From Natrinema salsiterrestre (GTDB lineage: Archaea; Halobacteriota; Halobacteria; Halobacteriales; Natrialbaceae): a stretch of 64,000 nt of DNA. A program made the position numbers and the translations under genes. Under the pieces are notes generated by a model, which was given only the letters and a program-made list of their open reading frames with translations, ran no database searches and had not been told where the DNA came from. How positions within the stretch are numbered: the stretch's first letter is position 1; each line of letters begins with the position of its first letter. The stretch spans positions 1 to 64,000 of the forward strand of contig NZ_JAMQOT010000008.1 in NCBI RefSeq assembly GCF_029502005.1, read 5' to 3'. This document shows, one piece after another, positions 1 to 64,000 of the stretch.

Positions 1-1
1 A

Positions 2-118
2 TGGGTCGGCAGTCGGGCGAGCGTCAGAGGATGGATTGAACAGTTCGTACACTACTATAACACACAGCGACCGCACCAGTCACTCAACGGACAGACGCCA
101 GCGGAGGTGCTAAACTAG
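2..118 (+). pseudogene. C-terminal fragment of a DDE (rve-type) transposase
   Basis: Reading frame 2 is open from the window edge to a TAG at 116-118 and ends with a motif HYYNTQRPHQSLNGQTPAEV, the usual tail of integrase-core (rve) insertion-sequence transposases. The catalytic DDE part lies outside the window, so whether the element is complete cannot be judged. Its stop codon overlaps the 3' end of the opposing TrmB-like gene, which suggests that the element or its remnant interrupted that gene. The IS family (IS3, IS481 or IS6-like) is not resolved. Confidence 0.75.
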
Positions 119-423
119 ACAGTGCCCTTGAGGGTATCAATGCGATCAGTGTATTGCTTCGAAAGGGTCTGTGTCGCCTCATCAATGCTCACAGCGCGAT
201 AGACCTGTGGACTTGAATGTTGTACTTCGACCAACCCCTTTGACTCCAGTACCCGAATCGCATCGTACACTCTCGTCCGGGGTACTTCCGAAGTTTCGTG
301 GATCTCCTTCGCTGTGCCGGTCGGAAGTTGATTTAGTGCCACGAAACAGCGAGCTTCGTACTCCTGTAGCCCGAGTTCTTGCAACAAATCAATCGCTTCT
401 TGTATCGGTTCATTCCCGCTCAT
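115..423 (-). pseudogene. TrmB-family transcriptional regulator, truncated after the DNA-binding domain
   Basis: The product has 102 residues with a TrmB-type winged helix: LGLQEYEARCFVALNQL, then a recognition-helix region VPRTRVYDAIRVLESKGLV and the start of a coiled region. Family members usually continue for another 150 or more residues with an effector domain. Here the frame stops exactly where the transposase tail begins, so the C-terminal half is missing. The ATG is supported by an AT-rich TATA-like stretch (about 443-451) some 25 bases upstream, as in leaderless haloarchaeal genes. It may still bind DNA, but ligand control is probably lost. It could also be a naturally short paralogue. 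Confidence 0.7.
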
Positions 424-828
424 GGCCCAACCACGTACATAATCGAACAGTTTGGATACGGTCTGTAGGTGGAAAAGGGGTTGGTTCCTGTCTCGTGAAA
501 GCGTAGCAAGAAACAGTAAGTCGCCTCATTCACTGTTACTCACTTCCTCACACAATCTATTTAGAACTCCCCCAGAAACGAAAGGGTGGCGAGTCCTGTT
601 ACTGGCCCAACCACGACGGGACTCGCCATTTCCCACCGCGAATAATTTTGTAATCCCTCAGAACACTGTGATAACCAGTAGCGAGAGCACCGTTATCAGA
701 ATCACTACCTACTGTTCAGCGAAAGTTAACGTAGTTATCTGAAAATTCCCAATAGGTATGAAGGCTGCTTTGTAACCCGTTTTTTCACATCATATGTGTC
801 CTATATAGAAGGTTTATTGCTACCATCG
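424..828. other. 405-base non-coding stretch with a 13-bp direct repeat and an inverted repeat
   Basis: No convincing gene is seen. The 13-mer TGGCCCAACCACG occurs at 423-435 (across the TrmB start) and again at 603-615. The second copy sits in the 22-base loop of a 10-bp perfect inverted repeat, TGGCGAGTCC (587-596) and GGACTCGCCA (619-628). This could be remnant IS-end or regulatory DNA. Confidence 0.5.
587..628. repeat. 10-bp inverted repeat with 22-base loop
   Basis: The arms TGGCGAGTCC (587-596) and GGACTCGCCA (619-628) are perfectly complementary. The loop contains the second copy of the 13-mer also found at 423-435. It may be an operator, a transcript hairpin, or the subterminal hairpin of a lost mobile element. 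Confidence 0.5.
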
Positions 829-1263
829 ATGTCCCTCATCACAGAAGACATGACGCGCAAACCACCAGTAGTGACTGACGGCGCTGGACGATCAGATCGT
901 CATACTGAGGCCGCCCGCACTGCCACTCAGAGACTGATTGCTGAACGGAATGATCATGACGGCCCACTGGACGAGAGTCAGTTCGTTGAGGCTGTCGTCC
1001 GAGCAACGGGACTTGACCCCACCGATACTGTTCTCATCACTGATAGTGCTGACTCCAGAGATTCATTGTCGAAACGAGTTCTCCTGCCACCGACGGGAGA
1101 CTCAGAGCAAATCGAGACTGCGCGATACATGTTCGATAACCGATTTGATGGTGCCTTCCATCAGCACGAACCATCCCCTCAGCAGTCGATAGAATCACCT
1201 GATCAGCAATCGACGAAGTTACGATGGGAACAAATCCGGAACCGACTTGCAGAATTATGGTAA
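829..1263 (+). CDS. hypothetical acidic protein (144 aa)
   Basis: I do not recognise the family. The frame is open further upstream to a GTG at 796, but a TATA-like ctatata at 800-806 lies about 26 bases before the ATG at 829, so a leaderless start at 829 is preferred; another ATG at 850 is possible. The product is hydrophilic, with a basic-acidic N-terminus, a middle segment around residues 45-75 (FVEAVVRATGLDPTDTVLI) that could be a small folded domain, and a low-complexity Gln/Ser-rich tail ending in a short helix. No Cys, membrane segment or signal is present. It stands alone in the accessory region. Confidence 0.55.
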   Translation: MSLITEDMTRKPPVVTDGAGRSDRHTEAARTATQRLIAERNDHDGPLDESQFVEAVVRATGLDPTDTVLITDSADSRDSLSKRVLLPPTGDSEQIETARYMFDNRFDGAFHQHEPSPQQSIESPDQQSTKLRWEQIRNRLAELW

Positions 1264-1319
1264 TATCACAGAAGGAGATTTTTTAATGAAGGAGGTGGGA
1301 AACAAAATATGATTTGATA

Positions 1320-1613
1320 CTACTCCGCTGGTTGGACTTCAAGATGAGCAGATAGAATTTCCAAGAGGGGTTTTATTTCTTCAAACCTCGGTCCTTGTTC
1401 TACAGCGTTTATACTCTGTTGCCAGTTGATGAAACCGTATTCATCCAATTTGGGAAGATGGCAGTGTTGGTACTCGATTTTACTTGTATCTGGTGGTGAA
1501 TCGTGTTCTATCGGCAAATCCGTTTGTGGAGTATCCTCTATCAAGGTGAATAACAGCCGTCTCCGTTGGCCATCTGCCAATGCGTCAAACATCTTGTCGG
1601 TAGCCTGAATCAT
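1320..1613 (-). CDS. winged-helix regulator, resembles haloarchaeal DUF7344
   Basis: The 97-residue product opens with an alpha-helical MFDALADGQRRRLLFTLIE segment, typical of the short haloarchaeal winged-helix family now called DUF7344, followed by a winged segment YQHCHLPKLDEYGFINW and a terminal helix ending in HLEVQPAE. Such proteins are probably DNA-binding, although targets are unknown. A GTG at 1637 is in frame, but the TATA-like tttataac at 1641-1648 is too close to it; the ATG at 1613 lies at the distance expected for a transcript starting near 1617. The gene is monocistronic, with no partner next to it. Confidence 0.7.
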   Translation of the reverse strand: MIQATDKMFDALADGQRRRLLFTLIEDTPQTDLPIEHDSPPDTSKIEYQHCHLPKLDEYGFINWQQSINAVEQGPRFEEIKPLLEILSAHLEVQPAE

Positions 1614-1865
1614 TTCAAGAGTGGCTATGTCCAGCACAGGTTTATAACCTCCCCTGATTCACTCAAATCTGAGTTTTGATTATCTGGGTGAAACATACCC
1701 AAGTCCGTTCAGTTCGCAGACCTACTTATCGGCGTGTGCACTGTAGAAATGGGCGAAATCAATACCGTGGGAAGCGTTCTGTGACACCCTTGTAATAGTG
1801 CAACTCTTCGCCCCATATGGTTCCAGTCCAGCGTCGGACATGGTGACCGAGTCGATATAGGAGAC

Positions 1866-2153
1866 TCATCGCTCATCCACCTCCTCGTTGAGTTCCACGT
1901 CCCGAGCGGGTGGGAGATCGTGGTTGTAGGAGATCAGCGCGTCGGCAGCCCCAACCTCGATTTCGTCCGTGCGCAGGACGATCACGTGCTGCTCGCCATC
2001 CCGATCAACGACATCGAATACGCAGCCCATGTCTATGCGCTGCATCCCCTCCGTATACCGCTCGCGAGCGTAGCGCACATGATTCCGTACTCGAGAGTCA
2101 TGTCGAATCCCCTCCGTTAAGATTGCCCTCGGTAAGCGGGACGAGTGTATCAT
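1866..2153 (-). CDS. hypothetical small protein, last gene of a four-gene operon
   Basis: I do not recognise the family. The frame gives 95 residues from the ATG at 2153, overlapping the upstream CxxC gene by 56 bases. An in-frame GTG at 2078, just after the upstream stop at 2098, would give 70 residues and fits operon spacing better. The sequence includes GCVFDVVDRDGEQHVIVLR and EVGAADALISYNHDLPP, a beta-rich pattern with an acidic end. There is no signal peptide, membrane span or metal motif. It is co-transcribed with the three genes to its right, all of unknown function, in a probable mobile-element remnant. Confidence 0.5.
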   Translation of the reverse strand: MIHSSRLPRAILTEGIRHDSRVRNHVRYARERYTEGMQRIDMGCVFDVVDRDGEQHVIVLRTDEIEVGAADALISYNHDLPPARDVELNEEVDER

Positions 2154-2307
2154 TATCGCGTACGTGCTCGGGCGCGTGCGTTAACACGTCAGGATCAGGC
2201 GCATGGCACTCCCAGCAGAGGTAGATTACTTCGTTTGCTTCCTCGTCGAAATCGTCGTGCATCTCCCATTCTTGCTCGAGGGAGCCACACAGATCACACG
2301 GCATCAT
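2098..2307 (-). CDS. small CxxC zinc-ribbon-like protein (69 aa)
   Basis: Two CxxC pairs, CDLC at residues 4-7 and CWEC near 31-34, flank an acidic helix and should bind one zinc ion. This is the usual build of the many sub-10-kDa zinc proteins of haloarchaea and their viruses. The start is ATG at 2307, or the second ATG at 2304, overlapping the TGA of the preceding gene (ATGA), which implies translational coupling. The C-terminal part is hydrophilic and probably flexible. A role in DNA or protein binding is plausible but not shown by the sequence. Confidence 0.6.
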   Translation of the reverse strand: MMPCDLCGSLEQEWEMHDDFDEEANEVIYLCWECHAPDPDVLTHAPEHVRDNDTLVPLTEGNLNGGDST

Positions 2308-2768
2308 TGATCATCACCTCCGAGAGGTGGATGCTCAAGAGCATACTTCACCGCCTCGCCTGTTCCCTCGTCATTATGCGCGATCACGAGCGCGGGTACT
2401 GCGTTCACGCGTACGTTATCCGTCGTGTCTACGAGCCGTCCATGGCCCTCGACATACGTCGCACTAAGCGGGAGCGCAAGACCACCACCCTGTCGGTGCG
2501 GTCGGACGGTCGACGATGGAACATCACGTGCGTCAACCCCAAAATGTGTCGCGACAATATCCAGATGCTCCGCGACAGTCACGATATCGAGTTTTTCGAA
2601 ATCGTAGTATAAGACGATCACTCCACCGTTCCGGTGAAGACAGAACGAGTGGACGTGTGTCGACCGCTTCTCCACTTCACCGTTCTCAATTCGGCCAATT
2701 TCAGCGGTCGCGCACTGTGAGGTCGCCTGCACGATTACCGTGTCACCGGATTCGCGTACTGACACCAT
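2304..2768 (-). CDS. hypothetical protein (154 aa), coupled operon gene
   Basis: The frame is open 27 codons further upstream, but the ATG at 2768 lies one base after the TAA of the preceding gene and begins MVSVRESGDTVIVQATSQ, a folded-looking beta-strand start, so it is chosen. The protein looks like a compact mixed alpha/beta domain (GGVIVLYYDFEKLDIVTVAEH, then DARDVPSSTVRPH) with an acidic end. No family is recognised. The two Cys residues do not form a metal motif. Tight spacing on both sides places it in the 3327-1866 operon. Confidence 0.55.
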   Translation of the reverse strand: MVSVRESGDTVIVQATSQCATAEIGRIENGEVEKRSTHVHSFCLHRNGGVIVLYYDFEKLDIVTVAEHLDIVATHFGVDARDVPSSTVRPHRQGGGLALPLSATYVEGHGRLVDTTDNVRVNAVPALVIAHNDEGTGEAVKYALEHPPLGGDDQ

Positions 2769-2769
2769 T

Positions 2770-3327
2770 TTATTCACCCCCGCTGAGCGTGTAGTAGACG
2801 CGGAACTCGTGGAGATGATCAGGTATCTCGATATACCTACTGGTGACATCAGACACCCCTCCCTCGAGCAACGCCTGCTCGGTGACCTCTATCACGTGTT
2901 CGGGATCGCACTCAAACCACTCGTGTAGGTCCTCGATTTCATCTGCGTGTTCCTTTTCAGGGATAGCGCGGTACTCCACGCGGTGCGCGACGTCCGTCAC
3001 TTGGATCTCACCCGCGTCCCTGATATTCCACGCGGAGCGGGTGCCGTCCTCATTATAGTAGTCATCGCGCCGCGTTGCATAGGCACACACCCCCTCGTCG
3101 AGGTCCACGAGCATCCCGCGCAGGACGTTGCCACGGTAGCGATCAGTCCCTACGACGAGATACTCTGCGTTTGGCTGATACTGAGTGCCGCCCTTACGTA
3201 CGACCGCGGGGTCAACGGCAACCTTCGGATCTGTGATATAGTCTTCCGCGATAAACTCGTGCTGCGTTGCGTCTGTTTGCTGCTCGGTGCGTCCATCATC
3301 GTCCGCATCAGTGTTCTGATCCATCAT
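2770..3327 (-). CDS. hypothetical acidic protein (185 aa), first gene of operon
   Basis: This is the promoter-proximal gene of a four-gene leftward operon. The ATG at 3327 (or 3324) has an A/T-rich TATA-like element around 3353-3361, about 28 bases upstream. Residues 1-30 are disordered and rich in Asp and Gln. The rest contains a beta-rich block (YLVVGTDRYRGNVLRGMLVD) and a helical C-terminal part around EDLHEWFECDPEHVIEV. I do not recognise the family. Like its neighbours it has no membrane segment or signal and seems specific to accessory DNA. Confidence 0.55.
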   Translation of the reverse strand: MMDQNTDADDDGRTEQQTDATQHEFIAEDYITDPKVAVDPAVVRKGGTQYQPNAEYLVVGTDRYRGNVLRGMLVDLDEGVCAYATRRDDYYNEDGTRSAWNIRDAGEIQVTDVAHRVEYRAIPEKEHADEIEDLHEWFECDPEHVIEVTEQALLEGGVSDVTSRYIEIPDHLHEFRVYYTLSGGE

Positions 3328-3592
3328 TGCAATTAGTAGTATGCGTCATACCCCAATAAGTTTAACGATGGGAAGTATTGTAACAAACGTAGACACAGAA
3401 TACTGTAACCCTGATCATTACGGGAGGATTAGTTAGTCCCTCGCCTTATCGCATCATCGTCAACCCACAGACGATTACACAATTGATCAACCCAAAACGC
3501 ACGCATGGTACTGCACGACGCTTACGATAACAAATCCGAAGCATCGAACATGCTGTTCAATACTTTTAAACCTTGATGTACTTTATATATGT

Positions 3593-3778
3593 ATGTCTGG
3601 CACTTGCACAATAAGCGTTGACAAGCGCACATATGACAACTTACATCTGACGCTCTGGATCGAAAATGACGTCTGCACTTTTGCTTCATATGACGAAGTC
3701 AATCAGGCCATCCTCGAGACTGCAATGAACCACCCGGGATTAGTGATCGAGACGCTCGAGGAGATCAAGTACGGATAG
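3593..3778 (+). CDS. hypothetical small protein (61 aa)
   Basis: A short open frame starts MSGTCTISVDKRTYDNL. A TATA-like cttttaaa near 3563-3570 lies about 26 bases before the ATG at 3593, as expected for a leaderless transcript. Sequence features suggest a small beta-alpha fold with a final helix ending IETLEEIKYG. The strongly promoter-like upstream DNA makes it more likely to be real than most ORFs of this length. Function is unknown; it sits between two leftward operons. Confidence 0.5.
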   Translation: MSGTCTISVDKRTYDNLHLTLWIENDVCTFASYDEVNQAILETAMNHPGLVIETLEEIKYG

Positions 3779-3796
3779 CTGCTGACGGCCGTAGCC

Positions 3797-4048
3797 CTAT
3801 TCGTTTTCCGCCTTGTTCGCTCTATCCAAAATATTATCCACAACCTCAGAAAGTTCTCTGTCCTTAGCGCCTTCCTCAAGCCGTTCTTCTAATGATTCTT
3901 GGACGTGCTCCAACTCATACTTCAATTGTGAAGCGGCATATGATTCGTCAGGGTAGATATACTGGTCTGGACCCTCATTCACCATTTCAAGATACTCATC
4001 TAATGCCTTCACTGCCTCCCCCAACTTCATGACCTCATCAGATACCAT
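3797..4048 (-). CDS. hypothetical coiled-coil protein (83 aa)
   Basis: The product is almost wholly helical, with heptad-like spacing in YELEHVQESLEERLEEG and a Lys/Glu-rich end. The frame is open further upstream, but the first 29 codons of that longer version cover the intergenic DNA and the end of the 47-residue membrane gene; the ATG at 4048 (MVSDEVMKLGEAVKALDEYL) is the sensible start. It is the last gene of a leftward four-gene operon. A structural or regulatory partner role is possible; no family is recognised. Confidence 0.55.
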   Translation of the reverse strand: MVSDEVMKLGEAVKALDEYLEMVNEGPDQYIYPDESYAASQLKYELEHVQESLEERLEEGAKDRELSEVVDNILDRANKAENE

Positions 4049-4089
4049 ACATGGTCTATCTAGCAGGCTGACAATAAACCCACTGCAGT

Positions 4090-4233
4090 CTAAGCGAATA
4101 TGATAACGATAGCAACACATATGACAGTCAACCATATGACCACGTGGAACAGCAATCGGAGCGCAAATCCCAACACCCGGGGAAGCGTAATCAGAAGCAG
4201 CAGTCCAATCACAGTCAATGCAGCTAACGACAT
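4090..4233 (-). CDS. small two-helix membrane protein (47 aa)
   Basis: A short ORF from ATG at 4233 to TAG at 4090 fills the gap between its operon neighbours. It encodes two hydrophobic stretches: MSLAALTVIGLLLLITLP, and after a short Arg-containing turn (GFALRLLFH) VVIWLTVICVAIVIIF. This is a membrane hairpin with a basic turn. The 9-base spacing from the stop of the upstream gene at 4243 and the clean hydrophobic pattern argue that it is real. Size and topology recall holin-like or small regulatory membrane proteins of viruses and plasmids, but no homology is claimed. Confidence 0.5.
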   Translation of the reverse strand: MSLAALTVIGLLLLITLPRVLGFALRLLFHVVIWLTVICVAIVIIFA

Positions 4234-4242
4234 GAGATTAGG

Positions 4243-4479
4243 CTAAATCAGCAGAATCTGTTCATCACAATCCGGGTTCTTACAGGACGGAGTATCAGTC
4301 CGCTCTGCGTCGAAATAGAATGCTGAATGACTGCAACACTGACATGTCGCTTTGGCAACGTAGTGCATCAAGATACGTACTTTCAGGTCTTCAGGTATCG
4401 CATCTACATCATCTAACTGCCGCTCAATCTCCGACGGCTGGTCTGCATCGAAGTGACGGTGTTTCTCGATATCTTGCAT
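4243..4479 (-). CDS. small CxxC zinc-type protein (78 aa)
   Basis: Four or more Cys residues (CQCC near residue 46, then C and C in PSCKNPDCDE near the end) form a likely zinc ribbon after an acidic helical N-terminal half. The gene starts 6 bases after the stop of the upstream gene, so both are likely on one transcript. There is no other recognisable domain. Proteins of this kind in haloarchaeal accessory DNA often act in DNA or RNA binding; here that is only an inference. Confidence 0.55.
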   Translation of the reverse strand: MQDIEKHRHFDADQPSEIERQLDDVDAIPEDLKVRILMHYVAKATCQCCSHSAFYFDAERTDTPSCKNPDCDEQILLI

Positions 4480-4485
4480 GGAATC

Positions 4486-4698
4486 TCACCGCCACGTTCC
4501 ATCATCGCCCTTGGTCAAATCAACGATCTCGTGATTAGTCACTGCAGCCCAATCCTCGGAGAAATGCGAGTATTCGTTGTGGCATGCATTCACGACCGTC
4601 TCGAGCGAGTCAGACGGTGACCCTCGCACCTCGACCGTCAACTCGTCCGATGACTGGCGAATCACACATCTCGGCCCGGGGACGTTCTGATTCGACAT
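4486..4698 (-). CDS. hypothetical protein (70 aa), HalOD1-like, first gene of operon
   Basis: The promoter-proximal gene of the 4698-3797 operon. A TATA-like element near 4727-4732 lies about 30 bases upstream of the ATG, consistent with a leaderless start. The product begins MSNQNVPGPRC and contains EVRGSPSDSLETVVNACHNE, then a Trp-containing C-terminal part. The first half is reminiscent of small haloarchaeal output-domain proteins (HalOD1 type), but the resemblance is weak. It shares the bases TTGCA immediately before its ATG with the operon starting at 3327. Confidence 0.5.
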   Translation of the reverse strand: MSNQNVPGPRCVIRQSSDELTVEVRGSPSDSLETVVNACHNEYSHFSEDWAAVTNHEIVDLTKGDDGTWR

Positions 4699-4867
4699 TG
4701 CAATAGGACATGTGTGCGGGATCGTACTTATACAGACGACTATTTTTCACAAATATACTACCACTACCAATTATGTGATCTTAATAATTAGAAGAAGTGA
4801 AATTCTTTGAAATGAACTCGTCCTCATCAAGAGCGCTTATGCAGGAGAGTGTGCGAGCAGGAATTGC

Positions 4868-5128
4868 ATGGTCGAAGAACACACCACAAAATGCGATGAA
4901 TGTATAGACGACGTGGAACAGGGCGATATAATACTATACATACTCCCCGAGAATATAGCAAACGACGAATACGACGGCGAAGAAATCGTCGGGGGTGTTG
5001 TGAACGTGTGGAGAGCAGAAGACGAAGACAACCATTTTGGCGAGACGACACTGAACGTGAAGTCTGGAGCCTACATCCAGATTACGTCGGATGACTTCGT
5101 GCAGATTCAAGAGAAGCAGGCATTCTGA
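4868..5128 (+). CDS. hypothetical acidic protein (86 aa)
   Basis: The ORF begins MVEEHTTKCDECIDDVEQGD, with one CxxC pair, and is otherwise very acidic with a beta-rich end. A cttat element near 4836-4840 is about 29 bases before the ATG, as in leaderless haloarchaeal genes. No family is recognised. It is the last protein gene before tRNA-Arg and thus lies at the edge of the accessory island. Confidence 0.5.
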   Translation: MVEEHTTKCDECIDDVEQGDIILYILPENIANDEYDGEEIVGGVVNVWRAEDEDNHFGETTLNVKSGAYIQITSDDFVQIQEKQAF

Positions 5129-5342
5129 CCACTGGTAGAGCGATCAACACCAGCGATTATTGCTCCGTTCATAGTCCCGCAGACTAATCAAAGTATTATA
5201 GCGCAGTAACACGTCGTATCGGATGGAATCGCCAGACAGAGTAGAGCGCCGTCCTCAGCAATGACGGACACACTCTGCTTTGAGTGTGAAATAAAGTCCG
5301 ACCATCGAGCCGTCTATCGAATCTGATCGTCCTGTGGAGAAA

Positions 5343-5417
5343 CGGGCACGATGGGATTTGAACCCACGACCGTCGGATTAGAAGTCCGACGCTCTTTCCG
5401 GACTGAGCTACGCGCCC
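5343..5417 (-). tRNA. tRNA-Arg (anticodon TCT)
   Basis: On the minus strand the sequence folds as a cloverleaf: acceptor arm GGGCGCG/CGTGCCC (one G-U pair), anticodon stem TCGGA/TCCGA with loop CTTCTAA (anticodon TCT, reading AGA), and a T-arm with GGGTTCAAATCCC. Length is about 75 bases with no intron. CCA is not encoded. The tRNA 3' end points toward the low-GC accessory region at 1-5.2 kb, the usual orientation when an element integrates into a tRNA 3' end. No second copy of that 3' end is seen in the window. Confidence 0.95.
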
Positions 5418-5619
5418 TCGAGTCCGAATCCACGGTGGACCCTGATAAGCGGTGTGGATTTCCGTTTTCACCGGGCCGGTGAAACGCGATAGGATCGGAG
5501 CGGATCCCGGCGTAATCGAGGACAACGCCTCGAGCGACCGGTGAGTGCGGCGTCGGAGCCGCTCGCGACTCGAGCGCCGAACACAGCGTTTATGCACGTC
5601 TCGCCGGTACGTGTGCTCG

Positions 5620-6204
5620 ATGCACGTCATCGGAACGGTGGGGCTTCCCGGGAGCGGCAAGGGCGAGGCCGCCACCGTCGCACGCGAGGACGGAATCCCG
5701 GTGGTGACGATGGGCGACGTCGTCCGCCAGGAGACGGCCGACCGCGGGCTCGACCCCGCGAAGGACCACGGGACGGTCGCGCAGGCGCTGCGCGAGGAGA
5801 ACGGTCCGGCGGCGATCGCCGAGCGGTCGCTGCCGATGATCGAGGACCGCCTCGAGGCCCACGACACGGTGCTGGTCGACGGCATCCGCTCGGACATCGA
5901 GGTCGACGCCTTCGAGGAGCGCTTTGGCGACGCGTTCACGCTGATCAGTATCGAAGCCCCGTTCGAGGTCAGGGCCGAGCGGGTCGACGAGCGCGGCCGA
6001 GACGCCGGCGAGGCCGACGGCGGCGAGGGGCTGGCCGCCCGCGACGAGCGCGAACGGGGCTTCGGGATGGACGACGCGATGGATCGGGCCGACGTCGTCG
6101 TCGAGAACACCGACTCGCTCGAGGCGTTCCACGAGCGGATCCGATCGATCGTCCGGACCGGAACCGACGACGGGAAACACGCCGAGGCCGAAGCCGACCC
6201 ATGA
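5620..6204 (+). CDS. archaeal P-loop nucleotide kinase-like protein (UPF0200, CoaE-like)
   Basis: The 194-residue protein starts MHVIGTVGLPGSGKGEAATV, with a Walker A loop GLPGSGKG, and contains VLVDGIRSDIEVDAFE in the position of the substrate-binding/lid region of nucleoside-monophosphate-kinase folds. It matches the archaeal UPF0200 family, related to dephospho-CoA kinase; the true substrate is not established. The frame extends upstream, but the ATG at 5620 has a TATA-like tttatgc about 29 bases before it. Its TGA overlaps the ATG of the next gene (ATGA), so the two are translationally coupled. Confidence 0.85.
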   Translation: MHVIGTVGLPGSGKGEAATVAREDGIPVVTMGDVVRQETADRGLDPAKDHGTVAQALREENGPAAIAERSLPMIEDRLEAHDTVLVDGIRSDIEVDAFEERFGDAFTLISIEAPFEVRAERVDERGRDAGEADGGEGLAARDERERGFGMDDAMDRADVVVENTDSLEAFHERIRSIVRTGTDDGKHAEAEADP

Positions 6205-6614
6205 GCGAGATATACCGCGTCGACGTCGAGATCACGGCACCGGTCTACGACACCGAAGTCACGAGTCGCGTCGTCGACGCCGTCGCCAACGTCTTCCCAA
6301 ACGCCGACCTCGAGGAGGAGTTCAGCGAAGTTCGGGGCGAAACCCACACGCTCGATCACTTTTCGGACTTGCTCCACCGGCAGGAGATCCTCGATACCGC
6401 CCGGGGCGAGTTCTTCGCCAACCGCGACGGTGACACGTTCACCTTCGCGCTGAAGAAACAGGCGGCCTTCGAGGACTACGTCAATTTCTCGGTCGGCAAG
6501 CCGGACGAGCTCGGCGAGATCACCGTGCGAGTCCGGGTCGAGGAGCCGAGCCTCGAGGAGTACGTCGATCACATCGCGCCGCCGACCGAAGACGGCCGAC
6601 CGGTCGACGCCTGA
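6201..6614 (+). CDS. archaeal RNA-binding domain protein (UPF0201/DUF54 type)
   Basis: The 137-residue product begins MSEIYRVDVEITAPVYDTEV and has the fold pattern of the archaeal UPF0201 family (PF01877, annotated as RNA-binding): a beta-alpha-beta N-half around DAVANVFPNADLEEEF, a central LDHFSDLLHRQEILDTAR helix and a C-terminal beta part. Biochemical function is unknown. It starts inside the stop of the upstream kinase-like gene; this pairing is common in haloarchaeal genomes and implies co-expression. Confidence 0.85.
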   Translation: MSEIYRVDVEITAPVYDTEVTSRVVDAVANVFPNADLEEEFSEVRGETHTLDHFSDLLHRQEILDTARGEFFANRDGDTFTFALKKQAAFEDYVNFSVGKPDELGEITVRVRVEEPSLEEYVDHIAPPTEDGRPVDA

Positions 6615-6704
6615 TTCGACGGCGATTCGCGGCACCGTCGTTCGTGGTGTGTGGTAGCGTCAGTCATTGGGCACTGATAGGAATCGACGGCGAACGATGG
6701 TCGA

Positions 6705-7685
6705 ATGCACGACACGATACCCGTCGCCGAGATCATGGTCGAAGACGTCGTCACCGCCTCGCCAGACGCGACCGTGACCGAAGCGGCGACGCTGCTGCGC
6801 GCCGAGAGCGTCAGTTCGGTGATCGTCGTTCGGGACGGCGATCCCGCCGGCATTCTCACCGAGGGCGACTTCGCTACCCAGCTCTGTGAGCGGGCGGATC
6901 TGGGTCACGTCGCGGTGCGTGACGTCATGTCGACGCCGCTGACGACGATCGAACCGACCGCATCGATCGTCGACGCCGTGGACCTGCTTCGAACGACGGA
7001 CATCGAGCACCTGCCGGTCGTCTCGAGCGCCGAGGCAACGACCGGCGGAGACGATGACGCGACTCCGACCGAGGGGGACGACGCCGGCGAACTGGTCGGC
7101 ATCGTCACGACGACCGAACTCACGTACTACGTCCCACAGCTCGTCCATCGCGCCAGCGAGTCGCGCCAGCGCCCACCTCGCAGGCGCGTCCGGTCGGACA
7201 CGCTGTACGAGCGCGACGACTGGGACTTCGAATACCGCGGCGCGGACGAGTCGACCGTTTCGGTGGGCGACGTCGCCCGGTTCTCGAAGACGCTCTCCGA
7301 CGACGACGTCGAGGCCTTTGCGGAGGCAACCGGTGACACCAACCGAATCCACCTCGACGAGGCGTACGCCGCCGAAACGCGCTTCGGCGGTCGAATCGTG
7401 CACGGCGTCCTCGCGAACGGACTGATCAGCGCGGCGCTCGCTCGACTACCGGGGGTGACGATCTACCTCTCACAGGAGAGCAGCTTCCGCGCACCGCTCT
7501 CGATCGGCGAGCGCGCGACCGCCGTCTGCGAGATCGTCGAAGACCTCGACCGGGCGAAGTACCGGATCGAGACGGCCGTGTTCGACGGCGACGACGCGAT
7601 CGTACTCGAGGGCGACGCCGTCGTACTCGTCGACGATCTCCCGCCGATGGCCGCCCGCGACGGCGACGCAGCGACGACGCAGTAG
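6705..7685 (+). CDS. CBS-domain pair fused to MaoC-like (R)-hydratase
   Basis: The 326-residue protein starts with two CBS motifs (VAEIMVEDVVTASPDATVTE and VRDVMSTPLTTIEPT; about residues 5-140). The second is interrupted by an acidic insertion around residues 110-128. After a basic linker (residues 155-165) comes a hot-dog MaoC domain with FAEATGDTNRIHLDEAYA, holding the Asp and His expected of R-specific enoyl-CoA hydratases, although the usual Pro after Asn is Arg. CBS pairs bind adenosyl ligands, so the fusion suggests energy- or AMP-controlled dehydration of acyl-CoA thioesters. A cytosolic location is likely; the substrate is unknown. Confidence 0.85.
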   Translation: MHDTIPVAEIMVEDVVTASPDATVTEAATLLRAESVSSVIVVRDGDPAGILTEGDFATQLCERADLGHVAVRDVMSTPLTTIEPTASIVDAVDLLRTTDIEHLPVVSSAEATTGGDDDATPTEGDDAGELVGIVTTTELTYYVPQLVHRASESRQRPPRRRVRSDTLYERDDWDFEYRGADESTVSVGDVARFSKTLSDDDVEAFAEATGDTNRIHLDEAYAAETRFGGRIVHGVLANGLISAALARLPGVTIYLSQESSFRAPLSIGERATAVCEIVEDLDRAKYRIETAVFDGDDAIVLEGDAVVLVDDLPPMAARDGDAATTQ

Positions 7686-7716
7686 CCGAGACACGGAGAC
7701 CGGGCAGTAGCCGAAC

Positions 7717-8721
7717 TCAGGCCGTACAGTCCCCGACCCCGTCGAGGGCGGCCTCGCCCTCGTCCCGATGGGCGGCAGCCTCGGACAGGTTCCCACCGGA
7801 CGCGTCCGCTGCCGCCGCCGCGAACGATTCCGCCGCCGACGCCAGCTGCCGGTTTTGGCACTCGGCCGTCTCGAAGTAGCCGGCGAGTCCCTCGGGGGCA
7901 TCCTCCGTGCCACTGTCGAGTTCCTCTCGAGCGTTCGAAAACGTCGTCTCGGCCGTCTCGAACTCGGTCTGTGCGGCGTCGTACTCCCGTTTCTCCGAGT
8001 GCTTCCGGCCGCGCTCGAGTGCGCCGTACCCGTCCTCGAGATCCAGCGTCTCCGCGTACGCCCCGGCGAGGGTCTCGAGCGACGCCACGGCGGTTCCGAG
8101 CGCGGCCGCTCCCGCTTCGAGGTCGGCGACCGAAACGCCGGCCAGCTCCTCGAGCGTGTCGCCGTCGAGCTCCCCAATCGTCGCGTTCGCTTCCGCCCAG
8201 CGCTCGCGAGCGTCGGAGAGCTCGGCGTAGCGGTCGTCGACGGTCTCGCTCGCGCTCTCGAGGTCCCCCTCGGATTCGATCGCCGCGGTGACGGCGTCGA
8301 TGTCGTCGGCGATTCCCCCGTCGGTCACGGTGGCAGTCACGTCGACGAGCCCCTCGAGAGCGTCGGCGTAGGACCGTAACGTATCGATATCCGACTGTCG
8401 GTCCTCGGGCAGTTCGGTCGCCGCAGTCTCGAGGTGTTCTCGAGCGTCCGCGAGATACGATCGCGGCTCCTCGGGATCGAACTCGACGGCGTCGGGGTCC
8501 TCGAGGCCGCCGACCTCGTTCAGCGCCTGCGCCGCCTTGTTCAGGTCGCCGGCGGCGCGATCGAGCGCTCGTTCGCCGGCCCGACTGCCGGCTTCGTCGC
8601 CGGTGCCGTCGTCGGTCGCGTCGGACGATCCGCTGAGATCGTCGAGACAGCCGGCGAGTCCTGCGAGAAGTCCGACGCTCGTCCCGGTACCGGCTCGGGC
8701 GAGATACTGTCGACGGTTCAT
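7717..8721 (-). CDS. putative lipoprotein, helical, family unknown
   Basis: The N-terminus MNRRQYLARAGTGTSVGLLA with a following AGLAGC is a Tat-type signal ending in a lipobox, so the 334-residue protein should be lipid-anchored outside the membrane. The mature part is an Asp/Glu/Ala-rich set of helices with repeated blocks such as LEAGAAALGTAVASLETLAG and YDAAQTEFETAETTF, suggesting a coiled-coil or TPR-like rod. No enzyme motif is present. It stands convergent to the CBS-MaoC gene and divergent from the beta-propeller lipoprotein genes, which may be functionally linked surface proteins. Confidence 0.75.
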   Translation of the reverse strand: MNRRQYLARAGTGTSVGLLAGLAGCLDDLSGSSDATDDGTGDEAGSRAGERALDRAAGDLNKAAQALNEVGGLEDPDAVEFDPEEPRSYLADAREHLETAATELPEDRQSDIDTLRSYADALEGLVDVTATVTDGGIADDIDAVTAAIESEGDLESASETVDDRYAELSDARERWAEANATIGELDGDTLEELAGVSVADLEAGAAALGTAVASLETLAGAYAETLDLEDGYGALERGRKHSEKREYDAAQTEFETAETTFSNAREELDSGTEDAPEGLAGYFETAECQNRQLASAAESFAAAAADASGGNLSEAAAHRDEGEAALDGVGDCTA

Positions 8722-8848
8722 AGGCGATCATGTGTCTAGACGTTCTTGAAGGTAGCGTCCGGCTGACCGACACTATCCGGAGGAGATACCGATCGGGGGA
8801 CGGTCCCGGACGTGAACATTTATGCGACGGCCACCGGAGAACGGTACC

Positions 8849-10054
8849 ATGCGCCGACGACACGCACTCGCGACGATCGGCTCGCTCACACTGGGGGGTT
8901 GTCTCGGCCTCGAGTCACCGGGTCAGGGGGAGGGAAACGAAAGCGGAGGCAGTACCGAAAGCGACCTCGCGGTCGACGGCGAGGCGGAAACCGACGAGCT
9001 CGGCGGCGAGGATCACGAGAACGAGATCGAACTCGACCGGGCGTGGACAACGGCGTTCGACAGAGAGTACGGGGGTCGGCTGCTCGACGAAACGATCTAC
9101 GTGGCCGGTGCGGTGGACGGAGACCGGGGGATGGTCGCGGTGAATCCGGTCGATGGCGAGATCGAGTGGACCTGCGATTTCGGCGACGTGCCGTACAGCC
9201 TCTATCTGGGGGCGGGACCGGACCTGATATACGCCGGTACGTCACAGCAAGACGAGATCCGTGCGATCGACCGTCGGACGGGAACGGTCGAGGCGTCGAT
9301 AGAGCTCGGAGAGACCGGGGGAGACGGTGCGGTCCACGACGGAACGTTCGTCGTCGGAACCGCCGATCCGGACATGGACCAGGTTCTCGCGGGGCTCGAC
9401 GCGCGGACGCTCACCGAGCGGTGGCGGAAGCGAGAGGAGTTTGCCGGCTTCGACGGAGCGGTGGTCGCGAACGATGTCGTCGTCGCGTCCTACCAGAACG
9501 GCGAGCTAACGGGATACGATCCCGCAGACGGCACCGAACTGTGGGCCACCGAGATTTCGATCGCAGGACACGGGTACGGACCGTTCGTCGACGGCGAGGG
9601 TCGCGTGTTCGCGGTCGATTCTGAACGGCGGTCGATCACGAGAGTCGATTCGACGAGCGGGGAACGGCGATGGACGATCGACTTCGAGACCGACAGCGGG
9701 GAACTCCCACCGGTCGGACCGCCCGCGTTCGACGGCGACGACGGCTGGATCGTCGGCGGACGGAACGTCATCGCGTTCGAATCGGACTCGGGAGAGCGGC
9801 GATGGAGCGTCGAAATCGACGGCGAAGTCACCTCGCCGGTCGCGAAAACGAGCGACGCGCGGTGGGTCCACGCAGTCGAGGGCGATTCGGAGTCGGGCCG
9901 TCTCTTCGGGTTCGATCCGGACGACGGCGCGCTGCGCTACGCCGGAGATGCGACGGCTGACGACAGCGACTACGAGCTGTTCGGCCTCGGGGATCGGCTC
10001 GCCGTCCTCGAGAACGGGACGCTGGTCGGATACGACGTGACCAGCGTCGAATAG
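8849..10054 (+). CDS. PQQ-like beta-propeller lipoprotein
   Basis: The 401-residue product has an N-terminal signal with a lipobox (MRRRHALATIGSLTLGGC), then an acidic linker, then blades of a BamB/PQQ-type propeller, each with a pattern like VNPVDGEIEWTCDFGD or YDPADGTELWATE. It should be a lipid-anchored extracellular scaffold or ligand-binding protein. An ATG at 8822 is also in frame, but an atttatg element about 29 bases upstream of 8849 supports the later start. It lies directly before a paralogous gene in the same direction. Confidence 0.85.
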   Translation: MRRRHALATIGSLTLGGCLGLESPGQGEGNESGGSTESDLAVDGEAETDELGGEDHENEIELDRAWTTAFDREYGGRLLDETIYVAGAVDGDRGMVAVNPVDGEIEWTCDFGDVPYSLYLGAGPDLIYAGTSQQDEIRAIDRRTGTVEASIELGETGGDGAVHDGTFVVGTADPDMDQVLAGLDARTLTERWRKREEFAGFDGAVVANDVVVASYQNGELTGYDPADGTELWATEISIAGHGYGPFVDGEGRVFAVDSERRSITRVDSTSGERRWTIDFETDSGELPPVGPPAFDGDDGWIVGGRNVIAFESDSGERRWSVEIDGEVTSPVAKTSDARWVHAVEGDSESGRLFGFDPDDGALRYAGDATADDSDYELFGLGDRLAVLENGTLVGYDVTSVE

Positions 10055-10136
10055 CGGGCGATCGGACGCGGTGTCACGAGGCGAGACCGTCGATCGAAAC
10101 TGGTGGACTTTTCACCAAATCTACGCATGGACCGGT

Positions 10137-11390
10137 ATGGATCGGCAATCGACTCGGCCGTCAACGGCCCGCCGAACGCTGTTGGGGACGCTCGCCATCG
10201 GGATCGGGACCGGAACTGCAGGGTGTCTCCGTCCGCTCCTCGAGGAGGAGCAGGCGGCCGGAAACGAAACCGACGAGGAGAACGGTAACGGGGCCGAATC
10301 GGAGGCCGAAGCGTGGCCGATGTTCGGCGCTGATCCCGGCGGTAGCGGGTGGGCAGACGTGAGCCCGCCGGGAGAAGACGTCACGGAAGCGTGGACCGCC
10401 GATCTCGACGACGGACGGGGGAATCCGGTCGTCGCAGACGAGACCGTCTACGTCGTCGCCCGCTCGACGATCCGAGCGTACGATGCGACGAGCGGTGACG
10501 AGGACTGGTCGACCGAGGTCGGACTCACCGGGGGAACGAGTCCGGCCCCGCTCGTCACCGACGGTATCGTCTACGTGACTCCCGGAGACGGATTTCTCTA
10601 TGCGCTCAACGCCGACGACGGCGAACGGCTCTGGGGAGAATCCGTGGCCGACGGCTCCGAGAGCACGTTCGCGTCCCCGCGTCGAGTCGGCGGGACGATC
10701 GTCGCGGGTGATGCGGCCCGGTTGGGCGGATTCGATGCCGAATCGGGCGAGGAACAGTGGTCGACGGAGTTGCCCAACACCGTTCTCGGAACCGTCGTCG
10801 ACGACGAGCGGGCATACGTCGGGATTCTCGGGGCCGGCGGTGAGGATTCCGTCTACGCCTTCGATGCGGAGACCGGCGACAGCGAGTGGTCCTACGAGGG
10901 GGACCGAAACGGATCGAACGAACCGACCGTCGTCGACGGCACTGTGTACGGCGCCGGCATGGGGGACAGGGGAACGAACGGCTACGTCTACGCGCTCGAC
11001 GCCGAGACTGGCTCCGAACGGTGGACGACGGAACTCGAGAGCACGGTCGTCACGTCGCCGGCCGTAGTCGACGGGAGACTCTACGTTACCGACGAGGACG
11101 GGGAGCTGTACGCCATCGGCACTGATAGCGGGGACGTCCAGTGGCAGGAAAGCGTGTGGGACGAATCCGACCGCGAGGGGAACCCGCCGAAGATCTCGGC
11201 ACCTGCCGTCGCCGACGGCCGTATCCACCTCGGAACCCTCGACGGTCGCGTGCTCGCAGCCGACGCGAGCGACGGAAGCGTTACGTGGTCGATCGACGTG
11301 GATACCGACGTGCGCTGTTCGCCGGCGGTCGCGAACGGGCGCGTTTCTATCGTCGCGGATAGCGTCCTCCGTGCGATAGAAACCGCCTGA
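10137..11390 (+). CDS. PQQ-like beta-propeller lipoprotein (paralogue)
   Basis: The 417-residue protein starts MDRQSTRPSTARRTLLGTLA and reaches a lipobox GTAGC, then a Glu/Asn-rich linker and seven or eight propeller blades marked by units such as AYDATSGDEDWSTEVGL and ALNADDGERLWGESV. It is clearly related to the preceding gene, 83 bases away, so the pair is a tandem duplication. Extracellular and lipid-anchored. No PQQ-dependent dehydrogenase catalytic residues are evident, so a structural or binding role is more likely than an enzyme. Confidence 0.85.
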   Translation: MDRQSTRPSTARRTLLGTLAIGIGTGTAGCLRPLLEEEQAAGNETDEENGNGAESEAEAWPMFGADPGGSGWADVSPPGEDVTEAWTADLDDGRGNPVVADETVYVVARSTIRAYDATSGDEDWSTEVGLTGGTSPAPLVTDGIVYVTPGDGFLYALNADDGERLWGESVADGSESTFASPRRVGGTIVAGDAARLGGFDAESGEEQWSTELPNTVLGTVVDDERAYVGILGAGGEDSVYAFDAETGDSEWSYEGDRNGSNEPTVVDGTVYGAGMGDRGTNGYVYALDAETGSERWTTELESTVVTSPAVVDGRLYVTDEDGELYAIGTDSGDVQWQESVWDESDREGNPPKISAPAVADGRIHLGTLDGRVLAADASDGSVTWSIDVDTDVRCSPAVANGRVSIVADSVLRAIETA

Positions 11391-11463
11391 AACGCCCACA
11401 GCCGCCGAATTCCCGCAGTGCCCCGAAACGGTGCTGTGTGTCGACAGGTCCGCTACCGCGGCG

Positions 11464-12060
11464 TCACGGTATCTGCTCGCGGATCACGTCCCGGACGGCC
11501 TCCGAGTTCGGAACGTTACTGAACTCGACGTAGCCGAGGCTCGCGTTCGTCCCGCCCGTTAGTACCGTGACGGTGCCGACGCCGAACACCTTCTGAACGC
11601 GGTCCCGCTCGTGCTGACACGCTCGAATCTTCGAGCGGGGCACTTCCCGGGACCGCGTCCGGAACCAAAGCGAGAACTCGTAGCGGACGGCCGACGACGT
11701 GATCGTGTACGAGGTCCGCCGCAGGACGTACATCTGGACGACGAGACGGCCGAGGATAGCGACCACGACGAAAACGACCGCCATCCCGCCGATGACCGAC
11801 AGCTGTCGATCCTCGAGACCGAGGACGTTCGCGAACAATGCCCCGGCGATCGCACCGCCGACGATAACCGTGAGTGCACTCCACGCGAGTTGCGGCCGGA
11901 TCGTCGGGCGCGCCCGGTAACGGACCTCCTCGTCCGACTGCTCGGAACTCGTTGCTCGCGATCCATCGCCCAACGTCGGATCGTCGGGCGGTGCCGAATC
12001 GGGATCGAGGGAGTCGGTCGCCGATGCGTCGGTTTCTGTCGGTTGTTGCGAGTTTGTCAT
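11464..12060 (-). CDS. PH-domain membrane protein (bPH_2, YdbT/YdbS-like)
   Basis: The 198-residue product has a disordered acidic N-terminal 60 residues, two close transmembrane helices (LAWSALTVIVGGAIAGALFA and VIGGMAVVFVVVAILGRLVV), then a bacterial-type PH domain with RRTSYTITSSAVRYEFSLWF and EVPRSKIRACQHERDRVQKV. This is the DUF304/bPH_2 family. Its ATG overlaps the stop of the upstream membrane gene (12057-12060, ATGA), so both are made together. Function of the family in archaea is unknown. Confidence 0.8.
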   Translation of the reverse strand: MTNSQQPTETDASATDSLDPDSAPPDDPTLGDGSRATSSEQSDEEVRYRARPTIRPQLAWSALTVIVGGAIAGALFANVLGLEDRQLSVIGGMAVVFVVVAILGRLVVQMYVLRRTSYTITSSAVRYEFSLWFRTRSREVPRSKIRACQHERDRVQKVFGVGTVTVLTGGTNASLGYVEFSNVPNSEAVRDVIREQIP

Positions 12061-12896
12061 AGCGGTATGGAAACGAGCGAACTGGCGAGGGCTGGGACAG
12101 CGCTTCCGGAGAGGACCGTCCCGGCGATCGAGCCGACGACGAACAGGACCGGCGAGGCGACGACGAACCCGACGGCGAGACAGCTCGAGACCCGACCCAG
12201 ATCGTGGTTGATCCGGGCCCCGAGATACAGCGAGTACATGTAATAACCGCCCATCGTCGCCAGCGCGGCGAGTGCGAACGCGCCCGATAGGGTAACGCCG
12301 GCGAGACTCACGGGTTCGACCCGGCCGGCGGGCAAGACCAGGTTCGCACCCGCGAGATCGATGATCGCGTAGATAAACTCCACCTGTACCCAGACCAACC
12401 AATCGCCGGCGACGGCGATATCCGCCGACGTCGACAGGTACCAGACGAAACTGAATATCGCTGCCAGATAGATGCCAGTGCTGTAGACGACGGTGTGCAT
12501 CGACTGCAGGACGCCGAGGGAGTTGCGGGTGAGGAACACCCCGACGTGGAACGTGACGAACGTGAGAACCGAGGCCAAAAAGAGAAACGTGCAGTTCTGC
12601 GCCGTCGCAACGAGAAACTGCCACGTCGTCTCGGGGTTCGTTCCGGCGACCGAGGCGATTCCGACGACGGCGGCCGGCGGCTGTCCCGTCGTTCCGCTCG
12701 TACCGAACCCGGCGTAGGTGAGCGGAACCGCGTACAGGAAGAGGTTGAGGAAGTAAAACAGCGAGAGGCGGATCGCCTGCCGGATCTTGGCACGGCGGGT
12801 CAGCGCGTACTGGTTTCGTCTGCCGGAAACGATGTCGGCCGGATCGAAGAGGGCGTTGAAACCGTATCGGACGACCGACAGCGGTGTCCCAGCCAT
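12057..12896 (-). CDS. multi-pass membrane protein, Yip1-like
   Basis: The 279-residue protein has about six hydrophobic segments: LSLFYFLNLFLYAVPLTYAG, CTFLFLASVLTFVTF, GIYLAAIFSFVWYL, the segment around SLAGVTLSGAFALAALATMG, YYMYSLYLGARI, and the C-terminal FVVASPVLFVVGSIAGTVL. The architecture resembles the Yip1/YIF1-type integral membrane family. It is the first gene of a two-gene operon with the PH-domain protein. No catalytic motif is visible. It could act as a partner or scaffold for the PH protein. Confidence 0.7.
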   Translation of the reverse strand: MAGTPLSVVRYGFNALFDPADIVSGRRNQYALTRRAKIRQAIRLSLFYFLNLFLYAVPLTYAGFGTSGTTGQPPAAVVGIASVAGTNPETTWQFLVATAQNCTFLFLASVLTFVTFHVGVFLTRNSLGVLQSMHTVVYSTGIYLAAIFSFVWYLSTSADIAVAGDWLVWVQVEFIYAIIDLAGANLVLPAGRVEPVSLAGVTLSGAFALAALATMGGYYMYSLYLGARINHDLGRVSSCLAVGFVVASPVLFVVGSIAGTVLSGSAVPALASSLVSIPL

Positions 12897-13043
12897 CGTT
12901 TCCAGTGAGCCGCCTGTCGTTTCATAAACATACCGACTATTGCAATTCTGTCCGGCTGAGACGACGCGTCGTCGAGAAATCGCTCTTCCCGAGAGGACCG
13001 GATCCCGCCGACCGCGGTGAGAGGACCGACGACCGAGGCCGAG

Positions 13044-14438
13044 CTAGCCGAACGGTCCCATCCCGCCCATGCCGCCGCCACCGCCACCGCCGCCCTGTTG
13101 CATCTGCTGCATCATGCGTTGCATCTCCTGTTCGGAGCCCATACCCTGGAACTGCTTCATCGTCCGTTCCATCATCTTGTACTGCTGGAGCAGCTCCCGG
13201 ACCTGCTCCTCCTCGGTTCCCGAGCCGCGGGCGATGCGTTCGATCTGGCTCGCGCCGATCGCTTTGGGGTACTCCTTCTCCGCCTCGGTCATCGAATCCA
13301 TGATCACCGTGAACGTCCGCATCCGCTCTTGCGTGACGTCCATCGCGTCCTCGGGCAGCTGGTCCTTGATCCCGCCGCCGAGGCCGGGGATCATGTCCAT
13401 CACCTGGTCGAGCGGGCCCATGTTGTTCATGGCCTCCATCTGCTTTTGCATGTCGTTCAGCGTGAACTGGCCCTGGAGCATGTCCTCGGGGTCCCAGTCC
13501 TCTTCCTCGATCTCGGTCTGCTCCATCGCGCGCTCGACGCGCTCTGCGAGCTGACTGAGATCGCCCATGCCGAGCAGCCGCGAGATGAAGCCGTCGGGCT
13601 CGAAGCGCTCGACGTCGGCGACCTCCTCGCCGGTCCCGAGGAACGCGATCGAGGAATCGGTCTGGTCGACCGCAGTCAGTGCGCCGCCACCCTTCGCCGT
13701 CCCGTCGAGTTTCGTGATGACGACGCCGTCGATCCCGATCGACTCGTCGAACTGCTGGGCCTGCTCCTTCGCACCCTGCCCGATCGCGGCGTCGAGGACG
13801 AGCAGGGACGTGTCGGGCTCGACGACGCCCTCGATCTGCTCGATCTCGTCGATCAGATCGTCCTCGAGCGCGTGGCGACCCGCCGTGTCCACGATGTGAA
13901 CGTCGGCGTCGCTCGTCTCCTCGAGTCCCTTGCGGGCGATTTCGACCGGGTCCTCGCTGTCCGGATCGCCGTAGAAGTCGACCTCCGCGCGCTCGGCCAT
14001 CTCCTCGGCCTGATCGTACGCGCCGGGTCGGAAGGTGTCGGTCTGGATGACCGCCGGGCGCAGGCCCTTCGTGGAGAACCACCAGGCCATCTTCGCCGCG
14101 GAGGTCGTTTTACCGGAGCCCTGGAGCCCGGCCAGCAGGATCGTCTGCTCCTCGAGCGGCAGCTCGGTCGACTCGCCGATGAGGTCGACCAGTTCCTCGT
14201 AGACGATGCGGAGGACGAAGTCCCGCGCCGGGGTGCCGGCGGGGGGTTCCTCCTCGAGGGCGCGCTCCTCGATGTTGTCCGACAGCTCCATCACGAGCGA
14301 GACGTCGACGTCGGCGGAGAGCAGGGATCGCTGGATCTCCTTGACGATCTCCTCGATGTCTTCCTCGCTGAGTCGCGACTTCCCGCGGAGCTTGTCGAGG
14401 GTGCCCCGCAGAGAACTCCCGAGATCGTCGAGTACCAT
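13044..14438 (-). CDS. srp54: signal recognition particle protein SRP54
   Basis: The 464-residue GTPase shows the N domain ([20 protein letters not shown]), the G domain with [13 protein letters not shown] (G1), [16 protein letters not shown] (G3) and [11 protein letters not shown] (G4/G5), and a Met-rich M domain ending in a Gly-rich tail. It binds 7S RNA and signal sequences and docks on FtsY (34905-36491) to deliver nascent membrane and secreted proteins. A ctttaac element near 14465 lies about 27 bases before the ATG. Length is normal. In many archaea it lies beside ftsY; here the two are about 20 kb apart. Confidence 0.98.
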
Positions 14439-14618
14439 TTGCCGGAACTACGGGGCGATAGCGTTAAAGGCTTTTTCTACGGTCGACGCGACCGACCCGT
14501 TCGACCGCTAGCGATGGCGGCCCAGTCACGCAAGTGGGTCTTCGCACCCGATCACCACCATCGCGACGACTCGAGCGGCGTCGATGCGTATTTCACTCGA
14601 GCGCGACAACTCGTAACC

Positions 14619-14840
14619 ATGAGTTCCGACGCAGACGTCGACCCCTCCGACTACGAGGGACTCGAGGACGCGGACGTGACCATGCGAGTCAACGATCACG
14701 GCCTCCACATCGCCGACGACGAGGAGACGGGCGTCTCGAGTCAGGGGCAGACGCCCGAGGAGGCCCTCGCGAACCTCGCGGAGGCGGTCCAGACGTACAC
14801 GGAGGCGACGTCGGACGACCCGGGTGACGACTGGCTGTAG
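14619..14840 (+). CDS. solitary HicB-like (UPF0150) protein
   Basis: The 73-residue product has the small beta-beta-alpha pattern of HicB-type antitoxins (VTMRVNDHGLHIADDEETGV then SQGQTPEEALANLAEAVQTY), without a C-terminal DNA-binding helix. No HicA toxin gene lies next to it, so it may be an orphan antitoxin or have taken another role, as is common in archaea. The ATG at 14619 has a tatttc element about 29 bases upstream. It sits divergently beside srp54. Confidence 0.75.
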   Translation: MSSDADVDPSDYEGLEDADVTMRVNDHGLHIADDEETGVSSQGQTPEEALANLAEAVQTYTEATSDDPGDDWL

Positions 14841-14955
14841 GTGCGGTCGCTGCCGGCTGTCGTTTCCGTCCGGCCACCGTCGAGAGCGGTTCCGACGGCC
14901 ACTGGCGATCGGACCGACGTAACAGCTAAAAAGACAGACAGCCAATGGTTTCGAA

Positions 14956-15822
14956 GTGACAGTATCCGAATCCCGGTTCGTGACCGACGACGAACGGGCG
15001 GCGGCGCTGGCGACCGTGCTCCGGGCCGCGGAGGAAGGCGACGGTACCGTCGCGTGGGCGACCGTCGAGGGCGACATCTCGCGCGAACACTGGGGGGCGA
15101 TGCTGGCCCGCGGCGTGCTCGTCCCCGCCGGCGATCGGTTCGTGCTCGAGGACCCCACCGCCGTCCGGGAGGCGCTCGCGGACCGCGAGTTCGACTCGCC
15201 GGAGCCCGAGGGGTGGTCCGGCCGCGACGCGGCCGCGGTCGTCGGTGCGTGTTCGCTTCTCGCCGGCTACCAGGTGACGGCGATTCGGGACGCGGTCGCG
15301 GCCGCGCTCGACGTCGCCGTCGGCCCCGCCGTGGCGGTGCTCCCGTTTCCGGCGGTCGTGTTCGCGCTGGCGGTCGCGACGACCGTCGCCGCGACGGTCG
15401 TTCGCCGTCGGAGCGATCCGCCGGAGACGGACGGGCTCCGACACCGGAGTCGCGAGCTTCGGGAGCGACTGGCGGCCGCTCGAGCCAGGGGAGACGACGC
15501 GGCGGCCGACCGTCTCGCCGACCGACGGCGCGAACTCGTCGCGGGACAGGCGCTGTTGCTGACCGATCACCTGAAGGTGCTCGCGCGGACGATGCTGTTG
15601 ACCGTGCCGGTCTTCCTGTACCTCTCGTGGCTGGTCGTCGCGCCGGTTCACGCCGCCATGCCGCTGGTGACGGTCACGCCGATCCTCGGAGACATCGTCT
15701 GGACCGCTCGCGTGGTCGGCCCGGTACGGGCGTGGATGACCTGGTACGCGCTGTGTTCGATCGCCTCGAGTCTCGTCGTTCGCCGCGTCGTCCCCGACCG
15801 GTTCGGGACGACCGCGTCGTAG
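14956..15822 (+). CDS. DUF106 membrane protein (EMC3/YidC/Oxa1 superfamily)
   Basis: The 288-residue product has a soluble N-terminal part (residues 1-85), a hydrophobic pair (about 95-155), a charged coiled region RELRERLAAARARGDDAAA, and C-terminal hydrophobic segments TMLLTVPVFLYLSWLVVAPV and WMTWYALCSIASSL. This is the order seen in the archaeal DUF106 family, related to EMC3/TMCO1 and YidC insertases. The start is GTG at 14956. It seems to be a divergent haloarchaeal member. Position 0.5 kb from srp54 fits a role in membrane-protein insertion, but no experiment is implied. Confidence 0.75.
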   Translation: MTVSESRFVTDDERAAALATVLRAAEEGDGTVAWATVEGDISREHWGAMLARGVLVPAGDRFVLEDPTAVREALADREFDSPEPEGWSGRDAAAVVGACSLLAGYQVTAIRDAVAAALDVAVGPAVAVLPFPAVVFALAVATTVAATVVRRRSDPPETDGLRHRSRELRERLAAARARGDDAAADRLADRRRELVAGQALLLTDHLKVLARTMLLTVPVFLYLSWLVVAPVHAAMPLVTVTPILGDIVWTARVVGPVRAWMTWYALCSIASSLVVRRVVPDRFGTTAS

Positions 15823-15919
15823 CCGACGGCGCCAGCGACCGGCGCCCGATGGAACCGGAGTCCGTGCCGTTCGTATAGCAGGCTCCCGTTTTACGCGGCT
15901 GTCGGTGGTCGACGCCGGC

Positions 15920-17377
15920 ATGGAAGAATACGATATCGTCGTGCTCGGCGGCGGATCGGGCAGTCAGGTCGCGACCGCGGCGGCCAAGCGGGGACTCGAG
16001 GCGGCAGTCGTCGAACCCGGATCGCTGGGGGGCGCGTGTATCACTCGGGGTTGCGTTCCCTCGAAGGCGCTCATTCACCGAGCGGACGTCGTCGAGGACG
16101 TGCGAGGGGCGGCGGAGTTCGGCGTCGCCGCACGGGTAGAGGACGTCGACTACGACGAGATCACGACTTCGATCCACGACACGGTCTACGAGAAGGCGGG
16201 GAATCAGGAATCCGGTCTGCAAGACAGCGAGCACATCACTCTCTATCGCGGTGAGGGACGGTTCGTCGACGATCGAACGATCGAAGTCGTGCCGACCGAC
16301 GAGTCGGCCGACGCGCGGGATATCGGCGCCGAGACCGTCGTCATCGCGGTCGGCGGCCGACCGATGGTCCCGCCGATCGAGGGCCTCGAGGACGTGGAAT
16401 TCCTCACGAGCGACGACGCGCTCTTCCTCGAGGACCGGCCCGACGAACTCGTGATCGTCGGCGGCGGGTACATCGGTACCGAACTGGGCTATTTCTTCGG
16501 TGCGCTCGGAACGGAGGTGTCGATCGTCGGTCGCAGCGACCGATTGGTTCCCCGGGAGGACGACGATGTCAGCGCGGTCGTGACGGAGTCGATGGAGACC
16601 TACTGCGACGTCTACACCGGCCACGAGGCGGCCGCGGTGAGTCGGGGCGACGAGAACGTCGTCGTGACTGCGGAGCCGAGCGACGGTGACGGCGGCGACG
16701 GAGATGGAGACGGCGACGCGGTCGAACTCACCGCCGACGAGCTCCTGCTCGCGACCGGCCGCCGGCCGAACACGGACACGCTCGCCCTCGAGGAGACGGC
16801 GATCGAGGCCGACGAGACGGGGTACGTCGAGACCGACGAGCGCCTCGAGACGACCGTCGACGGTGTCTGGGCACTGGGCGACGTCCTCGGCGAACAGCCG
16901 TTCAAGCACGCGGCCGACTACGAGGCCCGTGTCGTGACGGGGAACGTCCTCGATGACGCACAGCAGGCCGTCGACTACGAGGCGATGCCCCACGCGATCT
17001 TCACCGAGCCGCGGGTCGCCAGCGTGGGGCGGACGGAGGGCGAACTCGCGGAGGAGGGGCGCGACTACCAGACCGCGACCGTCCCCTACGACGCCGCGCC
17101 GCTGGGGATGATCCTCGAGGCCGACGACGGGTTCGTGAAGGCCATCGCCGGGCCGGACGGCGAGATCCTGGGCTGTCACGTCGTCGGCCCGCAGGCCGCG
17201 ACGCTGATTCACGAAGTGGTCGTGGCGATGGACAGCGGCGACGGAACGGTCGAAGCTGTCGCCGAGCCCGTCCACGTTCACCCCGCGCTGAACGAAGTTG
17301 TTTACGCGGCGTTCGACGAACTCTCGGACACGGCGTATTCGACGGCCCCGGACTGGCGGGACGTGAGCAACGGATAG
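15920..17377 (+). CDS. FAD-dependent dihydrolipoyl dehydrogenase/mercuric reductase family enzyme
   Basis: The 485-residue protein has an FAD Rossmann loop (VVLGGGSGSQVATAAAKRG), the redox disulfide in CITRGCVPSKALIH, an NAD(P) loop VIVGGGYIGTELGYFFG, a second FAD motif GVWALGDVLGE, and the C-terminal dimer-interface VHVHPALNEVVYAA with the catalytic His-Pro. Family: class I pyridine nucleotide-disulfide oxidoreductases. An acidic insertion (about residues 250-270) is unusual. No 2-oxoacid dehydrogenase genes lie nearby, so the partner may be a free lipoyl carrier or a small disulfide. GTG at 15905 is possible; ATG 15920 fits the TATA-like tttta upstream. Confidence 0.88.
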   Translation: MEEYDIVVLGGGSGSQVATAAAKRGLEAAVVEPGSLGGACITRGCVPSKALIHRADVVEDVRGAAEFGVAARVEDVDYDEITTSIHDTVYEKAGNQESGLQDSEHITLYRGEGRFVDDRTIEVVPTDESADARDIGAETVVIAVGGRPMVPPIEGLEDVEFLTSDDALFLEDRPDELVIVGGGYIGTELGYFFGALGTEVSIVGRSDRLVPREDDDVSAVVTESMETYCDVYTGHEAAAVSRGDENVVVTAEPSDGDGGDGDGDGDAVELTADELLLATGRRPNTDTLALEETAIEADETGYVETDERLETTVDGVWALGDVLGEQPFKHAADYEARVVTGNVLDDAQQAVDYEAMPHAIFTEPRVASVGRTEGELAEEGRDYQTATVPYDAAPLGMILEADDGFVKAIAGPDGEILGCHVVGPQAATLIHEVVVAMDSGDGTVEAVAEPVHVHPALNEVVYAAFDELSDTAYSTAPDWRDVSNG

Positions 17378-17408
17378 CTTATCCGTTACAGAACCCTCGA
17401 CGGAGTAC

Positions 17409-18983
17409 ATGCCCGAGCAATCGAACCCATCCGAGCAGCACGACGGTGGTGCTGCAAGGGCCTACGGGCGCATCTCCGATGCCGTCTTCGCGCTCGACGA
17501 GGAGTGGCGGTTCACCTTCTGCAACGAGCGGGCCGAGGAGCTGCTCGAGCGGTCCGAGGCGGAGTTGCTCGGGACGGTCATCTGGGACGGAGTCCCCGAC
17601 GCGGTCGGATCGGCGATCCGTCCCGAGTACGAGCGTGCGATGGCGTCCCAGGAACCGGTCGCGTTCGAGACGGTTTCCGAGCCGCTCGATGCCCGTCTCG
17701 AAGGACGCGCGTATCCCTCCGAGACCGGGGTGACGGTCTCCGCCTGCGTCGCCGAGTACACCAGACGAACGGCACAACTCCGGGCGCGCGAGACCGCGCT
17801 TCAGAACGCCTACGAGGTCATCGCGGACCCCGATCTGTCGTTCGCCGAGCAGGTCGATTCGCTCCTCGCGGTCGTTCGGGAGACGATCGGAACGGACTAC
17901 GCGACGCTGTCTCACGTCCGCGAAGACACCGATGAGTACATTTTCGAGGCGGTCGACGCGCCGGCCGGTTCCGACCTCGAAGCGGGCGACGCGACGGCAC
18001 TGGCGGCGACGAACTGCGAACACGTCGTCACGACTGAGCGGACGCTCGTCCTCGAAGACATCGACGCGGACGCACCGGGGCTCGCCGATCGCGACGGGAA
18101 CGCCGAGTGGGGAATCTCCTGTTATCTCGGGACACCCGTCACCGTCGGCGACGAGGTGTACGGTACCTTCTGCTTCTACGACATGGACGCACGCGCCGAG
18201 GAGTTCTCCGACTGGGAGGTCACGTTCGTCGAACTGCTCGGCAACTGGGTGAGCGCCGAACTCGAGCGGCAACGGTCCGAACGGGAACTCGAGGCGTCGA
18301 ACGAACGGTTAGAACAGTTCGCCCACGCCGCCTCGCACGATCTCAAGGAGCCCCTGCGGATGGTTTCGAGTTACCTCTCGCTCGTCGAAGACCGATACGC
18401 GGACGAACTCGACGCCGACGGCCGGGAGTTCATCGAGTTCGCCGTCGACGGCGCCGACCGGATGCGCGCGATGATCGACGGTCTCCTCGCGTACTCGCAG
18501 GTCGAAACGCAGGGGGATCCCTTCGAACCCGTCGACCTGAACGCCGTGCTCGCGAACGTGCGAACCGATCTGGAACTGCGACTCGAGGAGACCGACGCGG
18601 CGCTCTCCAGCGAGTCATTACCTCGAGTCAGGGGCGACGCCGATCAGTTACGGCAGCTGTTCCAGAACGTGCTCTCCAACGCGCTCGAGTACTGCGGCGA
18701 CGAGCCGCCGCAGATCCACATTGGCGTTCGACGGGACGGCAGCGACTGGATCGTCTCGGTCAGCGACGAGGGGATCGGAATCGATCCCGCCGACGAGGAG
18801 CGGATCTTCGAGGTGTTTCAACGACTCCACAGCCACGAGGAGCACGCCGGGACGGGGATCGGACTCGCGCTCTGTCGACGTATCGTCGAGCGCCACGGCG
18901 GCGAGATCTGGCACGAGTCCGAACAGGGTGACGGGGCGACGTTCGAATTCGCGCTCCCGGCCGTCGAACCCGCGCAATCGTAG
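17409..18983 (+). CDS. PAS-GAF sensor histidine kinase
   Basis: The 524-residue soluble kinase has a PAS domain (about 15-120), a GAF domain (about 140-290) with EWGISCYLGTPVTVGDEVYG, a HisKA dimerisation helix with the phospho-acceptor in FAHAASHDLKEPLRMVSSYL, and an HATPase domain with NALEYC, DEGIGIDPADEERIF and GTGIGLALCRRIVERHGGE. No transmembrane segment is seen, so it senses a cytosolic or light/redox cue. The C-terminal architecture resembles phytochrome-like haloarchaeal kinases. No response-regulator gene is adjacent. A gcttatcc element about 29 bases upstream supports the start. Confidence 0.92.
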   Translation: MPEQSNPSEQHDGGAARAYGRISDAVFALDEEWRFTFCNERAEELLERSEAELLGTVIWDGVPDAVGSAIRPEYERAMASQEPVAFETVSEPLDARLEGRAYPSETGVTVSACVAEYTRRTAQLRARETALQNAYEVIADPDLSFAEQVDSLLAVVRETIGTDYATLSHVREDTDEYIFEAVDAPAGSDLEAGDATALAATNCEHVVTTERTLVLEDIDADAPGLADRDGNAEWGISCYLGTPVTVGDEVYGTFCFYDMDARAEEFSDWEVTFVELLGNWVSAELERQRSERELEASNERLEQFAHAASHDLKEPLRMVSSYLSLVEDRYADELDADGREFIEFAVDGADRMRAMIDGLLAYSQVETQGDPFEPVDLNAVLANVRTDLELRLEETDAALSSESLPRVRGDADQLRQLFQNVLSNALEYCGDEPPQIHIGVRRDGSDWIVSVSDEGIGIDPADEERIFEVFQRLHSHEEHAGTGIGLALCRRIVERHGGEIWHESEQGDGATFEFALPAVEPAQS

Positions 18984-19006
18984 GGGCACCACTGACGGCG
19001 GCTGTC

Positions 19007-19813
19007 TCAGTGATCCGTTCCGGCAGGCCCCGCTTCGATCTCGCCGTCGTTGGCGAGCCATTCCGTGAGGCTCCCTTCGTAGAAGCGGACGTTCTCGTAG
19101 CCGAGCGCTTTCAGCACGACGTAGGTGTGGCTGATTCGGCGAGCCGTGTTGCAGTAGAGGACGATCTCCCGATCGGGCGTGATGCCGCGGTCGGCGAGCA
19201 GGGCCTCGAGTTCGGCCGCGGGTTTCAGCCGGCGCGTCTCGTCGTCGACGACCTCGCGCCAGTCGAAACGGACGGCGCCCGGCAGGCGGGCCTCCTCGAA
19301 CTCGTCCTGCTCTCGCGTGTCGACGAAGACGGCGTCGCGATCGAGCGCGTCCGCGACGGCGTCGTAGCCCACGAGCGGACTCTCCTCGGGCGCGAGCGGA
19401 TCGGCCTCGTAGGTCGTCGGCTCGACCGCGGGCGTCTCGCCGGTCGTCTCGTACTCCCGATTCCAGGCGCTGTAGTCGCCGTCTAACAGGCGCACGTCGT
19501 CGTGGCCGTACTCGAGCGCGGTGAGCACGAAGCGGGCGGCGAAGACGCCGTGGGTGTCGTCGTAGGCGACGATCGTGTCGTCGGGGCTGATTCCCGCGTC
19601 GCCGAGCAGGTCCGCGAAGGCGTCGGCCCCGGGCAGGGTGCCGCGGTCGACGTCGCTCTCGTCGCGGTAGCTGTCGAAGGGGACGTTCACCGCACCCGGG
19701 AGGTGACCGATCCCGTCGAACTCCCAGGCGTCCCTGACGTCGACGATGCGGACCTGCGGATCGTCCAAGCGCGATGCGAGCCAGTCGGGGGAGACGACGA
19801 CGGATTCGTCCAT
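19007..19813 (-). CDS. rhodanese-type sulfurtransferase
   Basis: The 268-residue protein contains two rhodanese domains. The first is inactive (DDTHGVFAARF in place of the Cys loop); the second carries the active loop as CNTARRISHTYVVLKAL. The substrate preference of such two-domain enzymes (thiosulfate or 3-mercaptopyruvate) depends on that loop, which differs from the CRIGERS loop of the divergent gene at 20093. The 279-base gap between the two genes must hold both promoters. The ATG at 19813 (MDESVVVSPDWLASRLDD) is the only sensible start. Confidence 0.9.
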   Translation of the reverse strand: MDESVVVSPDWLASRLDDPQVRIVDVRDAWEFDGIGHLPGAVNVPFDSYRDESDVDRGTLPGADAFADLLGDAGISPDDTIVAYDDTHGVFAARFVLTALEYGHDDVRLLDGDYSAWNREYETTGETPAVEPTTYEADPLAPEESPLVGYDAVADALDRDAVFVDTREQDEFEEARLPGAVRFDWREVVDDETRRLKPAAELEALLADRGITPDREIVLYCNTARRISHTYVVLKALGYENVRFYEGSLTEWLANDGEIEAGPAGTDH

Positions 19814-20092
19814 TACGTCGCCGTTCGGAACGAGGACTCGAGTACGCACCGATTTCGGTCGCGTCTGGAGTACCGGGACAGTGGCAACTCTTGCTTGTTT
19901 TTGGTGGGGGATCTGACCTATGTGTATCCCTATATATCGAACACCCCCGCGAATGTGGCGAATACAGCCCCCGTCCGAACGATGTCGACGATCGATGCTG
20001 ACGGAGGCGGCAAGTGTTTCCGCCAGGGTCGATCGGTGTCCGAATTGACCGGTTAAGAAGTCCCTTTGTGTGTCGCCATTGTACGACCGGGT

Positions 20093-20959
20093 ATGGCAAA
20101 CGACTACGCCAACGACGTACTCGTCACGGCCGACTGGGTCGCTGACCGACTCGACGACTTCCAGGACGACGACTCCGACCTCCGACTGGTCGAGGTCGAC
20201 GTCGACACGGAAGCCTACGAAGAGGAACACGCCCCCGGCGCGATCGGGTTCAACTGGGAGACGCAGCTCCAGGACCAGACCCAGCGAGACATCCTCGACA
20301 AGGAGGACTTCGAGGACCTCCTCGGGAGCCACGGCATCAGCGAGGACGACACGGTCGTCCTCTACGGTGACAACTCCAACTGGTTCGCCGCCTACACCTA
20401 CTGGCAGTTCAAGTACTACGGTCACGACGAGGTCTATCTGCTCGACGGCGGCCGCGAGTACTGGCTCGACAACGACTACCCGACCACGGACGAGACGCCC
20501 GACTTCTCCGAAACCGAGTACGACGCCGCCGGCCCGCGCGAGAGCATCCGCGCGTACCGAGAGGACGTCGAGAACGCGATCGAGCGCGGCGTCCCGCTGG
20601 TCGACGTTCGCTCGCCCGAGGAGTTCTCCGGCGAGATCCTCGCGCCCTCCGGCCTGCAGGAGACCGCCCAGCGCGGCGGCCACATCCCCGGCGCGAAGAA
20701 CATCTCGTGGGCCGCCGTGACCAACGACGACGGCACCTTCAAGGACTACGACGAGCTCGAGGAGCTCTACGCCGACGAAGACATCGACGGCGACGAGACG
20801 ACCGTCGCCTACTGCCGCATCGGCGAGCGCTCGTCCGTCGCGTGGTTCGCGCTGCACGAACTGCTCGGCTACGACGACACCGTCAACTACGACGGCTCCT
20901 GGACCGAGTGGGGCAACCTCGTCAACGCGCCGATCGAAACGGGCGAAGCCGACGACTGA
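20093..20959 (+). CDS. thiosulfate/3-mercaptopyruvate sulfurtransferase
   Basis: The 288-residue two-domain rhodanese starts MANDYANDVLVTADWVADRL. Domain 1 (about 1-140) lacks a catalytic Cys. Domain 2 has the RSPEEFSGEI motif and the active loop CRIGERSSVAW. It transfers sulfane sulfur to thiophilic acceptors such as cyanide, and could supply sulfur for tRNA thiolation or Fe-S assembly. It is divergently arranged with a second sulfurtransferase. The protein is very acidic. A GTG at 20066 is possible but the ATG at 20093 fits the conserved N-terminus. Confidence 0.92.
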   Translation: MANDYANDVLVTADWVADRLDDFQDDDSDLRLVEVDVDTEAYEEEHAPGAIGFNWETQLQDQTQRDILDKEDFEDLLGSHGISEDDTVVLYGDNSNWFAAYTYWQFKYYGHDEVYLLDGGREYWLDNDYPTTDETPDFSETEYDAAGPRESIRAYREDVENAIERGVPLVDVRSPEEFSGEILAPSGLQETAQRGGHIPGAKNISWAAVTNDDGTFKDYDELEELYADEDIDGDETTVAYCRIGERSSVAWFALHELLGYDDTVNYDGSWTEWGNLVNAPIETGEADD

Positions 20960-21372
20960 GCGTCGCGAGAGAGTCGGCTTCGTAGCGGAGCGGGGAGCGA
21001 AAGCGACCCGTGGAGCACGGCAGCGGCGAGTAAGCGTCATCCCTCGGACGAGCCTCGCTCGTTCGTGAAAGATCGGAAGCAATTGCGTGACTTGCGGTTT
21101 TTCTCTTCGGAAGTGACCGAACGGTGAGATAGCGACGCAACTCGACAGGTACCGGCGTTACTCGCTCCGAAGACGTGTCTCTTCCCACCGTTCGTGTTAC
21201 ACGCAGAGAGACGGTCGGCTCGAGTCCGAACTGGACTGTCGACACCCTCTACGGATCTATTCGAGGCGACGCTCACCGGCGCAATCGGGGCCGACCGAGA
21301 CGACAGGTTCGGGGACGCCGCCGAGAGCGCCGTCGCGACAAACCTAACTCGGGGCCGCCCGAAGGGCACTCT

Positions 21373-22008
21373 ATGACCGATCCGGACGCGTTCGTCGAGA
21401 CTGTCAGCGAAGGGAACCAGACCGCGCTCTCGCGACTCGGCTCCTCGAAGTCGCTGTACGCCGACACCGGCGGGGAGATCGACACCGAACCCGTTCTCGA
21501 GGCGACCGCCGACGCCGAGTACGCCGCCTGGCAGACCTTCCTCGAGTGGGCCGACGACGAGGCGGACGACGACGCTCGCGAGGCCTTCGAAGCCACGGCG
21601 GCGGAGGAAGAAGACCACTACGAGACCGTCGCCGACAAGCTCGCCGACGACGAGTACGAGCCCGGCGACGTTCCCCAGCTCCACGAGTACCTGCGCGACC
21701 GCGAGGACACCGTCTCACGCGTCGGCGCACTCGTCGGCCGCGTCCTCGCGAGTCAGCGCTCGAAGGATCAGGTCGTCGGCTACTTCGTCGGCGACGCCGA
21801 CCCCCAGACCGCCAGCCTGTTCCGCGGCTTCGGCGAGGACTTAGACGACCAGCTCGAGCGGGCGAAGGCCCTCCTCGCGTCGGTCTGCGAGAGCGACGAG
21901 GACTGGGACCGCGCCGAGGAGGCCGCAAACGGCGCGATCCAGGCCGCCTACGACGAGTACGTCGAGACGCTCGAGGGGATGGGTGCGAACCCGAAGCCGG
22001 TCTGTTGA
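21373..22008 (+). CDS. rubrerythrin/ferritin-like diiron protein
   Basis: The 211-residue protein is all-helical, with a ferritin-like signature in the second helix (EYAAWQTFLEWADDEADDDA) followed by EATAAEEEDHYETVADKLAD, giving Glu and His residues spaced as in rubrerythrin-type diiron sites. C-terminal helices carry more Asp/Glu and end in NPKPVC. Haloarchaeal proteins of this class are usually annotated as rubrerythrin family; a peroxide or oxygen-stress role is assumed. The frame is open upstream for 66 more codons, but these are not protein-like. Confidence 0.8.
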   Translation: MTDPDAFVETVSEGNQTALSRLGSSKSLYADTGGEIDTEPVLEATADAEYAAWQTFLEWADDEADDDAREAFEATAAEEEDHYETVADKLADDEYEPGDVPQLHEYLRDREDTVSRVGALVGRVLASQRSKDQVVGYFVGDADPQTASLFRGFGEDLDDQLERAKALLASVCESDEDWDRAEEAANGAIQAAYDEYVETLEGMGANPKPVC

Positions 22009-22026
22009 GGAACGCGATCCGACGAC

Positions 22027-22206
22027 CTACCGACGATCCGCCGGACGGACGTAATCACCTTCTTCGGCGGTAACCCACGTCGTTTCCAGCTCCTCGTCGG
22101 TCGCATCGGCCGGGTAGAGCACGCACTCGTCGGGCGAATTCGGGTTCTCGATCACGACGGTGCTCACGCGACGCTGCGTCGACGCGTCGTCGAAGGAAGG
22201 GCTCAT
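22027..22206 (-). CDS. small haloarchaeal protein, DUF7511-like (59 aa)
   Basis: The frame from ATG 22206 to TAG 22027 encodes MSPSFDDASTQRRVSTVVIE, then a segment PNSPDECVLYPADATDEE and the end GDYVRPADRR. The pattern of a short Ser/Thr-rich start, a VVIENP strand and a Cys in ECVLYPADAT matches a small family found throughout haloarchaea (now DUF7511). Function is unknown. It lies 18 bases before the end of the UPF0058 gene, so the two may be co-transcribed. Confidence 0.7.
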   Translation of the reverse strand: MSPSFDDASTQRRVSTVVIENPNSPDECVLYPADATDEELETTWVTAEEGDYVRPADRR

Positions 22207-22224
22207 GCTATCGAAGCGGAGCGG

Positions 22225-22461
22225 TTACGGTTGCGGTGTGGGTTCCGGTGGCGGGAGCGTTCGAATGGACCGGTCGATCCCCCGGAGGAGGAGCTCGATT
22301 CCTTTCTCGTGTGCTTCTTTCCGCCGGTGAACGTGAGACGGCCGGACCGGCTGCGCATCGTAGGCAGCGAACGCGTCGGGCGGAACGTCGCCGCCGTCCT
22401 CGAGTTCCGCGCGCACCTCGACCAAGAGCGCATGAAAGTGGATGAGTTCTTGGCTCCGCAT
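22225..22461 (-). CDS. UPF0058 family protein (78 aa)
   Basis: The sequence MRSQELIHFHALLVEVRAEL, then an acidic linker and RPSHVHRRKEAHEKGIELLL, matches UPF0058 (PF01893), a small helical family restricted to halophiles and some methanogens. Conserved His residues (in LIHFHALL and PSHVHRRKEAH) could bind a metal. A longer in-frame start at 22476 gives MVAQR first; the ATG at 22461 aligns with the family start. The C-terminus ends in a Pro-rich tail (PPPEPTPQP), longer than usual. Confidence 0.8.
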   Translation of the reverse strand: MRSQELIHFHALLVEVRAELEDGGDVPPDAFAAYDAQPVRPSHVHRRKEAHEKGIELLLRGIDRSIRTLPPPEPTPQP

Positions 22462-22768
22462 ACGCTGAGCCACCACATCATTCCGAATAAAGCATTCCGT
22501 AATATTTCCTTGGTGTCGTAATTCGAGTGACTGATTTCCCGCGGGGAAACGTCGAGATCTCCGCTTCGAGAGGGCGTATTGTCAATTACGAAGTGCGTTA
22601 GTCACGGGCTCGGTAGTAGCCGCCCCTCCGAGTGGAGAGTCGACGTGACAGCGTTCAGTGACGGACCGATCGAGGGTGCTCCGGTAGCACCGGGAGAACG
22701 GGTGATGCGAGTCGCTCGGCCGACATCGGGTCGAATCGCTATCCGCGGAAAATAACTGTGCGCGGACG
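22462..22768. other. 307-base intergenic region without a recognised gene
   Basis: It contains a near-palindrome tttcccgcggggaaa (about 22536-22550) and a small hairpin GGTGCT/AGCACC further right. The first part is AT-rich and probably holds the promoter of the UPF0058/DUF7511 pair. I see no ORF with coding character. Confidence 0.5.
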
Positions 22769-23041
22769 CTACACGCCCTCGAGCGTCGACCGGAACTCGG
22801 TGATCGCCTCGAGCGCGTCGTCGACGTGGTCCGCGACGTCGCCGCCTTCCTCGTCCGCGATGTCGTGCAGGATGTGTTCGTGGCGTGCGAGCTGGCCGTG
22901 GTCCGGACCGCGATCCGCCGTGGCGTAGTCCTCGAACTTCGTCGCCTGGTTTTCCAGTCGGTCCCGTGCCTCGTCGTCGTCAGCGGCCGCTGCCGCGTCC
23001 GCGAGCGACTCGGCCGCGTTCTCGAGTTCGTCTCGAGTCAT
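22769..23041 (-). CDS. haloarchaeal helical protein, DUF7553-like (90 aa)
   Basis: The product MTRDELENAAESLADAAAAA continues into an acidic three-helix bundle with a conserved-looking centre (HGQLARHEHILHDIADEEGG) and the end ALEAITEFRSTLEGV. It matches a small family (DUF7553) seen in many haloarchaea; function is unknown, and the shape suggests a protein-binding bundle. His residues in the centre could bind metal. A single-gene transcript; downstream lies the thiamine operon in the same direction. Confidence 0.7.
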   Translation of the reverse strand: MTRDELENAAESLADAAAAADDDEARDRLENQATKFEDYATADRGPDHGQLARHEHILHDIADEEGGDVADHVDDALEAITEFRSTLEGV

Positions 23042-23143
23042 AGGGAACAGTTCGCCCGGAGGTATTAAAACGGTTTCAGTACGTTCCCGATCGCTGGAAC
23101 GCTGCCGGGAGCGAATCGCGCTCCGGTGACGTCGGTGCCGGGT

Positions 23144-23974
23144 TCAGAGAGTCCGTTCGATCCGATCCTCGAGCGCGAGATCGGCGACGGCGTCACCGGT
23201 CACGCCGTAGACGGCATCGCGGAAGTTCGTCCGATAGCTTCCCGGTCCCGCGTGCTCGAGGTCGGCGGCCCGTTCGCCGGCGATGCCGAACGCGAGCGTG
23301 CCGTGGACGGCGGCTTCGCGGGCGTCCTCGAGCGCGCCACAGAACGTGGCGATCGTCGCGCCGAGCATACAGCCGGTGCCGACGACCTCGCCGAGCATCT
23401 CGTGGCCGGCGGTGAGTCGAACCGCGCCGTCGGCGTCGGCGACGACGTCTTCGACGCCGGAGGCGACGACGACCGCGCCGGTGGACTCGGCGACGGACCG
23501 GGCCGTTTTCTCGATGTCCTCGTAGTCGCCGATGGACTCGACGCCTTTCACCTCGGCCTCGACGCCCGCGAGCGCGCTGATCTCGCCGTAGTTGCCCTTG
23601 ATCGCGGCGAACTCGACCTCCGAGAGGAGGCTCTCGACGACCGCCTCGCGCGAGGGCGTCGAGCCAACGCCGACGGGATCGAGGACGACCGGGATCCCGC
23701 GCCGGTTCGCCGTCCGCCCGGCCTCGTGCATGGCCTCGACGCGGCCGTCGGGCACTTGCCCGATGTTGATCACGACCGCACGCGCGAGTTCGGCCATCTC
23801 GCCGGCGTCCCCGAAGGAGTCGGCCATCACCGGTAGCCCGCCCCAGTGGAGCGTCAGGTTGGCCACGTCGTTGATCGTCACCGTGTTCGTCAGGTGCTGG
23901 ACGAGCGGCTCCGTCTCCCGGACCGTCCGGACCGAGTCCGCGAGGTCGTCAGCGGCGATATCAGTCACGCTCAT
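23144..23974 (-). CDS. thiM: hydroxyethylthiazole kinase
   Basis: The 276-residue ribokinase-fold enzyme phosphorylates 4-methyl-5-(2-hydroxyethyl)thiazole, a salvage step to thiamine phosphate. Typical blocks are seen: PLVQHLTNTVTINDVANLTL near residue 25, PVVLDPVGVGSTPSRE near 95, and GTGCMLGATIATFCGA near 200, holding the phosphate-binding loop and the catalytic Cys. Length is normal for the family. Its ATG overlaps the thiE stop (23971-23974), so thiE-thiM are co-translated. Confidence 0.95.
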   Translation of the reverse strand: MSVTDIAADDLADSVRTVRETEPLVQHLTNTVTINDVANLTLHWGGLPVMADSFGDAGEMAELARAVVINIGQVPDGRVEAMHEAGRTANRRGIPVVLDPVGVGSTPSREAVVESLLSEVEFAAIKGNYGEISALAGVEAEVKGVESIGDYEDIEKTARSVAESTGAVVVASGVEDVVADADGAVRLTAGHEMLGEVVGTGCMLGATIATFCGALEDAREAAVHGTLAFGIAGERAADLEHAGPGSYRTNFRDAVYGVTGDAVADLALEDRIERTL

Positions 23975-24633
23975 GCTCCTCCTCCGTTCCCGACTCCCTT
24001 CGACGTTTCGACGGCGGCCGCAAGCGATTCGGTCGCCGCTCGCGGATCCGGGGCCGCGGTAATCTCGCTGATCACGGCGACGCCAGTCGCACCCGCATCG
24101 ACGACCGGGCCGGCGTTGTCAGCCGTAATCCCGCCGATACCGACGACCGGGATCGAGACCGCGTCGGAGATCTCGGCGATTCGTTTCGGACCGATCCCGA
24201 CCTTCTCGTCGGTCACGTCTTTCGACGATGTCCCGTAAACGGCCCCGACGCCGAGGTAGTCCGCCCCGTCGGCTTCCGCCTTCCGGGCTTTCGCGATCGT
24301 CGACGTCGAACAGCCGACGATCGCGTCCGGCCCGAGCAGGTCGCGCGCGACCCCGACCGGCAGGTCCGATTGCCCGACGTGGACGCCGTCAGCGTCGATC
24401 GCCCGCGCGATATCGACCCGATCGTTGACGATCAGGTCGACGCCCGCCTCGGCCGTGAGCTCTCGCAACTCGAGGCCGAGTTCGTACCGCGATCGGGCGC
24501 TCGTCCCCTTTTCGCGGAGCTGTACGACGTCGATCCCGCCGTCGATGGCCGCGCTGACGACCGCCACTGTCGACCGCTCGCCCGACAGCGACGCCTGCGT
24601 GACGAGATAGGTCCGCCAATCCGAGATATTCAC
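23971..24633 (-). CDS. thiE: thiamine-phosphate synthase
   Basis: The 220-residue TIM-barrel enzyme couples HMP-pyrophosphate with thiazole phosphate. Motifs: VDVVQLREKGTSARSRYELG-like segment near residue 35, LIVNDRVDIARAIDADGVHV, GQSDLPVGVARDLLGPD, and VGIGGITADNAGPVVDAGA near 180. A TTG at 24645 extends the frame, but the GTG at 24633 lies 28 bases from a ccacttagt element and fits a leaderless start. It is the first gene of the thiE-thiM operon; the pair indicates thiamine salvage. Confidence 0.93.
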   Translation of the reverse strand: MNISDWRTYLVTQASLSGERSTVAVVSAAIDGGIDVVQLREKGTSARSRYELGLELRELTAEAGVDLIVNDRVDIARAIDADGVHVGQSDLPVGVARDLLGPDAIVGCSTSTIAKARKAEADGADYLGVGAVYGTSSKDVTDEKVGIGPKRIAEISDAVSIPVVGIGGITADNAGPVVDAGATGVAVISEITAAPDPRAATESLAAAVETSKGVGNGGGA

Positions 24634-24759
24634 GGCCGATATCAATCAGTGGTCGCACTAAGTGGCGTCGATCGAAATCGCGGGGAGATGTGCGTTCGAT
24701 CGTCTCCGTACTGAATAGAACGGCCGACGTTCTTGTCCCCTCACCACCGTAGGTATCCC

Positions 24760-25449
24760 ATGGCCTTCGAACCCGATCGCGTTCGGACGGTGACGTTCGA
24801 CTCCTACAGCACGCTCGTCGACGTCGATGCCACCGTGGCCGCGCTCGCGGACCACGCGGATATCGACGATCCGGATCCGATCTCCCGGACCTGGCGGGAG
24901 CGGTCGATGCAGTACACGCTCGTCGCGAACCACCTCGAGTCCTACGAGACGTTCTACGAGATCAACCGGGACGCGCTCGCCTACGCCCTCGCAGCGCACG
25001 ATATCGATCTCCCCGCCGACGAGCGCGAGGAGATCCTCGCGGTCTACCACGAGCTCGAGGTCTTCGACGACGTCCGGGAGAGCATCGAGCGGTTGCACGA
25101 GGCCGGGTACGACACCTACGTTCTCTCGAACGGCAATCCGGACATGCTCGATTCGATGGTCGAGCACGCCGACATCGGGGATCTCGTCGTCGATACGATC
25201 AGCGCGGACGAGCTCGGGACGTTCAAACCGGACGCGGACCTCTACCGCCACGCCGCGGGGCGAACCGGGACGCCGCTCGACGAACTCGTCCACGTCTCGG
25301 CGCTCTGGTTCGACGTGCAGGGCGCGATCCACGCCGGCATGCAGGGCGTCTGGCTCGACCGGAAGGGGACCCCGTGGGAACCGTTCGGTGCGGAACCGGA
25401 CCTGATCACCGAGGGGCTCGTAGAGTTGGCGGATCGACTGGAGGAGTAA
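24760..25449 (+). CDS. type II haloacid dehalogenase-like hydrolase
   Basis: The 229-residue HAD enzyme begins MAFEPDRVRTVTFDSYSTLV, with the nucleophile Asp in TFDSYSTLVD, motif II in YVLSNGNPDM, and the Lys of motif III in LGTFKPDADLYRHAAGR. This is the pattern of L-2-haloacid dehalogenases, which replace a halogen on C2 of an acid by hydroxyl with inversion. The true substrate in a halophile is not known and phosphatase activity is possible. The upstream nine codons of the frame are not family-like; the ATG at 24760 is chosen. Confidence 0.85.
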   Translation: MAFEPDRVRTVTFDSYSTLVDVDATVAALADHADIDDPDPISRTWRERSMQYTLVANHLESYETFYEINRDALAYALAAHDIDLPADEREEILAVYHELEVFDDVRESIERLHEAGYDTYVLSNGNPDMLDSMVEHADIGDLVVDTISADELGTFKPDADLYRHAAGRTGTPLDELVHVSALWFDVQGAIHAGMQGVWLDRKGTPWEPFGAEPDLITEGLVELADRLEE

Positions 25450-25453
25450 GCCG

Positions 25454-26059
25454 TCAGCGCAACTCGAGCGCGTCTTCTCCCGTCCGAACCAGCGACTCCC
25501 AGTCTCCGTCCTCGCGAACCGCCGGGAACGGGCGCGGCCGATCGGGCGTCTCAGACTTCTCCGCGAGCGGTCGCCGCCACCAGGCCACGTCGTGCCACTC
25601 GTCTTGGGTGTAGCCGATCCCCGGAAAGTCGACCAGTCGATCGAACCCCATCCGCTCGTGGAACCACTCCGTCTCGGGGTTCGGCACCGTCGTCACGGCG
25701 TAGCCGTCGCGGATTCCCTGCCGCTCGAGGACGGCGAACAGCGATTCGTACAGGCCCCGTCCGACGCCCGTCCCGCGAGCCGAGTCGGCGACGTAGACCG
25801 ACAGTTCGACGACCCACTCGTAGGCCCGGCGTTTCCGCAGCGGCCCCGCGTAGGCGTAGCCGACGACGTCGCCGTCGGCCTCGCAGACGAGCCACGGATG
25901 CGTCTCGAGGGTCGACGCGATCCTGTCGGCCATCTCGCTCTCGGTGGGCGGGGTCTCCTCGAAGGTGACCGCCGTCGACTCGCAGAAGGGGGCGTAGATG
26001 TCGCGGATCGCGGCCGCGTCGTCCGCGGTCGCGACTCGAATCCGAGCGTCGGATGCCAT
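25454..26059 (-). CDS. GNAT N-acetyltransferase, phosphinothricin/methionine-sulfone type
   Basis: The 201-residue protein shows an N-terminal RVATADDAAAIRDIYAPFCE block, motif A as YVADSARGTGVGRGLYESLF, and a C-terminal FHERMGFDRLVDFPGIG. The order matches the PAT/MnaT branch of GNAT acetyltransferases, which acetylate small amines such as phosphinothricin, methionine sulfone or related toxic metabolites. The start at 26059 (MASDARIRVAT) is preferred; longer in-frame starts are not family-like. Convergent with the HAD gene, with 4 bases between stops. Confidence 0.85.
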   Translation of the reverse strand: MASDARIRVATADDAAAIRDIYAPFCESTAVTFEETPPTESEMADRIASTLETHPWLVCEADGDVVGYAYAGPLRKRRAYEWVVELSVYVADSARGTGVGRGLYESLFAVLERQGIRDGYAVTTVPNPETEWFHERMGFDRLVDFPGIGYTQDEWHDVAWWRRPLAEKSETPDRPRPFPAVREDGDWESLVRTGEDALELR

Positions 26060-26321
26060 GGTCGCGGTTGCCACGGACTCGAAATAAGTCCGCCGAAGCG
26101 ACGTCGAGAATCGGCTGCGGCGCTGGTCGACGTGGACTGCCTCGAGAAGCCGACCGTTCCTCCGTCGTATCTTCACCTTGTGACCAGAACCACTTAAACG
26201 ACGAACGGAGGTCTCGAGTCGAGATATCGAGCCGTCAGTCGTACGGGACCTCCGGAATCGAGCGATCGGGGTAAACGATTTAGTCGAGTCAATCGTTAGC
26301 ATTCAACAGAGGGAGAGTGCG

Positions 26322-26531
26322 ATGTCCCTCGAGAACGAACCCACCCCGGAGACGCCGACGTGTTCGCGGTGCGGAATCGAGATGGAGCGCAGGGGAGCAG
26401 GCACCGAGAAACCGATTCCGCTCATCGGAAGCGAGCTCGAGTTCCAGCAGTTCGGCTGTCCCGAGTGCGGGCAGGGCGCTCGATTCGAGCGGAGCGTAGA
26501 CGAGGAGGAGTGGTCGCGAGCCGGCGTCTGA
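26322..26531 (+). CDS. small zinc-ribbon protein (69 aa)
   Basis: Two CxxC pairs, CSRC near residue 14 and CPEC near residue 46, make a simple zinc ribbon. The middle is hydrophobic-acidic (KPIPLIGSELEFQQF), and the end EEEWSRAGV is typical of haloarchaeal small zinc proteins. It is a solo gene between the acetyltransferase and the AEC transporter. The short protein may bind nucleic acid or a partner protein; neither is visible from sequence. Confidence 0.7.
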   Translation: MSLENEPTPETPTCSRCGIEMERRGAGTEKPIPLIGSELEFQQFGCPECGQGARFERSVDEEEWSRAGV

Positions 26532-26763
26532 GCGCAGCGCCCGCCGCGGGAGGTCCCCCGCTATCGGTCCGGAACCCTCGTGACTCGAGAGGCATCGCGC
26601 GTCAGCTCGACGGAACTGTCGGTACCGTAACCGTCGGTCCGGCCCGATCGCAAGTCCCATATCGGGTGCGGGAAGTAGCTGGCTGCGAATGCACACCGTC
26701 ACTGTCGGCCGACCGCTGGATCTCTCGAGTCGAACGCACCGAGACGAGGGTGACCGCTGATCG

Positions 26764-27723
26764 ATGGCGAATCTCGTCGGGATTTTCGGTTCCGCGGTCG
26801 GGCCGATCGTCGCCATCGCGGCGGTCGGCTACGTGCTGGCCACGGTCAAGGAGATCGACCCGCAGCCCCTGAACACGGCCGTCGTCTACGTACTGGCACC
26901 CGCGCTGGTCTTTCATAGCCTCGCCGTCACCGAGCTCGAGGCGGCGACGCTCCTCCGGGTGACCGTCGGGATCGTCGCCTTCACCGGAATCATGTGGGGA
27001 ATCGCCGAGCTCGCCGGCCGCGCCGTCGGCGAGCGCGAGCCCGCCCTGAGCGCGCTGGTGCTGGTCGCCATCTTCACGAATTCGGGGAACCTCGGCATCC
27101 CCGTCTCCGACTTCGCGTTCGGCGAGGTCGGCCGGCAGACGGCCGTGCTCTTCCTCTCGGTCCAGTCCGTGCTGATGTACACCGTCGGCGTCTACGTCGC
27201 CTCCCGGAGCAGCGGCTCCGCCGGCCTCGAGGGCGTGCGCCGCGTGTTCTACATCCCGCTCGTCTACGCCGTCATCGCGGCGCTGCTCGCGCGAGCGGCG
27301 GACGTCGTCCCCCCTGCTGACACCGCCGCGATGGAGACGCTCCAGCTCGTCGGCGACGCCTCGATCCCGCTCATGCTGCTCATTCTGGGGATCCAGCTCG
27401 CCCGCGCCGACACCGCCTCGGCCGTCTCGCGCGCTTGGCCCGCGACGGCGCTCAAGATGGGCGTCGCCCCGCTCGTCGGCCTCGGGGTCGCCTTCCTCGT
27501 CGGCTTCGAGAATCAGACCGTCGCGCGCGTGTTCGTCCTCGAGACCGCGATGCCGGCCGCCGTGACGCCGCTGATCCTCACCATCGAGTTCGCCGGGAGC
27601 GCTCGGACTGACGGGGTCCTCGTCTCCGAGTACGTCTCGACGTGCGTGTTCCTGACGACCCTGCTGGCGATTCCGGTACTCACCGCGCTGATCGCAGTGT
27701 TGCAGTCCGGCGTCGTGATCTGA
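26764..27723 (+). CDS. AEC-family permease (auxin efflux carrier type)
   Basis: The 319-residue protein has about ten transmembrane helices in two halves, starting with GIFGSAVGPIVAIAAVGYVL, and carries the family motif FTNSGNLGIPVSDFAFGEVG between helices 3 and 4 and a matching LETAMPAAVTPLILTIEFAG in the second half. AEC/BASS-fold permeases export or exchange small organic anions such as malate. No substrate gene is adjacent. The length and topology are normal for the family. Confidence 0.9.
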   Translation: MANLVGIFGSAVGPIVAIAAVGYVLATVKEIDPQPLNTAVVYVLAPALVFHSLAVTELEAATLLRVTVGIVAFTGIMWGIAELAGRAVGEREPALSALVLVAIFTNSGNLGIPVSDFAFGEVGRQTAVLFLSVQSVLMYTVGVYVASRSSGSAGLEGVRRVFYIPLVYAVIAALLARAADVVPPADTAAMETLQLVGDASIPLMLLILGIQLARADTASAVSRAWPATALKMGVAPLVGLGVAFLVGFENQTVARVFVLETAMPAAVTPLILTIEFAGSARTDGVLVSEYVSTCVFLTTLLAIPVLTALIAVLQSGVVI

Positions 27724-27911
27724 GTCGGTGCCTGCTCGAGCCCGATTACGGGCCGACCGCCCGACGGCAACCGTCGAGCGCGGCAGTCGCCGCTGGTGGA
27801 TTCGAGTGGTGTGTCGTGGATGCGATTCGACAGTGCACCGCCGAGCGATCGGCTTGCCGCCGAGACTCGAGCGGGGGCGCTCGAGCCTGTGGGATGGAAT
27901 TCGACCTCGAG

Positions 27912-28169
27912 TCAGTACTCGGAATCCTTCTCGAGCAGGCCGGGCGTGACCGTACAGCCGCAGGGAGAGGCGCTCGCCTCGAGCGGGCCGATGACTGAGA
28001 CGGCCCAGATGGGGGTGCCACAGAGGGGACAGTCGGGGAGCGCGGTGTCGAAGCGCTTCCGCGCCCGCTCGAGCGAGTACGGCGTGTCGCGGGTTCGAGT
28101 GGATTGCTCGCTGCTCGTGGAGTTCGCGTGCTCGCTCGAGGGTTCGGCAGAGGTGTGTTCGTCGCTCAT
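27912..28169 (-). CDS. CPxCG small zinc-type protein, copy 1 of a duplicated unit (85 aa)
   Basis: The C-terminal half has CPLCG at residues 47-51 and PCGC at 69-72, giving CX2C-X19-CXC, probably one zinc site. Copy 2 (57036-57260) has exactly the same spacing and shared residues LPDCPxCGxP, VxGP and PCGCxVxPGxL. The N-terminal 40 residues are disordered and Ser/Glu-rich. The frame is open to a GTG at 28241, but the ATG at 28169 has a GGAGG five bases before it, conserved in copy 2, so the start is set there. The gene shares a promoter block with a divergent structured RNA. Function is unknown; RNA binding would fit the context. Confidence 0.75.
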   Translation of the reverse strand: MSDEHTSAEPSSEHANSTSSEQSTRTRDTPYSLERARKRFDTALPDCPLCGTPIWAVSVIGPLEASASPCGCTVTPGLLEKDSEY

Positions 28170-28174
28170 CGTGC

Positions 28175-28179
28175 CCTCC
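28175..28179 (-). promoter_or_regulatory. ribosome binding site deciding the start of the CPxCG gene, copy 1
   Basis: GGAGG on the minus strand lies five bases before the ATG at 28169. Around it, GGAGGGCACGATGAGCGAC differs from copy 2 by a single base, so this part is conserved along with the promoter. Leadered translation with a Shine-Dalgarno site is the minority mode in haloarchaea. Confidence 0.7.
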
Positions 28180-28230
28180 GAGGTTGCCGTTGGCGGGCCG
28201 TGTGATCGGGTGCTGTCGCTGGTCGATTGA

Positions 28231-28272
28231 GTTGATTCCACTGTCGTTCGGGACGTTTATATCCCGATAGGA
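28231..28272. promoter_or_regulatory. shared bidirectional promoter block, copy 1
   Basis: These 42 bases match 57319-57360 at 41 positions. A TATA element TTTATAT (28256-28262) lies within CGGGA-CGTTTATA-TCCCG, a palindrome. Read rightward it predicts an RNA start near 28284, where the structured RNA begins; read leftward it predicts a start near 28233, where the conserved block ends, giving a 60-odd base leader for the CPxCG gene. Confidence 0.7.
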
Positions 28273-28283
28273 CGTACGTAATC

Positions 28284-28391
28284 ATGCTTCGGAACCCTTC
28301 CGGGTTTGGAAGCACGTCTCGGGTGTTTTGGGCACCCGGGGCATTTCGATACGCTACCCCCTGGTCGGGCGATTGGAGACGTGCTCCAATT
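28284..28391 (+). ncRNA. structured RNA, copy 1 of a duplicated family
   Basis: The predicted transcript begins 28 bases after the start of the TATA element. It folds into four successive hairpins: 28286-28313 (12-position stem with one G-G mismatch, loop TTCC), 28320-28338 (CGGGTG/CACCCG), 28338-28360 (GGGG/CCCC), and 28372-28390 (ATTGGAG/CTCCAAT). Copy 2 at 57372 keeps the first three with substitutions that preserve pairing. A 46-codon frame beginning at 28284 is broken by a stop in copy 2, so this is most likely non-coding. AT-rich DNA with a shared TTACTTATA follows both copies and may end transcription. The exact 3' end is unknown. Confidence 0.7.
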
Positions 28392-28644
28392 GAATGTTAT
28401 CGCACTATTACTTATAACTAATTCAAACGTTACTGATATCTATCCATTCTCAGCTCGAGTCCAGATTGTTCTCCGAAACGAACACTACCTGAGTAAGACC
28501 CCAGACACTACCACGGATCCCTGGTTTCGAGTCGAGGGAGGACACATCGGTCAGAGAGGGTGTTCAAATTGCCCGCCAGCAGTGTGGCTGTACGCCCATT
28601 TATATTCATTGAATTTTTTGATTGCGTACTAATATGATTGTAGC
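28392..28644. other. AT-richer spacer between the structured RNA and panB
   Basis: No ORF with coding character is present. It begins with the sequence containing TTACTTATA also found after RNA copy 2, and ends with a likely panB promoter (atttatatt near 28600, about 42 bases before the ATG, implying a short leader). Confidence 0.5.
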
Positions 28645-29472
28645 ATGCCACGGACTTCGATCCCGGATCTGTACGAAGCGTACCGCGAGGGCGAGACCCT
28701 GACGATGCTGACGGCCTACGACGCACCGATCGCGACGCACGTCGATCGCGGTGGCGTAGACATGATCCTCGTCGGGGACTCGGCCGGGCACAACCACCTC
28801 GGCTACGACGATACCCTCCCGGTGACGATGGAAGAAGCCCTCTCGAACACGGCCGCAGTCGACCGCGCCGTCGAGGACGCGATGGTCATCGCCGATCTGC
28901 CGTTCGGCAGTTACGGCCAGTCGATGGAGACCTCCGTCGAGAACGCCGTTCGCTTCGTGAAGGAAGCCGGAGCCGACGCGGTGAAGATCGAGACGGCACC
29001 CCACGGGGAGACTACCATCGAAATCGTCGACCACCTCACGGAACTCGGCATCCCGGTCCAGGGTCACGTGGGACTGACCCCACAGCGGATGAACCAGATC
29101 GGTGGCGGCTACGTCCAGGGGCGAGATCACGAGACATCGGCCGCCGTCGATGCGCTCGTCGAAACCGCCACGGAACTGGAAGCCGCCGGCGCGTTCTCCG
29201 TCGTTCTCGAGGCGGTTACGGAAGAGACCGGCAAGGCTGTAACCGAAGCGCTCGAGGTACCCACCATCGGCATCGGTGCCGGGCGGTACGTCAACGGACA
29301 AGTCCTCGTGATCACGGATCTACTGGGACTCGGCAGCGAATCCTACTCGCTCTCGAAACAGTACGCCGACCTCGACTCGACCATCCGGACTGCCGTCGAA
29401 TCGTACGTCTCCGACGTCGAGAACGGGGACTTCCCGGCGGAGGAAAACGTCTACGACCCGATGACCGATTGA
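28645..29472 (+). CDS. panB: 3-methyl-2-oxobutanoate hydroxymethyltransferase
   Basis: The 275-residue TIM-barrel enzyme adds a hydroxymethyl group from methylene-tetrahydrofolate (or an archaeal analogue) to 2-oxoisovalerate, making ketopantoate for coenzyme A. Motifs: MLTAYDAPIATHVDRGGVD, then DSAGHNHLGYDDTLPVTMEE with metal-binding Asp, VKIETAPHGETTIEIV, and a C-terminal GIGAGRYVNGQVLVITDLLG. Length is normal. The gene is monocistronic. No other CoA-synthesis gene is in the window except the UPF0200 kinase-like protein at 5620. Confidence 0.95.
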   Translation: MPRTSIPDLYEAYREGETLTMLTAYDAPIATHVDRGGVDMILVGDSAGHNHLGYDDTLPVTMEEALSNTAAVDRAVEDAMVIADLPFGSYGQSMETSVENAVRFVKEAGADAVKIETAPHGETTIEIVDHLTELGIPVQGHVGLTPQRMNQIGGGYVQGRDHETSAAVDALVETATELEAAGAFSVVLEAVTEETGKAVTEALEVPTIGIGAGRYVNGQVLVITDLLGLGSESYSLSKQYADLDSTIRTAVESYVSDVENGDFPAEENVYDPMTD

Positions 29473-29497
29473 CGCGGGGACCGGTCTGTAAGTCTAC

Positions 29498-29878
29498 CTA
29501 TTCGGGCTCCGCTTCTTCGATCGCGATACGGTCGTTCGCCACATCGTCGAACGCTTTATCCGACGAAACGAGCGGGTCCTCATCTGCGTAAGCCGCGTGG
29601 TACGCGTCGAAGGCGGTGAGCCCGTCCTGCTCCATGTAGTCTGCTGCCTGGAACAGAACGCCTTCGTCCTCGGGGACCGCTGCAATCTCGAGTGCATAAG
29701 TGAGCGCTTCCATCCGATCGAACTCGAATCGATCCGAAATTACGAGCAATTCGAGCAGCGTCGCCCGTGAAGTATAGATCTCTCCTTCGTTCTCGAGAGC
29801 GATCTTGGCCGCGCGATCCTGGAGCCAATCGTCATCTTTGACCAGTGCGACGAAGAAGTCCGTATCGGCGTAGAGCAT
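29498..29878 (-). CDS. VapC-like PIN-domain toxin, module 1
   Basis: The 126-residue PIN domain carries the expected acidic residues: D5 (MLYADTDFFVAL), E43 (ATLLELLVIS), D91 (GLTAFDAYHAAY) and D107 (SSDKAFDDV). Such proteins are Mg-dependent RNases, often cutting tRNA. The antitoxin-like AbrB gene ends three bases before its ATG, as in a normal toxin-antitoxin operon. Sequence differs clearly from the other two PIN proteins of the window (56594, 63591). Confidence 0.88.
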   Translation of the reverse strand: MLYADTDFFVALVKDDDWLQDRAAKIALENEGEIYTSRATLLELLVISDRFEFDRMEALTYALEIAAVPEDEGVLFQAADYMEQDGLTAFDAYHAAYADEDPLVSSDKAFDDVANDRIAIEEAEPE

Positions 29879-29881
29879 CGA

Positions 29882-30136
29882 CTATTCCTCAGTTACGTCG
29901 TCGACAGCCTCTTCTCGAGCGGCCGCACGCGCCTCTCGCTTGATTTCCGCGATCGATTTGTCGTCGAAGGCGTCGCCGACGGCGTCACGAAGTCCCTCGA
30001 TAGGGTCGTCCTTAAGCGGGATCAGCTCGACCCGATCATTTAGCTCGATGACGCGGTATCGGTCGCCGTGTTTCTCCCTGATCTCGTGCGGGATGACGAT
30101 TCGACCTCGATCGTCGGCTTCGGCCGTTTTGCTCAT
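29882..30136 (-). CDS. AbrB/MazE-type antitoxin, module 1
   Basis: The 84-residue protein begins MSKTAEADDRGRIVIPHEIR, the swapped-hairpin AbrB DNA-binding motif, and continues to a C-terminal Ala/Glu helix (KREARAAAREEAVDDVTEE) that should cover the toxin. The longer in-frame start (30187) is rejected because the AbrB motif normally begins within a few residues of the N-terminus. It is the first gene of the toxin-antitoxin operon and probably autorepresses it. Confidence 0.87.
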   Translation of the reverse strand: MSKTAEADDRGRIVIPHEIREKHGDRYRVIELNDRVELIPLKDDPIEGLRDAVGDAFDDKSIAEIKREARAAAREEAVDDVTEE

Positions 30137-30337
30137 CTTGGTCTCCACTACTGGGGGAACGAACAAAAATATTCCCACGTGAATCACTAGCTTCCCCTAT
30201 TACCCGTCACGGACTGAACTGCAGAAACTCGAAGCGATCGTTCCACTAAAATTACGCGCAACTGCTGACTCTCTGCGAGGAATCACGACAACGACGAAAA
30301 ATCAGCGACGCCGAAATCAGCTCGAGCCCGAGCCCCC

Positions 30338-32068
30338 TCAGTGACCGAAGTCGTGTGGGTTCAGCTCGGTGCCGTAGTTCTCGGCGTGGTCCTTGTACTC
30401 GATGAACCGCGGTGCGTCGGGGTCGAAGGGGCGCTGGAGGCTCTCGAAGGCCTTCTTCTTGTCCCAGCCCTGGAGCTTGCCGACCGCCGACTTGTCCTCG
30501 AGGTCGTGGTAGTCGAGTTTCGACTCGGTCATCTCCCAGGCGTCCATCCCCGTCTCGGTGCGGATGATGACGCTCGAGTAGTCGTCGCTCGAGCCGACGG
30601 AGCCGACGGTGATGTCCGAACAGAAGCCGGTGAAGTCGGCACACTCGTCACAGCCCTTGAGGGCCGCGTCGTGGAAGTTCTCGATGTCCTCCTCGACGAT
30701 CATCTCGCCCTCGTGGTCGTAGACCATCATCTTGCCGTTGAGGACGTCCATCTTGCCGATCTCTTCGGGTGCGATGTTCCGCTTCTCCTCCAGTTGCTCG
30801 CCCATGAGCTTCTGGTAGTTGAAGTTCTTCGTACACATCAGCGCGATCGTGTAGTCGACCGCGCGGATGCCCTCGTTTTGCTGCTGGTAGTCCCACTCGA
30901 AGTCCTGCAGGGCGCGGAGGCCCTCGATCTCGCAGGGGGTTCCGACGACTGCGAGGCTGAGCTCGTCCCAGGACTTGTCGGGAAGCTTGTGCTTCCACTG
31001 CTCGAGGTCGAGGTTGCCCAGCGCCATCGTCTGGTTGTAGACGGTGCCGGCGTTCTCGATGAGCTCCTCGGTCGTCGTCGCGAGGAAGCTCTCCGCCTTC
31101 CAGGCGTCCTCCTCGCTCTCGGTCGCGACGAGCGCACCGTCGATCTCGCCCTCCTCGAGGAGGGTCGCGAGGACGCCGGTGACGACGCCGCCGTCCTGGG
31201 CCTCGTCGGTCCAGTCGTCTTCGACCTTCGCGGAGAACTCCGTGATCGGGTCTCCGGCACCCTTGACGTTGTCCTCGCCGCCGGTGATCTTCCACTGGCG
31301 CTCGTAGCGCAGGCCGCCGCGGGGACAGAAGTCCCAACACATCGAACAGCCGGTACACATCTTGACCAGTTCCGGCAGGCCGTCGTCGCCGATGCCGATC
31401 GAGTCCGACGGGCAGGCGGCGACGCAGGTCCCGCACTGGATACAGCGACCCTCGTCGATGACGGCCTCGTCCAGCTCCATGAACCAGGTCTTCTCGTCCG
31501 GCGTCTCGATGTCGTTCATCCGCGACCGGATCGAGTAATCGGGCGTCTCGAGGTCGACGCCGTCCGGGATCCCGACGCGCGTGTCGGGCGAGCCGTTGTC
31601 GACGTCCTGGCTGACGTTCTCCGCGGGCTCGGTGAACTCGAGCTCGCCGAGTTCGCCCATCTCGTCGACGTTGGCGACGCCGGCTCCGTCGGTCGCGACG
31701 GGCGGCGTTTCGGACTCGCCATCGGTGTCGGCAGCCGTTTTCTCGCCGCAAGTGCAGGTGTTCGGCGAGCAACTCTCGCCGCTGGCTTCGGCAGCATCGT
31801 TACCGCCGTCCGTCGCAATGGCACCCTCTCGAGCGTGGTCCGTGTTCTCCCGGGAGCGGGACGCGCCGCCGTCGGCGTCGGGGACGATGACGGCGTCGTC
31901 ATCGTCGTCCGAGGTCGGAACGTGTGGGAATCGGCGTTCGTCCTCGCGGCTCGCGGCTTCGCCGTCTTCTCGCGGGCTTCGCCCGCTCGGACGGTCCGCG
32001 GAGCTTCGCTCCGCGCTACTCGCTTTATCCGAGGACTCACTGCGTTCGTCCTCGCCGTTAATCCCCAT
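30338..32068 (-). CDS. FrhB-type F420 dehydrogenase-like protein with two [4Fe-4S] clusters
   Basis: The 576-residue protein has an acidic, disordered N-terminal region (about 1-195, with an unusual C100-C105-C107 group), a double-cluster ferredoxin domain with CIQCGTCVAACP (209-219) and CTGCSMCWDFCP (238-248), then FrhB/FdhB-type domains (about 260-560) with GTPCEIEGLRALQDF and MCTKNFNYQKLMGEQL. FrhB-family proteins oxidise F420H2 through FAD and pass electrons to Fe-S clusters. It overlaps the siroheme reductase gene by 11 bases (32058-32068), so the two very likely form one complex. The N-terminal part was lengthened by hairpin repeats (31972-32015). Confidence 0.85.
   Translation of the reverse strand: MGINGEDERSESSDKASSAERSSADRPSGRSPREDGEAASREDERRFPHVPTSDDDDDAVIVPDADGGASRSRENTDHAREGAIATDGGNDAAEASGESCSPNTCTCGEKTAADTDGESETPPVATDGAGVANVDEMGELGELEFTEPAENVSQDVDNGSPDTRVGIPDGVDLETPDYSIRSRMNDIETPDEKTWFMELDEAVIDEGRCIQCGTCVAACPSDSIGIGDDGLPELVKMCTGCSMCWDFCPRGGLRYERQWKITGGEDNVKGAGDPITEFSAKVEDDWTDEAQDGGVVTGVLATLLEEGEIDGALVATESEEDAWKAESFLATTTEELIENAGTVYNQTMALGNLDLEQWKHKLPDKSWDELSLAVVGTPCEIEGLRALQDFEWDYQQQNEGIRAVDYTIALMCTKNFNYQKLMGEQLEEKRNIAPEEIGKMDVLNGKMMVYDHEGEMIVEEDIENFHDAALKGCDECADFTGFCSDITVGSVGSSDDYSSVIIRTETGMDAWEMTESKLDYHDLEDKSAVGKLQGWDKKKAFESLQRPFDPDAPRFIEYKDHAENYGTELNPHDFGH
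31972..32015. repeat. two adjacent perfect hairpins inside the FrhB-like coding region
   Basis: GCGGGC-TTC-GCCCGC (31972-31986) and CGCGGAGC-TTC-GCTCCGCG (31997-32015) follow each other within the disordered N-terminal coding part. Both have the cttcg-centred form common in haloarchaeal intergenic palindromic repeats; here they are translated as part of SAERSSADRPSGRSPREDG. Confidence 0.65.
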
Positions 32069-33767
32069 GGGCAACACCCCGTGCAACCGGTGCGTCGGCC
32101 TCTTGCATGATCGACCGGAGCTGGCCGTTGTCGACGCCGCGGCACCACTCGTAGAACTTCTCGCCCTCGTCGCGATCCGCGGCGTAGGCATCGAACAGCT
32201 GCTCTAAGGCCGGGATCACGGAGTCGGCGGGAACGGCGCTCTCGACCCAGTCGAGGAACTCGTTGTCGGCACCCAGCGAGCCGCCGAGGCCGAAGTCCAT
32301 CCCTTCGACGATGTTGTCGCCCTCGGCGTTGGTGCTGTTCTCGTCCTCGAGTTTGACGGTCTCGCCGCGGAAGCCGATGTCGGCGATCTGGGGCTGGGCG
32401 CACGACGCGGAACAGCCGGACATGTGCATCCGGATGGCCCCGATGTCGTCGGGCACGTCGATGCGCTCGTCGAGCTCGCGGGCCCAGCGCTTGGTGCGCT
32501 TCTTCGTCTCGATGATCGCGTAGTTACAGAACTCGTTGCCCGTACAGCCGACCGCACCGCGGGAGAACGGCCCCGGATCGGGGCTGTACTCCTGGGCGAA
32601 CGGCTCCGCGAGGAGGTCGTCGACGTTCTCGTCCGGAATGTGCGTGATCAGGAAGTTCTGGTCGGTCGCGAGGCGCACGGAGGCGTCCTCGGTCCCGTAC
32701 TTCTCGGCGGCACGAGCGGCGGCGGCGAACTCGTCGCCGCCCATCCGGCCCGCGATCACGTTGAAGCCGACGTAGTTGAGCCCGTCCTGTTTCTGCTCGT
32801 GGACGCCGACGTGGTCGCCCTGATAGCCGACCGTCAAGTTCTCGCCGGCCTCGCGCAGGTCGAGGGACGTCCGGTCGCGGATCGCTTCCTCGAACTTCTC
32901 GGCACCCATCTGCTCGACGAGGTAGCGCATGCGGCAGACGCCGCGGTTGTTGCGGTCGCCGAGCTCCTTGAACGTCTGAGCGACGGCGCGGCAGAACTCG
33001 ACGGTGTCTTCGGGTCGGATGAAGACGTCGAGTTCGGAACCCATTCGCGGGCCGTCGGAGAGGCCGCCGCCGACGCGGGCGTGGAAGCCGTAGAGGTACT
33101 CGCCGTCGATCTCTTTCTTCGCGGGAACGAGACCGACGTCGTTGATCTGGGACTGCGCGCAGTCGTGGGCGCAGCCGGTGATCGTGATCTTGAACTTCCG
33201 CGGGAGGTTGGCGTACTCGCGGTTCTCGGTGAAGAAGTCCGAGACGGCGTCGATGACCGGTTGTGCGTTGAAACACTCGTGGTCGTCGAGCCCCGCTGCG
33301 GGACAGCCCAGCACGTTCCGGGCGGAGTCACCGCAGCCCTGCACCGTCGTCAGACCGACCTCGTCGTAGCGGTCCCACATCTCGGGGACGTCCTCGACGC
33401 GGATCCAGTGTTTCTGGATGTCCTGTCGGGTCGTGATGTCGAGATAGGCGTCGCCCCAGAGTTCGTTCTGTTCCTCGCCGCCGTACTCCTCGGGGGCGAC
33501 CGCGAGGTCGTCGGTGACCTCGCCGATCACTTCGGCCTGCTCGGGCGTGAGCTTCCCGCCCGGAACCTTGGTCCGGATCATGAAGTAGCCCTCCTGCTTC
33601 TGGGCGTACATGCCGGCCCACTTCAGGCGCTCCCACTCGCCGCCGCCGGCGCGTTCCTCGATCTCCTCGAAGGAGAGGTCCTCCTCGGCGTAGTCGTAGA
33701 CGTCGTCGATAACGTCGAGGGGGTGTTTCTCCTGCTTGTGTTCTTCGACTGTATTCACGCGAACCAC
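32058..33767 (-). CDS. nirA: siroheme [4Fe-4S] nitrite/sulfite reductase (ferredoxin type)
   Basis: The 569-residue protein has the twofold ferredoxin-like repeats of NirA/CysI: ITTRQDIQKHWIRVEDVPEM in the first half and ATDQNFLITHIPDE in the second. The siroheme/cluster cysteines are in GCTGNEFCNYAIIETK (C408, C414) and SGCSASCAQPQIADIG (C452, C456). It performs the six-electron reduction of nitrite to ammonia or sulfite to sulfide; sequence alone does not decide. No nitrate reductase or transporter is adjacent. The start is GTG at 33767, with a second GTG at 33758. The downstream FrhB-like protein is probably its electron donor. Confidence 0.9.
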   Translation of the reverse strand: MVRVNTVEEHKQEKHPLDVIDDVYDYAEEDLSFEEIEERAGGGEWERLKWAGMYAQKQEGYFMIRTKVPGGKLTPEQAEVIGEVTDDLAVAPEEYGGEEQNELWGDAYLDITTRQDIQKHWIRVEDVPEMWDRYDEVGLTTVQGCGDSARNVLGCPAAGLDDHECFNAQPVIDAVSDFFTENREYANLPRKFKITITGCAHDCAQSQINDVGLVPAKKEIDGEYLYGFHARVGGGLSDGPRMGSELDVFIRPEDTVEFCRAVAQTFKELGDRNNRGVCRMRYLVEQMGAEKFEEAIRDRTSLDLREAGENLTVGYQGDHVGVHEQKQDGLNYVGFNVIAGRMGGDEFAAAARAAEKYGTEDASVRLATDQNFLITHIPDENVDDLLAEPFAQEYSPDPGPFSRGAVGCTGNEFCNYAIIETKKRTKRWARELDERIDVPDDIGAIRMHMSGCSASCAQPQIADIGFRGETVKLEDENSTNAEGDNIVEGMDFGLGGSLGADNEFLDWVESAVPADSVIPALEQLFDAYAADRDEGEKFYEWCRGVDNGQLRSIMQEADAPVARGVAHGD

Positions 33768-34097
33768 CTCGTCGTTCGTGCGGAATCAGAAGAACCTACG
33801 CTTTCGCTACGCATGCGAACCACCGCTGCTGCCCGGTGCAGCACTCTCGTGACTGATGACACTATCTTCAGAGACCATTGTTTGACGGGTAATACAACCC
33901 CACACCTATACACCCCCGCAACTCGGCGAATCATGACGTGGATCATTTTCACCAGCAAATATTGCCGCACCGTTCGGCTACCGACGACGGAGACGGACGG
34001 AAACCCCTTCGAACACGCCGGAACGCTCCACCGACGGCCAGCACCGGTGACGTACGCGTCGGTGATACGGGCAACACTATCCGCTACCATGACGTCG
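33768..34097. other. 330-base gap upstream of the reductase operon
   Basis: It should hold the promoter and any nitrogen- or sulfur-responsive operator of the siroheme reductase operon. TATA-like sequence occurs near 33888-33915, about 130 bases from the start, so a long leader is possible. Antisense frames here have no coding character. Confidence 0.4.
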
Positions 34098-34829
34098 CTA
34101 CACGGACGCGACGAACCGTCCCAGCGGACAGCACGACTCGCTCGAGAACGGCGGCGGGCGAGAAGGGTGACCGCGTCGAACGGCTCCCGGAGCACCGTCG
34201 CTGCTAGCGGCCCTGACGGCCGGGTTCAGTCGACGCACGCGACGAGATCGCCCTGCTATCCGCGGATCGGGATCGAACGCCAGTTCCTCCGCAACGCCGT
34301 CGTATCGCGCCCGGAGCACGACGTTCTCGTCGACGTAGTAGGTGGCGCGAACGCCCCACTCGTTGCGGCTCCTCCCGATCGCCTGTCGCGTTCCGGTCCT
34401 CACGTCGTAGAGAAGCGCTACCAGAAGGGCGGCCCAGTCTGCAGCCGAATCGATCGGTACCGTTCGGGACGCCGTTTTTCGGAACTCGAAGCGACGCGCG
34501 GTGGACCCGTATTGGGCCACGAAGGCGTTCCGTCGATACGCCCGCTCGAAGTCGATGACGTACCGATCGGTCCCGTAAAGCGGTACCGACGCCGGTCCTC
34601 GATTCGATACCTCGTTCGTCTCCTCGAGACGCGTCTGGGACGATAGGTCCGGATACGGCCGCGGCTCGAGCGCGTCCTCGTCGGCCGGCGAATTGGGCTC
34701 GGGACGGTCGCCGTCGCTGCAGTCGTACCGGTCAGTGGGGAGGGGCTTCGACTCGAATCCACTCGTCGCGACCGCCGTGGTCGTCGCGACCGACGCGAGG
34801 AGGGTTCGCCGAGACAGCGGGCGGTCCAT
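34098..34829 (-). CDS. putative secreted protein with Tat-type signal; C-terminus possibly frameshifted
   Basis: The N-terminus MDRPLSRRTLLASVATTTAV is a twin-arginine-type signal. The mature part up to about residue 190 is normal for a haloarchaeal secreted protein (RYVIDFERAYRRNAFVAQYG, TYYVDENVVLRARYDG). After DPDPRIAG the sequence becomes Arg/Pro/Ser-rich and basic, unlike the rest. Removing one C from the run at 34251-34253 would give RIAGDLVACVD and a stop at 34226-34228. That shorter version is probably ancestral. Family is unknown. Confidence 0.55.
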   Translation of the reverse strand: MDRPLSRRTLLASVATTTAVATSGFESKPLPTDRYDCSDGDRPEPNSPADEDALEPRPYPDLSSQTRLEETNEVSNRGPASVPLYGTDRYVIDFERAYRRNAFVAQYGSTARRFEFRKTASRTVPIDSAADWAALLVALLYDVRTGTRQAIGRSRNEWGVRATYYVDENVVLRARYDGVAEELAFDPDPRIAGRSRRVRRLNPAVRAASSDGAPGAVRRGHPSRPPPFSSESCCPLGRFVASV

Positions 34830-34904
34830 GTGCCGACTACTTAGACAGCTAACGAGTGTCTTCTGTACTAGAAAACGGCTGAGACGGCGATCGAACGCGA
34901 GAGT

Positions 34905-36491
34905 CTACTCGTCGTCGGCGAGCAGTCGGTCGACCATCTCGTCGGGGTCGAACCGTTCTATATCTTCGTACCCCTGCCCGACGCCGAGGAACAGGATCGG
35001 CTTCCCGGTGACGTGGGCGACCGAGATCGCCGCCCCGCCGTTGGAGTCGGCGTCGGCCTTCGTCAGGATCGTCCCGTCGATCTCCGCGGCCTCGTCGAAC
35101 TCGCGGGCGCGGTTGACCGCGTCCTGCCCGGCGACAGCCTCGTCGACGAACAGCGTCATATCGGGGTCGACGACGCGACCGATCTTCTCGAGCTGGTCCA
35201 TCAGACCCTCGTCGGTGTGGAGCCGTCCCGCCGTATCGCCCAGCACGACGTCGACGTCGTTGGCCTCGGCGTACTCGACGGCGTCGTACAGCACCGCCGC
35301 GGGGTCACCGCCCTGTTCGTGACTGATGCACTTCGTGTCCAGGGCGTCGGCGTGTTCCTGAATCTGCTGGTTCGCGCCGGCACGATACGTGTCGCCGTTC
35401 GCCATCACCGACGAGTAGCCCCGCTCCTCGAAGTAGCGGCTCAGCTTGGCGATCGAGGTGGTCTTCCCGACCCCGTTGACGCCCGTGAAGATGATGGTCA
35501 CCGGTTTGTCCTCGGCGGCGATCCGCTCGTCGAAGTCGAACTGACCGACGCTGATCACGTCGTAGATCGCGTTGCGCAGCGCCTCCTCGACGACCTCGCC
35601 GGTCGAGGTCGTGAAGGTCCGCGTCTCGCCGACCAGTTCGTCGCGGATGTTGTCGAGGATCTCCTCGGCGACACCCATCTCGACGTCGCTCGAGAGCAAG
35701 GCCATCTCGAGTTCGTGGAGCGGCCCCTCGAGGTCGTCCTCCTCGATGACGAACTTCCCCTTGACGAGGGATTTGGCCTTCGTCCCGAACCCGGTCGAGT
35801 TGCCGCCCTCGTCGCCACCGTCGTCCTCGAACGACCCCTCGTCGACCGGTTCTTCGTCGACGGCCGGCTCCGTCTCGACGGCCGGCTCCGCCGGTTCCTC
35901 CGATTCTTCCTCGACCGGCTCGGCCGATTCCGCGTCGAGAGACGCCTCGTTCGATTCGGACTCGTCGTCCGATCCCGTGATGAGGGATCTGGCTTTGGCA
36001 CCGAGGCCGGTCCTGCCGCCGTCGTCGGCATCCGTTTCCTCGTCCCCGTCGACGGCCGCTGTATCGGCTACGTCGTCGCTCTCATCGACGTCGGTGTCTT
36101 CATCGACGGCCGCTTCATCGGCCGCCTCCTCGTCACGGACCGTCTCGTCCGATTCCGGCTCGGAGTCGAGACTATCGGGTTCGGAATCGGTCGCCGGCTC
36201 CTGTCCAGCGGCCTCGGCTGCGTCTGCAGTGGCGGACTCGGTCGTCGCCGGTTGCTCCGAGGCTCTCTCGGCGTCTGGATCGACCGCAGACGACGCTGCG
36301 GCTGTCGGTTCGGTGGCCGGCGTTTCGGAGGTAGTATCGGCGGCTTCCGCGTCGGCCGACTCCGCCGCCGCGTCCGGCTCGAGGTCCGCGTCTTCGAGTT
36401 CGTCCTCGTCGACTTCCTCGACGTTCTCGTCGGCGGCCGCTTCGGCGTCTTCGCGGAAGCTACCGAGTTTGTCCTTCAGGTTGTCGAACAT
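34905..36491 (-). CDS. ftsY: signal recognition particle receptor FtsY
   Basis: The 528-residue protein has a very long acidic N-terminal region (about 1-230), then the NG GTPase: GVNGVGKTTSIAKLSRYFEE (G1), LGDTAGRLHTDEGLMDQLEK (G3) and TKADADSNGGAAIS (G4/G5). It docks SRP54-bound ribosomes to the membrane. Three amphipathic Lys-rich stretches may contact lipid: the N-terminus MFDNLKDKLGSFRE, GLGAKARSLITG (about 160) and GFGTKAKSLVKGKF just before the NG domain. It is the last gene of the LX-pfdA-ftsY run. Confidence 0.97.
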   Translation of the reverse strand: MFDNLKDKLGSFREDAEAAADENVEEVDEDELEDADLEPDAAAESADAEAADTTSETPATEPTAAASSAVDPDAERASEQPATTESATADAAEAAGQEPATDSEPDSLDSEPESDETVRDEEAADEAAVDEDTDVDESDDVADTAAVDGDEETDADDGGRTGLGAKARSLITGSDDESESNEASLDAESAEPVEEESEEPAEPAVETEPAVDEEPVDEGSFEDDGGDEGGNSTGFGTKAKSLVKGKFVIEEDDLEGPLHELEMALLSSDVEMGVAEEILDNIRDELVGETRTFTTSTGEVVEEALRNAIYDVISVGQFDFDERIAAEDKPVTIIFTGVNGVGKTTSIAKLSRYFEERGYSSVMANGDTYRAGANQQIQEHADALDTKCISHEQGGDPAAVLYDAVEYAEANDVDVVLGDTAGRLHTDEGLMDQLEKIGRVVDPDMTLFVDEAVAGQDAVNRAREFDEAAEIDGTILTKADADSNGGAAISVAHVTGKPILFLGVGQGYEDIERFDPDEMVDRLLADDE

Positions 36492-36518
36492 GGGTGTCGA
36501 TAAGACTGCCCGCGCGCG

Positions 36519-36968
36519 TTACTCGTCGGGGCCCTGACCCTGGCCCATTCCCTGCATCTGCTGTTGCATCGCCTGCTGCTGGAGCTGCTGTGCCTGCTGC
36601 TCGAGTTCCTCGCTCTCGGTCTCGAGTTCGGCGATCTCCTCGTTGAGCTCCTCGATCTGCTCGTCGAGGTGCTCTTTCTTGTTCTCGAGGGCGTCGACGG
36701 CGTCGCCTTCCTCGAACTCGGCGGCGTAGTCGGCACCGAGATCGACGATCACTTCGTCGATGTTCTCGATCGTCGTTCGGAGGTACGCGCCGCCGCCGAG
36801 GGGCATCTGCACGGTCGAGCCGGTCTCGAGCGTACCGAGGGCCTCGATGGCCTCGTCGACTTCGGTCTTCTCCTGCTGGACGGCCTCGACGTTCGCCTGA
36901 AGGCCCTCGATCTGTTCTTCGATCTCCTGAAGCTCCTGGGACAGCTGCTGGAGTTGCTGCTGACTCAT
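36519..36968 (-). CDS. pfdA: prefoldin subunit alpha
   Basis: The 149-residue protein has two long coiled-coil helices (LSQELQEIEEQIEGLQANVE and HLDEQIEELNEEIAELETES) linked by the beta hairpins STVQMPLGGGAYLRTTIENI, the archaeal prefoldin-alpha design, and a Gln/Met/Gly-rich tail. It forms a hexamer with beta subunits that hands unfolded proteins to the thermosome. Its ATG overlaps the TGA of the LX gene, and ftsY begins 27 bases after its end, a conserved archaeal gene order. Confidence 0.96.
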   Translation of the reverse strand: MSQQQLQQLSQELQEIEEQIEGLQANVEAVQQEKTEVDEAIEALGTLETGSTVQMPLGGGAYLRTTIENIDEVIVDLGADYAAEFEEGDAVDALENKKEHLDEQIEELNEEIAELETESEELEQQAQQLQQQAMQQQMQGMGQGQGPDE

Positions 36969-37141
36969 TGCTGGGACACCTCCTCGAGTTCGATCTCGCT
37001 GCGTTTCAGCCCGTGCTGACTCCCGAACTGGGAGAGCGTGTGTTCGCGGGCGACGTTCTCGTTTTCGGCGTCGATCGTCGTCTCGAACTCCGCGAACCCG
37101 TCGCGGCTCTTGAACCGACCACTGACCGTAAATTGACTCAT
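36965..37141 (-). CDS. rplX: 50S ribosomal protein L18Ae/LX
   Basis: The 58-residue product MSQFTVSGRFKSRDGFAEFE continues to REHTLSQFGSQHGLKRSEIE, matching the short archaeal LX (L18Ae) protein of the large subunit. The frame extends upstream by 28 codons, which are not family-like; the ATG at 37141 is the conserved start. It begins the LX-pfdA-ftsY operon. Confidence 0.95.
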   Translation of the reverse strand: MSQFTVSGRFKSRDGFAEFETTIDAENENVAREHTLSQFGSQHGLKRSEIELEEVSQQ

Positions 37142-37291
37142 GCCTGTTCCTCCGGCAGGCAGCCGGAAGAATCTTCCCTTCCCATCCCGCCGGGCGTATC
37201 CAGCGGAACAGACCGAGAGACGCATCGGAACGACGGATAGCCGACGAATGGAGGGTCAACGATTTTACCGCACGACGCCGAATCGGTGTCC

Positions 37292-37603
37292 ATGAGCGAA
37301 CTCGATCCGAGCGAGCTGTTGCCCAGTGAGCGGATGCGAACCCAGGCCCTCGAGGGAGCGGTCACCCAGATCCACCGCGGTCACCAGTACGCCGACGACG
37401 GAGACACGTTCGCGATCGACGGAACGACCTTCGAAGTGACCGAGGTTCGCGAGCGAACGCTCGGAGACCTGACCGACGAGGACGCGCAGGCAGAAGGGGT
37501 AGACGATCTCGAGGGGTACCGGCGCATGCTCGAGCGCGCCCACGAGAACTTCGAGTGGGACGACGACAGCGAGATCGTGTTGCACCGATTCGAACGACGA
37601 TAA
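37292..37603 (+). CDS. ASCH/PUA-like domain protein (103 aa)
   Basis: The product has MSELDPSELLPSERMRTQAL, then GHQYADDGDTFAIDGTTFEV and TEVRERTLGDLTDEDAQAEG, the pattern of ASCH domains, a PUA-related beta-barrel thought to bind RNA. A gattttacc element about 28 bases upstream supports the ATG at 37292 over GTG 37286. It is transcribed against the ribosomal-protein genes and lies between aIF6 and LX, splitting a gene run that is contiguous in many archaea. Confidence 0.75.
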   Translation: MSELDPSELLPSERMRTQALEGAVTQIHRGHQYADDGDTFAIDGTTFEVTEVRERTLGDLTDEDAQAEGVDDLEGYRRMLERAHENFEWDDDSEIVLHRFERR

Positions 37604-37740
37604 GGGAACGAATCGGCCCGGTCAGCCGTCGAAACGAACGACACGCGGCAGCCACTCGGACCCGACGATCGCACGTCGCGGCCGCTCGAGTCCGATCGAA
37701 GCGACGCGGAGAAATCGGGGTCGCACCCGGTCGTATCGAA

Positions 37741-38406
37741 TCAGTCGAGATAGCCCAGCGCGTCCTCGATTCGGCCCAGTTCGGGGCCGGTCGTATCCTC
37801 GCCGACCACGTAGCCGGCCTCGTTGGCGATCAGCCCGGAGCCGACCAGCGGCGCGCCGTAGTTGACCGTGCCGACGTCGGCCCGGACGTCCAGCGCGTCC
37901 TCGAGCGTATCGAGCTCCTCGTCGGTCGCCTTGGGGTGACAGAGCACGCCCGCGTTAGTCGCTACCGCGGCGGTGCCGACGGTGCGAACGCCCGCCAGGT
38001 CGCCGCGCTCGACGGGGACCTCGAGGGTATCTTTGACGATCTGGACCGCCTCGCGGGGCAGGTCCGGATGGACGTAGGCCCCGTAGTCGTTCGCGAGGAC
38101 GACGTTCCCGGCGGCGTTGATGTTGCCCGGCAGTTCGGCGACGGGGAGGTCGACCGTCTCCTCGAGCGTCTCGCGTTCGTACTCGAGGACCCGGGAGCTG
38201 ACGAGCAGTCCGTTCTCGTTGCCCATCGCTAACGCGCCGACCGTCGAGGAACCGCCGACGGTCGTCTGGACGGCGGGCACCTCGAGTTCGTCGGTCAGGT
38301 CGGCAGCAACGTCGTCGTCGACGTCGTGGCGAACGAGTATGCACGAGTCGGTCGCACGGGCGAAGACGCCGACGTAAGACGACCCGGCGAAGGCGAGGCG
38401 CTGCAA
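37741..38406 (-). CDS. eif6: translation initiation factor aIF6
   Basis: The 221-residue protein has the fivefold pseudo-symmetric repeat of IF6 ([95 protein letters not shown]). It binds the large ribosomal subunit and prevents early subunit joining. The start is a TTG at 38406, two bases after the L31e stop, replacing the usual ATG; no alternative start fits the family N-terminus. Confidence 0.95.
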
Positions 38407-38408
38407 GT

Positions 38409-38687
38409 TTAGTCTGCGACCTCGGCCTCGACGACGGCTTCACCCTCTTCGTCGAAGCGGGCTGCGCGGACGCGCAGCTTTCGCGGCGGATTGGAGCGCC
38501 CGTTCGCCCAGACCGTCTCGTTGATCGAGGGGTCCAGTCGAATGGCGTCTTCGTCGACCGCGAAGTGTTTGGCGAGGTGTTCGCGGACCAGTCGCATCGC
38601 GTAGTCGGCGGCCTCGTGGTTGGCCCCCTTCTTGACGTCGCGCAGCGGAACGGTTACGACGCGTTCCTCGAAATCACTTGCACTCAT
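38409..38687 (-). CDS. rpl31e: 50S ribosomal protein L31e
   Basis: The 92-residue product begins [20 protein letters not shown] and contains [20 protein letters not shown], the L31e signature near the peptide exit tunnel. It lies between rpl39e (2 bases upstream) and aIF6 (2 bases downstream). This L39e-L31e-IF6 order is classic in archaea and marks one transcript. Confidence 0.97.
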
Positions 38688-38689
38688 CG

Positions 38690-38842
38690 TTACTCGTCAG
38701 TGTCGTTGCGCCGCCAGTTGCGTCGCTTCGGGTTGCGCTGGACTTCCATGTCCGTCTTCATCATAACCCACGCCGGGACGCGGCTGTTCTGGTTCTCGAG
38801 TTTGGCAAGTCGCTTCTTCTTGCCCTTCGATTTTTTACCCAT
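38690..38842 (-). CDS. rpl39e: 50S ribosomal protein L39e
   Basis: The 50-residue, very basic product starts [20 protein letters not shown] and ends [14 protein letters not shown], the conserved L39e sequence of the exit tunnel. It is too short for many gene finders. The ATG at 38842 follows the promoter of the L39e-L31e-aIF6 operon; rpl31e starts 2 bases after its stop. Confidence 0.97.
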
Positions 38843-38928
38843 AGTAGCCGGACGTAGCCCGCGGTGGCTTAAAATCTTGTCCATCTTGCAGGGACGGCGG
38901 CGGACCCGCCGACTCCGAACGGTCCCCG

Positions 38929-39486
38929 CTAGGACAGCGGGAACGACTCGAGCGTCGAATACACCGGCCCCTCGTCCGTGAGGGTGCTCTCGGTCAGCCG
39001 AATCTCGTCGATTCGAGTCTCGCCGATCGTCGGGTCGCGCTCCCGTACGAGTTCCTGAACTAGCTCCTTCCCGCCGGCGTGTTCCATCCGCGCGAGCGTG
39101 ACGTGGGGCGTGAAGTCGTGCTCCTCGGCGTCGAATCCCATCGCCGTCGTCCGCTCTTCGATCGCCTCGTGGAGTCGAGTCAGTTCCGCGCCGCCGTCCT
39201 CGACGCCAAGCCAGACGACGCTGATGTAGTCGAGCGACGGGAAGACGCCCAAGCCGCCGTATCGAGCGACGAAGGGTTCGACGTCGGCATCGTCGACGGC
39301 GGCCGCGAGTTCCCGCTCGAGGTCGGGCAACCGGCCCTCGTCGACCTCGCCGAGGAATTTCATCGTGATGTGAGCTTGCTCGGGATCGGTGAAATTGAGC
39401 CCGCTCGCGTCGGCGAACTCGTCCTGTATATCGGCGACCGGTTCGGCGAGGTCGTCGGGGAGGTCGACGCTGACGAACAGTCGCAT
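38929..39486 (-). CDS. thpR: RNA 2',3'-cyclic phosphodiesterase (2H family)
   Basis: The 185-residue protein has the two HxTx motifs of the 2H phosphoesterase/LigT family, [12 protein letters not shown] near residue 41 and [12 protein letters not shown] near 128, in two similar lobes, beginning [20 protein letters not shown]. It opens RNA 2',3'-cyclic phosphates to 2'-phosphates. It lies in the same direction as the ribosomal genes but is separated by 86 bases and probably has its own promoter. Confidence 0.9.
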
Positions 39487-39530
39487 ACACGAGGGTGTTC
39501 GAGCGAGCGCCTATTGAACGTACGGTCGAC

Positions 39531-40172
39531 CTACCGTTCGGTCGGTTCCATCGGGTTCAATCGGTCGTTTTCCTCGAGGGCACTGGTCAGCAGCTTCGAC
39601 TGCGCCTTCCGGAGGTGCTCGAGCATCGTCGTTCGGCTGATCCCCAGTTCGTCGGCGAGCTCCTCGCTGTCGATCGTCCGCGGCCACTCGAAGTAGCCCT
39701 CTTCGAGGGCGCTCGTGACGACCTCGAGTTGCCGGTCGGTGAGCATCGATTTCGACCGATCGAACTCGGTGAGTTTGCCCAGCGTGACGGTCCCGATCCG
39801 GTTGAAATCGTCGATCATGGCCCGCAGGTCCTCTCGGCGGAAGAACAGGACGGTGTAGACGCGGCGATCGCCGCGGACGCGGCTCTGTCGACGGAGGACG
39901 CCGTGGTTCCTGTCGACTGCAGAGTACGCGCCACACGAGGTCTTCGTGATCAGATAGGTCGACTCGTCGAGGCGTTCGACGTGCTCGACCTGCTCGGCGT
40001 CCCTGAAGAACTCGAGGAACTCCTCGCGGGACTCCTCCATGCGGATGGTAAACGTCACGAGGTGGTCGTGGAGTTCCTCGATGTTGACGTCGAAGGACGC
40101 GCCGAAGTGATCCGCGAAGTCGTCGAGGACGCAGGCTTTCTCCTGTTGGAGGTGGATTTCGGCTTGAAACAT
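39531..40172 (-). CDS. HTH_10 (Bat-type) transcriptional regulator
   Basis: The 213-residue protein has an N-terminal sensor-like domain ([20 protein letters not shown]) and the C-terminal haloarchaeal HTH_10 domain with [20 protein letters not shown] and [20 protein letters not shown]. Proteins of this kind regulate metabolic or stress genes (bacterio-opsin activator relatives). It lies just upstream of, and in the same direction as, nothing related; its targets may include the divergent catabolic cluster to the right. Confidence 0.88.
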
Positions 40173-40270
40173 CGTCGCCGGTCGTTGTCCGTATGCTACA
40201 GACCATCACGATATAACGTTTGCGTAAATACACCCGACCAGTGTTGGCCCGGACGACGGATCCGCCTCGA

Positions 40271-41362
40271 TCAGTCCCGGAACTCCCGCGTCGCGAGGGC
40301 GACGGCCTCGTCCAGCCCGAGCGGGCCGCGCTCCGCCAGCGCCGATTTGAACGCCGAGACGGTCGCGTCGTCGGCCTCGATCCCCGCTCGCTCGAGGAGC
40401 TTGCGCGCGCCGTCTTTCCCCGTCGAGTTGCCGAACACGAGCCGACGTTCGCCGCCGAAGGCCGCGGGATCGAACGGCTCGAGCGTCGCGGGATCGCTGA
40501 GCATCGCCGCGGTGTGGATCCCCGACTCGTGTTCCGAGATCTCCTCGCCGAGGATCGCCTTTCGATCGCCGTAGGCCTCGCCGAGCGTGTCGAGCACGTT
40601 CCGACAGACGGGAACGAGTTCGTCCGTCTCGATACCGAGGTCGTCCCCCAGGTCGACGGCGCAGGCGACGACGACCTCCTCGAGCGCGCTGTTGCCCGCT
40701 CGTTCGCCGAGCGACGCGACGCTCACGTCGGCCTTGGCGACGCCGGCCTGATAGGCCGTCAGGGCGTTGGCCGTCCCACAGCCCATGTCGTCGTGGAAGT
40801 GGACGCCGACGCGGGAGAGGTCGACGTCGTCGCCGAGTCGGTCGAGCGTCGATCCGACCGTCGCCGGCGTCCGCGCGCCGACGGAGTCCGCGAGGGTGAC
40901 GAACGGCACGTTCGGGATCGCGTCGAACACCTCGACCAGGTCCTCGTGATCGGTGCGGAAGGCGTCCGCGAGCGTGACGTGCGGTGTGCCGCCCCGGTCG
41001 ACGATGTAGTCGACCGCCTCGGTCAGCATCGTCAGCATCTCCTCGCGGGACGCGTCGAGGAGGTGCTCGAGGTGTCGATCCGAGACCGACACGAACGTCT
41101 CGACCACGTCGGCGCCCGCGTCGACCGCGGCGTCGATGTCACGCTCGAGCGCTCTCGCCAGGGCGACGATCTCCGCGTCGGTCGTGCCGCTCAGTTCGGA
41201 GACGACGGTCCGATCCTTCTCTCCCGTCGCGGGAAAGGCGGGTTGGACGAACGGAACGCCGAGGTCGTCGAGCGAGCGGACGCACTCGATCTTCTGATCC
41301 GCGGTGTACTCGCGACCGGGCATCTGGTCGCCCTCGCGGAGCGTCACGTCGGTCAGCTGCAT
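40271..41362 (-). CDS. HMGL-like/2-isopropylmalate-synthase-family enzyme without regulatory domain
   Basis: The 363-residue TIM barrel starts MQLTDVTLREGDQMPGREYT, the metal/substrate motif of the IPMS, homocitrate and citramalate synthase superfamily, and carries VHFHDDMGCGTANALTAYQA and SLGERAGNSALEEVVVACA. The C-terminal LeuA regulatory domain is absent, as in homocitrate synthase and related enzymes. It joins or splits an acyl-CoA and a 2-oxoacid; which one is unknown. Its ATG directly follows the TAG of the CoA-transferase gene (TAGATG), so they are translated together. Confidence 0.8.
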   Translation of the reverse strand: MQLTDVTLREGDQMPGREYTADQKIECVRSLDDLGVPFVQPAFPATGEKDRTVVSELSGTTDAEIVALARALERDIDAAVDAGADVVETFVSVSDRHLEHLLDASREEMLTMLTEAVDYIVDRGGTPHVTLADAFRTDHEDLVEVFDAIPNVPFVTLADSVGARTPATVGSTLDRLGDDVDLSRVGVHFHDDMGCGTANALTAYQAGVAKADVSVASLGERAGNSALEEVVVACAVDLGDDLGIETDELVPVCRNVLDTLGEAYGDRKAILGEEISEHESGIHTAAMLSDPATLEPFDPAAFGGERRLVFGNSTGKDGARKLLERAGIEADDATVSAFKSALAERGPLGLDEAVALATREFRD

Positions 41363-42580
41363 CTATATGATCCCCTCCTCTTCCAGTTCCGTGTACTCCT
41401 CGGCGGTCATCCCGAGTTCGTCCCGATAGACGTCCTCGTTGTGCTCGCCGTGTCCCGGCCCGAGGAACTCGACCTCGCCGGGCGTCCGGGAGAACTTCGG
41501 GATGGGAGCGAAGGTCTTGATCGATCCCACGTCGGGGTCCTCGACCTCGATAATGCTGTCTCGAGCCTGGAACTGTTCGTCGGCGAAGATGTCGGCCATG
41601 TCGTACACGGGACCGACGATGGCGTCGTGGGCCTCGAGGATCTCGGTCGCCTCTTCGGTCGTTCGTTGGCTCGTCCACTCCTCGATCGCCGCGTTGAGCG
41701 GTTCGTTGTTCGCGACGCGGGCTTCGTTGTCTTCGAAGCGGGGATCTTCGATCAGTTCGGGCTTGTCGATGGCCGTGGCGACGCGCTCGAAGATCTTCTG
41801 ATTCGACGCGGACAGCGTCATGTAGCCGTCGGCGGTTTCGTAGATGTTCCGCGGGGCCGTGCTCGGGTGCTGGTTACCGGTCCGTTCGCGGACGTGGTCC
41901 GTCTGGTCGTAGGCCTCGACTTCGCCGAAGAAGAGCCGCCAGAGCGGTTCGATGAGGGAGACGTCGATGACCTGGCCCTCGCCGCTCCCGCCGCGACCCA
42001 CGTCGCGCTCGAAGATCGCCATCATCGTGGCCTGCATCGCGAACTGGGCCGCCGTCAGGTCCGCGAGGCTGATCGGCGGCAGGAGCGGCTCGCTGTCCGG
42101 GAAGCCGTTGGCGTGCGCCCAGCCGGAGATACCCTCCGCGATGGTCCCGAAGCCGGGCTTCTGGGACTTCGGCCCCGTCTGGCCGTAGCCCGAGAGCCGG
42201 ACCATGATCGCCTCCTCGTTGACCGCGTGGACGTCGTCGGGGCCGAGTCCCCACCGTTCCATCGTTCCCGGGCGGAAGTTCTCGAAGACGACGTCTGCGT
42301 CCTCGATCAACAGGAGGGCGATCTCGCGCCCGCGCTCGGAGCCGAGATCGAGCGTGATACAGCGCTTGTTGCGACCCAGCGACTTCCAGGCCAGCGATTC
42401 CCCGTCCTCGGTCTTCTGGGGCCACTCGCGGATCGGATCGCCGGTCTCGGGGTGTTCGATCATCACGACGTCCGCGCCGAAATCGCCCATCATCGTCGTC
42501 GCGAAGGCACCGCTTATCATGCCGGACATGTCGATGACCCGGAGTCCGTCGAGGGGACCGGTTCGTTCTCGTGCTGCCAT
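41363..42580 (-). CDS. class III (CaiB/BaiF) CoA-transferase
   Basis: The 405-residue protein shows GPLDGLRVIDMSGMISGAFA near the N-terminus, DFGADVVMIEHPETGDPIRE, and FENFRPGTMERWGLGPDDVH, the pattern of formyl-CoA/carnitine CoA-transferases, which move CoA between carboxylic acids through an Asp ester. The upstream 41 codons of the longer frame are rejected. A tatataaa element (42629-42637) gives a short leader. Paired with the HMGL-type enzyme, it suggests activation of an organic acid that is then cleaved or condensed. Confidence 0.88.
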   Translation of the reverse strand: MAARERTGPLDGLRVIDMSGMISGAFATTMMGDFGADVVMIEHPETGDPIREWPQKTEDGESLAWKSLGRNKRCITLDLGSERGREIALLLIEDADVVFENFRPGTMERWGLGPDDVHAVNEEAIMVRLSGYGQTGPKSQKPGFGTIAEGISGWAHANGFPDSEPLLPPISLADLTAAQFAMQATMMAIFERDVGRGGSGEGQVIDVSLIEPLWRLFFGEVEAYDQTDHVRERTGNQHPSTAPRNIYETADGYMTLSASNQKIFERVATAIDKPELIEDPRFEDNEARVANNEPLNAAIEEWTSQRTTEEATEILEAHDAIVGPVYDMADIFADEQFQARDSIIEVEDPDVGSIKTFAPIPKFSRTPGEVEFLGPGHGEHNEDVYRDELGMTAEEYTELEEEGII

Positions 42581-42847
42581 TTCCCTGAACCACTCCCCCA
42601 CGACCGAAGACAGTTGATCCACCCAGTGTAGGCCGTTTATATACTCGGACGGTGAGACGCCGGTCGGGATGCGACGAGGCATCGACGCGAGCGCCGGCGC
42701 CACAATACGAGGCCACCGGCCGCGTACCGCGTCCGAGAATCGACCGTCGACGGCGACTCACCCACAGGCGATGCTTATAAACGCCCCCCACTGGTTGGGA
42801 GAACGCTTACTCGAACGGCTACGGTGGTGATACCTGTACGATACCAA

Positions 42848-44911
42848 ATGGCACACAACCTAGGAGTGGACGTGGGTGGGACGTTCACGGACGTCATCGT
42901 CTTCGACGAGGACACCCGCGAACTCACGATCGACAAGGTGCTATCCACGCCGGCGAACCCGTCGGAGGGCGTGATCAACGGGATCGAGGAGGCCGTCGAC
43001 AAGGCCGACACGTCCGTTAGCGACCTGAATCTGTTGTTTCACGGGACGACCGTCGTGACGAACATGCTGCTCGAGGAGACCGGCTCCCGAGTCGGACTGA
43101 TCACCAGCGAGGGCCACGAGGACGTCCTCCATCTGGCCCGGGCGTGGACGCCCGGGCCGCTCTACGGGTGGATGGACATGGACAAACCGACGCCGCTGGC
43201 CGACCTCGTCGACACGCGAAGCGTCGGCGGCCGGATCACGTCGCCCGACGGATCGGAGCAGGAGCCGATCGACGAGGAAGCGGTTCGAACGGCGGTCCGG
43301 GAGCTCGCCGACTCGGGCGTCGAGTCGCTGACCGTCGCCCTGCTGAACTCGTATCTGAATCCGGCCCACGAACGGCAGGTCCGGGACATCATTCAGGACG
43401 AGTGTCCGGATCTCCCGGTGTCGATCTCCGCGGAGATCGTCCCGGAGTACGGCGAGTACGAACGGACGCTGACGACGGTCATCAACGACTACGCGCGGCC
43501 GCAAGTGATCGACTACCTCGACGACCTCGACGACTCGCTCGAGGACGCCGGCTCGAGCGCGAAAATGAACGTCGTCCGCTCGGACGGCGGGCTGATGAGT
43601 TCCGACGCCGCGAAACACCGGCCGGTCGAACTCGCGCTGTCGGGGCCGTCCGGCGGCGTCGTCGGCGCGGCGACCATCGCCGAAAAGAAGGGCGTTCCCG
43701 ACGTGCTCACGCTCGATATGGGCGGCACGTCGACGGACGTCTCGCTGGTCGAGGACGGCAAACCCGAGACGACGCGCCAGACGAAGGTCGGCTACCGCGA
43801 GTTCAAGTCTCGAGCCGTCGACGTCAACACGGTCGGCGCGGGCGGGGGCTCGATCGCTCGCGTCCAGCTATCCGGATCGCTCCAGGTCGGCCCCGAGAGC
43901 GCCGGTGCGGATCCGGGGCCGGCCTGCTACGGACAGGGCGGCGAGGAGCCGACGGTGACCGACGCGAACGTCGTGCTCGGCCGCATTCCCTCGAACGTCC
44001 GGCTCGGCGGGAGCATGGAACTCGATCGCGAGGCCGCTCGGGACGCGATCCGGACGGTCGCCGACGAGCGCGACAGCACGGTCGAGGAGGCCGCCCAGGC
44101 GATCCTCGACATCGTCAACGAGAACATGTACGGCGCGCTCCGGGTCGTCTCCGTCGAGCGCGGCTACGATCCGCGGGACTTCGGGCTCGTGGCGTTCGGT
44201 GGCGCCGGCCCGATGCACGCCAACGCGCTGGCGGACGTGATGGACGCCTACCCGCTGATCGTCCCGCCGGGGCCGGGCGTCATGAGCGCCTTCGGCTTCC
44301 TGACCAGCGACGTGCAAAACGAGTTCTCCGAGACCTACCTGAGGACGGATCGGGACGTCGACGGCGAGGAAGTGTACGAGGCGTACGAAGACCTCCGGGC
44401 GGAGGCGACCGACTGGCTCGTCTCGGAGGGGGTCGGCGAGGAAAACCACGCCTTCGAGTACTACGCCGACTGCCGGTACTACCGCCAGGACGTCCAGATG
44501 TCGATCCCGATCGACCGCTCGAACCTCCGGACCGACGAGGGCATCGCGGAGATCAAAGACGACTTCGAGTCGCGCCACGACCAGCGCTTCGGCTTCTCGC
44601 TCGACGCACCGCTCGAGATCGCGAACCTCCGGGTCATCGGCAAGGGAACGATACAGGGCGTCACGTTAGAGGAGAGCGACCTCGGCGGCGAGGACGCGAG
44701 CGGGGCGGAAGTCGGCACGCAGGAGGTCTTCTTCGACGACAGCTACCACGAGACGCCGATCTACGACCGCGCGCAGATGCGACCCGGCAACGTCATCGCC
44801 GGGCCGGCGATCGTCACCGACGACGACTCGACGGTCGTCGTCCAGCCGGACCACACGGCGGCAGTCGATCGGTACGCGAACCTCGAGATAACGCGGAGTG
44901 ATTCACAATGA
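42848..44911 (+). CDS. hyuA: hydantoinase/oxoprolinase subunit A (HyuA)
   Basis: The 687-residue protein starts MAHNLGVDVGGTFTDVIVFD, the ATP-binding HyuA motif, and has LLFHGTTVVTNMLLEETGSR, LTLDMGGTSTDVSLVEDG and VGAGGGSIARVQLSGSLQVG. HyuA uses ATP to open cyclic amides together with HyuB. It is first in a rightward three-gene run. A cttataaac (about 42774-42781) 67 bases upstream suggests a leadered transcript. The acetone-carboxylase branch is less likely because no third subunit is present. Confidence 0.93.
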   Translation: MAHNLGVDVGGTFTDVIVFDEDTRELTIDKVLSTPANPSEGVINGIEEAVDKADTSVSDLNLLFHGTTVVTNMLLEETGSRVGLITSEGHEDVLHLARAWTPGPLYGWMDMDKPTPLADLVDTRSVGGRITSPDGSEQEPIDEEAVRTAVRELADSGVESLTVALLNSYLNPAHERQVRDIIQDECPDLPVSISAEIVPEYGEYERTLTTVINDYARPQVIDYLDDLDDSLEDAGSSAKMNVVRSDGGLMSSDAAKHRPVELALSGPSGGVVGAATIAEKKGVPDVLTLDMGGTSTDVSLVEDGKPETTRQTKVGYREFKSRAVDVNTVGAGGGSIARVQLSGSLQVGPESAGADPGPACYGQGGEEPTVTDANVVLGRIPSNVRLGGSMELDREAARDAIRTVADERDSTVEEAAQAILDIVNENMYGALRVVSVERGYDPRDFGLVAFGGAGPMHANALADVMDAYPLIVPPGPGVMSAFGFLTSDVQNEFSETYLRTDRDVDGEEVYEAYEDLRAEATDWLVSEGVGEENHAFEYYADCRYYRQDVQMSIPIDRSNLRTDEGIAEIKDDFESRHDQRFGFSLDAPLEIANLRVIGKGTIQGVTLEESDLGGEDASGAEVGTQEVFFDDSYHETPIYDRAQMRPGNVIAGPAIVTDDDSTVVVQPDHTAAVDRYANLEITRSDSQ

Positions 44912-46776
44912 GCCAGCACGCAGCCGACGCCAGCCCCGACTTCGTCGGGGACCACGACATCGACGCGACGACCCTCGACATCATCGAGAACACGCTCTCG
45001 AACACGCGCCACGAGATGGACCGCGTCCTCGAGACGACGGCCATCAGTCCGGTCATCCGTGAGCAGTCGGACCAGTTCCCCCTGATCGCCGACCCGCAGG
45101 GACGGATGGTCATGGGCCAGTTCGGCAGCGCCATCGACACGATCATCGAGAACGCTCCCTTCGGCTGGGACGAGCTGAACGAGGGCGACGTCATCGCCAC
45201 CAACGACCCCTACATGTGCGCCGGCGCGGTCTCGCACACGCCGGACATGCTGTTGCTCCGGCCGATCTTCTACGAGGGGGACCTCGTCGGCTTCGGCAGC
45301 CAGTGGGGGAACCTGATGGACGTCGGCGGGAAGACCCCCGGCAGCATGCCCGTCCAGGCGACGACCGTCTTCGAGGAGGGGATGCGCCTTCCGCCGGTCA
45401 AACTCCACAAGGGCGGCGAGTTCGACAGCGAGCTCCTCGAGACGTTCGCGCACAACACGCGCCTCCCCGAACACGCCGAGGCCGACATCAAAGCGCTCGC
45501 GGCCGGCACGGCCGTCGCCGAATCCCGCGTGCAGGAACTCTGTGAACGCTTCGGAAAGGAGACCTACCTCGAGGCCTGTGACGCCATTCTCGACCGCACT
45601 CGCGACGGCATGATCAACCTCATCCGCGAATTCGTGCCCGAGGGCGAACGCTACACCTTCGAGGACTACGTCGACGACGACGGGATGGGGAACGGTCCGA
45701 TCAAGCTCCACCTCGAGATCTACCGCGAGGGCGACACCGTCTATCTCGACTGGGAGGGGACCGACGATCAGGTCCCCGGGACGGTGAACTTCCTCCTGAA
45801 CGAGAAGATGTTCAAGATGTTCACGGGGGTCTTCCTCATCATGGCGTTCGACCCGCTGCTGACGTTCAACGACGGCTACTACGACCTCTTCGAAGTCAAC
45901 CTGCCCGAGGGGACCGTCGTCCAGCCGGAGTTCCCGGCCGCACTGGGCAACCGCCTGCCGCTGATGGCCCGCCAGTTCGACGTCCTGCAGGCCACCTTCT
46001 CGAAGCTCATCGACGGCTTCAGCGTCGCCGGCAGCTACGGGACCTCGCCGAACCTGGTCTACGCCGGCACCGACTCCGAGGGCAACGACTTCCAGATGCT
46101 CGAGATCCTCTACGGCGGGATTCCAGCCCGCCCGGGCGGCGACGGCCTCGACGGCCACTCCTGGTGGCCGCTGTTCCGGACCGTCCCCGCCGAGTATCAG
46201 GAGGCCTACTACCCGCTCACGATCGACGAGTACAGCACGCGGTCCGACACCGGCGGTGCCGGGGAGTTCCGCGGCGGCCACGGCATCACGAAGGTCTACA
46301 CCTTCGAGGAGGACGGCGCGATCACCTTCCAGGACGACCGGGCGCACACGTACCCGTGGGGCGTCGACGGCGGCAAGCACGCCCAGACCAGCGAGAAGAA
46401 GCTCGTTCGGACCGACGGGAGCGAGGAGGAACTCCCCTCCAAGGTAGAGAACGTCGCCGTTGCGGCCGGCGACAAACTCGTCTTCCGAACGGCCGGCGGC
46501 GGCGGGCTGGGCGACCCCCTCGAACGCGACCCCGAACTCGTCGCCGAAGAGGTCCGGCAGGGGCTCATCTCGACCGACGCCGCCCGCGAGGAGTACGGCG
46601 TCGTCGTCGGCGACGACGGGACCCTCGACGAGGCCGCGACCGAAGGGACTCGGAAGGATCAGCGCGAAACGCGCGACGACCTCGCGGAGTTCGACTACGG
46701 ACCGCTACCGGACGACGACGAACTCGCCGACCGGATCGCCGCCGAGCGCAGCGAGTTCGACGATCGGCACAACTGA
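44908..46776 (+). CDS. hyuB: hydantoinase/oxoprolinase subunit B (HyuB)
   Basis: The 622-residue protein has DATTLDIIENTLSNTRHEMD, VIATNDPYMCAGAVSHTPDM and SDTGGAGEFRGGHGITKVYT, the HyuB signatures. Together with HyuA (overlap ATGA at 44908-44911) it hydrolyses hydantoins, 5-oxoproline or related lactams at the cost of ATP. The acidic tail after residue 540 (VVVGDDGTLDEAATEGTRKD) is typical for haloarchaea. The downstream amidase at 46832 points to a carbamoyl intermediate. Confidence 0.93.
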   Translation: MSQHAADASPDFVGDHDIDATTLDIIENTLSNTRHEMDRVLETTAISPVIREQSDQFPLIADPQGRMVMGQFGSAIDTIIENAPFGWDELNEGDVIATNDPYMCAGAVSHTPDMLLLRPIFYEGDLVGFGSQWGNLMDVGGKTPGSMPVQATTVFEEGMRLPPVKLHKGGEFDSELLETFAHNTRLPEHAEADIKALAAGTAVAESRVQELCERFGKETYLEACDAILDRTRDGMINLIREFVPEGERYTFEDYVDDDGMGNGPIKLHLEIYREGDTVYLDWEGTDDQVPGTVNFLLNEKMFKMFTGVFLIMAFDPLLTFNDGYYDLFEVNLPEGTVVQPEFPAALGNRLPLMARQFDVLQATFSKLIDGFSVAGSYGTSPNLVYAGTDSEGNDFQMLEILYGGIPARPGGDGLDGHSWWPLFRTVPAEYQEAYYPLTIDEYSTRSDTGGAGEFRGGHGITKVYTFEEDGAITFQDDRAHTYPWGVDGGKHAQTSEKKLVRTDGSEEELPSKVENVAVAAGDKLVFRTAGGGGLGDPLERDPELVAEEVRQGLISTDAAREEYGVVVGDDGTLDEAATEGTRKDQRETRDDLAEFDYGPLPDDDELADRIAAERSEFDDRHN

Positions 46777-46831
46777 ATCGCTCCCGATCGGTCGCGGAGC
46801 TACCCCACGAACGCAACCACAGACCCAAATT

Positions 46832-47467
46832 ATGGACTGGATCGACGACACCGAGGACCGGTACGACGACCGCGAGTTCGGCGAGAGCGTCGGCATGGGA
46901 GAACGGCCGGCGCTGCTCGTCATCGACTTGATCAACGCGTTCACCGATCCGGAGTCGAATCTCGGGTCGGACGTCGACGACGTCCTCGAGGAGACGGCGC
47001 GGCTGCTCGAGGCGTTCCGAGAACGCGACCTGCCGCGGTACTTCACGACCGTCGCGTTCGAGGAGTCCTACGGCGACGCGGGGATGTTCGTCGAGAAGGT
47101 CCCCGCGCTCAAGGAGCTCCGGCTCGGGACCGACCGCGTCGAGGTCGACGATCGGATCGCGCCGCTCGACGACGAGCGCGTCATTTTGAAGAAGTACGCC
47201 AGCGCCTTCTTCGGGACCGACCTCCAGTCGGAGCTGACCACCGAGCGCGTGGACACCCTCGTCATCGTCGGCGTCACGACCAGCGGCTGCGTCCGCGCGA
47301 CGGCGGTCGATAGCCTCCAGCACGGCTACCGCACGATCGTCCCCGCCGACGCGGTCGGCGACAGAGCGGAGGGGCCACACCGCGCGAACCTCCTCGACAT
47401 CGACGCCAAGTACGGCGACGTCGTGACGACCGACGCGGTCCTCGAGCACCTCGCCGGCGACGACTGA
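46832..47467 (+). CDS. isochorismatase-family amidase (N-carbamoylsarcosine amidase-like)
   Basis: The 211-residue cysteine hydrolase has the triad expected for the family: D32 in LLVIDLINAFTDP, a Lys in VILKKYASAFFGT (residue 120 or 121), and C153 in TTSGCVRATAVDS. Members cleave N-carbamoyl or amide groups. After HyuAB this fits opening of an N-methylhydantoin-type ring followed by removal of the carbamoyl group, giving sarcosine, CO2 and ammonia. Maleamate-type activity is an alternative. It starts 55 bases after HyuB. Confidence 0.88.
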   Translation: MDWIDDTEDRYDDREFGESVGMGERPALLVIDLINAFTDPESNLGSDVDDVLEETARLLEAFRERDLPRYFTTVAFEESYGDAGMFVEKVPALKELRLGTDRVEVDDRIAPLDDERVILKKYASAFFGTDLQSELTTERVDTLVIVGVTTSGCVRATAVDSLQHGYRTIVPADAVGDRAEGPHRANLLDIDAKYGDVVTTDAVLEHLAGDD

Positions 47468-47559
47468 CGACCGCGCGAGGCCTGGAGCGATCGATCTCCG
47501 GCTCGAGGGATTCGTAGTTAGGGACGCCCGTTATGTCGATCCGTCCCCGAGAGCGGCTA

Positions 47560-49185
47560 ATGACCGACGTTGCCGTACTCGGTGGCGGAATCGGCGGCCT
47601 CACGGCGGCGCACGAACTCGCCGAGCGCGGGTACGACGTGACCGTCTTCGAGGCGAACGACCGCTTCGGCGGGAAGGCCCGATCGATGCCGATCGCGGAC
47701 GATCCGGCCGCGCTCCACGGCGAACACGGATTCCGGTTCTTCCCGGCGTTCTACCGCCACGTCGTCGATACGATGAGGCGGATTCCCGACGGCGCCGGAA
47801 CCGTCGAAGACAACCTCGTCGAGACCGAAGCGACGCTGATCGCGAGCACCGCGGATTCGGGGCGGATCGCGGAGACCCGCACGCCCGATTCGGTTCGGGG
47901 CTGGCTCGAGGCGCTTCGCCCGGCCTTCGCCGAGGACCTGCCCCGCAGTGACGTCCGGTTCCTGCTCGAGCGGCTGCTGTACCTGCTGACCGCCTGCGAT
48001 GCCCGTCGCGAGGAGGAACTCGACGACATCTCCTGGTGGGAGTTCATCGACGCCGAGAACCGATCGCAGGAGTTCCGCGATCGACTCGCGTACGCGACCC
48101 AGGCGCTCGTCGCCCTCCGGCCGCAGGTCGGGAGCGCCCGGACGGTCGGCACCATCTACCTGCAGTTACTGTTCGGCCAGCTCGATCCGACTGAGTCGAC
48201 CGAACGGGTCCTGAACGCGCCGACGAACGAGGCCTGGATCGATCCGTGGATCGCCCACCTCGAGACGCTGGGCGTCGAGTTCCGGCCGAACACCCCCGTA
48301 CGTGGCCTCGAGTTCGACGGACGCCGCGTTACCGGCGCCGAACTCGTCGACGGGCAGACGGTCACTGTCGACGAGTTCGTGCTGGCCGTCCCGGTCGAAG
48401 TCGCTCCCGAGTTCGTCACGCCGGAGTTACGCCGGGAAGCGCCGGAACTGGGTCGGATCGACCGCCTCAATACGGCCTGGATGAACGGGATTCAATTCTA
48501 CCTCACCGAGGACGTCGAGCTGACCCGGGGCCACCAGGTCTACGCCGACGCCCCCTGGGCGCTGACCTCGATCTCGCAGCGCCAGTTCTGGACGGACTAC
48601 GACCTCGAGGGGCGCGGTCCTGACGAGGTCGAGGGCGTTCTCTCGGTCATCGCCTCCGACTGGGACGCGCCCGGAATCCACCACGAAAAGCCGGCCAGAG
48701 ACTGTACGCGCGAGGAGATCGCCGAGGAGATATGGGCCCAGCTGAAGACCCACCTGAACGGGGCCGATCAGCAGTTGCGGGACGACATGGTGGTCGACTG
48801 GTTCCTCGATCCCTCGATCGTCGAAACGGACGCCGGGGTCGAAAACCGCTCGCCGCTGTTGATCAACACCGTCGGGTCGCTCCGACGGCGGCCGCCGGCC
48901 GACGTCGGCGTGGGAAACCTCACCCTGGCGAGCGACTACGTGCGAACGAACTCCGATCTGGCATCGATGGAGTCGGCCAACGAGGCCGGTCGCCGCGCGG
49001 CGAACGCGATCCTCGACCGACACGGCGGCCGGGGCCGGGCGCAGGTCTGGGAGCTCAGAGAGCCCGCGGTGTTCGAGCCGCTCAAGCGCCAGGATCGGGT
49101 CCGGTACCGGCTCGGACTGCCGCACCCGGCGGAGGTGACGCAGTCCCTTCGGGGAGTCACCAGACGCCTCGGTAACCGAGCCTGA
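47560..49185 (+). CDS. FAD-dependent oxidoreductase (phytoene desaturase / hydroxysqualene dehydroxylase-like)
   Basis: The 541-residue flavoprotein has an N-terminal Rossmann loop VAVLGGGIGGLTAAHELAER and FEANDRFGGKARSMPIADDP, then HGEHGFRFFPAFYRHVVDTM. The C-terminal FAD-binding block is around NLTLASDYVRTNSDLASMES. This order is that of the amine-oxidase/carotenoid desaturase superfamily; haloarchaeal members are often annotated as hydroxysqualene dehydroxylase. Substrate is open. The ATG at 47560 is preferred to the 47533 start. No isoprenoid gene is adjacent. Confidence 0.85.
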   Translation: MTDVAVLGGGIGGLTAAHELAERGYDVTVFEANDRFGGKARSMPIADDPAALHGEHGFRFFPAFYRHVVDTMRRIPDGAGTVEDNLVETEATLIASTADSGRIAETRTPDSVRGWLEALRPAFAEDLPRSDVRFLLERLLYLLTACDARREEELDDISWWEFIDAENRSQEFRDRLAYATQALVALRPQVGSARTVGTIYLQLLFGQLDPTESTERVLNAPTNEAWIDPWIAHLETLGVEFRPNTPVRGLEFDGRRVTGAELVDGQTVTVDEFVLAVPVEVAPEFVTPELRREAPELGRIDRLNTAWMNGIQFYLTEDVELTRGHQVYADAPWALTSISQRQFWTDYDLEGRGPDEVEGVLSVIASDWDAPGIHHEKPARDCTREEIAEEIWAQLKTHLNGADQQLRDDMVVDWFLDPSIVETDAGVENRSPLLINTVGSLRRRPPADVGVGNLTLASDYVRTNSDLASMESANEAGRRAANAILDRHGGRGRAQVWELREPAVFEPLKRQDRVRYRLGLPHPAEVTQSLRGVTRRLGNRA

Positions 49186-49277
49186 GAGCCGCGTTCCGGA
49201 GGGGCTTCGGCGGTCTCTGAATCCCGCCGATACCCGGGTCGCAGCCCTTAACAGTCGTCGCCGCGACGTTCAACGTA

Positions 49278-50216
49278 ATGACTGACCGAGACGACGATCG
49301 CGATCATCGCTTCTCCGAGGGAGAGGGGTTCGGCGATCCGTACGAGGAGTTCGACCTGGACCCGCCGGAGCTCGGCGTCGACCCGTCGAAGGTCGATCCC
49401 GTCGACTCCCGCGTCGTCACCGACACGCTCGACCAGCACAACATCGATCAGGACGACGTCGACGCGAGCGAGTTGCTCGACGTCGGCCTGAACTACATGC
49501 AGATCAACCGCTACGAGCAGGCCACCGACGCCTTCGAGCGGACCGCCCGCTACGCCGAGGACGAGAAACTCGCACAGGAAGCGTGGGTGAACAAGGGCGT
49601 CGCCCACGGCGAACTCGAGGAGTGGGACGAGGCCATCGGCGCCCACCGCGAGGCCCTGCGGATCGACGGCGAGAGCGAGCACGCGGCCACCGCCGAGACG
49701 AACCTCGCCTACGCGCTCTGGGAGTTCGGCGAGACGAGCGAGGCCTTAGAGCACGCCGAACGCGCCATCGAGATCGACGAGCGCTTCGCCGCCGGCTGGT
49801 TCAACCGCGCGTTCTTCCTCTCGGAGCGCGGGCTGGCCGAGGAGGCGCTCAACTGCGTCGACAACGCGATCCGGCTCGGCCTGCGCAACGCGAAGGTCCT
49901 CGAGACGAAAGCCGAGATCCTCGAGGAGCTCGGCGAGTTCGATCAGGCCGAGGAGATCGCCGAGGAAGCAAACCAGATGAAAGAGCAGGCCGAACAGGAG
50001 ATGATGGACGACCGCGAAGAGATGTATGGGCAGGGCGGCGGCGGTCCCGGTACCGAAGCCGGCCGCGGCGGAGCCGGTGCCGGAGCGGGACGCGGCGGTG
50101 CGAACCGCCAGTCGCCGCCCCAGCGGCAGGGAGACATCGGGCTGGACGACCTCGGCGTCGCCGATCTCGGCGTCGACGACGAGGAGGACGAGGACCGCGA
50201 GTGGGAACTCGAGTGA
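49278..50216 (+). CDS. tetratricopeptide-repeat protein
   Basis: The 312-residue protein has an acidic start, then four to five TPR units (for instance LLDVGLNYMQINRYEQATDA, AWVNKGVAHGELEEWDEAIG, TNLAYALWEFGETSEALEHA, GWFNRAFFLSERGLAEEALN), a charged helix, and a Gly/Arg/Ala-rich tail ending in DDLGVADLGVDDEEDEDREW. TPRs bind partner proteins. It lies 4 bases before the DUF424 gene, so the two are likely co-transcribed. Confidence 0.9.
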   Translation: MTDRDDDRDHRFSEGEGFGDPYEEFDLDPPELGVDPSKVDPVDSRVVTDTLDQHNIDQDDVDASELLDVGLNYMQINRYEQATDAFERTARYAEDEKLAQEAWVNKGVAHGELEEWDEAIGAHREALRIDGESEHAATAETNLAYALWEFGETSEALEHAERAIEIDERFAAGWFNRAFFLSERGLAEEALNCVDNAIRLGLRNAKVLETKAEILEELGEFDQAEEIAEEANQMKEQAEQEMMDDREEMYGQGGGGPGTEAGRGGAGAGAGRGGANRQSPPQRQGDIGLDDLGVADLGVDDEEDEDREWELE

Positions 50217-50220
50217 TCGG

Positions 50221-50514
50221 ATGATCGTCAACGAACGGGAGACCCCGGAGGGATTGCTGGTCGCCGTCTGCGACGAGGACGTCCTCGGCGAGACGTTCGA
50301 GGAGGGCGAGCTCTCCCTGACCGTCACCGAGGAGTTCTACGGCGGCGATGAAGTCGACGAACGAGCGGTCCTCGAGAGTCTCGGCGAGGCGGCCGTCGCG
50401 AACATCGTCGGCACCCGCGCCGTCGAGCTCGCCGTCGAGGAGGGGTTCGTCGACGAGGCGAACGTCCTCGAGGTCGGGACGACGCTGCACGCGCAGTTGC
50501 TGCAGATGCAGTGA
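50221..50514 (+). CDS. DUF424 protein (97 aa)
   Basis: The product MIVNERETPEGLLVAVCDED, then EEFYGGDEVDERAVLESLGE and VGTTLHAQLLQMQ, matches the archaeal DUF424 family. Structure-based work groups it near translation-associated folds, but function is unproven. The ATG at 50221 follows the TPR-gene stop by 4 bases. Confidence 0.85.
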   Translation: MIVNERETPEGLLVAVCDEDVLGETFEEGELSLTVTEEFYGGDEVDERAVLESLGEAAVANIVGTRAVELAVEEGFVDEANVLEVGTTLHAQLLQMQ

Positions 50515-50615
50515 CCGGAGCGGACCGCAACTGAGCGCCGGCGAATCCGACCGAGCGCCGGCGAGGACCGCTTTTCTGCGACCGATTCGACGGATCGAGA
50601 GCCCGCGACTCGCGC

Positions 50616-51491
50616 CTAGAGATCGGCTCGCTGGAACCGATAGTAGCCGATCGCGACGGGCACGACCGCCCAGACCACCAGGACGACGATACCGAACCAG
50701 TCCTGCAGGTAGAACGGCGCGTCGCCCGGGTAGCGTTCGGCGGGCGTCATCTGATAGGCCTCCATCGACTGCAGCCCGTACTGGAACTGGAAGGGGAAGA
50801 TCGAGCCCTCGACGACGGTGTTGGCCAGATTGGTGTACGCGAAGATCGGGTTGAACTGCTCGAGGACCAGATACCACGTCTCGGCCTCGACCGGCACGGA
50901 CTCGTCGTAGATGAGGTAGTACGGGCCGGCGGTGAGCAGTTCCCACAGGGCGATCAACACCATGTAGAGACCGACGACGATGGCCATCGACTTCCCGCGC
51001 GTGGAAACGGCGGCGGAGACGCCGACGGCCAGACCGACGAAGGTCGTCCCGAAGAGTAGTGACACCGCGGCGAAGCCGAGCCACTCGAGGAACGGGACCG
51101 AGCCGAAGAGGACCGCCCCGAGGACCAGCGAGACGAGGAAGGCGAGCCCGATGGCGACCCCCACGACGGCCGTCCGGCCGAGGAGTTTGCCGAAGACGAC
51201 ATCGGTCCGGTTCGGCGGCAGGCCGAGCAGGAGCTTGACGCTTCCCGACCGCCGTTCCCCGACGACGGCCATGTAGCCGGCGATCAGGGCGGCGACCGGT
51301 AGAATGACCTGCAACGGGACGCCGAGGAAGCTGAGGACTTCGGCAGCGGTGATATCGTCGGCCGTGTACCAGATTGCGACGTAGCCGACGGCGACGAGCC
51401 CGACGAGCAGCCCGATCAGCGACCAGAGGAGCTTCGACCGGCCGGCGTCCTCGAACTCCTTGCGAGCGACGGTCGCGATATGCGAGGTCAT
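50616..51491 (-). CDS. ABC transporter permease (ABC-2 type)
   Basis: The 291-residue protein has six transmembrane helices: LLWSLIGLLVGLVAVGYVAI, VILPVAALIAGYMAVV, TAVVGVAIGLAFLVSLVLGA, the segment around FLEWLGFAAVSLLFG, MAIVVGLYMVLIALWELL, and the C-terminal IVVLVVWAVVPVAIGYYRF. The family pattern GERRSGSVKLLLGLPPNRTD after helix 2 is typical of ABC-2 exporters. Its ATG overlaps the stop of the ATPase gene. It probably exports a drug, peptide or lipid. Confidence 0.88.
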   Translation of the reverse strand: MTSHIATVARKEFEDAGRSKLLWSLIGLLVGLVAVGYVAIWYTADDITAAEVLSFLGVPLQVILPVAALIAGYMAVVGERRSGSVKLLLGLPPNRTDVVFGKLLGRTAVVGVAIGLAFLVSLVLGAVLFGSVPFLEWLGFAAVSLLFGTTFVGLAVGVSAAVSTRGKSMAIVVGLYMVLIALWELLTAGPYYLIYDESVPVEAETWYLVLEQFNPIFAYTNLANTVVEGSIFPFQFQYGLQSMEAYQMTPAERYPGDAPFYLQDWFGIVVLVVWAVVPVAIGYYRFQRADL

Positions 51492-52453
51492 CGCGCCGCC
51501 TCCGTTTCGGTCGTCACCGCATCGGCCGTCCCGGATCGCCCCTCGTCGCCGTTCGTCAGCGCGGTAAACAGCGACTCGAGCGAGACCTCCTCGATCCGTA
51601 CGTCCCGAATCGTCGCCCCCGCATCGGCGAGCGCGGTCACGACGGTCGCCTTCGCCGCCGGGTCGACGACCGATAGCTCGAGGGTGCGTCCGGAGGCCGT
51701 CGTGTCGGCGACCCCTTCCAGCGAGGTGACGAGATCGCGGGCCCACTCGGCGGGATCCGCGAGGGTCAGCGCCATCGTCGCACCGCCGCCGAGTTCCGCG
51801 CGGAGCCCGTCGATCGTGTCGACGGCGACGAGTTCGCCCTCGTTCAACACGCCGACGCGATCGCAAACCGCCTCGACGTGCTCGAGGATGTGACTCGAGA
51901 AGAAGACGGTCGTCCCGCGCTCGGCTTCGCCGCGGACGAGGTCCTGCATCTCGCGGATACCGTGGGGGTCGAGCCCCGTGGATGGTTCGTCCATGATGAG
52001 GAGGTCGGGATCGCCGACCAGAGCCATGCCGGTGGCGAGGCGCTGGCGCATCCCCTTGGAGTAGTCGCCGGCCGGGCGGTCGCCGTCCTCGGCCGAGAGC
52101 CCGACGCGCGCCAGGATTTCGTCCGGATCGTCGTCGGTCCCTTTCGTCTTCCCGGCGAACTCGAGGTGGCGTCGACCCGACAGGCGGGGATAGACGTCGA
52201 ACCCCTCCGGCAGCACGCCGACGCGGGGACTGATGTCGTCGCTCTCGTCCTGAGCGTCGTACCCCAGTACCGTCGCCGAGCCCGCCGTCGGGCGCGTCAG
52301 GTCCAGTAGCATGTCGATCGTCGTCGACTTCCCCGCCCCGTTCGGGCCGAGAAAACCGAACACCTCGCCGTCGGCGACAGTGAGGTCGAGGTCGTCGACG
52401 GCGGTGATCTCCCCGTACTCCTTCGTCAATCCGGACGTCTCGATCGCAGTCAT
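51488..52453 (-). CDS. ABC transporter ATP-binding protein
   Basis: The 321-residue ATPase has Walker A GFLGPNGAGKSTTIDMLLDL, the signature YSKGMRQRLATGMALVGDPD with Walker B LLIMDEPSTGLDP, and a C-terminal domain of about 100 residues common in drug and polyether-type exporters. Together with the overlapping permease it forms an exporter. It is divergent from the HTH gene at 52556, and the operator-like palindrome (52493-52521) lies in the intervening region. Confidence 0.93.
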   Translation of the reverse strand: MTAIETSGLTKEYGEITAVDDLDLTVADGEVFGFLGPNGAGKSTTIDMLLDLTRPTAGSATVLGYDAQDESDDISPRVGVLPEGFDVYPRLSGRRHLEFAGKTKGTDDDPDEILARVGLSAEDGDRPAGDYSKGMRQRLATGMALVGDPDLLIMDEPSTGLDPHGIREMQDLVRGEAERGTTVFFSSHILEHVEAVCDRVGVLNEGELVAVDTIDGLRAELGGGATMALTLADPAEWARDLVTSLEGVADTTASGRTLELSVVDPAAKATVVTALADAGATIRDVRIEEVSLESLFTALTNGDEGRSGTADAVTTETEAAR

Positions 52454-52492
52454 TCCGGTCGGCGCTACGTGCGCTGGGAAGGTAATCCGGGG

Positions 52493-52521
52493 CCCACAGT
52501 TTCACGCTCCGAAACTGTGGG
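52493..52521. promoter_or_regulatory. perfect 11-bp inverted repeat, candidate operator
   Basis: CCCACAGTTTC (52493-52503), spacer ACGCTCC, GAAACTGTGGG (52511-52521). It ends immediately before the TATA element (cttttata, 52523-52530) of the HTH gene and lies 40 bases upstream of the ABC ATPase start, so it could control both. The 18-bp centre-to-centre spacing suits a winged-helix dimer. No other copy was noticed. Confidence 0.65.
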
Positions 52522-52555
52522 TTCTTTTATATCATCCTGTCATACGAACGACCGA

Positions 52556-52897
52556 ATGACCGACGATGAGGATCGGGAAGTGCTCGCCCTCCTCGACGAC
52601 GAGTACGCGCGCCGCATCCTCATCGCCGCGAGCGAGGAACCGATGTCCGTCGACCGACTCACCGAGCGTTGCGACGCCTCCCCGCCGACGATCTATCGGC
52701 GGATCGAACGGCTCGCGGACCAGGGGTTCCTCGACGAATACCAGGAGCACGATCCGGATGGACACCACTACAAGACCTACAGCACCCGACTCGAGCGCGT
52801 TGCGATCGAGATCGCCGAGGGGTCGATGGAGATGGACGTGTATCGCCGCGACGAAGATCCCGCCGACCGGTTCACCCGGTTATTCGAGGACCTGTGA
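52556..52897 (+). CDS. ArsR-like winged-helix regulator
   Basis: The 113-residue protein has MTDDEDREVLALLDDEYARR, then VDRLTERCDASPPTIYRRIE for the recognition helix and wing, and an acidic C-terminal helix. Its ATG lies about 28 bases after a ttttatat element, so it is leaderless. The frame upstream runs through the palindrome at 52493 and is rejected as coding. It probably binds that palindrome and controls itself and the divergent ABC exporter. Its TGA overlaps the next start (GTGA). Confidence 0.82.
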   Translation: MTDDEDREVLALLDDEYARRILIAASEEPMSVDRLTERCDASPPTIYRRIERLADQGFLDEYQEHDPDGHHYKTYSTRLERVAIEIAEGSMEMDVYRRDEDPADRFTRLFEDL

Positions 52898-53220
52898 TCG
52901 GCATGCTCGGCTTCCCCATCCAGACCGTCGACGGCGGCACGACGGCGGTCGCGATCGCGGTCTTCGCCGGACAGGCGACCGCCTTCGCGATCGCGTGTTG
53001 GGTCGCGAAACGCGCCTACGACGGGTACAGAGACGCCCGGCGGCCCCCGCTGCTCTGGCTGGCGCTCGGCATTACGCTGCTCGCCGCGGTGCCGACGATC
53101 ATTCGCTTCCTGCTCCCGACGGTCTTCGGAGCGTCGTCGGTGATCACGGCCGTCCCCGCCAGCCTCAGCGAGATCGTCGGCCTCACCGCGATCCTCTACA
53201 CCGTCTACGGCCGGCCGTGA
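52894..53220 (+). CDS. small membrane protein, DUF7521-like (108 aa)
   Basis: The product has three hydrophobic helices (FAGQATAFAIACWVAKRAYD, LLWLALGITLLAAVPTIIRF, LSEIVGLTAILYTVYGR). It starts by GTG at 52894, overlapping the regulator's stop; the ATG at 52903 is an alternative. Small proteins of this kind (DUF7521) commonly follow ArsR-like regulators in haloarchaea, so they may be a membrane partner of the regulator. The next gene is a paralogue with the same three-helix layout. Confidence 0.72.
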   Translation: MIGMLGFPIQTVDGGTTAVAIAVFAGQATAFAIACWVAKRAYDGYRDARRPPLLWLALGITLLAAVPTIIRFLLPTVFGASSVITAVPASLSEIVGLTAILYTVYGRP

Positions 53221-53239
53221 GAGGAATCGCTACCGGTCG

Positions 53240-53620
53240 ATGCGGCAGCCGGGGGTGCGACCGGTGACCGCGAGTATCGCTCCGCTCAGTGCCGCCGTGG
53301 GCTCCGTCCTCGAGGCGGTGACGACGGCGGTCGGTCTCGACGAGACGACGACGATCTTCTTCGCCGGGATGGCGAGCGCCGCGCTCGGGACGGTCGTGAC
53401 CTGGACCGCCTATCGAGGGTACGCTCGCAACGCCAGCCGGCCGATGCTGTTCCTCGCCGTCGGCGTCGCCTTCCTCACCGTCGTCCCCTTCGTGCTATCA
53501 CACGCGATCGACTGGGCGACCGGTGCGGCCGATGCGACGGTACTGCTCGTCGTCACCGCCTGCCACCTGCTCGGACTGCTCGCGATCGTTCGCTCGTTCA
53601 GGAGGCCCGATTCCGAATGA
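53240..53620 (+). CDS. small membrane protein, DUF7521-like paralogue (126 aa)
   Basis: A second three-helix protein (IFFAGMASAALGTVVTWTAY, RPMLFLAVGVAFLTVVPFVL, VLLVVTACHLLGLLAIVRSF) with an N-terminal extension of 20 residues. Its pattern, including the Arg-containing loop after helix 1 (YRGYARNASRP, against KRAYDGYRDARRP in the first gene), shows that it is a tandem duplicate. Its TGA overlaps the ATG of the sensor-domain gene, so the group is one transcript. Confidence 0.72.
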   Translation: MRQPGVRPVTASIAPLSAAVGSVLEAVTTAVGLDETTTIFFAGMASAALGTVVTWTAYRGYARNASRPMLFLAVGVAFLTVVPFVLSHAIDWATGAADATVLLVVTACHLLGLLAIVRSFRRPDSE

Positions 53621-54480
53621 GATCGACGCGTCCGTCATCGCCCCTCACCGCGGCCGGAACAGCACTCGAACGCGCTCGGACCGCGAGCCGCTGGTTCTTC
53701 GGCGTCGCCGCTCGAAAACAGACGTACTACAATCTCCTGTATCTCTTGCTCGCGTTCCCGCTGGGGATGGGCTACTTCACCGTCCTCCTGACCGGATTTG
53801 CGGTCCCGATCGGTCTCGCGTTCGCGGTCGCCGATCTGGCCACGTCGGAACCCGTCGCGATCCTGTTCGCCGGGATTCCGCTCGCGCTCGTTCTGTTGGT
53901 CATGGGTGTTCCGAGCGTCCTGATCACTCTGTTCGCTTCGATCGAGTTGACCGCCCTCGAGCGAGTCCTCGCCGGTCGATTGCTCGGCGCCGACATTCCG
54001 ACGTCCGAACCGCCTCGAGGCGTTCGCGAGCGGGTGCGACGGCTCGTCTCGGATCGCGGGACGTGGAAGGGTCTCGGGTACCTGTTCAGCAAGTTCGTAC
54101 TGGGATTCGTCTCGTTTCTCCTCCTCACCGTTAGCTTCGCGTTCACGTACGTGCTGGTCGCCGCACCGCTGCACTACCGGAACGATCTGGTCGGCATCCA
54201 CGTCGGCGATCCGATCGAGTTCGTCCCCGAACTCACGTACCAACACGACGGCTGGACCATCGACATCTCCCCGGTCACGCTCTCGATCGCCGACGGCGAG
54301 TTGATCTCCCTGTACGTCGACTCGCTTCCGGCGGCCCTGGTCGTCACGGCGGTCGGCGTCCTCGTCGGGCTCGTCGTCTTGCACCTCCTCAACGCCGTCG
54401 CGTGGCTGTCCGCCCGCTATGCGGAACTGCTGTTGGGGAACACGCAGCCGTCGATCGGCAGCCGGGTCGTCGACCGGTAA
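53617..54480 (+). CDS. membrane 'putative sensor' domain protein
   Basis: The 287-residue protein has about six transmembrane helices, starting with TYYNLLYLLLAFPLGMGYFT, then LLLTVSFAFTYVLVAAPLHY and a final LVVTAVGVLVGLVVLHLLNA. This matches the putative sensor domain family (PF13796), found in haloarchaea and actinobacteria, often near ArsR or two-component regulators. The extracytoplasmic loop (about residues 190-235, EFVPELTYQHDGWTIDISPV) could bind a ligand. It is the last gene of the operon starting at 52556. Confidence 0.8.
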   Translation: MRSTRPSSPLTAAGTALERARTASRWFFGVAARKQTYYNLLYLLLAFPLGMGYFTVLLTGFAVPIGLAFAVADLATSEPVAILFAGIPLALVLLVMGVPSVLITLFASIELTALERVLAGRLLGADIPTSEPPRGVRERVRRLVSDRGTWKGLGYLFSKFVLGFVSFLLLTVSFAFTYVLVAAPLHYRNDLVGIHVGDPIEFVPELTYQHDGWTIDISPVTLSIADGELISLYVDSLPAALVVTAVGVLVGLVVLHLLNAVAWLSARYAELLLGNTQPSIGSRVVDR

Positions 54481-54838
54481 CGCGTCGGCCGTTCGACCGC
54501 GGACGGTCGCTCCGCGTGGCCGATCCGACCGGTACCAAAATCGTTTGGGAACACTGATATGTCAAGGGAACCCTTACCGATGCATTGCGGCAGGGGCACC
54601 CACCAGACCACCCCCTCCCCCACCGACCCCTGCCGTTCACCTCCCGAATTCCGTTTCCACCCGCTCCCACCCCACTTGCCGTTTTGCGTTTCGGTCGTCG
54701 ACCGAGCCCGAGAACCGGTGTCGAATTCCCGACGAACCCGCCCGATGGCGCAATTCGAGCCGGTTCGCCGAGATGCCGGAAAATCCCGCCACGTCCGGAC
54801 CGAAGGAGTGTTTTGTGTCCGGTCCCTGCTAGTCACCA
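54481..54838. other. 358-base intergenic stretch with a C-rich inverted repeat
   Basis: It contains AAGGGAACCCTT (54564-54575), then CGGCAGGGG (54588-54596) and CCCCTGCCG (54627-54635), a perfect 9-bp inverted repeat around a 30-base, C-rich loop. The minus strand of the loop and the following bases has several runs of three to five G, a possible quadruplex. The first part may be the transcription end of the sensor gene; the last 60 bases hold the sufS promoter (tgttttgtg about 27 bases upstream). Confidence 0.5.
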
Positions 54839-56086
54839 ATGAGTCAACAGAACCTCGAGTCGCTCGACGTCGGGGCGATCCGGGAGGAGTTCCCGATCCT
54901 CCAGCGGGAGTTCAGCGGCGAGCAGCTCGTCTATCTCGACAACGCGGCGACGACCCAGACGCCCGATTCGGTCGTCGACGCGATGAGCGACTACTACCGG
55001 GAGTACAACGCGAACGTCCACCGCGGGATCCACCACCTGAGTCAGGAGGCCTCGATCGCCTACGAGGAGGCCCACGACCGCGTCGCCGAGTTCATCGGCG
55101 CGAGCGGCGGCCGCGAGGAGATCGTCTTCACGAAGAACACGACCGAAGCGGAGAACCTGGTCGGCTACTCGTGGGGGCTGAACGAACTCGGCCCCGGCGA
55201 CGAGGTCGTCCTCACGGAGATGGAACACCACGCCTCGCTGGTCACGTGGCAGCAGATCGGCAAGCGCACGGGTGCCGACGTCAAGTACATCCGAGTCACG
55301 GAGGACGGCCGCCTCGACATGGATCACGCCCGCGAACTCATCACGGACGACACCGCGATGGTCTCGGCGGTTCACGTCTCGAACACGCTCGGGACCGTCA
55401 ACCCCGTCTCCGAGCTCGTCGACATCGCCCACGACCGCGACGCGCTGGCGTTCATCGACGGCGCGCAGGCCGTCCCCAACCGCCCCGTCGACGTCGAGGC
55501 AATAGATGCCGACTTCTACGCCTTTTCCGGTCACAAGATGGCCGGCCCAACCGGGATCGGCGTCCTCTACGGCAAGGAGGAGATCCTCGAGTCGATGCAG
55601 CCGTACCTCTACGGCGGCGACATGATCACGAAGGTCACCTTCGAGGAGTCGACCTGGAACGAGCTCCCCTGGAAGTTCGAGGCCGGGACGCCACAGATCG
55701 CCGAAGCGGTCGGCCTCGTCGCCGCGATCGACTACCTCGAGGAGATCGGCATGGAGCGCATCGAGGCCCACGAGGAGGAGATGGCCCGCTACGCCTACGA
55801 ACAACTCGACGCGGAGCCGGACGTCGAAATCTACGGCCCCGAACCCGGCTCCGATCGGGGCGGCCTCGTCAGCTTCAACCTCGAGAGCGTCCACGCCCAC
55901 GACCTCGCCTCGATCATGAACGACCACGCGGTCGCGATCCGCGCCGGCGACCACTGCACCCAGCCGCTCCACGACAAGCTGGGGGTCGCGGCGTCGGCTC
56001 GAGCCTCCTTCTACGTCTACAACACGAAGGAGGAAATCGACAAGTTGGTCGACGCCATCGACGACGCGCGTCAGCTGTTCGCGTAA
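54839..56086 (+). CDS. sufS: cysteine desulfurase SufS
   Basis: The 415-residue PLP enzyme starts MSQQNLESLDVGAIREEFPI and has YLDNAATTQTPDSVVDAMSD, the PLP lysine in FSGHKMAGPTGIGVLYGK, and the catalytic Cys in RAGDHCTQPLHDKLGV, the type II (SufS/CsdA) pattern. It removes sulfur from cysteine for Fe-S assembly, with SufU (59039) as the likely acceptor or scaffold. The gene stands alone; sufBCD are not in the window. Confidence 0.95.
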   Translation: MSQQNLESLDVGAIREEFPILQREFSGEQLVYLDNAATTQTPDSVVDAMSDYYREYNANVHRGIHHLSQEASIAYEEAHDRVAEFIGASGGREEIVFTKNTTEAENLVGYSWGLNELGPGDEVVLTEMEHHASLVTWQQIGKRTGADVKYIRVTEDGRLDMDHARELITDDTAMVSAVHVSNTLGTVNPVSELVDIAHDRDALAFIDGAQAVPNRPVDVEAIDADFYAFSGHKMAGPTGIGVLYGKEEILESMQPYLYGGDMITKVTFEESTWNELPWKFEAGTPQIAEAVGLVAAIDYLEEIGMERIEAHEEEMARYAYEQLDAEPDVEIYGPEPGSDRGGLVSFNLESVHAHDLASIMNDHAVAIRAGDHCTQPLHDKLGVAASARASFYVYNTKEEIDKLVDAIDDARQLFA

Positions 56087-56294
56087 GCGAACGCCGATCA
56101 CGAGGTGCTGTCGGCTATATTTTTCGACGCAGACCAGTGACCGAGAAGTAGCGAACGCGCCCGATACACGGCGCACCCAGCCACACCGGAGACTGACACC
56201 GGTGAGGAATCGAGCGGCGAACTGGTCCGACACCGCGGGAGGCCGTTACGAGTAGTGGAAACCCTTACCTATGAAGGAATCGTAGTTATGAATA

Positions 56295-56597
56295 ATGAGT
56301 GCATCAGAATCATCGAGCGACTCTGAAAAGGAGATCGTCGCGGTCACCAAGCACGGTCAGGCGACGATTCCGAAGCGCTTCCGAGAGAAACTCGACATCG
56401 ACGCCCCCGGGAAAGTGCTGTTCCGAGAGACCGACGACGGCACCGTCGTCGTCGAACGGGTTCGCTCCGCGAGCGAGATGCAGGGGTTCGCCGCGCGCAG
56501 CGACCCGTCCACCGACACCCCTGCGACTGAGCTCCTTCGCGACAAACGGGCGCAGGACAAGTCCGAGCGAGACGCCCAGTTTTCGTCGGACAAATGA
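56295..56597 (+). CDS. AbrB-type antitoxin, module 2
   Basis: The 100-residue protein has the AbrB motif VTKHGQATIPKRFREKLDID near residue 20 and a C-terminal charged helix (LLRDKRAQDKSERDAQF). It is similar to the antitoxin at 63304 (GQATIPK is shared) but not closely to the one at 29882. The ATG at 56295 is about 30 bases from an AT-rich element. Its TGA overlaps the toxin ATG (ATGA). Confidence 0.87.
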   Translation: MSASESSSDSEKEIVAVTKHGQATIPKRFREKLDIDAPGKVLFRETDDGTVVVERVRSASEMQGFAARSDPSTDTPATELLRDKRAQDKSERDAQFSSDK

Positions 56598-57016
56598 CGG
56601 CGACGGCCGATCGAATCGTCTTCGACGCCGAGCCGTTAGTCGCACACGCTGCCGACGAACCGGGCGCGTCCACCGTTGCGAACTACCTCGACGCAGTCAG
56701 CGTCGACGGCAGCGACGGCTACATCAGCTGGGTGACCGTCTCCGAGGTCCGGTATATCCTCGCTCGAAAATACGATCGCGACGTCGCCGACGAGTATCTC
56801 GAGTGGGTGTTCGAGCTCGGACTCGAGCCGATCGACGTCGAGCCGGTCTGGTTCGACGCGTCCGAGCACGTCCTTGCCTCCAATCCGGCACTGGGCGATT
56901 CGTTCGCGCTGGCGACCGCGACCCACGTCGACGCGACGCTACTGGTCGGTGGCGACGACGATTACGACGACATCACCGACGTGCCAATCGAGCGCCTTCG
57001 CGACGGCTCGAGCTAA
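56594..57016 (+). CDS. VapC-like PIN-domain toxin, module 2
   Basis: The 140-residue PIN protein has D11 (RIVFDAEPLVAHAADEPG), E51 (WVTVSEVRYILARKY), D102 (NPALGDSFALATATHV) and D121 or D122 (VGGDDDYDDI). The opening FDAEPL(V/I)A and the LGDSxA motif are shared with the toxin at 63591, so modules 2 and 3 are paralogous. It acts as an RNase when not bound by the antitoxin. It ends 19 bases before the convergent CPxCG gene. Confidence 0.87.
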   Translation: MTATADRIVFDAEPLVAHAADEPGASTVANYLDAVSVDGSDGYISWVTVSEVRYILARKYDRDVADEYLEWVFELGLEPIDVEPVWFDASEHVLASNPALGDSFALATATHVDATLLVGGDDDYDDITDVPIERLRDGSS

Positions 57017-57035
57017 GTGTATCCTCGAGCCCGAC

Positions 57036-57260
57036 TCAGCCCCGCGGCGTCCGATCGAGGGTGCCCGGCAGCACCGAACAGCCGCAGGGTTCAGCGGTGC
57101 CGCTGCGCGGGCCAGTGACGGTCACGTTCGTGACGGGCTGGCCGCACACGGGGCAGTCGGGGAGTGAGAACACCCAGGGCTCGGGTGCGTCGCCCGTCTC
57201 GTCGGGATCGGATCGGTCGTCGCCGCTCGAGTCGCTGCCGGCCTCGCCGCGGTCGCTCAT
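57036..57260 (-). CDS. CPxCG small zinc-type protein, copy 2 of a duplicated unit (74 aa)
   Basis: The C-terminal half has CPVCG (36-40) and PCGC (58-61), identical in spacing to copy 1 (CX2C-X19-CXC). The N-terminal 28 residues are acidic and disordered. The frame is open to a GTG at 57329, but GGAGG (57266-57270) lies five bases before the ATG at 57260, conserved in copy 1. As there, the gene is divergent from a structured RNA and shares its promoter block. Function is unknown. Confidence 0.75.
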   Translation of the reverse strand: MSDRGEAGSDSSGDDRSDPDETGDAPEPWVFSLPDCPVCGQPVTNVTVTGPRSGTAEPCGCSVLPGTLDRTPRG

Positions 57261-57265
57261 CGCGC

Positions 57266-57270
57266 CCTCC
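57266..57270 (-). promoter_or_regulatory. ribosome binding site deciding the start of the CPxCG gene, copy 2
   Basis: GGAGG on the minus strand, five bases before the ATG at 57260. The segment GGAGGGCGCGATGAGCGAC differs from copy 1 by one base. Confidence 0.7.
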
Positions 57271-57318
57271 GCGGGTCGCGAGCGCGGGACAGAGCCGGAG
57301 CAGCCGCTGGTTCTCGAG

Positions 57319-57360
57319 GTTGATTCCACTGTCGTTCGGGACGTTTATATCCCGGTAGGA
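57319..57360. promoter_or_regulatory. shared bidirectional promoter block, copy 2
   Basis: 41 of 42 bases are identical to 28231-28272. TATA element TTTATAT at 57344-57350 within CGGGA-CGTTTATA-TCCCG. The predicted rightward start is near 57372 and the leftward start near 57321. Confidence 0.7.
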
Positions 57361-57371
57361 TGTACGCAGTC

Positions 57372-57475
57372 ATGCTTCGAGACCCTCTCGGGTTTGGAAG
57401 CAAGTCTCGGGTGCTGTGACACCCGGGGCATTTCGAGGCATGCCCCCTCCGCTCTCGCGTTTGGAGCCTTCCTTC
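57372..57475 (+). ncRNA. structured RNA, copy 2 of a duplicated family
   Basis: It begins at the same distance from the TATA element as copy 1. Hairpin 1 (57374-57401) keeps 11 pairs with two changes that swap G-U for A-U and A-U for G-U. Hairpin 2 (57408-57425) keeps CGGGTG/CACCCG with a different loop (ctgtga). Hairpin 3 (57425-57446) is a perfect 7-bp stem GGGGCAT/ATGCCCC, better than copy 1. The fourth hairpin is weak here. A frame from 57372 stops after 15 codons, arguing against a protein. The 3' end is an estimate. Confidence 0.68.
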
Positions 57476-57698
57476 CGATTAGATCGTTTACCTATAGTTA
57501 CTTATATCTACTGCTAATGGTTCAGATAACTAGCCGACGGTGCATCGACCACCCCGGAATCACCCCAGCCCAGCGCACGGTGACTCCCTCGACTCGTTAT
57601 CACGGTCGCTGCACTCGATTTCGTGAGTGTTCGCGGACTGAGACTGTCCAATTCGGCCGACAGCGGGGTTTTAACCCCCTGAATCCTACGTGTGGAAA

Positions 57699-58178
57699 AT
57701 GAGTACGGACGAAGAGCAACCGGACGAACCGATCGATATCCTCCTGGTGGAACCGAATCCCGGCGACAGCCGCCTCTTCGAGGAGAATTTCAGAGACGGA
57801 AAGCTCGTCAACACCGTCGATATCGTCCCCGACGGAGAGGAAGCGCTCGATTTCGTCCATCAGCGAAACGAGTACGCGGACAGAGAGTGTCCGGACATCG
57901 TCCTCCTCGAGCCCCAGCTTCCCGGCAAGAGCGGGATCGAGGTCCTCTCGGAGCTGAAAAACGACCCCGGGTTGAGCGATATTCCGGTCATCGTGCTCAC
58001 GAGTTCGGACGCGGGAGAGAAGATCGTGCAGTCGCACGGGATCGAGGCGGACAGCTATATGCAAAAACCGCTCGAGCCCGGGGATTTCGTCGACTTCGTC
58101 CGGTCGATCGAGGAGTTCTGGGTCGCGATCGTCCAAAGGTCGGCGGAGCAACCCGCAACCGATTCGAATCGGAACTGA
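57699..58178 (+). CDS. atypical receiver-domain protein (phospho-acceptor Asp replaced by Glu)
   Basis: The 159-residue protein resembles Rcp1-type haloarchaeal response regulators along its length (ILLVEPNPGDSRLFEENF, VIVLTSSDAGEKIVQSHG, MQKPLEPGDFVDFVRSIEEF). The phospho-acceptor Asp is Glu (E71 in VLLEPQLPGKSG), and the second acid of the pocket is Pro (E18-P19), while T101 and K123 remain. It is therefore probably not phosphorylated in the normal way and may be locked in one state. A ttttaa element centred in GGGGTTTTAACCCC (57665-57678) lies 28 bases upstream of the ATG. Confidence 0.85.
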   Translation: MSTDEEQPDEPIDILLVEPNPGDSRLFEENFRDGKLVNTVDIVPDGEEALDFVHQRNEYADRECPDIVLLEPQLPGKSGIEVLSELKNDPGLSDIPVIVLTSSDAGEKIVQSHGIEADSYMQKPLEPGDFVDFVRSIEEFWVAIVQRSAEQPATDSNRN

Positions 58179-58237
58179 CCGACGACCGCCGTCGATGACG
58201 GCGCGCTTATGCCCCGGTCGCCGGAACACGACCGACG

Positions 58238-58870
58238 ATGCTCGAGGCAGTTCGCGACCGCGCCCGGTCGTATTTCACCGATGCATCGCCGGCCCACGAC
58301 TGGCACCACGTCCAGCGGGTCGACGCGCTCGCCGAGACGCTTGTCGCCCGACATCCCGAGGAGGCCGAGGAACGAGTCGTCCGCCTCGCCGTCGTCCTCC
58401 ACGATATCGGCCGCACGCGGGAAGACCGCGGCGAGATCGACGATCACGCGAGCTGGGGTGCGCGGAAGGGCGGCCGAATCCTCCGCGATCTCGGCGCGGA
58501 AACGGACACGATCGAACGCGTCCAGCACTGCATCCGCGCCCACCGCTACTCGACCGATATCGAGCCCGCGACGCTCGAGGCGAAACTCGTCTCCGACGCG
58601 GACAACCTCGACGCGCTCGGTGCGGTCGGCATCGCTCGCGTGTTCTCCTACGGCGGCGAGATCGGGGACCCGATCCACGACCCCGGCCGGCCCGTCGAGG
58701 CGGACGACACCGACGCCGGCGCGACCCAGTACAATCACGTCCACAAGAAGATTCTCGACCTCCCGGCCCGGATGTACACCGACGTCGGTCGGGACCTCGC
58801 CGCGGATCGGGCGGGATTCGTTCGCGAGTACCTCGAGCGGTTCGACGGGGAAGTCGCGGGCGAGCAGTGA
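58238..58870 (+). CDS. HD-domain phosphohydrolase
   Basis: The 210-residue protein has the HD metal site: H in ASPAHDWHHVQRVDALAE, HD in VVLHDIGRTREDRGEID, and D in KLVSDADNLDALGAVG, the YpgQ-like branch acting on nucleotides. It ends in a family-typical ILDLPARMYTDVGRDLAADR. A gcttatg element 28-30 bases upstream supports the ATG at 58238. Its substrate could be a (d)NTP or a cyclic nucleotide; the sequence does not decide. Confidence 0.9.
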   Translation: MLEAVRDRARSYFTDASPAHDWHHVQRVDALAETLVARHPEEAEERVVRLAVVLHDIGRTREDRGEIDDHASWGARKGGRILRDLGAETDTIERVQHCIRAHRYSTDIEPATLEAKLVSDADNLDALGAVGIARVFSYGGEIGDPIHDPGRPVEADDTDAGATQYNHVHKKILDLPARMYTDVGRDLAADRAGFVREYLERFDGEVAGEQ

Positions 58871-59038
58871 GGAACTGACGGCCTCGAGACGAAGTCCGGT
58901 AGTCCCAGGTGTGTAGCCGATCGGATCGTCGGGTCCTCGAGAACCGAGCAACGGCCCCGAACCCGCCGAATCCCGGTCTGACCGCCCGTTCCGGCCCCGG
59001 AACCCTTTTACAACTCACTGGCCTATCCGTATCCAACG

Positions 59039-59461
59039 ATGGGACTGGGCTCCGATATGTACCGACAGCAGATCCTCGACCACTACAAGAACCCCCGGAA
59101 CTACGGGGAGCTCGAGGATCCGACATTCACCCACATCGGGGAGAACCCGATGTGCGGCGACGAGATTCGCATGGACGTCAAACTCGCCGACGACGAGGAG
59201 ACGATCGAGCGGGTCGCCTTCCGGGGCGACGGCTGTGCGATCAGCCAGGCCTCCGCCAGCATGCTCTCGGGGAAACTGGCCGGGAAGACGATCGACGAAC
59301 TCCACGAGATGGATCGCGACGACGTCGTCGACATGCTCGGCGTCGACATCTCGCCGATGCGGATCAAGTGCGCAGTGTTAGCCGAGAAGGTCGCCCAGGA
59401 CGGCGCGGAGATCTACCAGGGCGAACTCGACGTCGACAAGACGACGACCGAAGACGACTGA
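59039..59461 (+). CDS. sufU: Fe-S assembly scaffold SufU/IscU
   Basis: The 140-residue protein has the three cluster/zinc Cys residues C39 (NPMCGDEIRM), C66 (FRGDGCAISQAS) and C111 (MRIKCAVLAEK) with D41. The 18-residue insertion typical of SufU between the second and third Cys is seen. It takes sulfur from SufS (54839) and serves as scaffold or carrier. Both genes are within 3 kb but separately transcribed. Confidence 0.94.
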   Translation: MGLGSDMYRQQILDHYKNPRNYGELEDPTFTHIGENPMCGDEIRMDVKLADDEETIERVAFRGDGCAISQASASMLSGKLAGKTIDELHEMDRDDVVDMLGVDISPMRIKCAVLAEKVAQDGAEIYQGELDVDKTTTEDD

Positions 59462-59669
59462 GTCGACCGAGGACCCGCCGCAGTTCGGTTTTTCCTGTAC
59501 TCAGTTTTACGCCGACGGCATCCGGTTCCACCTCACATACGGGTCGATGAGAGCGGAGGCGACCGTCGGATCGCGATGACACCCATCGCTGTTCGAATAG
59601 CGAGTCGTGAGAAACGAGACGAATCGCCTTCCGTCCGCGGACACGAAGCCGAGCGATCGCTCTAACCGA

Positions 59670-60701
59670 TTACTCCGGCTTCAGACCCGCATCCTGAACG
59701 CGCATGACGGCCTCGCCGTCGGCCAGGTTCGGCGCGTCGACCAGTCGGACGATCCGCTTGTCGCCCTTGGACTTGCGGAGGTAGATCCGGAACGTCGACT
59801 TGTGGCCCAGAATGTTGCCACCGATCGGCTGGGTCGGGTCGCCGAAGTAGGAGTCGGGGTTCGAGGCGACCTGGTTCGTGACGATGACGGCGGCGTTGTA
59901 GAGGTTCCCGACCTTGTCGAGGTCGTGAAGGTGCTTGTTGAGCTTCTGCTGTCGATCCGCGAGCTCGCCACGACCGACGTACTCCGCGCGGAAGTGAGCG
60001 GTCAGCGAGTCGACGCAGAGCAGTCGAACGGGATACTCGGAATCCTCGTGTTCGCCGGCGAGCTCCTTCGCCTTCTCGGCGAGCAGCATCTGGTGGTTGG
60101 AGTTGAACGCCTTCGCGACGTGGATCTTCTCGAGGACATCCTCGACGAGCGCGTCGACCGCCTCCTCGTCGTCGGCCGAGCCCTCGATCTCGCGGTCCTC
60201 GAGCGTCGCGTCGATGGCCTCGTCCGGCAGCCCGCGAACCATGTCGTCGATCCGCTCGGGGCGGAAGGTGTCCTCGGAGTCCACGAAGATGGCGCTCCCG
60301 TGGAGGCCACCGACCTCCTGGGGAAGCTGGACGTTGACCGCCATCTGGTGGGTGACCTGGGACTTGCCGGCACCGAACTCGCCGTAGACTTCGGTGATCG
60401 ACTGCGTCTCGATCCCGCCGCCGAGCAGGTCGTCGACCTCGTCGATGTGCCAGCTCAGCTTGCCGATCTCGTTTCGTCGCTCGAGTACCGTCGAGCCGGT
60501 TTCGAAGCCGCCGATGTCGGCGGCGCCTCGGGCGGCGCGAACGATGTCCGCGGCCGTGGACTCGCCGACGTCGGCCGTGTTCGACAGTTCGGCCGGCGCG
60601 GCGACGGCGAGGCTCTGATACGAATCGAAGCCTGCCTCGTGAAGTTTGTCTGCGGTCGCCGGTCCGACGCCGGGGAGCTCCTCGAGATCTGATTCGGGCA
60701 T
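59670..60701 (-). CDS. radA: DNA repair and recombination protein RadA
   Basis: The 343-residue recombinase has an N-terminal helix-hairpin-helix ([20 protein letters not shown]), Walker [20 protein letters not shown], Walker [21 protein letters not shown], and the L2 loop near [20 protein letters not shown]. It forms filaments on single-stranded DNA and drives strand exchange. No intein is present, although many archaeal radA genes carry one. The ATG at 60701 fits the family; a longer frame to 60728 is not family-like. Confidence 0.98.
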
Positions 60702-60849
60702 ACTCCCTCGTTGTGCCGGACCCCTCATAAACCCTCGTTAACAGGGAAGTGAAAGTGAAAGTGCCGGCGGGCACCGGGGTGGATCGGAACCGGTGCAGTG
60801 AGTGTAGAAGAGAAGGCGAGTCGCGACGACGCAAATCGGTGGGACCGTC

Positions 60850-62067
60850 TCAGCGCAGCGGTACCTCGGCGTCCCACTCGAGACAGTAGAGTCGCCCGTC
60901 CTCGCTGCCGACGTACAGCCGTTCCGGGGCGAGCGCGGGCGTGCCGCTGATGGCGTCGTCGGCCCTGAACCGCCACAGCGGCTCGGGATCGGTGACATCG
61001 ACGCCGTAGAGGGAGCCGGTCGCATCGCCGACGCAGAGGACGTCGCCGGCGACGACGGGACAGGATCGAACCGGCCCGTCGAGTTCGACCCCCTTGCGCG
61101 AGAACAGCCAGCCGCGCAGTTTGCGCCGGCCGACGGTCGTATCGGTGACGTGGACGTATCCATCTCCGGCTCCGATGAACGTCGTTTCGGCGTCCGCGAG
61201 CACGGTCGCGGACGTGGTGAACGCGTCGGCGATCTCGTAGGTGAACCACGAGTGACCGGCGTTCGCGTCGAGCGCGAGCATCGTCCCCCCGTCGTCGCCG
61301 ATGTAGACGCGACCGTCGGCGATCGTCGGCCCGCTCGCGACCCCGCCGCCGACCGGTGCGGTCCAGATCTCCTCGCCCGACTCGGCCTCGAGCGCGAGCA
61401 CTGCCCCGTCCGCGGTCCCGGCGAACACCCGTTCCTGATCGATTTCCCACCGCGGATCCGACTCCCGTTCCCGTCCCCGCTCGACCTCGACCATCATCGA
61501 CGCCTCCATCGAATCGATCGGCTCGTCGTCTCGGTACTCGTCCAGCGCCGACCGGCGCTGTCCGCCCTCCCGGCCGTCCGCGATCGCCGGCGAGCCGACC
61601 GCCGCCGACTCGGTCTCGTGCGTCCACAGCGTCGTTCCCGTCTCGGCCTCGAGCGCGGACAGCCCGGCCGAATGCCCGGCGTAGAGCCGGCCGTCGGAGA
61701 GGGCGAGCGCGGACTCGAGCGACCCCGGTAGCTCGGTCTCCCACTCCGCGTCGCCGGTCCCGGGATCGAGCGCGTAGAGCGTGCCGTCAGCAGTCCCCAG
61801 ATACAGCCGCTCGCGCGTGACCACCGGCGTCGAGTCGGTCGCCGCCGTCGTCTCGAACGTCCACCGACGCCGACCCGTCTCCCGCTCGAGGGCGTAGCAG
61901 TTGCCGCGGCTCGTGCCGACGTAGACGCTGTCCCGATCGAGTATCGGCGACCCGACCCGTCCACCGAGCTCGGCCGTCCACGCCTCGCTAACGCGGGCCG
62001 GCCCCTCGAGGTCGCGCCGGAGCCCCGAATTGTGCGAATCTCCCTTGTACTGGTTCCACTCGGTCAC
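60850..62067 (-). CDS. PQQ-like beta-propeller protein, cytosolic
   Basis: The 405-residue product has BamB/PQQ-like blades (ALERETGRRRWTFETTAA, ALDPGTGDAEWETELPG, SALEAETGTTLWTHETES, ALEAESGEEIWTAPVGGG, GVDVTDPEPLWRFRADDA) from residue 30 to the end, without a signal peptide, unlike the lipoproteins at 8849 and 10137. An acidic insertion (about residues 165-210) interrupts one blade. The start is a GTG. No enzyme residues are recognised; it may be a scaffold or ligand-binding protein. Confidence 0.82.
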   Translation of the reverse strand: MTEWNQYKGDSHNSGLRRDLEGPARVSEAWTAELGGRVGSPILDRDSVYVGTSRGNCYALERETGRRRWTFETTAATDSTPVVTRERLYLGTADGTLYALDPGTGDAEWETELPGSLESALALSDGRLYAGHSAGLSALEAETGTTLWTHETESAAVGSPAIADGREGGQRRSALDEYRDDEPIDSMEASMMVEVERGRERESDPRWEIDQERVFAGTADGAVLALEAESGEEIWTAPVGGGVASGPTIADGRVYIGDDGGTMLALDANAGHSWFTYEIADAFTTSATVLADAETTFIGAGDGYVHVTDTTVGRRKLRGWLFSRKGVELDGPVRSCPVVAGDVLCVGDATGSLYGVDVTDPEPLWRFRADDAISGTPALAPERLYVGSEDGRLYCLEWDAEVPLR

Positions 62068-62516
62068 TGCGAAGGGCTACCGACCGAGCCGCTATAACAG
62101 TGGGTGACACCGGCGCGCGGTGGCGCGCGCTGTCGGTCGGCCGAGTGCTAGCGAGGCCGACCGACGACACTGTGCGAGGGATGAGCGAGGGAGCGAAGCG
62201 ACTGAGCGAATCGGCTGGGGAGGGTGTGGCGATTCCGTGTTGCCAGCACGAGCAGTCGTTCGAGTCCATCGTCATGACTACTCGACAGCTATTCTCGAGC
62301 CGGCGGCTCGACACCGAGAGAACGGTAGCGGCAGAAAAAGGGGGGCAACTGGTGTATGGCGCAGTTGTGATGATGTGGCTTCCTGCCGCGTACTCCTGTC
62401 TACACGTGCTACCGCATTACCAGTGACTCCTACATGCTTTGGGAGTCAACCGAACGAGGAACCGAACACGGACCGCAAAGCGAGAGCCGCCACCTGCCCG
62501 CTCGCCAAGCACCCGC
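62068..62516. other. 449-base region with low-complexity repeats and a doubtful small ORF
   Basis: The left half has short GC palindromes (gcgcgcggtggcgcgcgc near 62112-62129) and purine-rich gagcgagggagcgaagcgac (about 62183-62202), seen elsewhere in haloarchaeal intergenic DNA. A frame at 62274-62426 is listed separately with low confidence. No RNA gene was recognised. Confidence 0.4.
62274..62426 (+). CDS. doubtful small ORF (50 aa)
   Basis: The frame from ATG 62274 encodes MTTRQLFSSRRLDTERTVAA followed by a hydrophobic stretch GQLVYGAVVMMWLPAAYSCL. That shape suits a small single-span membrane protein, but it is short, not supported by neighbours, and lies in a repeat-rich area. Confidence 0.25.
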   Translation: MTTRQLFSSRRLDTERTVAAEKGGQLVYGAVVMMWLPAAYSCLHVLPHYQ

Positions 62517-63122
62517 TCACTCCCAGGGATGCGTCCCGCGCTCGCTGGGCCAGAGGGGGTACCAGTACTCCTTCTCGCGCTCGATCTCGAGTTCGCCGTC
62601 CAGCGCCGACTCGAGGGTGAACTCCGCGCTCGAGTCGCGCTCCCGATCGTCGCGGGGGACGAACGGATAGAACCGTCCTCGTCGGAAGGAGTAGATCCAG
62701 TAGGCGGGTCCATCTCGGTTTTCGTACGCAAAGACGGCCGCCAGCAGCCGCGAGCCGTAGCCGTGCTCGATGAAGGTGTCCGCGGCGAAGTGCATGCTCG
62801 TGATCAGGTCCTCCGGGTCGTCGTCCTCGAGGATGACCCAGTGGTAGCCGTGATCGTCCGCGGTGACTGAAAAGCCGGTCCCCGTCTCCTCCTGTCCGGC
62901 CTCGAGGATCGCCTCGACCTCGTCGACGGCGTTCCGGAAGTCGCTCGAGTCGACGCCGGAGAAACAGAGCGCGCCGACGTCCAGCGAGTCGTAGCCCAGA
63001 TCGGCCTCCATCGTGAGGTAGGCCGTGCTCATCCCGAAGAGGTCGTCGGGGTCGGCGTCGCGACCGGCGTCGGTCTCGGCGCGCGAGCCGAGGATGGCGC
63101 GGAGTCCGTCCAGCAGTCCCAT
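62517..63122 (-). CDS. PspA-associated protein PspAB-like
   Basis: The 201-residue protein MGLLDGLRAILGSRAETDAG continues to LDVGALCFSGVDSSDFRNAV, then DDHGYHWVILEDDDPEDLIT and EHGYGSRLLAAVFAYENRDG, ending EYWYPLWPSERG. The order of blocks matches the PspAB family of actinobacteria and haloarchaea, linked there with PspA/Vipp1 membrane-stress systems. No pspA gene is in the window. It is cytosolic and soluble. The next gene begins 181 bases away and is divergent. Confidence 0.72.
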   Translation of the reverse strand: MGLLDGLRAILGSRAETDAGRDADPDDLFGMSTAYLTMEADLGYDSLDVGALCFSGVDSSDFRNAVDEVEAILEAGQEETGTGFSVTADDHGYHWVILEDDDPEDLITSMHFAADTFIEHGYGSRLLAAVFAYENRDGPAYWIYSFRRGRFYPFVPRDDRERDSSAEFTLESALDGELEIEREKEYWYPLWPSERGTHPWE

Positions 63123-63303
63123 ACGGACAGCAACGAAGGCGACCCCTTAGAATCCACCTGTTGTGTGATCGAACGGTTCCGACGGCCGTCCAGGGCCGAA
63201 TGGTTGTTTTGACAGCCGCTGGGCTACCCCACCATCACGTTCTACTGGCCGTATTAGTAGCACCGAGAATTTTTGTGCTACGAACCGCTATTGTAATACA
63301 AGG

Positions 63304-63594
63304 ATGTCTAGTAATACCGATCGCGGGGAAATCATCCGCGTATCGAAGAAGGGGCAGGCGACGATTCCGAAGGAGCTACGCGAACGGTTCGGGATCGAAA
63401 CGCCCGGAAAGGTGTACATCCGCGAAGAGGAGGGCAAGATCGTCGTCGAACCGCTTCCCACTGTCGAGGAGATGCGAGGGACTCACGCCGGCGAGTACGA
63501 GAGGGGAGCGGTGCTCGAGCACCTGCGAGAGCTGAAAGACGCGGACAAGCAACGTGAAGCGGAACGGGACAGCCGACTCGAGCGACACCGATGA
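63304..63594 (+). CDS. AbrB-type antitoxin, module 3
   Basis: The 96-residue protein has VSKKGQATIPKELRERFGIE near residue 14 and a C-terminal helix rich in Glu and Arg. It is the paralogue of the antitoxin at 56295 (GQATIPK, PGKVxxRE and VVEPxPTVEEM-like blocks). Its TGA overlaps the ATG of the toxin gene, as in module 2. Confidence 0.87.
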   Translation: MSSNTDRGEIIRVSKKGQATIPKELRERFGIETPGKVYIREEEGKIVVEPLPTVEEMRGTHAGEYERGAVLEHLRELKDADKQREAERDSRLERHR

Positions 63595-64000
63595 CGGAGT
63601 ACGTGTTCGACGCGGAACCATTGATCGCGTTCCTGTACGACGAACCGGGAGCGGTCGACGTGAGTGACCGACTCAAAGAGATCGACGAGGGAGAGGCGAC
63701 CGGGGCGCTCGCTCACGCCACTGCGACGGAACTCGTCTACAAAGTCGCGCGACTCGAGACGGGAGCCCCGAATCGAGCCACGCCGGGTGGAGACGAACTC
63801 GAGACCGGCGAGCGCGATCTCCGCGTGCTTCAGGGATACGGGCTGACGATCGAAACGCCGCCCTGGAGCACGGTCGCTCGTATCAAGGCGGCGGGCGGAA
63901 TCGCGCTCGGTGATTCGTACGCGGCCGCGCTGGCAGCGGACAGGGACGCGACGCTGATCGTCGGGGCCGATCCCGAGTTCGGGGACCTGTCGGTGGACGT
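63591..64000 (+). CDS. VapC-like PIN-domain toxin, module 3 (cut by window end)
   Basis: The visible 136 residues begin MTEYVFDAEPLIAFLYDEPG, with D7, and contain E47 (ATATELVYKVARLE) and the LGDSYAAALAADRDATLIVG segment holding the third and fourth acids. The order equals that of the PIN protein at 56594. The frame runs off the end of the window, so the stop is not seen; only a few residues should be missing. Confidence 0.87.
   Translation, partial: MTEYVFDAEPLIAFLYDEPGAVDVSDRLKEIDEGEATGALAHATATELVYKVARLETGAPNRATPGGDELETGERDLRVLQGYGLTIETPPWSTVARIKAAGGIALGDSYAAALAADRDATLIVGADPEFGDLSVD

Follow-up and report, generated by a model that had tools for sequence, protein, structure and literature searches.

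A putative bistable 5' leader upstream of coupled leader peptide and zinc microprotein genes, repeated across Natrialbaceae genomes

The 64,000-nucleotide stretch of Natrinema salsiterrestre DNA analysed here (the window) carries two copies, A and B, of a compact unit in which a hairpin-rich leader precedes two coupled reading frames (Table 1). We consider it probable that this bistable 5' leader acts in cis as a translational switch over an operon for a leader peptide and a zinc microprotein. Each copy would form a small minus-strand operon, running from a TATA promoter through a folded 5' leader of ~100 nt into two frames. The first, of ~39 codons, would specify a basic leader peptide, and its stop codon overlaps the start codon of the second, which would specify an acidic zinc-ribbon microprotein. 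Pairing of leader strand b with strand a, in a three-way fold, would leave the c arm and the AUG of the leader peptide open, and pairing of b with c would bury that AUG. Ribosomes ending the leader peptide at the zinc-protein start may reinitiate there, and the switch would thereby set zinc-protein output. As for the signal, our guess is feedback from what the operon itself encodes, or else the binding of a metal or metabolite.

Table 1. Positions of the elements of the two units in the window (strand sequences are given for the minus strand).
Feature	Positions	Strand	Evidence
Copy A, putative TATA-type promoter element, AATTAGTTATAAGT (family consensus CAGTAGnTATAAGT)	28410..28423	-	100 aligned copies
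Copy A, structured 5' leader	28286..28390	-	conserved, covarying, strand-asymmetric a:b helix; two near-isoenergetic folds (180 copies)
Copy A, strand a, GGAGCACGTCTCC, complementary to b	28375..28387	-	sequence; a:b covariation
Copy A, hairpin GGGTG-loop-CACCC (variable loop 28326-28332)	28321..28337	-	stem essentially invariant, 98 copies
Copy A, strand b, GAGACGTGCTTCC, pairs with a or c	28308..28320	-	covariation; fold energies
Copy A, strand c, GAAGC, directly 5' of the upstream-frame AUG (28285-28283)	28286..28290	-	covariation; ATG conservation
Copy A, upstream frame, 39 aa, MITYVLSGYKRPERQWNQ...RRAR; its TGA overlaps the zinc ATG	28166..28285	-	reading frame
Copy A, palindrome CGGGA-CGTTTATA-TCCCG, inside the upstream frame	28249..28266	.	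arm covariation between copies
Copy A, Shine-Dalgarno GGAGG, inside the end of the upstream frame	28175..28179	-	SD-like counts
Copy A, zinc microprotein gene, 85 aa, CPLC...PCGC	27912..28169	-	sequence; family alignment; AlphaFold
Copy B, putative promoter element, CAGTAGATATAAGT	57500..57513	-	aligned copies
Copy B, structured 5' leader	57374..57476	-	covariance-model match, 133 bits; fold energies
Copy B, upstream frame, 38 aa, MTAYILPGYKRPERQWNQ...RRAR; its stop overlaps the zinc ATG	57257..57373	-	reading frame
Copy B, palindrome CGGGACGTTTATATCCCG	57337..57354	.	sequence; arm covariation
Copy B, zinc microprotein gene, 74 aa, CPVC...PCGC	57036..57260	-	sequence; family alignment

Both loci (27912-28391 and 57036-57475) follow the same plan, as an earlier, sequence-only reading of the window had observed: a zinc-protein gene, a near-identical block and a hairpin-rich stretch, which matches at 89% of 119 bases between copies A and B. 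We also recover the two leftward genes it described, each encoding a C-x2-C-x19-C-x-C protein with GGAGG shortly 5' of the ATG. Its phrase "duplicated 29 kb away" is correct about the second copy and understates the extent of a dispersed family with 28 members in the N. salsiterrestre genome. A whole-genome BLAST search located the block with its hairpin stretch 26 times, and two further copies beside zinc genes were found with a zinc-protein profile and confirmed by covariance model. This recurrence of the block is far above chance. A covariance model built from 67 copies for the family survey matches in 81 of 125 Natrialbaceae genomes, representing 23 of 29 genera, with 28-32 copies in two Halovivax genomes, 29 in one Natronobiforma genome and at least 24 in some. 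In an exact-pattern scan all matches came from Natrialbaceae (Natrinema, Halopiger, Halovivax, Natrialba, Halostagnicola, Natronorubrum and other genera), save one chance-like match. Some large haloarchaeal plasmids bear the element, and none was found in viral contigs or phage records. The RNA element reaches the gathering threshold of no family in Rfam 15, and our search found no published description of the leader/zinc-protein unit. An absence of copies elsewhere, or RNA and protein genes lying apart, had been named beforehand as grounds for doubting the unit; we searched for both, and neither holds. We conclude that the unit is real and widespread, and apparently undescribed.

The zinc proteins of the window were said to have only the metal core in common. 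This is right, and 49 diverse members now define a single family with the common pattern C-P-x-C-G ... G-P ... P-C-G-C, in which C, C and P-C-G-C are invariant. AlphaFold predicts a confident zinc-ribbon-like core (pLDDT ~90) and a low-confidence N-terminal tail. A Foldseek search returned weak matches to ribosomal zinc ribbons, none at E <= 0.001, and no Pfam or NCBIfam family scored above its cut-off for the zinc protein. The anti-phage defence profiles of PADLOC match neither the zinc protein nor the leader peptide, and none of the known virus protein families matches the zinc proteins of the window. In its very small size, CPxCG motif and zinc-ribbon-like fold the protein resembles the haloarchaeal C(P)XCG zinc-finger micro-proteins such as HVO_0758, but its second metal motif is PCGC (C-x-C). 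The published description defines those micro-proteins by two C(P)XCG motifs (PMC10716476), whereas the protein described here has one CPxCG and one PCGC motif.

A CPxCG...PCGC frame adjoins the element in 84 of 98 copies from several genera (9% in a random-position control), and a zinc-type frame is coupled to the upstream frame in 161 of 189 distinct copies. In the genome of N. salsiterrestre itself, 27 of the 28 strong zinc-protein matches adjoin an element, and the 28th, on contig 3 and away from any element, holds a stop codon. Because the two occur together almost always, the earlier proposal of a selected unit of RNA element and zinc gene is well founded. Frameshifted zinc genes are present in three copies (L025, L048 and L042). 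Although L025 and L048, from two species, both carry a frameshift in the coupled zinc gene, their elements are ~98% conserved, a hint that the RNA may retain a role by itself.

A conserved minus-strand reading frame (M-I-x-Y-I-L-P-G-Y-K-R-P-A-R..., median 39 codons) starts with an ATG located precisely at the element edge; it varies in synonymous codons outside an internal palindrome. Its ATG is kept in 186 of 189 copies and Lys10 in 187. Of 161 copies, 155 keep this frame open as far as the zinc start, compared with 12 and 1 for the other two frames. The overlap between its stop and the start of the zinc gene is -1 in 82 copies, -5 in 29, -8 in 11 and of similar size in others, in ATGA-type and similar arrangements. 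Of 138 copies, 88 have an SD-like site no more than 16 nt 5' of the start of the zinc gene, against 2.9% at control positions inside the frame. The 42-base block shared by the two window copies had been taken for a promoter. Its near-identity stands, but since the conserved, coupled frame opens at the element edge on the minus strand, we assign the block to the first 14 codons of that frame; the case shows that what resembles a conserved promoter block may in fact conceal an upstream reading frame. Haloarchaeal overlapping gene pairs with internal Shine-Dalgarno sites undergo termination-reinitiation, and such sites are not used in ordinary haloarchaeal initiation (PMC6728339). The unit shares with these ATGA overlaps the overlapping stop and start and the intragenic Shine-Dalgarno site, and differs from them in its first gene, which encodes a leader peptide of 39 codons behind a putatively bistable leader, and in being repeated genome-wide.

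Read along the minus strand, the 5' part of the leader comprises strand a (GGAAGCC...), a variable hairpin and a conserved GAAAnGCnCCGGGUG-loop-CACCCG hairpin, and the 3' part comprises strand b (GAGAC...GGCUUCC), an apical hairpin and strand c (AAGCC), with the AUG immediately after it. Both a and c are complementary to strand b. A given a strand fits its own b strand better than those of other copies, also when swaps are confined to one genome (z 3.6 for one segment and 6.3 for another), and b:c complementarity exceeds that obtained by swapping over all copies (z 7.5). When the a:b and b:c folds of 180 copies were forced, their energies, calculated at 37 °C and 1 M salt, unlike the haloarchaeal cytoplasm, differed by a mean of -0.8 ± 4.4 kcal/mol, and the c arm with the AUG was computed to be unpaired to 0.58 versus 0.16 in the two folds. 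In both copies of the window the computation favours b:c, by 7 and 12 kcal/mol relative to the forced a:b fold, a preference that in copy A is partly an artefact of a mislocated a arm. RNAalifold, run on a MAFFT alignment, recovered hairpin 2 alone because the arms are misaligned there. We infer that the leader switches between the two folds in the cell and that something shifts their balance.

Weak covariance-model matches (E 1e-4 to 4e-8 per genome) identify distant relatives in other haloarchaeal families. Those with GGAAGAACGGUGCC / GGCACCGGUCUUCC / AAGACC-AUG precede SWIM-type zinc proteins on plasmid-size contigs, and those with AAGCC-AUG and matching a and b strands precede Cys-containing proteins and lie beside winged-helix regulators, one of which (L278) matches the virus regulator family phrog_2440 (8e-30). 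As these relatives keep the a/b/c-AUG logic with changed letters, they provide strong evidence that selection acts on the alternative pairing, beyond mere hairpin sequence.

The best conserved TATA box points leftwards from the distal end of the hairpin region. Its core, within CAGTAGnTATAAGT, is 99% conserved over 100 aligned copies, Halovivax included, and lies 30 nt before strand a, a position from which the operon would be transcribed. A rightward TTTATA is found ~29 nt before a plus-strand ATGG in most Natrialbaceae copies, and Halovivax has CCTTTTTG in its place. G-U pairs in the a:b helix fill ~150 cells when read in the minus sense versus 8 in the plus sense. The lower stem of hairpin 2, which contains two near-invariant G-U pairs, pairs fully only in the plus sense. 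Plus-strand folds also have a slightly lower mean energy; as a sole criterion for the strand, fold energy is ambiguous. Coding capacity of a rightward RNA from its ATG is ruled out by frames that shift between copies, and the plus-side genes differ or converge, with none shared whose leader such an RNA could be. Because of the reading-frame, strand-asymmetry and TATA evidence, we interpret the element as the 5' leader of the zinc-protein transcript. The same three lines argue against a divergent rightward RNA with its own promoter, as had been read from the letters; that direction is probably wrong, and the main selected RNA is probably the leader of the zinc operon. An additional plus-strand antisense RNA is possible, given the complete lower stem of hairpin 2 and the lower fold energy in the plus sense.

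Such an RNA is the core of a rival explanation in which the mRNA leader and coupled peptide are as outlined above, and a plus-strand transcript from the TTTATA of the palindrome would fold into the same hairpins and block leader-peptide translation via loop contacts. The precedent is the CopA/CopT-tap-repA leader of IncFII/R1 plasmids, which is hairpin-rich and has a small leader-peptide frame whose stop overlaps the start of the main gene and so couples the two in translation. The haloarchaeal unit has the same hairpin-rich leader and stop/start-coupled leader peptide, but its main gene encodes a zinc microprotein and not a replication protein, and it is mostly chromosomal and present in dozens of copies. 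We judge antisense control of this kind unlikely. In its favour are the spacing of the TTTATA in most Natrialbaceae copies, the full length of hairpin 2 in the plus sense only, and the sequences of loop 2 (mostly 6-7 nt), which are distinct among nearly all copies of a genome (for example 25/26, 26/26 and 24/24). However, the loops differ no more than their repertoire predicts (2 identical pairs within genomes versus 3.9 expected), and orthogonality within genomes is not significant (P 0.23). Halovivax elements are also devoid of the forward TATA, and the palindrome arms show no strand preference.

Over 11 ortholog pairs the hairpin tips diverge by 29-30%, the DNA beyond the promoter by 25% and the core by 0-2.5%. 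The tips hence change about as fast as neutral intergenic DNA, and hypervariability is no proof of a guide function. A pseudoknot of loop 2 within the same transcript gave no consistent signal over swapped loops. As the loop differences match the repertoire, a partner in the same transcript was not found and the tips are near-neutral, we do not claim a guide function. In a few pairs (window copy B with L050, L018 with L062) the tips have changed and the surroundings are nearly all unchanged, which looks like gene conversion between copies.

The palindrome arms covary strongly between copies (CGGGA...TCCCG to CGAGA...TCTCG, z 12) without strand preference, and the palindrome may therefore have an additional role; with its A/T-rich centre it is a possible operator, RNA hairpin or antisense promoter. 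This covariation would suit protein-binding autoregulation, in which the zinc protein or the arginine-rich peptide would repress the operon that encodes it by binding the hairpins or the palindrome, b:c being a mere start-site hairpin. The mean charges of the basic, arginine-rich leader peptide (+6.5) and of the acidic zinc protein (-6.0) are consistent with this view, to which we nonetheless assign a low probability: the near-equal fold energies and the triple complementarity fit a switch better. Exchange of the second protein bears on autoregulation in both directions. In Halovivax other small zinc proteins, ECYRC...CCEHC or ACERC...CVDC, occupy the same place, so that the zinc domain is exchanged and the stop/start overlap retained. 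A partner that can be swapped beneath a constant leader (for other zinc families or a HalOD1-like domain) is compatible with autoregulation, and it also argues that the zinc protein is not the specific RNA binder.

Seven Halovivax loci (L122, L123, L125-L127, L132 and L133) keep the leader and upstream frame and have the zinc protein swapped for two small CxxC families. In six loci from one genus (L137, L138, L159, L306, L309 and L329) the coupled gene encodes a HalOD1-like signalling domain, assigned from a match below the Pfam cut-off, either alone or fused to the zinc domain.

The original model of the sequence-only reading, a rightward small RNA divergent from the promoter block and partnering the zinc protein, is very improbable: the TATA-like TTTATA at the right spacing and the RNA block conserved beside the frameshifted zinc gene of L025/L048 would agree with it, but the block is minus-strand coding sequence coupled to the zinc gene, G-U pairs in a:b are tolerated in the minus sense only, and Halovivax has no forward TATA. 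Equally hard to credit is a selfish, MITE-like mobile DNA repeat carrying a small gene by chance, as might be suggested by the many dispersed copies per genome, the tandem units in L064 and the virus-type regulator beside one distant relative (L278), since coding and RNA constraints with covariation require function at the RNA and peptide levels, orthologous copies hold their position between related species, and viral contigs and phage records yielded none.

The proposed switch resembles translational riboswitches of the sequester/anti-sequester type. The 5' leader contains a conserved folded core (GAAAnGCnCCGGGUG-n6-CACCCG and the covarying a:b helix), closed by a helix whose 3' strand can alternatively pair at a start codon; by computation, the two folds are mutually exclusive and one hides the start. 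As in riboswitches, the leader is placed before one kind of gene. Unlike in riboswitches, the start codon that is buried belongs to a leader peptide, Rfam holds no match, and up to 32 copies occur per genome, nearly all before small zinc proteins. More speculatively, and with considerable doubt on our part, the elements could form a haloarchaea-wide class of RNA switches, with ~30 copies per genome in Natrialbaceae, in which one signal (a metal, a metabolite or a cognate antisense RNA) would set the translation of many zinc microproteins via coupled leader peptides, and whose relatives would be plasmid-borne or adjoin virus-type regulators. Natural riboswitch-like leaders have received little description from haloarchaea, and a function is known for hardly any of their many zinc microproteins. 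The unit defined here is a computationally well-supported, multi-copy combination of RNA and leader-peptide control, and as it occurs in culturable Natrinema and Halovivax, questions about leader and microprotein become testable with reporters and RNA-seq.

Several further arrangements were noted around the elements. In L064 (1365-2030), two complete units with different loops and zinc proteins lie in tandem, 477 bp apart, and a similar close pair is present in another genome of that genus (G001, contig 67). A Halovivax locus (L121:1253-2545) has two near-identical elements 1.1 kb apart without a zinc gene, one of them followed by a ribbon-helix-helix-like gene. Four of the distant leaders (L266, L268, L272 and L278) are located between a winged-helix regulator and a divergent gene for a mostly Cys-containing protein, an arrangement resembling a virus or plasmid control region. 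In the window itself, PIN-domain genes (Pfam) with small AbrB/MazE-type partners, the one at 29882 assigned by eye only, form VapBC-like toxin-antitoxin pairs at 29498-30187 and 56295-57016. The first lies no more than ~1.5 kb from copy A, and the second is separated from copy B by ~20 bp.
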